Assembly (NCBI RefSeq): GCF_015493435.1
Contig: NZ_WGDD01000011.1
Coordinates: 1 to 32,433, forward strand
Length of the DNA: 32,433 nucleotides
Origin: Sulfurovum sp.
GTDB lineage: Bacteria; Campylobacterota; Campylobacteria; Campylobacterales; Sulfurovaceae
Direction: 5' to 3'
The notes under the pieces were generated by a model. That model ran no database searches, was not told the DNA's origin, and was given only the letters and a program-made list of their open reading frames with translations. Numbering within the stretch: the first letter of the stretch is position 1; each line of letters starts with the position of its first letter. A program made the translations under genes and the position numbers. Below are positions 1-32,433 of the stretch, piece after piece.

Positions 1-1307
1 CGCGCACTTTTGCTGTGGTCCCTGCCTACAATGACCGTACTTCCCAAAGGAAGGTGGGAAGCAAATGCTTCCGCAAGCTGACACGCCATTTCGCACGAAA
101 TTTCAACATTGCTTTTTCCTATGACACTGCCATTCTCAAAAATGGAATTTTTGTATTTGTTTCCCCAGACGACATTTTTATTCACTATGGATGCCGCCTC
201 AATGGTCTTGTGCGGCCAGACAGTCAGATCCTGGTCGAACACAGCCAGTTTTCCGACATCACAGCCTTCTGCCAGAATAACACCGGCTTTTGCCGTGACC
301 ATATCGCCTATCTGAGTATCATTGCAGATAACACTGTTATCCAGTATACATTTTCTGCCTATGCTGATGTCATGCCATAACACACTGTTGCGTATTTTGG
401 TTTCAGACAGGATTGTCACATTGTCGCCTATGGAAACATCATGGAGCCGTACATTTTTGCCTATTTTAACATGGGAACCGATGATCACCGTATCGATGAT
501 CTCCACAGAGTCATCGATCTCACTTCCCTCTCCCAGATAGAGGATGCCGTCGGGATGTTCTATTCTCTTTCCCGGGAGAGAGACATCGATCCTGTGTTTG
601 AATATATCGCCGTATACTTCTCTGTAACTGTCAGGATTCCCCACATCGCGCCAGTATCCTCTGGCATCGTACGACATCAGGTCAATCCCCTCATGCATCA
701 GCAGAGGAAACAAGTCTTTGGCAAAGTCAAAACTCTCTTCTCCGGGGATATATTCCAGTATCTCAGGCTCGATGACGTAAATCCCGGTATTGATCGTGTC
801 GCTGAACACTTCACCCCAGCTCGGTTTCTCCAGAAATTTTTCAATTTTTCCGTTCTCATCCGCGATCACCACGCCGAACTGCAGCGGATTTTCTACAGAA
901 GTGAGTGTGATCGTCAGTTTGGATTCTATGGCACAGTGGTGGTCAATGATCTTTTCAAAATCAAAATCACTGACAAGATCGCCGCTGACTATGATGAACG
1001 TCGTATCCAGGAATTCTTTGGCAACTCTCACCGCTCCGGCAGTTCCGAAATCTTCCTCGGGAAGGACATACTCGATCTTTGCACCGATACTGCTGCCGTC
1101 ACCAAAATGGTTTTTAATGATCTCAGGCTTGAAATAAAGCAGCACCACGATTTCGGTAATGCCGATATCGACCAGTTTTCTCATCGTATGTTCCATCATG
1201 GGAATATTGCAGATGGGCAGCATAGGTTTGGGCATAGAGTGTGTCAGCGGCTGTATCCGGGTCCCGAAACCGCCTGCCATCATCACTGCTTTGATATTTT
1301 TAGCCAT
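1..1307 (-). CDS. Sugar-1-phosphate nucleotidyltransferase fused to phosphomannomutase-like domain (3' truncated by window)
   Basis: The visible 435 residues begin with a nucleotidyltransferase domain. The GGFGTR loop is at residues 12-17 and PKPMLP at 26-31, the classic sugar-nucleotide pyrophosphorylase signature. Roughly residues 240-370 form hexapeptide-type repeats typical of a left-handed beta-helix (bacterial GDP-mannose or ADP-glucose pyrophosphorylase type). The reading frame then continues into VGRDHSKSAR, which resembles the start of the alpha-D-phosphohexomutase fold (VGRDxRxS motif), and it runs off the window. This matches the long bacterial 'mannose-1-phosphate guanylyltransferase/phosphomannomutase' fusions. 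The likely reaction is NTP + hexose-1-P to NDP-hexose, but the nucleotide and sugar cannot be read from sequence. ATG at 1307 follows an AAGGA motif that overlaps the end of the upstream gene, and it lies 3 nt after that gene's stop. It is the last visible gene of the glucan operon. Confidence 0.85.
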   Translation of the reverse strand, partial: MAKNIKAVMMAGGFGTRIQPLTHSMPKPMLPICNIPMMEHTMRKLVDIGITEIVVLLYFKPEIIKNHFGDGSSIGAKIEYVLPEEDFGTAGAVRVAKEFLDTTFIIVSGDLVSDFDFEKIIDHHCAIESKLTITLTSVENPLQFGVVIADENGKIEKFLEKPSWGEVFSDTINTGIYVIEPEILEYIPGEESFDFAKDLFPLLMHEGIDLMSYDARGYWRDVGNPDSYREVYGDIFKHRIDVSLPGKRIEHPDGILYLGEGSEIDDSVEIIDTVIIGSHVKIGKNVRLHDVSIGDNVTILSETKIRNSVLWHDISIGRKCILDNSVICNDTQIGDMVTAKAGVILAEGCDVGKLAVFDQDLTVWPHKTIEAASIVNKNVVWGNKYKNSIFENGSVIGKSNVEISCEMACQLAEAFASHLPLGSTVIVGRDHSKSA

Positions 1308-1310
1308 GGA

Positions 1311-1601
1311 CTATCCTTTCTGAAGTTCAATGACTGAATTGACACTGCCAAAAACATTTTCTACTTCCATCGCATCGGCATCGTTCATCCACTCATTTCC
1401 ATTGAGTACATATCTGAATTCATGCCTTTGCTCCAGCGGCAGCACTTTTGTAATATAAAAACTGCCGTCTTTTTTTTGCTTCATACTCTCTTTTTCCCAG
1501 TCATTCCAGGAACCGGCTATCTCTACACATTCCTGTTCCGCGTCACAGACAACGGTAAATGTTACCCACGCCTTTGTGTCATTTTTTTTGATCTTCAGCA
1601 T
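1311..1601 (-). CDS. Stand-alone glycogen-binding domain protein (CBM48/AMPK-beta-like)
   Basis: This 96-residue protein is essentially one carbohydrate-binding module of the CBM48/isoamylase N-terminal/AMPK1-CBM type. It starts with a WVTF strand, contains the diagnostic AGSWNDW motif near residues 29-35, then a GSFYIT strand and HEFRYVLNGNEW near 60-71, and ends with an acidic DADAMEVENVFGS segment. No catalytic domain, signal peptide or membrane span is present. In characterised systems this module tethers branching, debranching or kinase complexes to alpha-glucan. Here it stands alone between pgi and the nucleotidyltransferase, downstream of glucan phosphorylase. I infer a glucan-targeting or scaffolding role, which is not proven. 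The ATG is preceded by an AGAAAGGAAAAAG ribosome binding site, and the 3 nt gap to the next gene suggests co-translation. Confidence 0.85.
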   Translation of the reverse strand: MLKIKKNDTKAWVTFTVVCDAEQECVEIAGSWNDWEKESMKQKKDGSFYITKVLPLEQRHEFRYVLNGNEWMNDADAMEVENVFGSVNSVIELQKG

Positions 1602-1621
1602 TCTTTTTCCTTTCTCTCTGT

Positions 1622-2884
1622 TTATTTGCTTTGGAATTTCTTCACCAGTATCTTTTTACCCAGTTCGACACCCGGCTGATCGTAAGTATCTATCTGCATC
1701 ATTATACCACAGGCGGAAGTCAGTATTTCGTAGTACATAATAAGTTCGCCGATATTCGCTTCACTCATTGTGTCCAGTACGATCCTGTCGACCGGGATGT
1801 TTTTTGCCATCAAACTTTCTCTCGTCGCATCACACTCTATATCGATAAGTTCGTTAAAGGTATGGGTATTGACATAATCTGTCTTTTCGATATATTTTAG
1901 CGATATATCCGGTATGGACAGATCATGGTCGAAATGCTCTATCTTGATGAACGTCACGGTCTTGTCTCTCATGCCTTCAATGATAAGCTGCAAAAAAGAG
2001 TGCTGGTCGACCGAACCGATGTGACCCACAGGTGTCAACCCGGTATGGCTGCCCTTCTCATCTATCTTCCCAAGCGATTCACCCCACAGCTGTACGAACC
2101 ATTTGCTAAAGTGCTCCAGACAGTCCCCGTAGGAAAAAAGCACCGTTACAGGGTAATGCTCCCTATAGTGTGTCAGAAAATAGGCTTTTCTGAGCAAATG
2201 CTCCTCTTTGCCTTCAAAAAAACGTTTGGCAAAATGCCCTGCACCGCCGAGTATGGTTTTTACATCATAGCCCGCAAGCATCAGCGGCACAATACCCACA
2301 CTGCTCAGTACGGAAAAACGTCCTCCCACATTGGCAGGAATATGAAAGCGTTGTATAGAGTAAAAAGCGGCGAACCGGTCAAGCGGCGAACCTTCATCCG
2401 TGACCACCATGATCTGCCGAATATCTCTGCCCTGAAAATCGAGGTCAAAATGCTTGATAACCGCTTTGAAGATGGACGTGGTTTCTATGGTGGAACCGGA
2501 TTTGGAAACAACGATGAAAAGTGTTTTGTCCCGATTGATCCTGTCAAAATGTGCAAGAAGCGATACCGGGTCCGGATTTTCAAGGAAGAGCATATTTTTC
2601 GATTCCGGGTATTTGCTTGCAAGGGCAGCGTGTATCGCCTTGGTTCCCAGAGAGGAACCGCCAATGCCTATTACCGCGACCGTTTCAAGTGTCTTGAGAA
2701 AATCAGACTCACGCTCTGCATATGCTTCAAGCTCTCTGGCAATGGCCATAGAATCTTCAGGAAGGGTGTAATACCCGCTGACACCTTCTGCAGCTTCGTT
2801 TTCGATGGCACGGAATACATCCGCCAGTTCTGCCTGTTCGGGCTCTTCCCTTTTCAGACTGAAATCCTTTTCATACGTGACCAT
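1622..2884 (-). CDS. pgi: Glucose-6-phosphate isomerase
   Basis: This 420-residue cytoplasmic enzyme interconverts glucose-6-P and fructose-6-P. Signature elements occur in order: GIGGSSLG at residues 73-80, the phosphate-binding SKSGSTIET at 127-135, the family signature containing GGRF at 187-190, QLWGESLGK near 265-273 with the catalytic Glu, GSVDQHS at 290-296 with the ring-opening His, and DQPGVELGK at 402-410 with the C-terminal catalytic Lys. It is about 130 residues shorter than the E. coli enzyme but fits the short bacterial class. The ATG is preceded by a strong AAAGGAGGG ribosome binding site. It follows pgm by 25 nt in the same operon, so glucose-1-P made by GlgP can reach fructose-6-P, also a precursor for mannose-type sugars. 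Confidence 0.95.
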   Translation of the reverse strand: MVTYEKDFSLKREEPEQAELADVFRAIENEAAEGVSGYYTLPEDSMAIARELEAYAERESDFLKTLETVAVIGIGGSSLGTKAIHAALASKYPESKNMLFLENPDPVSLLAHFDRINRDKTLFIVVSKSGSTIETTSIFKAVIKHFDLDFQGRDIRQIMVVTDEGSPLDRFAAFYSIQRFHIPANVGGRFSVLSSVGIVPLMLAGYDVKTILGGAGHFAKRFFEGKEEHLLRKAYFLTHYREHYPVTVLFSYGDCLEHFSKWFVQLWGESLGKIDEKGSHTGLTPVGHIGSVDQHSFLQLIIEGMRDKTVTFIKIEHFDHDLSIPDISLKYIEKTDYVNTHTFNELIDIECDATRESLMAKNIPVDRIVLDTMSEANIGELIMYYEILTSACGIMMQIDTYDQPGVELGKKILVKKFQSK

Positions 2885-2909
2885 ATGTTGTTCCCTCCTT
2901 TTTTAATGA

Positions 2910-4556
2910 TTAATCTATAATCGCATCAACAATCTCTTTGGCCTCTTTCTGCAGTGTGTGTAAATGTTCGGCTGAAAGAAAACTTTCAGCATAGATTTTG
3001 TAGATATCTTCTGTACCGGAAGGCCTGAGTGCTACCCATCCGTTCTCTGTAACAATCTTTACTCCGCCGATATCGGCATTGTTCCCCGGTGCTTTGGTAT
3101 AAATACATTCTATCGTTTCTCCGGCAAGATCGGCTTGATGTATGTCATGGGATGTCAGGTTTTTAAGTTTTTCTTTCTGTGCTTTGCTTGCGGGAGCATC
3201 TATTCTTTCATAATACGCTTTGCCGAACGCCTGTTCAAAACCGGCATAAATACGTGCCGGGTCTTTTTGCTCTTTTGCCAGGATCTCCGCCGCAAGAAGA
3301 TTCAATATAATGCCGTCTTTGTCCGTTGTCCAGACACTTCCGTCAAACCGCAGGAACGAAGCCCCGGCACTCTCCTCTCCGCCAAACCCAAGTTCGCCGT
3401 CCATCAGCCCTGTCGAAAACCACTTGAAACCGACCGGTACTTCATACACTGTTTTATGCAGTGACTTTGCGACCCGGTCGATCATGGAACTGGAAACCAG
3501 CGTTTTGCCTATGTGCAAATCCTCACGCCACTTTTTCCTCGAGCTGAAAAGATACCAGATCGCTACGCTCAGATAATGGTTCGGGTTCATCAGCCCGCCT
3601 TGGGGCGTAACGATGCCGTGCCTGTCAGAGTCCACATCATTGGCAAAGGCAATGTCATACCTGTCTTTCAGTTCAATGAGTCCTGCCATGGCATAGGGTG
3701 AAGAACAGTCCATGCGGATCTTCCCGTCATGGTCAAGATGCATAAAAGAGAAAGTCGGGTCTACATAAGGGTCGAGTATATCCATTCCCAGTCCGTACAT
3801 TTCATTGATCTTCTGATACACGGCAATACTGGCTCCTCCCAGAGGGTTGACACCGATCTTGAGTTTGGCCTTTTGAATGGCAGCCATATCGACGATCTCT
3901 TTCAGGGCAGTGACATACGGTGTGGTAAAATCATACGCCGTGATATATCCTGAATTCATCGCTTCTTTCAGGGTACAGGATTTCACCTCTTTCAAGCCGT
4001 TCTCCAGTATTTCATTGGCCCGCTTTTCTATCTGTGACGTCACATCGGTATCTGCCGGACCGCCGTTGGGCGGATTGTACTTGTAACCGCCGTCAGACGG
4101 CGGATTGTGCGAGGGAGTGATGACAATGCCGTCACAAATGCCGCCATCTTTTTTATTGGCTTCGATAATGGCAAAAGAGACAAGCGGAGTTGCCGTATAA
4201 CCGTCATCTTCGGCAATCGATATACTGACACGGTTGGCGGTAAAAACTTCTATGGCTGTCAGCTGTGCAGGTGTAGAAAGAGCATGGGTGTCTTTTCCTA
4301 TGAACAGGGTGCCGTCGATCCCCTGTTCCTTCCTGTAGTCGCAGATCGCCTGGCTTATGGCTTTGACATGGGCTTCATTGAAACTTTTTTTAGAGGCGTT
4401 TCCCCGGTGTCCGGAAGTACCGAACGCTACCCTCTGTTCTTTATGGGACATTTCCGGCTTAAGCGTATAGTAGGCACTGATCAGCTTGGGAATGTTTTCC
4501 AGCTGCGACTTGGGAACCTTCTTCCCGGCCAATGCATTTAAATTCGATTTTGACAT
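2910..4556 (-). CDS. pgm: Phosphoglucomutase, alpha-D-glucose-specific
   Basis: This 548-residue enzyme interconverts glucose-1-P and glucose-6-P. The length and sequence match the E. coli Pgm type. FGTSGHRG is at residues 45-52, and the phosphoserine loop TPSHNPP is at 147-153 with catalytic Ser149, followed by a conserved KYNPPNGGPADT stretch. The Mg2+ loop DVDSDRHG is at 307-314, the sugar-binding GGEESAG at 392-398, and the C-terminal phosphate-binding RPSGTE at 511-516. All four phosphohexomutase active-site loops are therefore intact. The start codon lies 1 nt after the glgP stop, and the ribosome binding site AAAGGAG is inside the end of glgP, so the two are probably translationally coupled. 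In this operon it acts on the glucose-1-P released by the phosphorylase. Confidence 0.97.
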   Translation of the reverse strand: MSKSNLNALAGKKVPKSQLENIPKLISAYYTLKPEMSHKEQRVAFGTSGHRGNASKKSFNEAHVKAISQAICDYRKEQGIDGTLFIGKDTHALSTPAQLTAIEVFTANRVSISIAEDDGYTATPLVSFAIIEANKKDGGICDGIVITPSHNPPSDGGYKYNPPNGGPADTDVTSQIEKRANEILENGLKEVKSCTLKEAMNSGYITAYDFTTPYVTALKEIVDMAAIQKAKLKIGVNPLGGASIAVYQKINEMYGLGMDILDPYVDPTFSFMHLDHDGKIRMDCSSPYAMAGLIELKDRYDIAFANDVDSDRHGIVTPQGGLMNPNHYLSVAIWYLFSSRKKWREDLHIGKTLVSSSMIDRVAKSLHKTVYEVPVGFKWFSTGLMDGELGFGGEESAGASFLRFDGSVWTTDKDGIILNLLAAEILAKEQKDPARIYAGFEQAFGKAYYERIDAPASKAQKEKLKNLTSHDIHQADLAGETIECIYTKAPGNNADIGGVKIVTENGWVALRPSGTEDIYKIYAESFLSAEHLHTLQKEAKEIVDAIID

Positions 4557-4557
4557 G

Positions 4558-6684
4558 TTACTCCTTTATTTTTTTGCTGATAGGAACATAGAACATTTCC
4601 AGATAGTCTTTCATCATTCTTCTTGCACTGAAATGAGGCGATATGCTCATGATGGCTTTTTTCATTTTTTCAGCCCACGCTTTGGGGAACGATTCTTTGC
4701 CTGTTCTGTAAAAAAGAGGAACGATCTCATTTTCAAGCGTATCATAAATGGCATTGGCATCCCGGCTATCGTCTGATGTCTCTTCTCCTATTTTCCAGCC
4801 GTTCTCTCCAGTGTAGCCTTCCGGCCACCAGCCGTCCAGCCCGGAGAAATGCAGTGTACCGTTGAGACTGGCTTTCATACCGCTGGTCCCGCAGGCTTCC
4901 ATGGGGATCTTCGGATTGTTCAGCCATACATCCACGCCCCGTACAAGATATTTCGCCACTTCTTCGCCATAGTCTTCTATGAAGGCGATCCTGCCCTTAA
5001 ACCGGGGGTTCTGAGCAACTTTGAATATATTTTGTATCATTTTCTTTCCGGGGTTGTCTGAGGGGTGTGCTTTTCCCGTAAAAATGATCTGTACAGGCCT
5101 GTCGCTGTTGTTAACGATCTTCTCAAGTCTCTCCAGATCATGCAGTATCAGGTTGGGACGCTTGTAGCTTGTCATTCTGCGTGCAAAACCGATGGTCAGA
5201 ATATCGGGGTCAAGCATAACGCCTTCCGCCATGGCTACCAGAGGGTCAATACCTTCGTTCGACCATTTCTGCCTTACTCTTTCGCGCACAAAGTTGACAA
5301 GACGCACTTTATTGGTATAGTGCATATTCCAGATCTTCTCTGCTTCGATCTCTTCCACCCTGCTCCACACCGCTTCTTCATCTTCAAGGTGCTGCCACTG
5401 CTCACCCAGCACCTTGTCATAGGTTCGGGTCAGTTCATCGCTCAGCCAGGTAGGAATGTGCACACCGTTCGTCACGTATTCTATGGGTACATTCTCTTTG
5501 TCATCCATCGCAAAGACATCTTTCCATATTTCTTTGGTCACTTCCGAGTGTTTCTTGCTGACAGCATTGCGCTGATGGCACATTTTCAGCCCCAGCACGG
5601 TCATGTTGAAACCGGCATTCGGCGCATCCGGATTGATACCGAAACTGAAGAACTGGTCCTTGCTCAGCCCGAGTCTCTGCCAGTAGTCTCTGAAATAATT
5701 GCTCATCATATCGAAACTGTACACATCCGTGGCCGCCTGAAGCGGTGTATGCGTTGTAAAAACAGAAGTTTCTTTGACTTTTTCTATCGCCTCTTCCAGA
5801 CTCATTTTTTCATCTTCAATGAAACTTCTGACCCTTTCAAAAAGCGCAAAAGCCGGATGTCCTTCATTCAAATGGAGAATGGAGTACTTGATGCCGAGCT
5901 CTTCGAGCACCCTGTATCCGCCTATGCCGAGCACGATCTGCTGTCTGAGACGCTGGTTCATATCGGGGACATAAAGATGGGAGCTTATGCCTCTGTCCCA
6001 CGGGTCATTCTGTTCCACATCCGTATCGAGCAGATAGAGGGTCACACGCCCGACATTGATCTTCCAGACAGAAGTGTAGACCGGCGGGTCGATAAAAGGC
6101 ACCTGTATGGTAAAATGGTTCCCGTTCTCGTCAAGCACCCTTTCAATAGGTGCATTGTCTTTGTCTATGGTTTCATTCGTGCCGTTCTGCCAGCCGTCGC
6201 TGCCTATGACCTGCCTGACATAGCCCTGTGCGTACATAAAGCCGATCCCTACGAGAGGAAGCCCCATATCGCTTGACTCTTTAAGAATGTCGCCGGCAAG
6301 AAAGCCGAGCCCGCCTGAATAAATGGGTACGGAATGGTGCAGTCCGTACTCTGCGCAGAAGTAGGCGACAGGAAGCGGCTCTTCTTCGGCATAGACCCGG
6401 CTGTCCTGCATATAGTCCCTGAACAGGGCATGTACATACTGGTATTCTTTCATAAAGGTTTCATCCTCTGTCAGCGCAGCAATATCCTCTTGGGAAAGTG
6501 CATTGAGCATTTTAATGGGGTTGTGGCTGCTCTCTTTCCACAAATAGGGATTGATGAGCTTAAAAAGGTTTTTCCCCCGGGGGTTCCATGTCCACCAGAG
6601 ATTGAGTGCTATGTCACTTAGAAATTCTATCTCTTTGGGCAGTTTCGGTATGGCGATATTTTTTGAAGGATCACTTGCAAACAT
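4558..6684 (-). CDS. glgP: Alpha-glucan (glycogen/maltodextrin) phosphorylase, short type
   Basis: This 708-residue GT35-family enzyme releases glucose-1-P from alpha-1,4-glucan ends using phosphate and pyridoxal phosphate. It begins with an LPKEIEFLSDIALNLWWTW segment typical of the short bacterial/archaeal class, followed by PVAYFCAEYGLHHSVPIYSGGLG and an HLNEGHPAF segment. The PLP motif EACGTSGMK places the Schiff-base lysine at about residue 604. It lacks the extra N-terminal regulatory region of eukaryotic phosphorylases. It is the first gene of the minus-strand glucan operon, followed by pgm, pgi, the CBM48 protein and the nucleotidyltransferase. The ribosome binding site is weak (AAAGTG). 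The upstream gap carries a palindromic element described separately. No glycogen synthase or branching enzyme is present in the window. Confidence 0.93.
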   Translation of the reverse strand: MFASDPSKNIAIPKLPKEIEFLSDIALNLWWTWNPRGKNLFKLINPYLWKESSHNPIKMLNALSQEDIAALTEDETFMKEYQYVHALFRDYMQDSRVYAEEEPLPVAYFCAEYGLHHSVPIYSGGLGFLAGDILKESSDMGLPLVGIGFMYAQGYVRQVIGSDGWQNGTNETIDKDNAPIERVLDENGNHFTIQVPFIDPPVYTSVWKINVGRVTLYLLDTDVEQNDPWDRGISSHLYVPDMNQRLRQQIVLGIGGYRVLEELGIKYSILHLNEGHPAFALFERVRSFIEDEKMSLEEAIEKVKETSVFTTHTPLQAATDVYSFDMMSNYFRDYWQRLGLSKDQFFSFGINPDAPNAGFNMTVLGLKMCHQRNAVSKKHSEVTKEIWKDVFAMDDKENVPIEYVTNGVHIPTWLSDELTRTYDKVLGEQWQHLEDEEAVWSRVEEIEAEKIWNMHYTNKVRLVNFVRERVRQKWSNEGIDPLVAMAEGVMLDPDILTIGFARRMTSYKRPNLILHDLERLEKIVNNSDRPVQIIFTGKAHPSDNPGKKMIQNIFKVAQNPRFKGRIAFIEDYGEEVAKYLVRGVDVWLNNPKIPMEACGTSGMKASLNGTLHFSGLDGWWPEGYTGENGWKIGEETSDDSRDANAIYDTLENEIVPLFYRTGKESFPKAWAEKMKKAIMSISPHFSARRMMKDYLEMFYVPISKKIKE

Positions 6685-6715
6685 TTTTTCACTTTATAAG
6701 GGTATTTTTATGTTG

Positions 6716-6771
6716 TAGATATCTATCTGATACACTACTACTTCTATAATGTTACCATACAAAGGTAACGA
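6716..6771 (-). promoter_or_regulatory. Candidate promoter with operator-like inverted repeats upstream of glgP
   Basis: The 105-bp gap between the antiporter and glgP contains a perfect inverted repeat GTTACC-N7-GGTAAC (6751-6769). It also contains a 10-bp palindrome TAGATATCTA (6716-6725). On the minus strand a -10-like TATAGA (6748-6743) lies 17 bp from a weak -35-like TCGTTA (6771-6766), so the GTTACC repeat would overlap the spacer and -35, a common repressor position. The repeat is not followed by a T-run on either strand, so it does not look like an intrinsic terminator. The regulator is unknown. Confidence 0.4.
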
Positions 6772-6789
6772 AAAGATAATAGAACAACG

Positions 6790-8346
6790 CTATGCGCCCA
6801 TATTTTCCAGTTCAAGCAGTCTCGTATCCAGATCAGATTTTAAATGGTAGTAGGCATCGGGGTTGAGTGCCCCGTTCTGGTAGAGTTCCAGCAAATTGGC
6901 TTTTTGTGTCATGATCTCCCGGCGCCTGAAACGCATGGTCTCTTCCTCGACCAGAGCATCCCGGTCTATGTCGAGCGCATCCAGGTCGGCTTTGGCTTCA
7001 TCGAGCTGTTTCTGGTACTCTTCTTTAAGGTTCTCGGCACTGCTTTTGCTAAGCATACGTCTTTTTTCCGCCCTATCCAGATCGTCAAGGGCATCTTCAA
7101 GCAGGGAAATGCGGGCTTTAAGCTCTTCATAGCCGAAAACCTGTGTCCGTTTGCTGATAATACCAAGCATTTTCAGCAGCGGTGTCATCGTCAGGCCCTG
7201 TACAAAGATCGAAAGCAGTACGACACCGAAGACAAGAGTGACGATCACTTCTTTCATCGCCATACTGTCAGGCAGACTGAGCGCAAGCACCATCGAAAGC
7301 GCTCCCCGGAGCCCGCCCCATTCCATGGCAAGACTCCAGCGGAAAGGAAAGTGCAGCCTTGTAGGGTAAAAAACGGCCCAGGTACTGCTGACAACGATCA
7401 GTCTGGCAAGCAATACGGAAACATAGGCGATGAGCACAACAGGCCAGAGTTCCCAGAGCATTTTAAGATTGATGGCAAAGCCCATCAAGAGAAAAATAAG
7501 TGAGTTCAGCGCGAAAGCGATATATTCCCAGAAGGCCTCGGTAGTAATGCGTATGGAAGGGAAAAGTACTCCCTGAAAGCCTTTATTGCCGCATATCAGT
7601 CCTGTCGCAACCGTACTCATGACACCCGATACACCAAGCTTGTCCGCAATCAGAAAAGAACCGTACGCTGCAACTGTCGTGACGGTAATGGTCACCATGG
7701 CATCATCGAGATGACGCATTAGCATTGCAGCCAGCAGTCCCACCATCACACCGACCAGAAGACCGAAACCGACAATCCGGAAAAAATCTACCAGTGCCTG
7801 CTGCGGCGTTCCCAGATCACCATGAAGAAACTGCATGGCAAGTACGAAAACCACAATAGAGGTACCGTCGTTGAGCAGACTTTCGCTTTCTATGAGCAGA
7901 CGCAGCCTGCGCGGAGCACCGAGTTCCTTAAAAATGGAAATGACAGAAACAGGGTCGGTGGCTGCTACAGCCGCACCGAACAAAATGGCAAGCGGCCAGG
8001 TAAATGCGTCAATACCGGCAAACCAGACACTTGCCGGTACCAGTACCGCCGCCGTGACCACGGTTGAAATAATGACCCCGGGAATGACAAAGACGGCAAT
8101 AAGCCAGAAATCTTTTGCCATATCGGAGGTACGCAGATGGATTGCCGCTTCAAAAATGAGTCCGGGAAGAAAAATGGCATACAGCATTTCCTGACTGATC
8201 TTCGGGGCATGCAGCAGCTGCGCCGCACCCAGGGCCAATCCGACCGCCATTAATGCGATCGTATAGGGAAGATGGATGCGTTTTGCCAAAACCGCAACAG
8301 TAGATGCAATGACAAACAGTATCAGAACAACCGATTCATTACCCAT
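6790..8346 (-). CDS. Na+/H+ antiporter, CPA1 (NhaP-like) family
   Basis: This 518-residue inner-membrane cation/proton exchanger has about 12 hydrophobic spans in the first 400 residues. CPA1 hallmarks are visible: LPGLIFEAA near residues 60-68, ATDPVSV at 129-135 (Asp131), and ESLLNDGTS at 155-163 containing the Asn-Asp pair (159-160) that carries ions in electroneutral exchangers. The last 110 or so residues are hydrophilic, rich in Glu, Lys and Leu, and probably coiled coil, as in NhaP/NHE cytosolic tails. The start has GGAG 8 nt upstream. It follows the Nramp-like gene by 12 nt and is the last gene of the ion-transport run. Its likely role is Na+ or K+ export for pH and salt control. The cation preference cannot be read from sequence. 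Confidence 0.9.
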   Translation of the reverse strand: MGNESVVLILFVIASTVAVLAKRIHLPYTIALMAVGLALGAAQLLHAPKISQEMLYAIFLPGLIFEAAIHLRTSDMAKDFWLIAVFVIPGVIISTVVTAAVLVPASVWFAGIDAFTWPLAILFGAAVAATDPVSVISIFKELGAPRRLRLLIESESLLNDGTSIVVFVLAMQFLHGDLGTPQQALVDFFRIVGFGLLVGVMVGLLAAMLMRHLDDAMVTITVTTVAAYGSFLIADKLGVSGVMSTVATGLICGNKGFQGVLFPSIRITTEAFWEYIAFALNSLIFLLMGFAINLKMLWELWPVVLIAYVSVLLARLIVVSSTWAVFYPTRLHFPFRWSLAMEWGGLRGALSMVLALSLPDSMAMKEVIVTLVFGVVLLSIFVQGLTMTPLLKMLGIISKRTQVFGYEELKARISLLEDALDDLDRAEKRRMLSKSSAENLKEEYQKQLDEAKADLDALDIDRDALVEEETMRFRRREIMTQKANLLELYQNGALNPDAYYHLKSDLDTRLLELENMGA

Positions 8347-8358
8347 ACTGCACGCTCC

Positions 8359-9600
8359 CTACATCTGGTAAAACATAACCATACTCAAACCGACGGTAAC
8401 AAGAAATGCAAAGCCCGAGAAAAAGTTGTTGAATTTTGAGTTGGTGTATTGTCCCATGATCTTCTTGTTATTGGAGATCATCAGTGTAATGACTATGAGA
8501 AGCGGGATCAGCATGCCGTCAAGCACCTGAGAATAGTACAGTGCATCTACCGCACTGATCTGCGGTACAAGATCGATAACATTCCCGAAGATCAATGCAC
8601 CTACAAAAACAAAATAAAAACCCTTGGCATCACTGACTTTGTTTTCCATTCCCTCACGCCATCCGAATGTGTCGGCAACGGCATACGCGGTAGAACCTGC
8701 AAGTACGGGTATTGCCAGCAGTCCGGAAATAATAATACCAAAACTGAAAAGCAGAAAGGCATACTGACCGCTGACAGGTTCAAGTGCCTGTGCCAGTGTA
8801 GAGACATCCTGGATATTGGCGCCGCTTCCATAGAGTATTACTGCTCCCGTAATGATCATGCAGTATGCCAGCAGATTGGAATAAACCATACCTACGACCG
8901 TGTCAAAACTGACATCATCGGCCTGCACGACACTCTTTTTTTCCTCTTTCTCCTCTGCTGCCTGCCAGAAAACCAGATAGGGAGAGATCGTCGTACCCAG
9001 CATCCCGAGGGCGGCAATGATCCAGGCAGAACTGCTTTGGATATGCGGAATGAACGTATTGGCCAGCACTTTGACAATATCGGGCTTTGCCATAATGGCA
9101 GAGATGACATAGACAACAAGCACTGCTGTCAGCGAGATCAATACATTTCTAATGGTTTTATACTGTCCGAAAAGGACTAGGTAGAGGATCAACGCAGTGA
9201 CAGGAACGAGAAAATAAATGGTCTGGTATCCGGTAAGGACATGAAAGATCTCTGCAATGCCGTTCATATCCGCTCCAATGGTCAGGATATTGGCAACGGC
9301 GAGTACCATGATCATCAGTATGGAGAGTTTTTTGGAGTAGAATGCCGTCGTGATCTCAGGAAGGCTTTTCCCTGTTACGATCGCGATCTGCGCCACCGTG
9401 TTCTGAATGGCGATCATCATCGGTGTGGAAAGCAGCAGAAGCCACAGTTGTGAGAATCCGGTCGTCGCGCCTACTACCGTATAAGTCACAATACCCGCCG
9501 GGTCATCCCCGGCACCTCCGGTAATCAGCCCGGGGCCAAGTTTCTTGATGCGGGAGCGGTTCTTTGCTATTTGTCTACGTATCATTTCCCTTAGGGGCAT
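8359..9600 (-). CDS. Nramp-family divalent metal transporter-like protein with altered metal site
   Basis: This 413-residue protein has about 11 membrane spans and clear Nramp-superfamily architecture: an LGPGLITGGAGDDPAG start (residues 21-36) and a GTTISPY segment in the sixth span (202-208). In canonical Nramps the first-span motif is DPGN, with Asp and Asn binding the metal, and the sixth-span motif is of the type ATVMPH, with Met binding it. Here the first motif reads DPAG (33-36) and the second ISPY, so both the Asn and the Met ligands appear replaced (Gly36, Ser206). The Asp is retained. It may therefore carry Mg2+ or another ion, or use a different coupling. AGGAG precedes the ATG by 7 nt. 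It sits between marC and the antiporter. Confidence 0.82.
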   Translation of the reverse strand: MPLREMIRRQIAKNRSRIKKLGPGLITGGAGDDPAGIVTYTVVGATTGFSQLWLLLLSTPMMIAIQNTVAQIAIVTGKSLPEITTAFYSKKLSILMIMVLAVANILTIGADMNGIAEIFHVLTGYQTIYFLVPVTALILYLVLFGQYKTIRNVLISLTAVLVVYVISAIMAKPDIVKVLANTFIPHIQSSSAWIIAALGMLGTTISPYLVFWQAAEEKEEKKSVVQADDVSFDTVVGMVYSNLLAYCMIITGAVILYGSGANIQDVSTLAQALEPVSGQYAFLLFSFGIIISGLLAIPVLAGSTAYAVADTFGWREGMENKVSDAKGFYFVFVGALIFGNVIDLVPQISAVDALYYSQVLDGMLIPLLIVITLMISNNKKIMGQYTNSKFNNFFSGFAFLVTVGLSMVMFYQM

Positions 9601-9654
9601 TTCTCTTCTCCTCTGAAGTATTGTGTACCTGTATCAGGCCCGTTTATCGGCATT

Positions 9655-10299
9655 TTACTGCCCCCACAGCCCTTTGATACCGCCAATAAGGAACTGCGCG
9701 GCGATCGCCCCTACTACCAGGCCCATGATCCGCGTCAGGATCTTCATACCCGTGATACCGAGCACTTTATGGATAGCCCCGGCATATCGAAGTGTAAAGA
9801 AAATGGTGATCGCTGCAATCAGCAGGGAGATACTTACGATACTGTAACTCACGAGGTGGGAGTACTCACCGGAGATATTGTTATTGAGCACGATGATGGT
9901 CGCGATGACTCCCGGCCCGAATAAAATAGGAATCCCGATAGGCACGATGGAGACATCCTCTTTTTCCTCTGCTTCATCATGTTCTGCCTGGGTATGTCTC
10001 GATTTGCTGGACTGTCCATACGCCATATTGATGGCGATCAGCATCAGGATCACCCCGCCGATCACTTTGATCGACATGACATTGATACCAAAAATCTTGA
10101 AAATGAATTCACCGCCGAACAGGGTGACCAGGGAAGCAATAAAGACTGTCATAGTAGCCTTGAAGGCTACCGAACGCATAGTCGATGGGGTGGTATTGTC
10201 CACCATAGTGACCATAATGCTGGCAGCAGCGATCGGGTTTAAAATAGTAATGAGTCCGATGGTGTCGTGCAGTACCAGTGACAAATAAGTCTGTATCAT
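9655..10299 (-). CDS. MarC-family integral membrane protein
   Basis: This 214-residue membrane protein of the MarC (UPF0056) family has six predicted spans in two halves. Each half carries a family motif: LNPIAAA near residues 20-26 and IPILFGPGVIATI near 123-135. A hydrophilic loop rich in Glu and His (about 97-115) joins the halves. Despite the name, the family is no longer thought to set multiple antibiotic resistance, and its substrate is unknown. AAGGTATACCT precedes the ATG. It starts 11 nt after crcB in the same orientation and precedes the Nramp-like gene by 54 nt, so it is probably co-transcribed with other ion-handling genes. Confidence 0.88.
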   Translation of the reverse strand: MIQTYLSLVLHDTIGLITILNPIAAASIMVTMVDNTTPSTMRSVAFKATMTVFIASLVTLFGGEFIFKIFGINVMSIKVIGGVILMLIAINMAYGQSSKSRHTQAEHDEAEEKEDVSIVPIGIPILFGPGVIATIIVLNNNISGEYSHLVSYSIVSISLLIAAITIFFTLRYAGAIHKVLGITGMKILTRIMGLVVGAIAAQFLIGGIKGLWGQ

Positions 10300-10310
10300 A
10301 GGTATACCTT

Positions 10311-10691
10311 TTAACCGTATAAGCGTCTAAAAAGCATCATTCCCAGCAGTGTCGCAACCACACACAAAAAGACATTCAGAGTGATGTTCATCGTCACACG
10401 GCCCCACAGTCCGCCCTGAAGCATCGTAACAGTTTCGAGCGAAAATGTGGAAAAGGTTGTCAACGCACCGAGCATTCCGGTGATCACCAGTGCTTTCTGC
10501 TGCGGAGCAACGACCGATTCAAAATAAAGTGCCATAAAACCGATAATAAAACTGCCCAGTACGTTCACACTCAATGTACCTACAGGAAAGAGTGCCGGTG
10601 AAAGTTTCTGAACCCAGCCGCTGATCAGAAAACGCAAAATCGCTCCCACAAAACCGCCTGTACCTACGGCAAGCAACAAAAGAGGCTGCAT
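10311..10691 (-). CDS. crcB: Fluoride channel CrcB/Fluc
   Basis: This 126-residue protein has four membrane spans, the usual length of a Fluc subunit (these work as antiparallel dimers exporting F-). Visible hallmarks are GGFVGAILRF at residues 12-21, the NVLGSFIIG segment with Asn43, and the GALTTFSTFS stretch (75-84) with the conserved phenylalanines of the pore (Phe80, Phe83). Its ATG overlaps the stop codon of the upstream DUF190 gene by one base (TAATG), indicating translational coupling. A longer ORF in another frame, starting at 10704, is a shadow. No fluoride riboswitch sequence is recognisable upstream of the pair. Confidence 0.94.
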   Translation of the reverse strand: MQPLLLLAVGTGGFVGAILRFLISGWVQKLSPALFPVGTLSVNVLGSFIIGFMALYFESVVAPQQKALVITGMLGALTTFSTFSLETVTMLQGGLWGRVTMNITLNVFLCVVATLLGMMLFRRLYG

Positions 10692-11041
10692 TACGCTTCT
10701 CCAAATTTGGGATGGTGGTACTGAAGCACTTCAGTATCGCTCATGGTCACAAGCCCCTCGTCTATCATCTTCCCTGCTTCATCGAGAAAAGCTCTTATGT
10801 GTTCTTCCGTATCGATGATGGTAATGACCAACGGTACTTTTTGTCTGAGTACCCAGACATTGAAACTGTGTATCTCCGAATGCACACCGAGCCCGGCAAC
10901 TGCTTTCATGACGGTTGCTCCGGAAATTCCGCTCTCTTTTGCCCGTGCCAGAAGTGCTTCAAAAAGCGGCTTGCTTTCAAAAGTATCTTCATTGCTGATA
11001 TAGATCTTCAACTCTTTACGTTTTCCCAGATAACGCTGCAT
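10691..11041 (-). CDS. DUF190 PII-like protein
   Basis: This 116-residue soluble protein has a DUF190 pattern: a KELKIYISNED start, an ARAKESGISGATVMKAVAGLG helix-turn, a VWVLRQKVPLVITIIDTEE strand and a C-terminal helix. The family adopts a PII-like ferredoxin fold and often sits next to crcB, as here, where the two reading frames share one base. I infer that it is a sensor or regulatory partner of the fluoride channel, but no ligand is established. The ATG is preceded by AAAAAGGAAACAT. It follows the mscS gene by 52 nt. No acidic T-loop residues typical of signal-transducing PII can be assigned. Confidence 0.88.
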   Translation of the reverse strand: MQRYLGKRKELKIYISNEDTFESKPLFEALLARAKESGISGATVMKAVAGLGVHSEIHSFNVWVLRQKVPLVITIIDTEEHIRAFLDEAGKMIDEGLVTMSDTEVLQYHHPKFGEA

Positions 11042-11093
11042 ATGTTTCCTTTTTACAGATTTGGTATTTCTTTTATTGGTTTAAGAGATTATA

Positions 11094-12929
11094 CTACGTT
11101 CTCTCTTTGGGCATGTATTGGCGTTCAGTCACAAAGGAGACACCTTCGTCAACGGAGCGGATATGCAGATCCCTCTGAGGGAAAGGAATCTCAATATTGT
11201 TTTCATACAGTACCTTGTAGATCAAAACTAAAAACTCAGATTTTGTCCGTTTGGGTCTGCGCATTTTTGCACCTTCTATCCATACCAAAAGTTCAAAATC
11301 AACGCTGCTGTCGCCCATTCCTGTCATAATGACACGGTTTCTTTTATCGGGAGCATCATGTATCTCATTCCTGTATTCACTCTCCATTACCGCTTTCATC
11401 ACGATATCCATCACTTGCTGCGGGTCAGTTCCGTACTTGACACCAAAGGGTATGAAAAAGCGGCGAAGGTTGTCCCGCATGGTCCAGTTGACGACATTGC
11501 TCTCTATAAAACGCTGGTTTGGCACGATAATATCTATATTGTCATTGGTATTGATGGTGGTCGAACGCATTCTGATATCGGTAATATAGCCTTTGAGCGT
11601 ATCGTCAAGTTCAACATAATCACCTATTTTGACACTGCGTTCAAACATAAGAATAAGCCCGGAAACAAGATTTGAGACAATGTTTTTCAATCCAAACCCT
11701 ATACCTACCGAAAGGGCGCCGGCTACAAGGGCGAGCGAAGAGAGTTTGATCCCGAGTACATTCAGTACCATGAAAAAGGCGATCAGAAGAATAATATAAT
11801 AACCGATATTCGCCAGGATCGTACGGGTAGAAGTCGTAAGAGAATGTCTGTTCAGACTCAAGTCCTGAATTCTGCCTTTGTAAAATGAACCGATAAGAAA
11901 TCCCGCTACGAGAATGATCAAAGCCCAAAACAGTTTAAAAACGCTTATCGGTGTTTTGTTGATCATAAAAATGGGACGATTGACAAGGTCCCAGCTCTGT
12001 TGAAAGATATCTTTAAGCTCCTGTATTCCTGAGCCTTCAAATGTTTCAATCTGTCCCAAATAGTGTTTCTCCATAGATTCAAGCAGGGCCATAACTGCTT
12101 TGGCAGAAACAGAAAGTTCGGGAGTACTGCGAAGCAAGGCTTTTATGGTTTTGGCCAGAGCAAATACCTGGTGTTCTTTCCTTTTGAGGGCATGAGAGAA
12201 AAGCAGAAACTCATAGCTCGCTGTTTCTTTGACTGTCTGGGCATAAAGTTTTTGTATTTTTTGTATTTTTTTATCTATAATAAAAGTATCTGTCTTGTCG
12301 TTTACCAGCTCTGTCTGCTCTTTGTCGATCTGCAGTCTGTTTAGATCAAGATGCAGTTTCTGTACAAGTGCCTGTTTGGTACTGAGCATTTTACCGGCAG
12401 CTGCACTGTCAATGGAGATCTGTTCCAGAGACAGTGTCAGTATCTTCGAAATCTTTTGCATTTGCTGATGCTGTATATCCATTTCCTTGTTATATAACAG
12501 TGTATTGTGATGATAAAGTGCATCTTGAAGCTGATAGGAAAGCAGTTTGGGATCATTTTGGTCCAGTTTGTATATTTCGGATTCTACGGTTTTGATTTTT
12601 TGGCGGCTGTTCTTCAGTTGACGCCTGAGATGTTCATTGTGTATCGCTATGTCAATGTAGGCAGCAAAAAGTATACGGTAGTCATTACTGTTCTTCGGCA
12701 TACGCAGTGCAATAGTCGGCATATGCTTCTGCGGCTGTCTCAGAAGTATCTCCAGCAGCGATTTTTCCAATGCCGTTTCAGAGGTAACATTTTTTTCCTG
12801 CTCCAGGGACAAAAGCAGTTTTTTGTATACCGTTTTGTCCGCGTACTCCAAAGTAGTATTCATATCTGCAGCCTGGCTGCTAAGCAGAAAAAGACACATA
12901 AAGGAAACAAGGAAAAATACAGTTTTCAA
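11094..12929 (-). CDS. MscS-family mechanosensitive channel with long periplasmic coiled-coil domain
   Basis: This 611-residue protein has an N-terminal signal peptide (ending near SSQA, residue 20) and a helical, probably coiled-coil region of about 300 residues expected in the periplasm. Three transmembrane helices follow, between about residues 325 and 430. The last contains the glycine/alanine-rich pore pattern (VAGALSVGIGFGLKNIVSNLVSG), followed by the MscS beta domain (FERSVKIGDYVEL, PNQRFIESNVVNW) and a C-terminal FPQRDLH near 583-589. It resembles the larger MscS homologues such as MscK/YbiO rather than the 286-residue E. coli MscS. The likely role is release of osmolytes on hypo-osmotic shock. 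The start is TTG at 12929 with GGAG 8 nt upstream. The first downstream in-frame ATG would cut into the signal peptide. Confidence 0.9.
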   Translation of the reverse strand: MKTVFFLVSFMCLFLLSSQAADMNTTLEYADKTVYKKLLLSLEQEKNVTSETALEKSLLEILLRQPQKHMPTIALRMPKNSNDYRILFAAYIDIAIHNEHLRRQLKNSRQKIKTVESEIYKLDQNDPKLLSYQLQDALYHHNTLLYNKEMDIQHQQMQKISKILTLSLEQISIDSAAAGKMLSTKQALVQKLHLDLNRLQIDKEQTELVNDKTDTFIIDKKIQKIQKLYAQTVKETASYEFLLFSHALKRKEHQVFALAKTIKALLRSTPELSVSAKAVMALLESMEKHYLGQIETFEGSGIQELKDIFQQSWDLVNRPIFMINKTPISVFKLFWALIILVAGFLIGSFYKGRIQDLSLNRHSLTTSTRTILANIGYYIILLIAFFMVLNVLGIKLSSLALVAGALSVGIGFGLKNIVSNLVSGLILMFERSVKIGDYVELDDTLKGYITDIRMRSTTINTNDNIDIIVPNQRFIESNVVNWTMRDNLRRFFIPFGVKYGTDPQQVMDIVMKAVMESEYRNEIHDAPDKRNRVIMTGMGDSSVDFELLVWIEGAKMRRPKRTKSEFLVLIYKVLYENNIEIPFPQRDLHIRSVDEGVSFVTERQYMPKERT

Positions 12930-13194
12930 AATCCGGACTCCTTATTTCAAGATTTATGTCTATCCTCACAAAGCTTGTAACAATCTTATCGAATTTATGA
13001 TAAAACAGAATTGATTGCAGTAAAACCAATATCATTATTTTCAGAATTTGGCGGGGAATGCATTGTTTTATGATTTTAGCAGCATTGATGCAGAAGAATA
13101 ATTCCAAACATTGCTAAAAAGCGACAAGTACCTCTTTTAAAATAAGGGTACCGTCTTGGCAGTCTACCCATTATCGGGCAGGAAGGATGTGTTC
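12930..13194. other. Intergenic region between lipoprotein gene and mscS
   Basis: No convincing gene lies in these 265 bases, which are AT-rich. A 75-codon minus-strand frame (12880-13107) overlaps the mscS start, has no family resemblance and no good ribosome binding site, and I do not accept it. The stretch should hold the mscS promoter, but no single -10/-35 pair stands out. The lipoprotein terminator candidate lies at its upper end. Confidence 0.5.
13136..13169 (-). terminator. Weak candidate terminator after lipoprotein gene
   Basis: Read on the minus strand, GGGTA (13169-13165) and TACCC (13150-13146) can pair around a 14-nt loop, with a possible inner CC/GG pair. The T-rich stretch TTATTTT follows at once. 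The stem is short, so this is only a candidate. Confidence 0.35.
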
Positions 13195-13515
13195 TTATTT
13201 GACTATTTTGTCTATCTTGTCGACCGTTTTCATTTCGGTTTTGTTCACTGTTTTTTTCTCACCGGCCTTGCCCTCTTTGTTAAAGGTTGTGTCGTCCATT
13301 TTAGTATCGAAATTTCTCTTCTCTTCTTCTTCTTCCACTTTCGCTTTTGCTGCCGGCACACCTTCTGTCAACTTTGGGTTGGCCAAAGCTTTTTGTTCTT
13401 TTTGTGCTACCGAATCAGTCAGTGCAGATTTGTTCGCCGCCTCCTGACTTTGACAAGCTGTCGTTCCCAACACAATTGCAACGAATATTGCGGATGTCAT
13501 GATACTCTTTTTCAT
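13195..13515 (-). CDS. Small putative lipoprotein, charged and low-complexity
   Basis: This is a 106-residue protein with an N-terminal signal (MKKSIMTSAIFVAIVLGTTAC). The cysteine at residue 21 sits in a lipobox-like context, although the -3 residue is Thr rather than Leu. The mature part is hydrophilic, rich in Lys, Glu and Ala, with no recognisable domain, for example KVEEEEEKR near residues 59-67 and a repetitive KTVNKTEMKTVDKIDKI tail. It could be a periplasmic or outer-membrane-attached stress lipoprotein; no function is known. The ribosome binding site AAAAGGAGAG is strong. It has its own extended -10 promoter about 100 nt upstream, and it follows the YfdX/HdeD operon on the same strand. 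Confidence 0.75.
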   Translation of the reverse strand: MKKSIMTSAIFVAIVLGTTACQSQEAANKSALTDSVAQKEQKALANPKLTEGVPAAKAKVEEEEEKRNFDTKMDDTTFNKEGKAGEKKTVNKTEMKTVDKIDKIVK

Positions 13516-13614
13516 AGATCTCTCCTTTTGGAATGGTATTTTTGGTTACACTCTGGAAACCTCTAAACTTAGTTTATACCCTCTAACGGGCACTCCTAAT
13601 TTCAGATTCCAACT

Positions 13615-13623
13615 ATTATACCA
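13615..13623 (-). promoter_or_regulatory. Extended -10 promoter for the small lipoprotein gene
   Basis: On the minus strand TGGTATAAT (13623-13615) is a perfect extended -10 element. Transcription would start near 13608, giving a leader of about 90 nt. A small inverted repeat ATTGA-N6-TCAAT (13642-13657) lies just upstream of the -10, where a regulator could bind. Confidence 0.5.
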
Positions 13624-13689
13624 TCCTTTAAACATGAGAAAATTGATTCAGGTCAATCCGTATATGGAAACAATAATCCTGTTTTTGGA

Positions 13690-13908
13690 TTACAGTATCT
13701 CTTCAAGATCATGAGCCAGTTCATCCGCTTTTGTTTTTTCACGGCTTTTGGCATGGGCCAGTGTTGCTCCCACTGCCCCGAGAAAACTCAGCACAATAAA
13801 TATCCACGGGTTGATGATATCATAGGCATAATAGTCTATCATCGCCGTCAAGGCGATGAAAAGGACAAAATAGACTGTAAAAAGTGCTATTTTATGCTTC
13901 AGTTTCAT
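13690..13908 (-). CDS. Small two-span membrane protein downstream of hdeD-like gene
   Basis: This 72-residue protein starts at MKLKHK. It has two hydrophobic spans (about residues 7-24 and 33-51) and a charged C-terminal tail, SREKTKADELAHDLEEIL. No family was recognised. I chose ATG 13908, which overlaps the upstream gene by 17 nt. A longer frame starting at TTG 13989 is possible but would add 27 residues of Lys/Gln repeats generated by an 18-bp DNA repeat that already codes for the HdeD-like tail, so it is unlikely. The ribosome binding site is weak, which suggests coupling to translation of the upstream gene. It is probably part of the YfdX-HdeD operon. Confidence 0.65.
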   Translation of the reverse strand: MKLKHKIALFTVYFVLFIALTAMIDYYAYDIINPWIFIVLSFLGAVGATLAHAKSREKTKADELAHDLEEIL

Positions 13909-14539
13909 TTTTGTTATCTTTTTCTGTTTTGTCATCTTTTTCTGTTTTGTTAGCGTCTTCTGTTTTATTCTCTTTTTCTGCCGTATCAAGGAACATACCG
14001 CCTGAAAGCAGTGCTACACCGTCAAACAGCAGACTGATACCGACAAGCAGCCCTACCATAAAGAGAGAACTGAATGGCCAGCCTATCAGAAAGATAAAAC
14101 CGAGAATCAGGGAAGTGACAGCATTGACAAGCCACATCCACCAGATCTTTTGCGGTTTGAGTGAAAAAGCAAGACCGAATCCGGCAAAGGCATCTGTGAA
14201 AAAATAGATGGCGAACAGAAGTCCCAGTGCCGCAATACCCTGCATCGGATAAAATATCATGAAGAGTGAAACGACGATCAGCACAAAACTTTTAAGCCAT
14301 CCCGCCCAGTCATTTTTATTGCTTATCCAGGTAAGCCACCCGGCAGAAATACCCGCGAACAGCATAAGGTACGCTACAAACGCTAAAGTAGTAAACGACA
14401 TAAAAGTAGGGAAAATGATCCCTACTGCACCGAGTATAATAAAAAGCGTACCGCTTATCTTTGCATATTTTCTAAAATTGTCTACCAAATTTTTATTGAT
14501 ATTCATTTCGAGACTCAAATTATTGTTCCAGTTCCACAT
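13892..14539 (-). CDS. HdeD-like membrane protein (DUF308)
   Basis: This 215-residue protein has six predicted membrane spans in the first 180 residues and the glycine-rich paired-helix pattern of DUF308/HdeD proteins (for example FIILGAVGIIFPTFM, then LLFAIYFFTDAFAGFGLA). HdeD helps E. coli survive acid at high cell density, and its biochemical role is unknown. The last 30 residues are hydrophilic repeats of the type NKTEKD, produced by an 18-bp DNA repeat, and are not part of the family fold. AAAGGAAACAGA precedes the ATG. It starts 15 nt after the YfdX gene, consistent with an acid-stress-type operon as in enterobacteria. Confidence 0.85.
   Translation of the reverse strand: MWNWNNNLSLEMNINKNLVDNFRKYAKISGTLFIILGAVGIIFPTFMSFTTLAFVAYLMLFAGISAGWLTWISNKNDWAGWLKSFVLIVVSLFMIFYPMQGIAALGLLFAIYFFTDAFAGFGLAFSLKPQKIWWMWLVNAVTSLILGFIFLIGWPFSSLFMVGLLVGISLLFDGVALLSGGMFLDTAEKENKTEDANKTEKDDKTEKDNKNETEA
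13915..13986 (-). repeat. 18-bp tandem repeat coding in two overlapping frames
   Basis: Two 18-bp units (13915-13932 and 13933-13950) differ at one base. Two more diverged units follow up to 13986. In the HdeD-like frame they code for Lys-Thr-Glu-Lys-Asp-type hexapeptides. In the overlapping frame they code for Lys/Gln/Thr repeats. The pattern is typical of replication slippage. Confidence 0.8.
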
Positions 14540-14554
14540 TCTGTTTCCTTTGGG

Positions 14555-15556
14555 TTATTTTAATGTTTTTTTCTCGTCCTGATGGACTTCTTTTTTAAAT
14601 TCGGGCGTATCCGTTTTTGCTTTTACAGACTCTTTTTTTTCAAATTTATTGACTTTTGTTTCTGCTGCTGCCTCTTGTGCCGGGTTTGGCAGGCGCATTT
14701 TTGAAATTCTTGTCCGATCAATAATTTTTTTCATGTCGACTTTCATTTTATCATACAGTTTCTCCACTTCATTCTTGCCTTTGATCTCTGCCTGGATCTT
14801 GTCAATATCACTGTTGAGCAGGGTGTAGTCTGCTTCATGTTTCTTCGTATAACCGAGGAGTTCCGCACGTTTCAATTCTTCTTTGGCCGCCTGGAGCAGT
14901 TTGCCAGCTTCCTCTTTCTTGCTTTTGTCCAGTTTGGATGCTTCAACGATGAGATCCTGTGTTGCCAGCAGCGGCGTAGGAACAATTGCTTCAAATACCA
15001 CCAGACTGTTCATTGCTTCTGCAATCGCAGCAACAGCGGCTTTTGTATCTCCTTTGTTGAGAGCATCAAGCGCTTTTTTCGTTGCCAAAGGATAAATTTT
15101 CATAGGAATGGAAATAGTCGTAATATCCAACTCGTCTTTCAACGGCGCTATCGTGTCTATGGCTATCTGTGTGTCATGCGCTTTCAGGAGCTGCTCTGCC
15201 AGTTTGATTCTGGCAGAGATCACTTTCGATGAGCCGAGGAATTCATACGCCTGGAATCTTTCATCTATAGGGATCAGGTCAAGTTCCGGGTTTACCTTGA
15301 GTGCAGCATCGAAACTTTTTGTTGCTGCTTCAAGTGCTTTTTTGGCTTCATCTTTTTTGTTTCCCTGCAATGCTTTGAGGGCCTGGAATGTATTTTGCAT
15401 ACCGGTCACGATCTCTTTGGGTGCCTGCTTGTGGTTCTTCACCTCTTGCTGCATTACATTTCGTACCAGTACTTTTTTATCTGTTTTTGCCTGAAGTGCT
15501 GTTGCCCCGAGAAGCAAACCGCATGCCAATGTTGAAAGTAAAAATCTTTTTTTCAT
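14555..15556 (-). CDS. YfdX-family periplasmic protein
   Basis: This is a 333-residue secreted protein with a signal peptide ending at LQA (residue 23). The body matches the YfdX family: an alpha-helical protein with a TFQALKALQGNKKDEAKKALEAA region, a conserved DLIPIDERFQAYEFLGS stretch near 93-109, and a DITTISIPMKIYPLATKKALDAL region near 159-181. The last 50 residues are a charged, probably disordered extension (ESVKAKTDTPEFKKEVHQDE). In E. coli yfdX belongs to an EvgA-controlled acid-response operon, and the function remains unclear (chaperone-like activity has been proposed). The adjacent HdeD-like gene supports an envelope acid or stress role by context. The ribosome binding site AAAGGATATAAA is clear. 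The 75-nt gap upstream should contain its promoter. Confidence 0.85.
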   Translation of the reverse strand: MKKRFLLSTLACGLLLGATALQAKTDKKVLVRNVMQQEVKNHKQAPKEIVTGMQNTFQALKALQGNKKDEAKKALEAATKSFDAALKVNPELDLIPIDERFQAYEFLGSSKVISARIKLAEQLLKAHDTQIAIDTIAPLKDELDITTISIPMKIYPLATKKALDALNKGDTKAAVAAIAEAMNSLVVFEAIVPTPLLATQDLIVEASKLDKSKKEEAGKLLQAAKEELKRAELLGYTKKHEADYTLLNSDIDKIQAEIKGKNEVEKLYDKMKVDMKKIIDRTRISKMRLPNPAQEAAAETKVNKFEKKESVKAKTDTPEFKKEVHQDEKKTLK

Positions 15557-15624
15557 TTTATATCCTTTAATATAGTTATTGTTTACAAATATATTGTAGT
15601 AACGCAGGTATAACCGTTATTTAA

Positions 15625-15638
15625 CAGAACTCATTCTG
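15625..15638 (-). terminator. Weak hairpin at end of DUF6629-like gene
   Basis: On the minus strand CAGAA-TGAG-TTCTG forms a perfect 5-bp stem with a 4-nt loop that contains the stop codon. It is followed by TTAAATAA, a poor T-tract. It may attenuate read-through into the yfdX operon. Confidence 0.35.
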
Positions 15639-16383
15639 AAATACTCTGTTTTATGGTTTTTGCCAAGTCCGGATAGTAATGTTCAAGGCGGGCTAATTCT
15701 TTACTCAGCGTCTCATTCAGACCGTGCTCTTTTTCCCGGATATCCTGCAAGAACCTGATACGTCGTTCTACAAAGTAGAAATAAAGCAAAATACTCACAC
15801 CGGCAGCATACAGGCACCACAGGGATGTAAATCCGTATGGTTTGACAAGATAGACCACGGTGAGTCCCAAAAGGTTCAGCCAGCCGAAAAGCTGAATGGC
15901 AATACTGCTGCTGAGTATAAGTGCTCCGCAGGTTGTAATGATATAGCCTACAGCCAGCCAGAAGTGTTCTGTAGCAGGATTTTCATAGGCCAGAACACCG
16001 TCCACGATGGACACATGTGTCGGTACAATTGAAAGTTTCCACAATGAATATGCTGTTAAAAAAGCACCTAAATACATAAGGAATGCGATCAGGTGCTTGC
16101 GCATGCCTGTGGGCTGAAGCAGCCAGATGGCCAGAGGTACAAGGAACTGCAGCAGGCCCTGTGCATAAAATACAAAAATATTTTCTGCCATATGCAGTGC
16201 CCTGGTCCCTATGAGATGATACATCCCGAGCCAGACGAAGCCCTGTGTGAACTGGTGCAGAGAAAAAAACAGCGGCAAACTGGCAAACACCACTTCATTG
16301 GGAGAACTCACTTTTCTCAAAGTCATAATACCTACGATGAAGATCGCTCCGGAAAGTGTAAAATTCAATATAGCAAAAAACAA
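15631..16383 (-). CDS. Multi-span membrane protein, probably DUF6629 family
   Basis: This 250-residue protein has seven predicted membrane spans and a hydrophilic, probably coiled C-terminus (about residues 205-250). The N-terminal pattern, a Ser-Gly helix followed by GIMTLRK, then ASLPLFFSLHQFTQGFVWLGM near residues 34-54, resembles the DUF6629 family of uncharacterised integral membrane proteins. I recognise this from memory with moderate confidence. The start is TTG at 16383, with AAAGGATAG about 7 nt upstream. It lies 14 nt after the DUF4010 gene, so it is likely co-transcribed with it and with ppk2. No charged residues suggestive of a known transporter site stand out, and the function is unknown. 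Confidence 0.7.
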   Translation of the reverse strand: MFFAILNFTLSGAIFIVGIMTLRKVSSPNEVVFASLPLFFSLHQFTQGFVWLGMYHLIGTRALHMAENIFVFYAQGLLQFLVPLAIWLLQPTGMRKHLIAFLMYLGAFLTAYSLWKLSIVPTHVSIVDGVLAYENPATEHFWLAVGYIITTCGALILSSSIAIQLFGWLNLLGLTVVYLVKPYGFTSLWCLYAAGVSILLYFYFVERRIRFLQDIREKEHGLNETLSKELARLEHYYPDLAKTIKQSISE

Positions 16384-16397
16384 TTTCTATCCTTTCA

Positions 16398-17648
16398 TTA
16401 AATCCAAAATCCCACTCCGATAGTGACAACACCGAGAAGTGCGATCCATAGGGCAGGATGCATACCGCCTTTCAGACCGCCGAACCAAAGTGCATACGCA
16501 GATTTGAGTATATTGTTACTTCCCGCTGCGATCATTATAGCAGAAACCAATTGTGTATCTGCAACAGAATATTTACCGGTAAGAAGGGAAAGCACAAAGG
16601 GGTCGATATCGGTAAACCCTACTGCAAAAGAGAGGACCCTTAAACCGTTGTTTCCATAATGCTGCATCACGAAATCTGTAAGAAACATCATCAGTGCGAA
16701 CAAAAAGGCAAATAAAAATGCCGTACCTAGTTCCAGCGGGTTTTTGTCAACAAAATCAGGTTTGACACTGCTTTCTTTTTTGAGCCTCAGATAAAATGCT
16801 GCAATGATCAAGCCTGCCAGCGCCAAGCCGAAAAACGGCAGGGCAAGAGCACGTGCTATCTGTACATTGAATACCAGCGCCACTATCACCAGCCTGATGT
16901 ACATCATCGAAGTCGCCGCAATGATACCTGCAGTGATGACTGCACGGTTTCCGGTATTTTTCGCTTTGCGTGCCAAAACAACGGTCGTAGCTGTAGAAGA
17001 ATAGGTTCCTCCGAAAATACCGGTCAGAAAATATCCTTTTGAAGGGAAAAAATATTTCTGGACAAGATAGCCGCCGTAACTGATACCCGAGATCACTACG
17101 ACAGCGAGCCACAGCTTGAATGGCGAAATAGGAAGGTATGGGATAACATTGGTCCGCGGCAGCAGCGGAAGGATCACCGCCGACAAAAGTACCATTTTCC
17201 CCAAAGTTTCCAATTCATGCGTATTGATACCGCCGCTGAGCCGCTGTAAAGACGGTTTGGCATTTAAAAGAAAAATGATCAGCACAAAAAGAAGCGAAGG
17301 CATCCATAGGGGAAAACGCTCTGTCATCGGACCGAAGGCATAGACACTGAGCATCACTACAAAGGGCAGGATGCTTGACCTTCCTTCTTCTACCTTTTTC
17401 ATATATAACACAAGAAAGAGCAGAGAAAGTACGATCAATACAGCGAGATAAAGCATTAAATGTACCGTATCGATCTTGTAAAAAATATATCCCAGCAGCC
17501 CTATGAACGTATAGGTACGTGCCGTCCCGAAGTAAATATTCCCTTTTTGGGCATGATATTGCTGACGGTACGTCTTTAACTCCATACCGACCAGAAAACT
17601 GAAAGCAACGGTAATGACCAGATGGATAAGATCGGGGGCCAGACTCAT
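16398..17648 (-). CDS. MgtC/SapB-like DUF4010 membrane protein
   Basis: This 416-residue protein has about 12 membrane spans. The N-terminal quarter carries the MgtC/SapB-like pattern (VITVAFSFLVGMELKTYR near 12-29, then GTARTYTFIGLLGYIFY near 41-57). The DUF4010 part follows, with the conserved GGTYSSTATTVVLARKAK near 218-235 and the C-terminal FAVGFTDIDPFVLSL near 342-356. MgtC proteins act in Mg2+ limitation and ATP synthase or PhoPQ-linked physiology in pathogens, but DUF4010 members are uncharacterised. The ATG overlaps the ppk2 stop in an ATGA junction, so the two proteins are translationally coupled. That suggests a link between polyphosphate/nucleotide balance and ion transport, which is inference. 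Confidence 0.85.
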   Translation of the reverse strand: MSLAPDLIHLVITVAFSFLVGMELKTYRQQYHAQKGNIYFGTARTYTFIGLLGYIFYKIDTVHLMLYLAVLIVLSLLFLVLYMKKVEEGRSSILPFVVMLSVYAFGPMTERFPLWMPSLLFVLIIFLLNAKPSLQRLSGGINTHELETLGKMVLLSAVILPLLPRTNVIPYLPISPFKLWLAVVVISGISYGGYLVQKYFFPSKGYFLTGIFGGTYSSTATTVVLARKAKNTGNRAVITAGIIAATSMMYIRLVIVALVFNVQIARALALPFFGLALAGLIIAAFYLRLKKESSVKPDFVDKNPLELGTAFLFAFLFALMMFLTDFVMQHYGNNGLRVLSFAVGFTDIDPFVLSLLTGKYSVADTQLVSAIMIAAGSNNILKSAYALWFGGLKGGMHPALWIALLGVVTIGVGFWI

Positions 17649-18403
17649 GGTGCGATCATTCCTTTTTCATAACAGACAGGATCAAACTTGCAAATAACAT
17701 CATGGTCATATGCCAGCAATGCCTTGTCTTTGTCAGGATAGTCATTGAGACTTAAAAAATGTTTTATGATATTGATACGTGCCTCTTTTTTGTCATCGGT
17801 ATGGACAACATACCAGGGTGCATAGACAAAAGAAGTTTTATTGAACATTTCATCTCTCGTTTTGGAGTAGGCATTCCACATTTTCTGTGCCTTGGCATCT
17901 ATGGGGCTGAGTTTCCACTGTTTCAGCGGATCAGTCTTGCGTGCTTCCAGACGTTTTTTTTGCTCTTTTTGGGAAATATCGAGATAATATTTGAAAAAAC
18001 GGATATTGGAGTGCGTCAGCATTTCTTCAAAACTGCCTACTTCTTCCATAAAAGCCTCATACTGTTTTTTGGTACAAAAACCCATGACTTTTTCCACACC
18101 GGCACGGTTATACCAGCTTCGGTTGAAGAAAACGATCTCCCCTCCACTGGGAAGATGAGGCACATACCGTTGAAAATACCATGAATTTTTCTCTTTGTCG
18201 CTGGGTATTCCGAGGGCGACAGTACGTGCTTCCCGGGGACTTAAATGTTCGGTAAAACGTTTGATTGTCCCGTCCTTCCCGGCCGTATCGCGCCCCTCAA
18301 GGACGATACACACAGCAACATTCTTTTCGATCACATATTTTTGGAATTTGACCAATTCCACCTGTAATCTGTAGAGTTCTTTTTTATACAGCTTTTTTTT
18401 CAT
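17645..18403 (-). CDS. ppk2: Polyphosphate kinase 2 (PPK2), single-domain
   Basis: This 252-residue cytoplasmic kinase uses polyphosphate to phosphorylate nucleotides (NDP to NTP in class I, the most similar class by length). The Walker A-like motif GRDTAGKD is at residues 37-44, the lid SPREARTVALG near 55-65, and the Walker B-region motif FNRSWYNRAGVE at 93-104, all PPK2 hallmarks. Further conserved stretches are YYLDISQKEQKKRLEAR near 134-150 and WKLSPIDAKAQKMWNAYSK near 153-171. AAGGACAGATAG precedes the ATG. It follows the SQR-like gene by 30 nt and shares four bases with the DUF4010 gene. PPK2 could supply ATP or GTP from polyphosphate under energy or acid stress. The preferred nucleotide cannot be decided from sequence. 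Confidence 0.93.
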   Translation of the reverse strand: MKKKLYKKELYRLQVELVKFQKYVIEKNVAVCIVLEGRDTAGKDGTIKRFTEHLSPREARTVALGIPSDKEKNSWYFQRYVPHLPSGGEIVFFNRSWYNRAGVEKVMGFCTKKQYEAFMEEVGSFEEMLTHSNIRFFKYYLDISQKEQKKRLEARKTDPLKQWKLSPIDAKAQKMWNAYSKTRDEMFNKTSFVYAPWYVVHTDDKKEARINIIKHFLSLNDYPDKDKALLAYDHDVICKFDPVCYEKGMIAP

Positions 18404-18433
18404 TCTATCTGTCCTTGCTTCAATGATATAAAT

Positions 18434-19813
18434 TTATGCCCAGCCACGGAGAACACCGTCCATCATATAGGATCTGGACAGATAAAGACTGCTGTACCAG
18501 TAAAGTACGTGACACTCCATAGGGTTGAGATAGACAAGCGGTGACAGGGGATTGCCTTTATCGTTCCAGGCTTCGACAAGTGCTGTTTTTTTACCGGGAC
18601 AAAGCAGTGTATCAGAACCATATCCATCATATTTTGCCTTCGGTTTTTCTCCTTCATCCAGTGCACGTATCGTATCTGTCACCGTTTTTACCTGGCTGCT
18701 GATCGCAGAAGCACTCTTGAGTGCACCGCATCCTGCGGCATCTCCGATCGCGAAGATCTTCGGGTAGACTTTATGCTCCAGTGTTTTGGCATCCACATCT
18801 ACCAGACCATTGTCATTGAGCAGGCCGCTTTTTGAAAGATAGGTACCTGTTTTCATCGGCGGTGTAACATGAATAAAGTCGTATGGCAATTCTCCCGCCC
18901 CGGAAAACACTGTTTTATGTTCTGCCGCATTGACACTGACCAGTTTGTCTTTCTTCAAGAGGACATTCTCTTTTGCCAAAAGCTTCTTATAGTAGGTATC
19001 ATAGGCATCATTTGCCGAAAGCCTGCCATCTTCTGCGAAAAAGACGATTTCAACACGGTCTCTCATCCCCGCTTTTTTCAATTTGTCAAGAAGACTCATC
19101 AGCGCACTTTTTGCAGCCGCAGGAGATTTGACAATGATCTTCGGTTGTGTAAAATAGACATTCAGTCTTTTTCCTTTTGGGATTTTTTGGACCTTTTGCA
19201 CCACTCCGTCAAGCTGCTTGGAGAGACGGACAGCACCGTGCAGGTAGTAAATACTGCCTATCGCCGGATCATTCATCCACGACTCCAGTTTGTCTGTATG
19301 CTGAAGCGATGAAATCGCTCCGCTCAGTCCGTCTATGGCAGGAAAATCAAGCTGGAGGCCCGATGCCGTCACAACATAGTCATACGCAGCACTTTTCCCG
19401 CTGCTGTCTGTCACGGTACGCGTGTTTGCATCGATCGAGGTAACAGCATTTCGGTTGAGTGAAACATGCATCGGCAGATACTTGTCTCTTTCATATGCCA
19501 GCTCCGCCATCGGCCAGAGTCCGGTTCCCACCATCGTCATACCCGGCTGGTACCAGCAGCTTCTCTCCTGCGGTTCATACAGGGTAATCACCGGATAGGT
19601 GATCGCCCTGCTGAGTCTGTATGCCAGTGCCGTACCGGCCATTCCTCCTCCTATAATGGCAATATGCAAAGGCTGTTTTTTGGAAATGTCTTTTTTGCTG
19701 CTTTTTATCTCATTCGCTTCCGCCCCCGTGGTGCCTGCCAGGGTACCCGCACCGGCAAGCGCTGCCAGTTTCAGGACATCACGCCGATTCAGTCGTTTGT
19801 TTTGCTTATTCAT
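18434..19813 (-). CDS. Tat-exported type II SQR-like FAD oxidoreductase
   Basis: This 459-residue protein starts at MNKQNK. The ribosome binding site GGGAG lies 6 nt before ATG 19813, so the longer frames starting at 19861 or 19819 are less likely. A twin-arginine signal (NRRDVLKL, residues 9-16, then an alanine-rich stretch) implies folded export. The FAD-binding GGGMAG is at 55-60, WYQPGMTMVGTG at 87-98 resembles the type II (eukaryote-like) sulfide:quinone reductases, and the second FAD motif IFAIGDAAG is at 353-361. The C-terminus YDGY...LRGWA also fits type II SQR. The Cys expected in the VKCAGAPQK-type motif is Ser230 here (VKSPAAAKS), and the second redox Cys seems shifted (Cys362, after GDAAG). 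Sulfide oxidation to the quinone pool or cytochrome c is the best guess, but the cysteine pattern is atypical. It starts 10 nt after the H+-ATPase gene. Confidence 0.85.
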   Translation of the reverse strand: MNKQNKRLNRRDVLKLAALAGAGTLAGTTGAEANEIKSSKKDISKKQPLHIAIIGGGMAGTALAYRLSRAITYPVITLYEPQERSCWYQPGMTMVGTGLWPMAELAYERDKYLPMHVSLNRNAVTSIDANTRTVTDSSGKSAAYDYVVTASGLQLDFPAIDGLSGAISSLQHTDKLESWMNDPAIGSIYYLHGAVRLSKQLDGVVQKVQKIPKGKRLNVYFTQPKIIVKSPAAAKSALMSLLDKLKKAGMRDRVEIVFFAEDGRLSANDAYDTYYKKLLAKENVLLKKDKLVSVNAAEHKTVFSGAGELPYDFIHVTPPMKTGTYLSKSGLLNDNGLVDVDAKTLEHKVYPKIFAIGDAAGCGALKSASAISSQVKTVTDTIRALDEGEKPKAKYDGYGSDTLLCPGKKTALVEAWNDKGNPLSPLVYLNPMECHVLYWYSSLYLSRSYMMDGVLRGWA

Positions 19814-19823
19814 TTTCATCTCC

Positions 19824-22637
19824 CTATATATCCAGTTTGCCGCGTTTGCGGTAGTAACCAAGTACGATCATTTTAACCACATCATTAAAGAGGAACCATG
19901 CGAACAGGTAAGCCACAAGAAAGATCGCCCAGCCCCAACCCATAGGGTAGATCAGGCCGAAACCGTACACAGCGATCACTACCGCAACTACCGCCGACCA
20001 GAGCGAAGCATTCCAGAGTATGGGGTTTGGCCACGGACGCTTGAAGAACCAGTCATCACGACGGGTATTGTACAGTGTTCCGTGTCCGGCAATAATCAGT
20101 TTGGCAAAAAAGATCGTTTGTGTCAGTTCCGCGTTCACCTGCCACACATAATAGACCAGCCAGAACAAAAGGAACGATGACAGCAGCCCGGCAACACCGA
20201 GCCAGGTTGAGAGCACCAGTACTTCTTTCATATCCCAGCGTACAGGATATTTACGCAGTTTGGTATTGTCGTAGGCGATCGCAAGGATCGGCAGGTCGTT
20301 GAACAAAGCAAGCAAAATAATTTCGATCGTCGTAATAGGATAAAAATTGAAAACAGTGATCGTCAGCGTAAAGAGCAGGATGACACGGATCGTTTCGGCG
20401 ATACGGTAGATAGTATAACTCTGCATCCGCTCAAACGTGATCCGTGCAATCTTGATGGCATTGTTGATGACATTCAGTCCCGGTGCGAGCAGAACGAGGT
20501 CTGCCGAGGCACGGGCAGCATCGGTCGCCCCGCTGACAGCAATACCACAATCGGCTTTTTTCAATGCAGGTGCATCGTTAACGCCGTCTCCGGTCATCCC
20601 GACGATACGGTCAGCCTTTTGCAGTTTGTCGACAATAAAATATTTGTCTTCAGGGAAAACCTGTGCAAAACCGTTCGCCTGTTCGATTGACTGAACAATC
20701 TCTGATTCGTGCTCTTTAATACTGCCTTTTGGAAGCGGACGGTCCATAAGCAGTTTTTGTACCTCTTTGCTGATGTCTTCGCCGAACTTTTTCACTGATG
20801 CATCGGAAACCTTTTCGGGTTCGAGTTTTTTATACAATGCTTCTGCCAGTACTTCTGCCAGGAAAACATACTCTTCCGTACTTTCGCCTTTAAGTGCCTT
20901 GATATCGCGTATATCAGAACCGATATCAAGAATACCTGCAATGTATTGGGCCACAGCCACATTGTCACCCGTAACCATTTTGACAGAAACGCCATGATCC
21001 TTTACATCTGCAATGACCGTTTTGGAGTCTTCTCTCGGCGGATCATAGAGCGGTACCAGCCCCATAAAGTGCCATACTTCTTCTGTTACTTCTTTCCAGG
21101 CGACACCCAGTGTACGGAAGCCTTTTTCGGCAAAGGCCTCAACTTTGGCATAGGCCTCTTTCTTGTCAAATGCCTTCTCATCACACATTTCGATGATCAC
21201 CTGCGGTGCACCTTTGGTCACCTGAATCGTTTTGTCATTGTTGATAACTACACTTTCGGTACGTTTGCTGACTGGGTCGAACGGTGTGAATTTCTCCAGT
21301 TTGTATGGCTGAAGATTATCATAAAGCTTGTGGTCTTTAAGATAATTATAGATTGGTGTCTCTATAGGGTCATGATCTTCTTCCTTGGAAGCGAGTGCCG
21401 CGTAAAACACAATATTGTCAGCAGTAACGTCTCCCACTGTGTAGGGTTCGTTGATCGTCATTTTGTTTTGTGTCAATGTTCCCGTCTTGTCCGAACAGAG
21501 TACATCCATTCCCGCAAGCTCTTCAATGGCTGAAAGACGGCTGACAATGGCCTGCATCTTTGCCAGGAGTTTTGCACCGGCTGCCATGGTCACGGTCAGT
21601 ACTGCCGGCAGTGCTACCGGGATCGCCGCTACGGTCAGAATAAGCGCATATTCAAGCAAATCAAGAATATTTTGACCGCGGCTGATACCGAAATAGATAA
21701 TGATCGATACCATGACCAGTGTTACGGCTATCAGAAAATTCCCGACTTTGATGACCATTTCCTGAAAGTGGCTGCGTTCTTCACTCTGTGCTTTGGCTAC
21801 GAGTTTGACTGTTTTCCCAAAGTACGTGTTTTCACCCGTTTCCACCACTTCTCCAGTGCTTTCACCTTTTTTAATAATGGCATTGGCATACACAGTATCT
21901 TCCGCTTTTTTGGTCACAGGCAGCGACTCTCCCGTCAGGGCGGACTGGTCAACCTGAAGAAAGTCCCCGCCTTCAAGAAGCTTGACATCGGCTGGAACAA
22001 TGTCTCCGATCTTGATCTTGACGACATCTCCCGGGACGATCTCTTTGGCATCAACCTGCTGCCAGCTTCCGTCACGCAATACCATTGCTTTTCGTGCCAG
22101 TTTGTTCTTCAGTACTTTCAGGGCACTCAGTGCTTTTGATTCCTGATAGAAGTCAACCGCCGCATTGAAAAGCAGCAAAATAGTGATGATCGTAAAATCT
22201 TCCCAGTGTTTCACCATTGCCGAGAGAACAGCTGCAATTTCGATCATCCAGGGGATCGGTCCCCAGAAACGCCTAAAAAGTCGGTGAAGCCACGTTTCTT
22301 CCTTCTCTTCAATAGCATTGGGACCGTATTTTTTGAGGCGTTCTGCTGCCTCTGCACTTGTCAGTCCGGTCTTGTCTTCCGATTTTACGGCACTCTCCTG
22401 TGCAGGTACAGCTTTTGTTTCATTTTTTTCGGGTTGTTCCACTGTCTCTGCACCTGTAAATCCGCTCTTATCTTCCGGTTTTACAGTACTGTCCTGTGCA
22501 GGTACAGCTTTCACTTCATTTTTTTCGGGGTTTTCTGCCCCTTTTGTATCTGTAAGTCCGTCCTTAGCCTCAGGCTTTACGGCACTATCCTGCTGCGGTA
22601 CAGATTTTGCATCATTTTCTTCTTCACTTGTCGGCAT
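19824..22637 (-). CDS. P3A-type plasma-membrane H+-ATPase with tandem-repeat N-terminus
   Basis: This 937-residue ATP-driven proton pump is of the plant/fungal type also found in some bacteria and archaea. Residues 11-105 form three 32-residue repeats (see the repeat entry), of which only the last is part of the normal cation-ATPase N-terminus. The actuator motif TGES is at 235-238, the PVALP helix break at 340-344, the phosphorylation site SDKTGTLT at 382-389 with Asp383, KGAPQ at 475-479, MVTGDN at 554-559 and TGDGVNDAP at 682-690. The sixth-span FND motif (Asp781) matches the proton-binding Asp of plant pumps. Between 576 and 652 there is an insertion of roughly 50 residues relative to plant enzymes as I recall them. 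It lacks the plant C-terminal autoinhibitory domain. It may have its own -10 (TATAAT at 22681-22676). The SQR-like gene follows 10 nt downstream. Confidence 0.92.
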   Translation of the reverse strand: MPTSEEENDAKSVPQQDSAVKPEAKDGLTDTKGAENPEKNEVKAVPAQDSTVKPEDKSGFTGAETVEQPEKNETKAVPAQESAVKSEDKTGLTSAEAAERLKKYGPNAIEEKEETWLHRLFRRFWGPIPWMIEIAAVLSAMVKHWEDFTIITILLLFNAAVDFYQESKALSALKVLKNKLARKAMVLRDGSWQQVDAKEIVPGDVVKIKIGDIVPADVKLLEGGDFLQVDQSALTGESLPVTKKAEDTVYANAIIKKGESTGEVVETGENTYFGKTVKLVAKAQSEERSHFQEMVIKVGNFLIAVTLVMVSIIIYFGISRGQNILDLLEYALILTVAAIPVALPAVLTVTMAAGAKLLAKMQAIVSRLSAIEELAGMDVLCSDKTGTLTQNKMTINEPYTVGDVTADNIVFYAALASKEEDHDPIETPIYNYLKDHKLYDNLQPYKLEKFTPFDPVSKRTESVVINNDKTIQVTKGAPQVIIEMCDEKAFDKKEAYAKVEAFAEKGFRTLGVAWKEVTEEVWHFMGLVPLYDPPREDSKTVIADVKDHGVSVKMVTGDNVAVAQYIAGILDIGSDIRDIKALKGESTEEYVFLAEVLAEALYKKLEPEKVSDASVKKFGEDISKEVQKLLMDRPLPKGSIKEHESEIVQSIEQANGFAQVFPEDKYFIVDKLQKADRIVGMTGDGVNDAPALKKADCGIAVSGATDAARASADLVLLAPGLNVINNAIKIARITFERMQSYTIYRIAETIRVILLFTLTITVFNFYPITTIEIILLALFNDLPILAIAYDNTKLRKYPVRWDMKEVLVLSTWLGVAGLLSSFLLFWLVYYVWQVNAELTQTIFFAKLIIAGHGTLYNTRRDDWFFKRPWPNPILWNASLWSAVVAVVIAVYGFGLIYPMGWGWAIFLVAYLFAWFLFNDVVKMIVLGYYRKRGKLDI
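22323..22607 (-). repeat. Three tandem 96-bp repeats in the H+-ATPase 5' coding region
   Basis: Codons 11-42, 43-74 and 75-105 repeat with a 32-residue period. Each unit starts with Lys-(Ser/Ala)-Val-Pro-(Gln/Ala)-Gln, then AVKPE-like and GLT/GFT segments. The DNA copies are also clearly similar. The third unit merges into the conserved GLTSAEAAERLKKYG motif, so the repeats arose by duplicating the start of the ATPase domain. Confidence 0.9.
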
Positions 22638-22706
22638 CTTTTTTCCTTTTTATTTTGACAGGTTTTTCACTAATAATTATAATAAAGAAAAGTTAATAAG
22701 GGACTC

Positions 22707-24110
22707 TCATGAGAGGTAAATAACTTCTTCCGGCTCCACGATATGGGCTTTTTCATGCAGTTTTTCACCCATAACTTCTCGGAGAACTTCCTGCTTGTCC
22801 TCTTCTCCGTGTATCAAAAAGATACGATGAAGGTCCTCTATGCCTTTTACCCACTTGATGATACCGTTCTGGTCCGCATGGGCGGAAAAACCGTTAATGG
22901 TATAGATACTTGCCTGCACACGAATGTCCTCATGATAGATCTTTGCCCATTTGGCACCGTCGACAATGCGTCTTCCCAGGGTTCCTACCGCCTGGTAGCC
23001 CACAAAAATAACGGCATTTTTTCTGTTCCAGAGACGGTTTTTCAAATGATGCAGAATCCTGCCGCCGCTGCACATTCCGCTGCCTGCAATAATAATGGCA
23101 CGGCGGTCGACATCATTGATCGCTTTCGATTCATCGACAGTCAGGGTATATTTCAAATCTTCAAAATCAAAAACGGTTCCGTCACGCTTCTTGATATGCT
23201 GGCATTCTTTACTGAGAAGTTCTTCGGCATACTGTTTGTAAATTGCAGTTGCTCTGCTTGCCATAGGGCTGTCGAGAAATATCTGGCATTCGGGCAGTTC
23301 GCCTTTGTCATGCATTTCTTTAAGTATGCAGAGGATCTCCTGCGTACGCTCAATAGCGAATGAAGGGATAATAACATTTCCCCAGTCCTTAAGGGTATCG
23401 TTGATCACTTTTTTGAACTCTTCCATACTTTGCAGGGCCCCCTGGTGGTTACGGTCTCCGTAAGTAGATTCCACATACAGGTAATCTGCCTTTTCGCATG
23501 GCACAAGATTGGGGATGACCATGTCGTTGTCATTACCGATATCACCGGAGAAAACGATCTTTCTTGCTTCGTTACCTTCTTTGTACTCTATCTCTATAAA
23601 GGCAGACCCAAGGATGTGTCCTGCATTTCTATAGGTGACGATAACATCTTTGCAGAGTTCAAACGATTCGTCATATACAGGAAGGACACGCGGAAGCTCA
23701 AGAGCATGCATGACATCTTTTTCTTCGTAGAGAGGCAGGGGCACATCTTTTTCCCGTCCCCGACGCTGCGCTTTTTTATAGTGGGTCAGATAATCTTCTT
23801 TCATGATCTTCGCACTGTCGAGCATAATGACTTCGGCAAGACCAAATGTCGCATCCGTCGCATAGATCGTACCGCTGTACCCCTCTTTAACCAGTTTGGG
23901 GATCCGGCCCACATGGTCAAGGTGCGCATGTGTTACCAGCAGATAGTCAACACTTTTGGGATCAAACCCGAAATCCTCATAATTGCGTTTCTCTTCACGT
24001 CCCTGAAACATACCGCAGTCAACCAGAATGCGTTCACCGCTGTCAAGTTCCAGAAGGTGACATGACCCGGTGACGACTTCTGCCGCCCCGTAAGAAATTA
24101 CCGTTGCCAT
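22707..24110 (-). CDS. Beta-CASP metallo-beta-lactamase-fold ribonuclease
   Basis: This 467-residue protein has an N-terminal metallo-beta-lactamase fold. The metal motif HAHLDH is at residues 61-66, followed by GHILGSAFIE, FSGDIGN and an ESTYGDR segment. A beta-CASP domain follows, ending with the FSAHADQ motif and a final HGEE segment. This is the CPSF/YSH1-like group (COG1236), zinc-dependent RNA endo- or exonucleases of the cytoplasm. ATG 24110 was chosen because AAAGGA lies 7 nt upstream; an adjacent ATG at 24113 is equally possible, and a frame starting at 24179 lacks a ribosome binding site. The 69-nt gap to the H+-ATPase gene contains a CTCTCATGAGAG palindrome (22704-22715) overlapping the stop. 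It is the first gene of the long minus-strand run, and its substrate RNA is unknown. Confidence 0.9.
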   Translation of the reverse strand: MATVISYGAAEVVTGSCHLLELDSGERILVDCGMFQGREEKRNYEDFGFDPKSVDYLLVTHAHLDHVGRIPKLVKEGYSGTIYATDATFGLAEVIMLDSAKIMKEDYLTHYKKAQRRGREKDVPLPLYEEKDVMHALELPRVLPVYDESFELCKDVIVTYRNAGHILGSAFIEIEYKEGNEARKIVFSGDIGNDNDMVIPNLVPCEKADYLYVESTYGDRNHQGALQSMEEFKKVINDTLKDWGNVIIPSFAIERTQEILCILKEMHDKGELPECQIFLDSPMASRATAIYKQYAEELLSKECQHIKKRDGTVFDFEDLKYTLTVDESKAINDVDRRAIIIAGSGMCSGGRILHHLKNRLWNRKNAVIFVGYQAVGTLGRRIVDGAKWAKIYHEDIRVQASIYTINGFSAHADQNGIIKWVKGIEDLHRIFLIHGEEDKQEVLREVMGEKLHEKAHIVEPEEVIYLS

Positions 24111-24182
24111 CATTGTATCCTTTAAGTTTTTTATCAGTATAGCATTTTTCTTTAAACTAAAGGTAAGCAGGGCATGCAAAAT

Positions 24183-24211
24183 TTGCCTTCTAACGAGAAG
24201 TTTGTTATACT
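24183..24211 (+). promoter_or_regulatory. Promoter for the HTH gene
   Basis: TTGCCT (24183-24188), a 17-bp spacer and TATACT (24206-24211) form a good sigma-70-type promoter. A second -10-like TATAAT is at 24217-24222. Transcription would begin near 24218, about 25 nt before the TTG start. The promoter sits in the divergent gap with the beta-CASP RNase gene. Confidence 0.5.
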
Positions 24212-24242
24212 ATATTTATAATCCAACATCAGGGCGTACCCC

Positions 24243-25169
24243 TTGTATTTTAGTGACTACATCAGAAACTGCAGAGAAAAATGTCAGATCACCCAGGAAA
24301 AAATGGTGAAGGATCTTTATGATTTCGACTTTGGGAACTTTGCCGGACTGGACACTACGACACTCAGCAAATGGGAACGTGGCATCAGCAAACCGAAAAT
24401 TGCCAGACAGGCCGGGGTGATCCGCTATTTTCAAAAACTGACCGGTAATGCCCTGCCCTGTCTTGAGCACTGCAGCATCGCCGAAGCGGAAAAAATGATT
24501 TCAGCAAGCGGTATGGAACACATGGTAGGCAAAAGCAGGCATCTCATACTGAATTTTCCTTCTGCCATGATGCAAAGCAGTGAGATCACGGTGCATCAGC
24601 TCCGGCATTCAAAGATCATGGACGACGTCATCGATATCAATATTGATCTCGACAGGGATTTTAACCAGAATTCAACCGGTTTAAGCCGGGAAACATTCAA
24701 AAAATGGGCGCTGCATCCAGGCAGTGCGTTTTATGTCTGTGAATACAAAGAACAGTTCTTCGGACTGCTTTTCAGCCTTCGGCTGAAACAGAATGTTTTT
24801 CAGGCACTGATGGATTTTGAGAAAGAGGAACGCACACTCGATGCAAATGATTTTGCCGCCTATAATGAAGAGGGAAACAGTTACGTCACTTCCTTTTTCG
24901 CCCTGAACGAAAAAGCGGCTGCCCTGCTTTTTGTCCGTTATTTTGCCTACCTTATCGCCCATCAGAACCGCATAGCGGAAGTCGGCGCAGCCACCATGAT
25001 GGAAGACGGAAAGAAACTCATAGAGAACATGCACCTGACCCACTACAGTTCGGCAGAGATCAAACCGGGTACAAAAATGCACACTTACAGAGAAACACTT
25101 TCTCGTTTGCTTGCCCAGGAGAATGTTGTCAAAATGATACTTTCAAACAGGGAGTCTCCTGGAAAATAG
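24243..25169 (+). CDS. HTH regulator with a possible acetyltransferase-like C-terminal domain
   Basis: This 308-residue protein starts at TTG 24243 (AGGG 8 nt upstream; an in-frame stop lies just beyond). Residues 4-70 form an XRE/Cro-type helix-turn-helix, with TQEKMVKDL as helix 2 and a recognition region TTTLSKWERGISKP at 38-51. Residues 100-308 are not a known domain to me. A stretch such as GSAFYVCEYKEQFFGLLFSLRL followed by TSFFALNEKAAALLFVRYFAYLIAHQNR, with a final KKLIENMHLTHY, has the strand-helix rhythm of GNAT N-acetyltransferases, so an acetyltransferase-like or ligand-binding effector is possible but unproven. It is probably a cytoplasmic transcription factor, perhaps autoregulated or acting on the divergent RNase/ATPase genes. 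Its 3' end overlaps the opposing small gene by 41 nt. Confidence 0.8.
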   Translation: MYFSDYIRNCREKCQITQEKMVKDLYDFDFGNFAGLDTTTLSKWERGISKPKIARQAGVIRYFQKLTGNALPCLEHCSIAEAEKMISASGMEHMVGKSRHLILNFPSAMMQSSEITVHQLRHSKIMDDVIDINIDLDRDFNQNSTGLSRETFKKWALHPGSAFYVCEYKEQFFGLLFSLRLKQNVFQALMDFEKEERTLDANDFAAYNEEGNSYVTSFFALNEKAAALLFVRYFAYLIAHQNRIAEVGAATMMEDGKKLIENMHLTHYSSAEIKPGTKMHTYRETLSRLLAQENVVKMILSNRESPGK

Positions 25170-25311
25170 CAAGTTCAAGCCTATCTATCTCTTTGTCTAT
25201 TTTTCTGGCAGCACGCAGATACTCTGCTTCACTTATTTTCCCGCTGCGGTATTCATCATAAAAAATTTCAAGTGTACAATGCAATTGCTGCAGCGGCTGG
25301 CTCAAGCGCAT
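25129..25311 (-). CDS. Small acidic-helical hypothetical protein, 60 residues
   Basis: This 60-residue protein has the pattern FYDEYRSGKISEAEYLRAARKIDKEIDRLE (residues 17-46), an amphipathic helical stretch seen in several small bacterial proteins and protein tails. This supports a real gene rather than an antisense shadow. It overlaps the 3' end of the convergent HTH gene by 41 nt. A plausible minus-strand promoter (TGGTCA, 17 bp, TATAAT) lies 66 nt upstream. The ribosome binding site is weak (AAGAAGAAG). No function can be assigned. It might be a partner of the HTH protein or independent. Confidence 0.55.
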   Translation of the reverse strand: MRLSQPLQQLHCTLEIFYDEYRSGKISEAEYLRAARKIDKEIDRLELAIFQETPCLKVSF

Positions 25312-25376
25312 ATATCTTCTTCTTTATTGTAAGGTTCTCGGTTATACATGCGGGCCACTCCTTTGAAAATTGCCGC

Positions 25377-25405
25377 ATTATAGATCAATTTCCAGAAAAT
25401 GACCA
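25377..25405 (-). promoter_or_regulatory. Candidate promoter for the 60-residue protein
   Basis: On the minus strand TGGTCA (25405-25400), a 17-bp spacer and a perfect TATAAT (25382-25377) precede the small gene, with a predicted leader of about 60 nt. Confidence 0.45.
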
Positions 25406-25443
25406 TAGCATCCGGAAGAAAAAAAAATCTTCTAAATGCCAAG

Positions 25444-25474
25444 TTGACTACAGCAAATTATTTTTAGCTATAAT
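25444..25474 (+). promoter_or_regulatory. Promoter of the membrane/VWA operon
   Basis: TTGACT (25444-25449) and a perfect TATAAT (25469-25474) are separated by 19 bp, a little longer than ideal. Transcription would start near 25481, giving a leader of about 22 nt with a strong AAGGAGAGAG ribosome binding site. Confidence 0.65.
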
Positions 25475-25502
25475 TATCCTCAATAAAGGTAAGGAGAGAG
25501 AA

Positions 25503-26858
25503 ATGGATAAAATAGGGGCATTTATTATGATGCATCAGATAGAGACTTTACTGCTTGTTTTTGGGATGATCGTACTGGCGTTCATCATTACACACTGGCA
25601 GGAAGTAAAGTTCTGGTGGCTTAACTTTACGTACAATTTTCCGCTCATCGGGAAACTGTCAACACTTTCCAAAGATATAGAAGGCTTTGATGAAAAGCAC
25701 AAGTGGTTCTACTCGGAAGAAGCACTCTGCCGCGACTACTACAATTTCTACGAAAAAGTGGACAAAAACGGCGAATCGTATGATGAAGCCAAAGAATACC
25801 TGCATGCCGCAGGCGAACTGGGAAGAAAACCTACCCCTACTTTCATTTGGATCATGATCTTTGTACTCGTCATCGTCGAAGCATTCGGGTTTGCCTATGT
25901 GCTGGCCGGATTTACCATTCCGGGGGCAAGTGAAGCCACCCAGCAGAAAGGTGCCATCGGAGTTGCCGCCATGCTGGCCATTCTTCTCGTGTGGCTCACA
26001 CACATGACGGGTCAGGAACTGCACAAAAATACACTGATCAAAAAAATACGCCGCTGGTACAAGAACGATAATGCCGGCGGTTCGAACTGGCGCGATCTCA
26101 AACCGGATGAACAGCTCATTACCATAGACAATACCTTCGATGACAGCGCATCTCCAAACTACATCAGAATGCTCAACCGTCTTGATGTCAACGACAAGGT
26201 AAAAACTACCTACACAAAGACCATTCTGACGCTGATATTTATTTTTGCCGTTGCCATAGGCGCGACATACATCAGGCACCAGGTGCTTACCCAGGAAATA
26301 GCAAGTGCACATGAAAGCGCGATGAATATTTTCAACGATGATGCTTCTCCTTTCGGCGATACCCGAAATGCCGCTGCGGATGAAGATGTCGGTGCGCTCT
26401 TCGGAGACGAAGCTGCCAATGATGCGAAAGAAGATCTCTCTTCTCTTTTTGGCGGGAAAGACGCAGGTACAGCCAAGGCTTCAGGCAAAAATACCGCTGC
26501 GGTAGAAGATGAAACAAACCAGAAAGGCGGAGATGCCACATTTGTGATTTTAGGTCTTATCTTTGTCTTTATTCAGATTCTGGGCATCTTTTTCGGGATG
26601 CACTGGGACTTTGCAGGCCGCGAGTCCAAAGCAGCCTATGAATGTCTCCGCGGTTTTGCCACCAAAAAAGCCTTCCTTTCCTACTATGAAAGAGCAAGAA
26701 CACATATTGCACGGGTGGCACAGCAGCAGCTCCAGAAACTGCAGCACAAAATGAATATCATCAATGACAATTCCGGAACGGATGCTGAAACCACAGCTTT
26801 GCTGCGCAACAACAAAGAAAGAACATTCAGACAATATCTGACATTTGAGGACAAATAA
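25503..26858 (+). CDS. Uncharacterised five-span membrane protein paired with VWA-like protein
   Basis: This 451-residue protein starts at ATG 25503. AAGGAGAGAG lies just upstream and a good promoter at 25444-25474, so the 77-residue upstream extension of the frame is rejected. Five hydrophobic spans lie near residues 13-30, 113-136, 151-166, 239-256 and 346-366. The segment 32-110 is soluble and Tyr/Glu-rich (FYSEEALCRDYYNFYEK). Segment 257-345 is acidic, Ala/Gly-rich and probably disordered, with a repeated D-x-x-x-LFG motif (DVGALFG 295-301, DLSSLFG 311-317). The C-terminus (370-451) is helical, Gln-rich and basic. I recognise no family. Its stop overlaps the start of the next gene (TAATG). 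It could anchor or receive signals from that exported partner. The function is unknown. Confidence 0.8.
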   Translation: MDKIGAFIMMHQIETLLLVFGMIVLAFIITHWQEVKFWWLNFTYNFPLIGKLSTLSKDIEGFDEKHKWFYSEEALCRDYYNFYEKVDKNGESYDEAKEYLHAAGELGRKPTPTFIWIMIFVLVIVEAFGFAYVLAGFTIPGASEATQQKGAIGVAAMLAILLVWLTHMTGQELHKNTLIKKIRRWYKNDNAGGSNWRDLKPDEQLITIDNTFDDSASPNYIRMLNRLDVNDKVKTTYTKTILTLIFIFAVAIGATYIRHQVLTQEIASAHESAMNIFNDDASPFGDTRNAAADEDVGALFGDEAANDAKEDLSSLFGGKDAGTAKASGKNTAAVEDETNQKGGDATFVILGLIFVFIQILGIFFGMHWDFAGRESKAAYECLRGFATKKAFLSYYERARTHIARVAQQQLQKLQHKMNIINDNSGTDAETTALLRNNKERTFRQYLTFEDK

Positions 26859-27667
26859 TGAAACGACTGCTGCTGACACTTTTGACATTCACCGCTCTGC
26901 TTGCCGCACGCAACGACGTACCAAGCTGCTATAAAGCACTGCATATCGAAAATCCGGATCCGGGTATTGAAAAAGAACTGTTCATCCTGGTAGACCAGAC
27001 CACACAGCTTGACAAAAACCTGATGATCTACACGTACAAGAATATGATGAAATTCATCCGGAACGGCGATGCGGTGACCATCGCTTCATTCTCTTCCAAT
27101 TCAAATGGGAAATATACGGATGTATCCTATTCGGGCGCACTGGAAAACCTGCTTCCCCAAAGCGCGAAACACGAGATCGCCAAAAAGAAACTGAGAAAAT
27201 ATCAGGCATGCATGAACGGTCAGTACAAATACGCCAAAAAGAAAGCGACCAGGGCACTGGTCGCAACGCTCAAGGGCGCAAACAAAAAACTGCCGCATTC
27301 GGATATTCTCAAATCACTCGACGATATTGCGGAGCATCTCATCCAAAATGCCAAAGCCAAAGAAAAAGTGGTGCTTTTGGTTTCGGACATGATGGAACAT
27401 TCATCCATCACTTCCTTCTATGCCAAAGGTTCGCTCAAGCGTATCGATACCAAAAAAGAGATGGCCAAACTGAAAAAGAGCGGATATACAGCCGATTTCG
27501 GCGGTGCAGAGGTTTACGTCATCGGTGCAGGAATGGTCGGAAAGAAAAGCTACAGAGATTCAAAAACACTGAAAGCCCTGACCGCTTTCTGGGAAGCTTA
27601 CTTCAGGGCAAGCAATGCAAACCTGCAAGCCATCGGAACACCGATGCTGCTTGAGGACATCAAATAA
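26858..27667 (+). CDS. Exported VWA-like protein of the two-gene operon
   Basis: This is a 269-residue protein with a signal peptide (MKRLLLTLLTFTALLAA) and no other membrane span, so it is likely periplasmic. Residues 40-180 look like a von Willebrand A fold: a KELFILVDQTTQLD strand and loop (40-52) in the place of the metal-binding DxSxS motif, DAVTIASFSS (71-80), and KVVLLVSDMMEHS (170-182), where SDMM matches the usual second metal-loop strand. The MIDAS is degenerate (DQTTQ). Segment 185-220 contains a YAKGSLKRIDTKKEMAKLKK helix, and AEVYVIGAG is the last strand. The one-base overlap with the membrane-protein gene (TAATG) implies coupled translation and a physical complex. No homologue with a known role is recalled. 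Confidence 0.8.
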   Translation: MKRLLLTLLTFTALLAARNDVPSCYKALHIENPDPGIEKELFILVDQTTQLDKNLMIYTYKNMMKFIRNGDAVTIASFSSNSNGKYTDVSYSGALENLLPQSAKHEIAKKKLRKYQACMNGQYKYAKKKATRALVATLKGANKKLPHSDILKSLDDIAEHLIQNAKAKEKVVLLVSDMMEHSSITSFYAKGSLKRIDTKKEMAKLKKSGYTADFGGAEVYVIGAGMVGKKSYRDSKTLKALTAFWEAYFRASNANLQAIGTPMLLEDIK

Positions 27668-27711
27668 TTAAGAGGCCCTCTTAAGTGCCATAGAGGTATA
27701 ATGCCTCTATG
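27668..27711 (+). promoter_or_regulatory. Double inverted repeat enclosing the glycosylase start codon
   Basis: A 7-bp perfect repeat TTAAGAG-GCC-CTCTTAA (27668-27684) directly follows the VWA-gene stop. An 8-bp perfect repeat (27689-27711) with loop TATAATG follows, and its right arm contains the ATG of the next gene (27709-27711). The arms share AGAGG and CCTCT, so alternative pairings are possible. The only Shine-Dalgarno-like GAGG lies in the left arm. The loop TATAAT is a perfect -10, which would start RNA at about 27709, the A of the ATG. Confidence 0.7.
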
Positions 27712-28377
27712 AAAAATCTGCACAATGCCCTTCTTTTAAAACAACTCTACCAACTCAAACAGCTGGGCTACAAATATACCGATGTAACGCCCTATCAGGA
27801 AGAAAAAATCGACCTTCTCCTGCCCGATACACTGAAATCACTGCAGAAACAGGCGATGACCTGCCACCTCTGCGACTTGAGCAAAAGCCGGAAAAAGGTT
27901 GTCTTTGGAGAAGGCAGTCCCCATGCCGATATCCTCATCATCGGCGAAGGGCCCGGAGCTACGGAAGACAGCAGCGGAAAACCGTTCGTCGGACGTTCGG
28001 GGGAACTGCTTTCCAAAATGCTTGAAAATGTACTCGGTCTTAGCAGAGCAGATGTCTATATTACCAACATCGTCAAGTGCCGACCGCCCAACAACAGAGT
28101 CCCAACCCCGACAGAAGCACATACCTGCCAGCCCTACCTGCTCAAGCAGATAGAGCTCATCGCACCCAAACTCATTCTGACACTCGGTGCAACCGCTTAC
28201 CATTACCTGACCGGAGACGATACGGGCATCACAAAAGTCAGAGGTACGGTACATACCTACAAAAAAGCCACACTCATCCCCACCTACCACCCAAGCTACC
28301 TGCTTAGAAACCCCAGCGCGAAAAAAGAAGTATTTGAAGACCTTTTGAAGGTGAAAGAGTTGATGAAGCAGTGGTGA
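27709..28377 (+). CDS. Uracil-DNA glycosylase, family 4 (iron-sulfur)
   Basis: This 222-residue DNA repair enzyme removes uracil (from dC deamination) in the base excision pathway. The four cysteines that bind the 4Fe-4S cluster are visible (Cys52, Cys55, Cys124, Cys140), with CHLCDLSKSRKKVVFGEG at 52-69. The water-activating loop GEGPGATED is at 79-87, followed by GKPFVGRSGELL and the NIVKCRPPNNR stretch (120-130). The base-flipping His motif HPSYLLRNP is at 194-202. This is family 4, or the related bacterial TIGR00758 group, not the E. coli Ung family. The ATG lies inside the hairpin described above, and no free ribosome binding site is visible. Confidence 0.93.
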   Translation: MKNLHNALLLKQLYQLKQLGYKYTDVTPYQEEKIDLLLPDTLKSLQKQAMTCHLCDLSKSRKKVVFGEGSPHADILIIGEGPGATEDSSGKPFVGRSGELLSKMLENVLGLSRADVYITNIVKCRPPNNRVPTPTEAHTCQPYLLKQIELIAPKLILTLGATAYHYLTGDDTGITKVRGTVHTYKKATLIPTYHPSYLLRNPSAKKEVFEDLLKVKELMKQW

Positions 28378-28473
28378 CCTTCAAGTCACTCGGATCAAAA
28401 CCGTAAAACAGCTTCTTTTCTTCTCTCTGTATTTCCTGATCCAAGGTATCAAGCAGTGACGATGAGTATCAAA

Positions 28474-28489
28474 TCCCGATCTCTCGGGA
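28474..28489 (-). terminator. Candidate terminator between convergent glycosylase and acs
   Basis: TCCCGA-TCTC-TCGGGA is a perfect 6-bp stem with a 4-nt loop, 24 nt past the acs stop. Read on the minus strand it is followed by TTTGAT, a short T-tract. It may serve acs, and weakly the convergent glycosylase gene. No other feature is seen in the 135-bp gap. Confidence 0.4.
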
Positions 28490-28512
28490 ATGACAGAGAC
28501 AGAAGTGCCGTA

Positions 28513-30468
28513 TTACTCACACTCTTTTTTGAGGATAGTTTCAATCGTTTCCACGATACTCGGATCTTCAAGCGTGGAAGTATCCTGGGTAATGGCTTCG
28601 CCTTTGACGAGGCTTCTGAGGATCCTTCTCATGATCTTTCCCGATCTTGTTTTGGGAAGGTCCGGTACAAATGCCATGGCATCGCACAGCGCAATGGCGC
28701 CGATCTCTGATTTGATCATACCGTTGATCTCTTTCATCGTTTCAAGCTCATCAGCCACGCCTTCATCATCTTTAAGGACCACGTAGGCAAAAATACCCTC
28801 ACCTTTAATTTCGTGCGGCTTGCCTACAACAGCCACCGCTGCAACATTGTCATGCTTCTTGATGGCTGCTTCAACTTCTGCCGTACCCATTCTGTGGCCC
28901 GAAACGTTAATGACATCATCGGTTCTTCCCGTGATGGTAATGTAGCCGTCTTCATCCATCATTGCACCGTCACCGGTAAAGTAAACCGCTTTACCGTCCT
29001 TTTTGCAGTCACCGAAGTAAGACTTCACAAATCTTTCAGGGTCGTTCCAGATCGTTCTGATCATACTCGGCCACGGTTTGGTAATGCACATAAAACCTTT
29101 TTCGCCTACCGGTGTCGGCGTACCGTCCTCTTCCATGATCTCCGCAACGATACCCGGCAGAGGGAATGTCGCACATCCGGGCTTGATGGGGGTCGCTGCC
29201 GGCAGCGGCGAGATCATATGTCCGCCTGTTTCTGTCTGCCAGTAGGTATCGACAATTGAACATCTTGCGTTTCCTACCGCTTCATAGTACCATTTCCATG
29301 CCGCAGGGTCGATCGGCTCACCCACGGTTCCGAGGATACGCAGAGAAGAGAGGTCGTATTTTGCCGGCTCGTCCGCACCCATTTTATGCAGAAGCCTGAT
29401 GGCAGTGGGCGCAGTATAGAACTGGTTGATCTGATATTCTTCGACCATCTTCCAGCATCGGCCTGCATCCGGGAAAGTCGGTACCCCCTCGAACATCACG
29501 GTTGTAGCACCCGCAGCGAGCGGCCCGTACACAATGTAGGTATGCCCTGTGATCCAGCCCACATCGGCCGTACACCAGAAAGTATCGTTGTCTTTGATGT
29601 CAAAGACCCACTCCATGGTCATCTGCGCCCAGAGAATATATCCGGCGCTTGAATGCTGAACCCCTTTTGGTTTTCCCGTACTGCCTGACGTGTAGAGCAG
29701 GAAAAGCGGATGCTCGGAATCCACGATCTCCGCTTCGCACTGGACAGACTCATTTTCTATCAGTTCGTTGTAGGCATAGTCACGTCCCGCTTCCCAGTGT
29801 ATCTCTTCACCGTTACGCTCGACAATACAGACGGCTTCAACACAGGCACAGCCTTCTTTAAGCGCTTCATCCACAACCGGCTTGAGCATATACGGTTTTC
29901 CTTTTCTGAAAGCACCATCCGCCGTCACCACCAGTTTTGCTTCCGCATCGATGATCCTGTCTCTGAGTGCTTCAGCGGAAAAACCGCCGAACACGACCGA
30001 GTGGACCGCTCCAAGTTTGGCACAGGCAAGCATAGAGATCGCCGCTTCCGGTATCATCGGCATATAAAGCACGACCCTGTCGCCTTTTTTGATGTTGAAT
30101 TTGTTTCTGAAGAGGTTGGCCGTTCTGTTGACCTCATAGTAGAGTTCACGATACGTCAGTGTTCTCTGGTCGCCGTTGTCGCCTTCAAAGATGATCGCCG
30201 CTTTGTTCTTCTTGGTCTTGAGGTGTCTTCCCACGCACTGGTAGGCCACATTCAGTTCACCGCCCTCGAACCATTTGTAGAAGGGGGCATCCTCTTCGTT
30301 CAATACGGTCTCGAACGGTTTGGACCAGTCTATCTTCTCCTGTGCAAATCTGCCCCAGGTACCTTCATAGTCTTTTTCAAATGCTTTGACGAGATTTTGG
30401 TATGCATCCATATCTTTGATCAACGGATCGGTAAACAGTTCTTTATGAGGGGTGTATATTTCACTCAT
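28513..30468 (-). CDS. acs: Acetyl-CoA synthetase (AMP-forming)
   Basis: This 651-residue cytoplasmic ligase makes acetyl-CoA from acetate, ATP and CoA through acetyl-AMP. The length equals the usual bacterial enzyme. The nucleotide-binding P-loop [12 protein letters not shown] lies near residues 263-274, with conserved [10 protein letters not shown] and [19 protein letters not shown] stretches. The C-terminal [11 protein letters not shown] places the catalytic, acetylation-regulated Lys at 611 (609 in E. coli). AAAAGGATGATAT precedes ATG 30468. It is a single gene, probably controlled from the 180-bp gap shared with the divergent DUF89 gene, where a TTATGTTATTAT -10-like stretch occurs on the minus strand. 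It allows acetate assimilation, and no acetate kinase is seen in the window. Confidence 0.97.
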
Positions 30469-30611
30469 ATATCATCCTTTTGTTTTTATCATTTAATGGG
30501 ATAATAACATAAAGCATCAGGATTTAAAAAGCTTTTGGGCATTTTTTTCTAATTAGGAGTAAAATTATCTTAATTGTTACACTATAGGGAACCTACAATA
30601 TAATCTTCCAA

Positions 30612-30620
30612 TGCTATAAT
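30612..30620 (+). promoter_or_regulatory. Extended -10 promoter of the DUF89 gene
   Basis: TGCTATAAT (30612-30620) is a perfect extended -10. RNA would start near 30627, about 22 nt before the TTG start codon. The matching -35 position is weak, which is normal for extended -10 promoters. Confidence 0.6.
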
Positions 30621-30648
30621 AGCGAAAATCCATCAACAGGCTTGAACA

Positions 30649-31476
30649 TTGAATATTAAACCGGACTGCATTACCTGCATTATGAACCAGACACTTAAAG
30701 TATGCAAACTTCTTGAAGTTGATGACCTGACGGCAAAAAAACTTTTGGACAGTACTGCCGAGATCCTGGTGCAGCATGATCTGTCGCATACACCCCCTCA
30801 GATCGCGAAAGAAACTTACAGCAAGATCGCTGAACTGACAGGGGTAGAGGACCCGGTAGCCAAAGCCAAAGCGCTTGCTACCGAAATGGCACTGGAGGTC
30901 GACACGGCTTTTGTCCAGACACTGCACGATGCGGTGAAGTTCGCTGTTATCGGCAATGTCATTGACTTTGGTGCACAAAAACAGCTTAACCTCGATGCAA
31001 CCATACAGACACATTTCCATCGCCATTTTGGTATCGATGATTTCGGAATGTTTGAAAAAGAACTCGCAACGGCAAAAACACTGGTGTACATCGGGGACAA
31101 TACAGGAGAACACATTTTTGACAAACTCCTCATCGAGACCATCAAAAAACACTACGACATCGAAGTATATTATTTTGTCAGGGGTGCCCCTATCATCAAT
31201 GATGTCACATGCAAGGAAGCAGAAATACTCCGCTCCTGCGCAACCGTCACTGATACCGGGGTACCGACTCCGGGATACGATCTGCAATATGCCAATGCTT
31301 CATCCAAAACCCTGTTTGACAAAGCAGATATCGTACTGGCCAAAGGCATGGGAAATTTTGAAAGCCTGTACGATGAGACTGACCGTACAGTCTACTATCT
31401 GTTTATTGTCAAGTGCAATGTCGTCTCACAGGCGATCGGTCAGGAAGTGGGAGAGTTGATCTTTAGCAGACATTGA
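30649..31476 (+). CDS. DUF89 metal-dependent phosphatase-like protein (ARMT1-like)
   Basis: This is a 275-residue soluble protein of the DUF89 family. The N-terminal CxxC (Cys7, Cys10, in PDCITC) is typical of the prokaryotic subfamily. The metal-site GDNTGE is at 148-152 with Asp147-Asn148 as likely ligands, RGAPIINDVT at 176-185 and KGMGNFE at 229-235 complete the conserved set. Family members studied act on phosphorylated sugars or metabolites as damage-control phosphatases, and human ARMT1 also methylates carboxylates. The substrate here is unknown. The start is TTG at 30649 with CAGG 8 nt upstream and an in-frame TGA directly behind. It is a single gene converging on ribBA, with 27 bp between them. 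Confidence 0.88.
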   Translation: MNIKPDCITCIMNQTLKVCKLLEVDDLTAKKLLDSTAEILVQHDLSHTPPQIAKETYSKIAELTGVEDPVAKAKALATEMALEVDTAFVQTLHDAVKFAVIGNVIDFGAQKQLNLDATIQTHFHRHFGIDDFGMFEKELATAKTLVYIGDNTGEHIFDKLLIETIKKHYDIEVYYFVRGAPIINDVTCKEAEILRSCATVTDTGVPTPGYDLQYANASSKTLFDKADIVLAKGMGNFESLYDETDRTVYYLFIVKCNVVSQAIGQEVGELIFSRH

Positions 31477-31480
31477 GAAA

Positions 31481-31497
31481 CAGCCGGCTGTCCGGGC
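31481..31497. terminator. Hairpin in the gap between convergent DUF89 and ribBA genes
   Basis: A perfect CAGCCGGCTG palindrome (31481-31490) overlaps a CCGG-CTGT-CCGG stem (31484-31495). The tail CAGTCTTTC on the plus strand is a poor T-tract, so only a weak bidirectional terminator is proposed. Confidence 0.25.
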
Positions 31498-31503
31498 AGT
31501 CTT

Positions 31504-32433
31504 TCAGACTACTTCCACCTTTTCCGTCACATCAAGCCCAAACCCGCCGAGCCCTACAAACTCCGTATCTTTGCTTGTCGTAATGAGGTTGATATTTTTG
31601 ATACCGAGGTCTTTGAGTATCTGCGCACCTACACCAAACTCCTTTGCCTGCTCCTGCGAAATGACTTTGCTGTCGAGAAATATCAGTACGCCCCCGTTCT
31701 GTTTGAGGTATTCTATGGCGTTGTTCAGTGCATTGAAACGTTTGTCATCGAGTATCAGGTCGATGTCCGTTCCTATATTGTGAAACTTTACATTGGCGGT
31801 TTCATGCAGCCGGTAGAACTGAATGACTGTATGACAGCGCTCAAGGTGGTCACGGTAAGTCAGCTTCTCCACTTTCATACCCTTAAGTTCGCTCTCTTCG
31901 GCGGAAATGCGCCTGACCAGTTTCTCGTTTGCCAGACGGTACTCCACAATGTCGGAAATATAAACGATAGGCATCTTGTATTTTTCCGAAAAGACTTCAA
32001 GGTCATCTTTACGCGCCATCTTTCCGTCATCATTAATGATCTCGCAGATCACCGCAGCGGGTGCCAGGCCTGCCAGTTTACACAGGTCGACTGAGCCTTC
32101 CGTATGTCCTGTCCGTACCAGCACACCGCCGTCCTTGGCGATAAGCGGGAAGATATGTCCCGGACGTACGAAATCGTCCGCTACGGTCAGGGGGTTCGCA
32201 AGTTTGGAGATGCAGTCATCTCTCTCAGCCGCAGAGATACCTGTCTCTGCATTGGCAGAATCAATGGAAACGGTAAATGCTGTTTCGTGGTTCGAGACAT
32301 TGTTGTCCACCATCGGCATCAGGTCCAGCTTGGCAGCGGTCTCTTTGGTAATAGGCGTACAAATGAGCCCCCTCGCCTCTTTTGCCATAAAGTTGACAAG
32401 TTCGGGTGTAGAAAAAGTAGCGGCATAAACAAG
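31504..32433 (-). CDS. ribBA: RibBA: DHBP synthase with degenerate GTP cyclohydrolase II domain (5' truncated)
   Basis: The 309 visible codons run from the window edge to the TGA at 31504. The start lies outside; ATG 32388 is internal, since conserved sequence (TPELVNFMAKEARGLIC) continues upstream of it. The first part is 3,4-dihydroxy-2-butanone 4-phosphate synthase, which makes the four-carbon riboflavin precursor from ribulose-5-P: TGISAAERD, the RPGHIFPL loop, and the TEGSVDLCKLAGL and HTEGS segments are all visible. The C-terminal 120 or so residues align with GTP cyclohydrolase II, including AQILKDLGI and EFVGLGGFGL, but the three zinc cysteines and the QQEGRG-type catalytic stretch are missing. 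The tail is therefore probably inactive, as in Helicobacter RibBA, and a separate RibA is expected elsewhere. Confidence 0.92.
   Translation of the reverse strand, partial: LVYAATFSTPELVNFMAKEARGLICTPITKETAAKLDLMPMVDNNVSNHETAFTVSIDSANAETGISAAERDDCISKLANPLTVADDFVRPGHIFPLIAKDGGVLVRTGHTEGSVDLCKLAGLAPAAVICEIINDDGKMARKDDLEVFSEKYKMPIVYISDIVEYRLANEKLVRRISAEESELKGMKVEKLTYRDHLERCHTVIQFYRLHETANVKFHNIGTDIDLILDDKRFNALNNAIEYLKQNGGVLIFLDSKVISQEQAKEFGVGAQILKDLGIKNINLITTSKDTEFVGLGGFGLDVTEKVEVV

Follow-up and report, generated by a model that had tools for sequence, protein, structure and literature searches.

The window analysed here, a stretch of 32,433 nucleotides from a 2.16 Mb genome, carries two adjacent, co-directional genes that a sequence-only reading had described as a tightly coupled operon for a five-span membrane protein and an exported protein with a VWA-like core, and had placed in no known family. 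The closest relatives of the genome, judged by this pair, are Sulfurovum assemblies. The locus raises the question of whether the two genes belong to a described system and, if not, what kind of envelope apparatus they may encode. The features referred to below are as follows (positions in the window, all on the + strand).

25444..25449, +: TTGACT, proposed earlier as a -35 box; probably not functional
25460..25474, +: extended -10 element ATTTTTAGCTATAAT
25491..25496, +: ribosome binding site AAGGAG
25503..26858, +: gene 1, 451 aa, five-span inner-membrane protein of an unnamed family
25851..25907, +: second membrane span (aa 117-135), with Glu126
26274..26534, +: acidic periplasmic linker (aa 258-344), longer than the linkers of three-gene relatives
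26385..26405, +: DVGALFG motif (aa 295-301), Sulfurovum-specific
26433..26453, +: DLSSLFG motif (aa 311-317), Sulfurovum-specific
26858..27667, +: gene 2, 269 aa, exported protein with a predicted VWA fold
26927..26929, +: Cys24, invariant (47/47)
26993..27007, +: degenerate metal site DQTTQ (aa 46-50); D46 and T48 invariant (47/47), no conserved Ser at the fifth position
27209-27211, +: Cys118, probable disulfide partner of Cys24
27386..27388, +: Asp177, invariant (47/47), just past the strand at aa 169-175

The genes share one base within TAATG, and both this overlap and the AAGGAG ribosome binding site were found as first described. The dedicated promoter proposed at the same time stands only in part. 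Its TATAAT was retained upstream of the pair in all 22 inspectable Sulfurovum copies, usually preceded by ATTTTTAG, whereas the TTGACT taken as its -35 box is limited to the window copy (1/22). The lack of conservation of TTGACT fits Campylobacterota promoters without a -35 box, as has been reported for the sigma-70 promoters of Campylobacter (PMC3847290). The gene upstream of the pair (window 24243-25169) has a weak N-terminal helix-turn-helix match and an unnamed C-terminal domain.

The two proteins

Neither protein reached the curated cut-off of a Pfam or NCBIfam model, and nothing convincing was found in PHROGs or among PDB sequences, whether the proteins were searched singly or as family profiles; phage records and E. 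coli genomes gave no match. The impression that neither belongs to a known family is thereby upheld, and the profile searches found no characterised complex that would claim both. A literature search, with subscription journals mostly outside its coverage, found no account of a VWA-OmpA-membrane operon like the one described below. The two proteins are thus undescribed and without a family name; in the three-gene cassette set out below, the proteins carry no annotation beyond 'hypothetical' or 'OmpA family'.

The product of gene 2 begins with a short N-terminus that resembles a signal peptide by eye and has no full-length membrane span by hydropathy. Its VWA fold is confidently predicted: the AlphaFold2 model (pLDDT 90, pTM 0.88) carries the fold over residues 34-269 and matched 96 PDB chains at E <= 0.001 in Foldseek, and the VIA comparison reached a Z of 11.9, with an rmsd of 3.1 across 171 residues. 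Structure prediction, proposed earlier as a check, thus agrees with the VWA-like core noted from the sequence, although Pfam VWA matches among relatives were stray and weak only. The degenerate metal motif is likewise genuine and extends across the family, in which D46-x-T48 and Asp177 are invariant, Ser or Thr is kept at position 148 and the second Ser of D-x-S-x-S is missing, position 50 being mostly P, V, Q or L in the alignment of 47 members; hence the canonical MIDAS motif D-x-S-x-S was not found in this family. Asp177 sits where, from the fold, the final metal-site Asp of a VWA domain would be expected. D46 and T48 belong to a conserved face of the protein that also includes E180, S182 and Y232. 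The invariance of Cys24 and Cys118 in all 47 members suggests a periplasmic disulfide. The protein thus resembles the VWA superfamily in its predicted fold and differs from it in having D-x-T in place of D-x-S-x-S and in the two invariant cysteines.

The fold matches bear on the role in adhesion raised by the sequence-only reading, taken here as a surface adhesion or matrix-binding complex with an exposed VWA domain. The VWA domains of pilus tips and integrins are adhesive, and such chains are among the matches of the gene 2 model; however, intracellular proteins appear among the same matches at equal Z, the neighbourhood has no conserved barrel, pilin or secretion partner, and the partner that is conserved is a wall-binding lipoprotein (see below). 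We regard an adhesive complex as improbable.

Hydropathy analysis (Kyte-Doolittle) of the product of gene 1 yielded exactly the five spans claimed for it (residues 13-31, 117-135, 150-168, 239-257 and 347-365). The distribution of Lys and Arg places, by the positive-inside rule, the N-terminus and the linker (258-344) outside and the C-terminal tail inside, with which the zinc-ribbon tails of Arcobacter-type relatives agree. The membrane-periplasm topology envisaged for the pair is supported. The cytoplasmic tail is very variable across lineages and absent in Sulfurovum; examples include zinc ribbons (L104, L077 and L022) and a probable excisionase-like helix-turn-helix (L062). The structural model, with long helices, was of moderate quality (pLDDT 82, pTM 0.71), and its fold search returned common helical arrangements only (Z at most 6.7) and no convincing match.

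Within the spans, Glu126 and Gln358 are identical in all 43 aligned family members and His167 in 40 of them. Such conserved polar residues could belong to an energised tether or motor, in which ions passing by way of Glu126, His167 and Gln358 would drive the VWA protein or the lipoprotein in the manner of TolQ or ExbB; the first three spans are TolQ-like in topology order (N-terminus out, cytoplasmic loop, hairpin), and the OmpA lipoprotein partner recalls Pal. Against this, hhalign comparison of the family with 19 MotA/TolQ/ExbB proteins gave probabilities under 1 percent and there is no MotB/TolR-like partner with a span and Asp of its own, so that a motor appears unlikely. Membership in the MotA/TolQ/ExbB family (PF01618), for which there was no Pfam match either, was rejected.

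A three-gene cassette and its two-gene form

The two genes are inherited together. In a set of 60 relatives both occur in the same 10 genomes and both are absent from the rest; among 397 Campylobacterota genomes, 14 have a solid match to the VWA protein and all 14 have the membrane protein gene adjacent to it; and the 20 plasmid records with a match all have both genes. A genome scan gave 120 confirmed relatives, and the 80 loci fetched from these cover Campylobacterota and alpha-, beta- and gammaproteobacteria, the carriers including Aeromonas, Pseudomonas, Pantoea, Cupriavidus, Campylobacter and Arcobacter. The sole locus labelled Bacteroidota (L098) is a short contig that may be misbinned. 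Since the adjacent pair is conserved far outside the genus, the pairing is not due to chance. The expected conserved co-directional pair is thus borne out, in the 14 Campylobacterota genomes as in the plasmid records, and a lack of co-occurrence in related genomes, which would have counted against the pair, does not apply, co-occurrence being near-universal.

Inheritance of the pair is patchy, with 5 of 18 near-complete Sulfurovum genomes in the set of relatives carrying it. It often lies 5' of udg. Other genomes keep the udg-acs neighbourhood but lack the pair, and one genome has the pair at a different place. The pair is an accessory module.

This distribution, the plasmid copies and a match of the OmpA part to ZorB models might indicate a portable anti-phage or competition cassette, loosely similar to Zorya. 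The ZorB match is, however, confined to the common OmpA domain, neither the membrane nor the VWA protein has a convincing match to a PADLOC model, and the 144 flanking genes gave scattered single matches to defence models with no apparent enrichment, a count made with no matched background set. A defence role seems to us rather unlikely. Like Zorya (ZorAB), the loci combine a membrane component with an OmpA-domain component, but they have no MotA-like ZorA and no further Zorya genes conserved beside them, and their OmpA protein is a lipoprotein and not MotB-like; as only its OmpA domain matched ZorB models and the membrane protein had no ZorA match in PADLOC, membership in Zorya was rejected.

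The annotated records place a gene for an 'OmpA family protein' directly upstream of the pair. Profile searches showed the order OmpA lipoprotein, membrane protein, VWA protein in 44 of the 48 loci outside Sulfurovum that have 3.6 kb or more of upstream sequence. Of the other four, L067 has an apparent deletion, L111 has an orphan VWA gene, L101 is a truncated copy and L072 lacks the lipoprotein gene. The three protein distance matrices agree closely (r 0.85-0.91, where permutations reached 0.17 at most), so the proteins travel and evolve as one unit. Near the cassette loci no fourth gene shows wide conservation, and with no conserved neighbour beyond the three genes the surroundings give no clue to the task of the cassette.

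The upstream gene encodes a protein with a glycine zipper, an OmpA domain and a C-terminal domain of about 200 residues (A3) for which no known match was found, profile searches included; in most copies there is a lipobox-like Cys at the N-terminus. The Asp and Arg by which OmpA-family domains bind peptidoglycan are kept in 51/52 and 52/52 of the lipoproteins respectively. This three-gene unit with a peptidoglycan-binding OmpA lipoprotein is absent from the sequence-only reading. The functional guess made there survives in its general part, as the lipoprotein partner supports a role in the envelope; nothing found here points to adhesion or secretion.

Several loci depart from the common arrangement. 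At L067 (7459-8831) a deletion or an assembly error has joined the N-terminus of the OmpA lipoprotein to the membrane protein's cytoplasmic tail and left the VWA gene intact. L067, L070, L071, L080 and L090 carry a related membrane protein downstream of the VWA gene, possibly of the LemA family, which was matched by 3 of the scanned neighbour genes. The orphan VWA member of L111 (7974-8825), on a gammaproteobacterial contig, lies beside a UvrD-type helicase gene and has neither lipoprotein nor membrane gene.

The window has the adjacent membrane and VWA protein genes that mark the cassette, but it has no lipoprotein gene upstream of them, and neither does any of the 18 informative Sulfurovum loci. 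The A3 domain was found in none of the Sulfurovaceae genomes searched, among them the window's own, while the same search succeeded in 8 of 8 other cassette-holding Campylobacterota genomes as a positive control. The Sulfurovum membrane protein differs as well: its linker is lengthened and a cytoplasmic tail of 75-147 residues is missing. The acidic linker with two D-x-x-x-LFG motifs described earlier is indeed present; the motifs are specific to Sulfurovum (23/23 full-length copies against 0/56 others) and not a feature of the family. A locus from a second Sulfurovaceae genus (L159:4700-6690, genome G294) also has two genes without the lipoprotein gene; there the VWA protein carries a lipobox (LSGC) and the membrane protein is almost without a periplasmic linker. 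That changes to the linker accompany the absence of the lipoprotein in both Sulfurovum and L159 suggests that the linker may form part of a docking interface. Because the three-gene form is so broadly distributed, we infer that the two-gene form is a reduction and not the ancestral state. There is good support both for the cassette and for its two-gene form in Sulfurovum.

A lipoprotein partner might be encoded elsewhere in Sulfurovum. One candidate considered in trans, a generic 232-aa OmpA lipoprotein of the genome that holds the window, was rejected: most Sulfurovum genomes have it whether or not they carry the pair, and two genomes that do carry the pair lack it. A glycine-zipper OmpA lipoprotein of 232-237 aa is encoded in the window's own genome (L028; G000 contig C57, about 28039-28734, minus strand), directly upstream of another exported VWA protein, one whose DASGSM metal motif is intact; this lipoprotein is widespread in Sulfurovum, with a distribution unrelated to that of the pair.

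A proposed envelope arrangement and its analogues

We lean towards the view that Sulfurovum carries, in this pair, its own version of an undescribed envelope cassette with a VWA adaptor layout, from which the outer anchor has been lost. The envelope architecture is well supported, and the cassette probably forms a cell-envelope complex; its task could perhaps be envelope sensing or tethering, though the cassette may serve another purpose. In this arrangement the VWA protein would act as a periplasmic adaptor that docks on the linker of the membrane protein and, where the lipoprotein is present, also on the wall-bound lipoprotein. The state of the wall or outer membrane might thus be relayed to the inner-membrane protein and to its cytoplasmic tail, which varies between lineages, or the layers might simply be tethered. 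In Sulfurovum the outer anchor would have been lost, and the rebuilt linker may compensate. A more specific proposal, which we offer only tentatively, is that of a new envelope signal or force relay, in which the VWA adaptor with its degenerate metal site couples the five-span family to the wall via the OmpA lipoprotein and which has been rewired in Sulfurovum with the D-x-x-x-LFG peptides as docking elements.

Two described systems may serve as analogues, and YfiBNR, with which no homology is claimed, is the best working one. In this tripartite envelope signalling system of Pseudomonas aeruginosa, an OmpA-type lipoprotein of the outer membrane sequesters the periplasmic protein by which the inner-membrane component is controlled (PMC4655355), a set of OmpA-type lipoprotein, soluble periplasmic adaptor and inner-membrane protein like that proposed here. 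YfiR, however, is no VWA protein, and YfiN combines a diguanylate cyclase with a periplasmic PAS domain, whereas the membrane protein of the cassette has five spans and no enzyme domain; GGDEF was found neither in the window's membrane protein nor among the matches listed for its relatives. The other analogue, Tol-Pal, shares a wall-binding OmpA-domain lipoprotein, a soluble periplasmic partner and an inner-membrane component, but the soluble partner of the cassette is a VWA protein and not a TolB propeller, and no TolA-like gene is conserved. A Pal-like lipoprotein is found in the three-gene relatives but is absent beside the window pair and, as this family, from the Sulfurovum genomes searched, and the inner-membrane protein is not of the TolQ type. 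Membership in either system fails because the inner-membrane parts are unrelated.

A genomic association of VWA proteins, OmpA-family proteins and membrane proteins without an assigned function also marks the gene clusters around FtsZl1 (Makarova and Koonin 2010, PMC2875224). The cassette resembles them in this association and differs in having no FtsZ-like protein and no conserved GTPase or kinase neighbour; Tubulin_2 (PF13809) was found in 0 of the 20 genomes examined while three control genomes scored, and the FtsZl1 membrane-remodelling clusters were therefore excluded. A MoxR/VWA chaperone module was also rejected, there being no ATPase cluster conserved near the cassette, only the three genes.

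The cassette is thus a widespread, compact and nameless unit found in two phyla. As culturable, genetically tractable species carry the full set and Sulfurovum provides a natural two-gene form, the role of the wall anchor is open to direct comparison.

Follow-up and report, generated by a model that had tools for sequence, protein, structure and literature searches.

In the 32,433-nt stretch of Sulfurovum sp. DNA analysed here (hereafter the window), the uracil-DNA glycosylase gene udg begins inside an inverted repeat whose loop is a -10 promoter box, and we lean towards a reading in which this start-codon-masking hairpin keeps read-through mRNA from expressing udg, expression being left to the gene's own leaderless promoter. 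This promoter, TTAAG ... TATAAT, would give rise to a leaderless udg mRNA starting on, or 1-2 bases from, the ATG, with its AUG open to ribosomes. RNA reading through from the upstream gene, the existence of which we infer, would carry an extra 5' arm and fold CAUAGAGG...CCUCUAUG around the -10 sequence, burying the AUG, and we propose that this copy would consequently be poorly translated. We regard the element as a probable translational insulator: the position of the start site would exclude the 5' arm from udg's own transcript, the loop being the promoter box and the 3' arm holding the start codon. With the start codon hidden in read-through RNA, udg probably responds only to its own promoter.

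The udg start and its predicted leaderless promoter

The udg product scored 216.5 bits against TIGR00758 (cut-off 125.3), which identifies it as a family-4 uracil-DNA glycosylase, and 139.4 bits against PF03167; the N-terminal motif MKNL[KRH]NALL begins at the same ATG in nearly all rows of the genus (Table 1). The gene upstream had been labelled VWA in an earlier, sequence-only reading of this DNA, a label that our searches did not confirm, its product having 0 NCBIfam matches at E<=0.001 and 0 Pfam matches above the cut-off. A known RNA family (riboswitch, thermometer or leader) was rejected, since Rfam models returned 0 matches at E<=1 in 27400-28000.

Table 1. Features around the udg start, with positions in the window
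Feature	Position	Strand	Remarks
Upstream gene, unknown family	26858..27667	+	269 aa; co-directional; stop 41 nt 5' of udg
Repeat 1, TTAAGAGG-C-CCTCTTAA	27668..27684	+	overlaps TTAAG element; outside conserved element
TTAAG, probable upstream promoter element	27681..27685	+	kept at -28/-27 in relatives
Repeat 2, left arm CATAGAGG	27689..27696	+	5' of predicted +1; only in read-through RNA; covaries with right arm
-10 box TATAAT	27697..27702	+	in loop of repeat 2; same place relative to ATG in 57/70 genus rows
Repeat 2, right arm CCTCTATG	27704..27711	+	contains udg start codon
udg, family-4 uracil-DNA glycosylase	27709..28377	+	222 aa; N-terminus MKNLHNALL

The same reading had taken the TATAAT of the loop for a -10 box that would set the 5' end of the transcript on the ATG, and comparison among relatives supports this predicted start. 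Standard numbering from TATAAT places the predicted +1 at 27709, the A of the udg ATG. We found udg in 68 of the 78 genomes of the genus, many of them incomplete and split into many contigs, and examined 70 udg starts, some genomes having two; a box with at least 5 of the 6 TATAAT letters lies exactly at -12..-7 in 57 of these starts, is shifted by one base in 7 and is missing from 6. In four of the six box-less rows (G023, G040, G049 and G063) 3 nt lie between the upstream stop and udg; the other two are G030 and G071, the latter with AAAGGAG preceding the udg ATG. Of 54 leaderless-type rows, 29 have TTAAG, ATAAG or TTAAC at -28 and 7 have it at -27. A plain scan for consensus -35/-10 promoters returned nothing at the udg start, as expected of a promoter type devoid of a -35 box. 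The start displays the features of Campylobacterota leaderless genes, namely a TAnAaT -10 box directly 5' of the start, an ATG as start codon and no ribosome-binding site within the predicted transcript. In the genus the udg start is conserved as one of leaderless type, with the true start site presumably at or beside the predicted one; our literature search found no transcript start-site map of Sulfurovum. The pattern TATAATN6ATG occurs 47 times in the same genome against 19 times for the reversed pattern, many of the sites not being gene starts, and predicted leaderless genes thus seem common in this Sulfurovum.

The start hairpin and its covariation

Both adjacent inverted repeats that had been pointed out from the sequence are present, and the right arm of the second does include the ATG. 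Repeat 2, CATAGAGG-TATAATG-CCTCTATG (27689-27711), is a perfect 8-bp inverted repeat whose right arm is ended by the ATG; it is predicted to fold into a stem of 8 bp, or 10 with two extra predicted pairs inside the loop, at -12.0 kcal/mol, and repeat 1 into a 7-bp stem with a 3-nt loop at -4.6 kcal/mol. The four arms also exist as described, AGAGG lying at 27671-27675 and 27692-27696 and CCTCT at 27677-27681 and 27704-27708, whereas their supposed interchangeability, and with it the alternative folds, is not conserved: the hairpin of repeat 1 did not recur in this form among the other genus rows displayed, which makes the four interchangeable arms peculiar to a single genome. Repeat 1 was rejected as part of the conserved element on the same ground, its absence from the relatives' rows. 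The alternative fold that joins arm 1 to arm 4 is predicted to be 3.2 kcal/mol worse (-13.7 against -16.9). The suggestion that GAGG might act as a Shine-Dalgarno sequence did not hold either; the motif (27693-27696) sits 5' of the predicted +1 and is not conserved, the left arms of other genomes reading GGGGG, AGGGA or AGAGA, and masking of a Shine-Dalgarno sequence was accordingly rejected as the conserved purpose of the hairpin.

A perfect 8-bp hairpin is by itself unremarkable here, the 32.4-kb window containing 12 of them (8-bp arms, loops of 3-9) where mononucleotide shuffles average 3.9; it is the conservation that goes beyond chance. Counting a helix as complete when its 5-pair arm core is fully paired with at least 3 Watson-Crick pairs and its loop measures 7 or 8, 27 of the 54 leaderless-type rows of the tree set carry one. 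Eight left-arm sequences occur in the main register, GGGAG (9), AGAGG (6), AGGAG (3), GGGGG (2), AGGGG (2) and AGAGA, AGGGA and AAGAG (1 each), every one of them with a matching right arm; the loop has a length of 8 in G020 and G061. By eye, a possible long-loop helix, AGAGTTATTATA/TATAATAGCTCT, was seen 5' of the udg ATG at about position 1501 of L016 (G067), which would be the same masking in a different register. A single contig of a 58% complete genome (L186, G014:C259:1-2600) bears udg starts at two places separated by about 1.25 kb. One of them has a perfect helix and is followed by a short open frame; the other has no helix and is truncated where the contig ends.

The 5-bp arm core was scored in 43 distinct leaderless-type udg rows, with and without a helix. 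Watson-Crick pairs fill 116 of its 215 cells; column shuffles give 91.3 +/- 6.1 for the same cells (maximum 112 among 2000), and none of 5000 whole-arm permutations exceeded 114. Slid registers of the same rows yield 17-41% Watson-Crick cells and the true register 54%. When 20 of the 70 rows were picked by hand, 21 cells had changed on both sides against 7.8 in shuffles, with 0 of 500 shuffles as high, a count that is illustrative only because these rows were chosen mostly for bearing the helix. A tree-aware test based on pairs of rows on non-overlapping tree paths gave, summed over the five base pairs, 13.2 concordant against 2.4 discordant independent pairs, on a tree of one protein (udg, 73 proteins) with many weak branches (29 of the 69 inner branches starred). 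Slides of +1, -1, +2 and -2 gave same/opposite counts of 4.6/6.4, 3.0/10.0, 4.3/2.4 and 5.8/3.0, and slides of +3, -3 and +4 counts of 1.0/3.2, 3.2/3.1 and 0.3/0.4. As judged from these alignments, the covariation is specific to this register and is not accounted for by relatedness.

Two other genes of the genus, which we take from their sequences to be ruvX and dnaG, served as controls at 30 loci each, of 55 and 58 genomes with a match. A predicted leaderless start is kept in 20 of the 30 ruvX and 26 of the 30 dnaG loci, and pairing stands at chance level in both, with 25/100 Watson-Crick cells and 2/20 full helices at ruvX and 23/90 and 0/18 at dnaG, against 114/215 and 19/43 for udg in this comparison. 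Within the genome under study, the udg helix is longer than that at any of the other 46 TATAATN6ATG sites, the best of which shows 6 pairs including two wobbles. Compensatory changes of the arms in relatives, which the sequence-only reading had named as a check, are thus found by column shuffles, by the tree-aware test and by comparison with ruvX and dnaG.

The repeats could nonetheless have arisen by template-switch (quasi-palindrome) mutation and simply be inherited and decaying, with no selection on them. Perfect repeats are typical products of this kind of mutation, half of the rows lack the repeats, and the surplus of hairpins in the window over shuffled sequence fits as well; the helix recurs, however, with varying arms across numerous clades of the udg tree, nearly always in the same register, it is rare or absent at ruvX and dnaG starts, and G-U intermediates are found, all of which renders an origin without selection highly unlikely.

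The other genera of the family were represented by 20 rows, that is, 25 loci minus the truncated or unrelated matches L151, L159, L160, L165 and L166. TACAAT or TATAAT stands at -12 in 7 of these rows, and the complete helix in none. At L142, L149, L150, L152, L153 and L157 (genus g11) and at L161-L163 (genus g3) the udg start overlaps the upstream stop by 1 or 4 bases, and no -10 box lies at -12; it seems that udg expression alternates between leaderless and coupled modes within the family. At about position 1501 of L164 (G092, another genus) the udg start may be enclosed by a hairpin of two parts, an outer one of ATAGAG/CTCTAT and an inner one of GTAGG/CCTAC; this hairpin takes in the stop codon of the upstream gene, and the -10 position reads TATCCT.

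The molecule that carries the hairpin and the neighbouring gene

Since the left arm lies 5' of the predicted transcript start, RNA made from udg's own promoter cannot form the hairpin and only read-through RNA can; selection must therefore act on read-through RNA or on DNA. Departures from Watson-Crick pairing in 19 distinct helix-bearing rows amount to 12 G-T cells and 0 A-C, against a ratio of about 54:32 expected from column composition. On this sequence evidence the 12:0 excess favours sense RNA, with roughly six lineages contributing as we read the tree. On DNA, the palindrome over -10 and +1 might be an operator that binds a dimeric regulator of udg, its half-sites changing together as specificity drifts. 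The dyad is indeed perfect and centred on the promoter, a place for repressor action, and both half-sites do co-change; but eight left-arm sequences within one genus and a variable loop length (8 in G020 and G061) speak against a protein-binding site, a DNA site would not favour G-T among its departures, and the 46 other TATAATN6ATG sites of the genome have no comparable dyad. We therefore hold an operator to be unlikely.

Folding of the read-through mRNA, likewise proposed beforehand, agrees with insulation at the level of RNA: in the window the AUG is predicted to be paired with a probability of about 1.0 in read-through RNA, against 0.01-0.11 in leaderless RNA starting at 27709. In 18 of the 70 genus rows (0.7 expected), pairing of the start region exceeds that of 99 or more out of 100 upstream shuffles, and the same test singled out 0 of the 20 rows from other genera.

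If the hairpin guards against read-through, its presence may be tied to the orientation of the neighbour. Where a co-directional gene ends no more than 130 nt away, 23 of 40 rows have a complete helix, vs 3 of 12 in the remaining rows (p = 0.10), and a predicted pairing of at least 0.8 is seen in 23 of 40 vs 2 of 12 (p = 0.02), these counts excluding G022, G022b and G057 (too little upstream sequence), rows without a -10 box at -12, and G026b and G014a, each the second locus of its genome. In tree-aware form the link amounts to 2.0 vs 0.2 pairs and is not significant; we regard it as suggestive. The rule is not a strict one, given that G006, G059, G052 and G019 lack a complete helix in spite of a nearby upstream gene, and that G001 has a perfect helix, yet a divergent upstream gene 319 nt away. 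The neighbour itself differs among genomes (a gene of unknown family, an S41 peptidase, divergent genes). G023/G040/G049 and G063, in which 3 nt separate udg from the upstream stop, have neither the -10 box nor the helix; the nearest tree relatives of the first three are the helix-bearing G047/G053, and that of G063 is G052. These natural variants, with promoter and helix lost, fit insulation.

Close neighbours could also mean that a ribosome finishing the upstream gene melts the hairpin, so that udg output would follow that of its neighbour. The upstream stop of six helix-bearing rows (G045, G026, G061, G031, G047 and G053) lies exactly 24 nt 5' of the ATG, which a terminating ribosome could reach, whereas the distance is 41 nt in the window, 52 in G002 and 111 in G004, the neighbour of G001 is divergent, and no hairpin is present at the tightest spacing between udg and its neighbour, 3 nt; translational coupling thus appears quite unlikely. 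It is more improbable still, to the point of being hardly credible, that the hairpin stabilises the mRNA of the upstream gene or helps to end it. In many genomes it does come just after the upstream stop, but its register is kept with the -10 box and ATG of udg while the neighbouring gene varies, no T-run follows it, and the terminator-like sites listed for the window do not include it; a terminator was rejected for these last two reasons.

What speaks against insulation itself is that half of the leaderless-type rows (27/54) lack a complete helix. In addition, read-through RNA of a leaderless start that has no Shine-Dalgarno sequence might be poorly translated even without a hairpin. A bolder and rather doubtful reading extends insulation to a switch: when the neighbour is active, polymerase would cross the udg promoter and produce RNA with a locked start, bringing the repair enzyme down, and when it is quiet the leaderless promoter would be on. 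Long undecoded transcripts are known from yeast, and the read-through RNA of udg would then be a bacterial counterpart. Were this true, one 23-base element would serve as promoter, start site and translational lock, its -10 box doubling as the loop. The udg start offers a ready test system for such questions, with natural variants in which the helix is kept, the helix is lost or the promoter is lost.

Relation to known systems

Leaderless genes are frequently found in compact gene clusters, a setting in which one expects read-through RNA, and we found little in the searchable literature on how longer RNA is kept from blurring their expression. In the IS10/IS50 transposase and phage T4 lysozyme genes, long RNAs fold over the start and short RNAs from internal promoters do not; these differ from udg in being genes of mobile elements or phage with leaders and ribosome-binding sites. 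Our literature search did not find the combination of a leaderless start, a -10 box as loop and a DNA-repair gene as target, which is weak evidence of absence since most subscription papers were beyond its reach; the logic of a read-through lock is known from Bacillus subtilis sigG.

The leaderless mRNAs of C. jejuni have gnTAnaAT directly 5' of the ATG, no -35 box and no ribosome-binding site, and include those of the DNA-repair genes nth and mutY, according to the main text of the report (PMC3847290). The udg start matches this Campylobacterota leaderless pattern, gnTAnaAT-ATG. That same main text describes no start hairpin for such mRNAs, the terms "hairpin" and "secondary structure" occurring 0 times in it, as does "uracil" (PMC3847290).

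The closest precedent is sigG, where a hairpin is predicted to block translation of read-through RNA from the upstream spoIIG operon and cannot form in RNA from sigG's own promoter (PMC5942855). By prediction udg behaves alike, its start being paired in read-through RNA and free in own-promoter RNA, so that read-through RNA would be locked by a hairpin that its own transcript cannot form, and the pairing is retained in relatives (complete helix in 27/54 rows). The sigG hairpin has 20+ pairs, belongs to a gene with a leader and a ribosome-binding site, and has a role in sporulation (PMC5942855). At udg, by contrast, the stem measures 8-10 bp and closes around the -10 box itself, the predicted mRNA has no leader and the gene is one of DNA repair; it seems that evolution has assembled a minimal lock at this start and mended it time and again, the -10 box forming the loop and the start codon lying in the stem.
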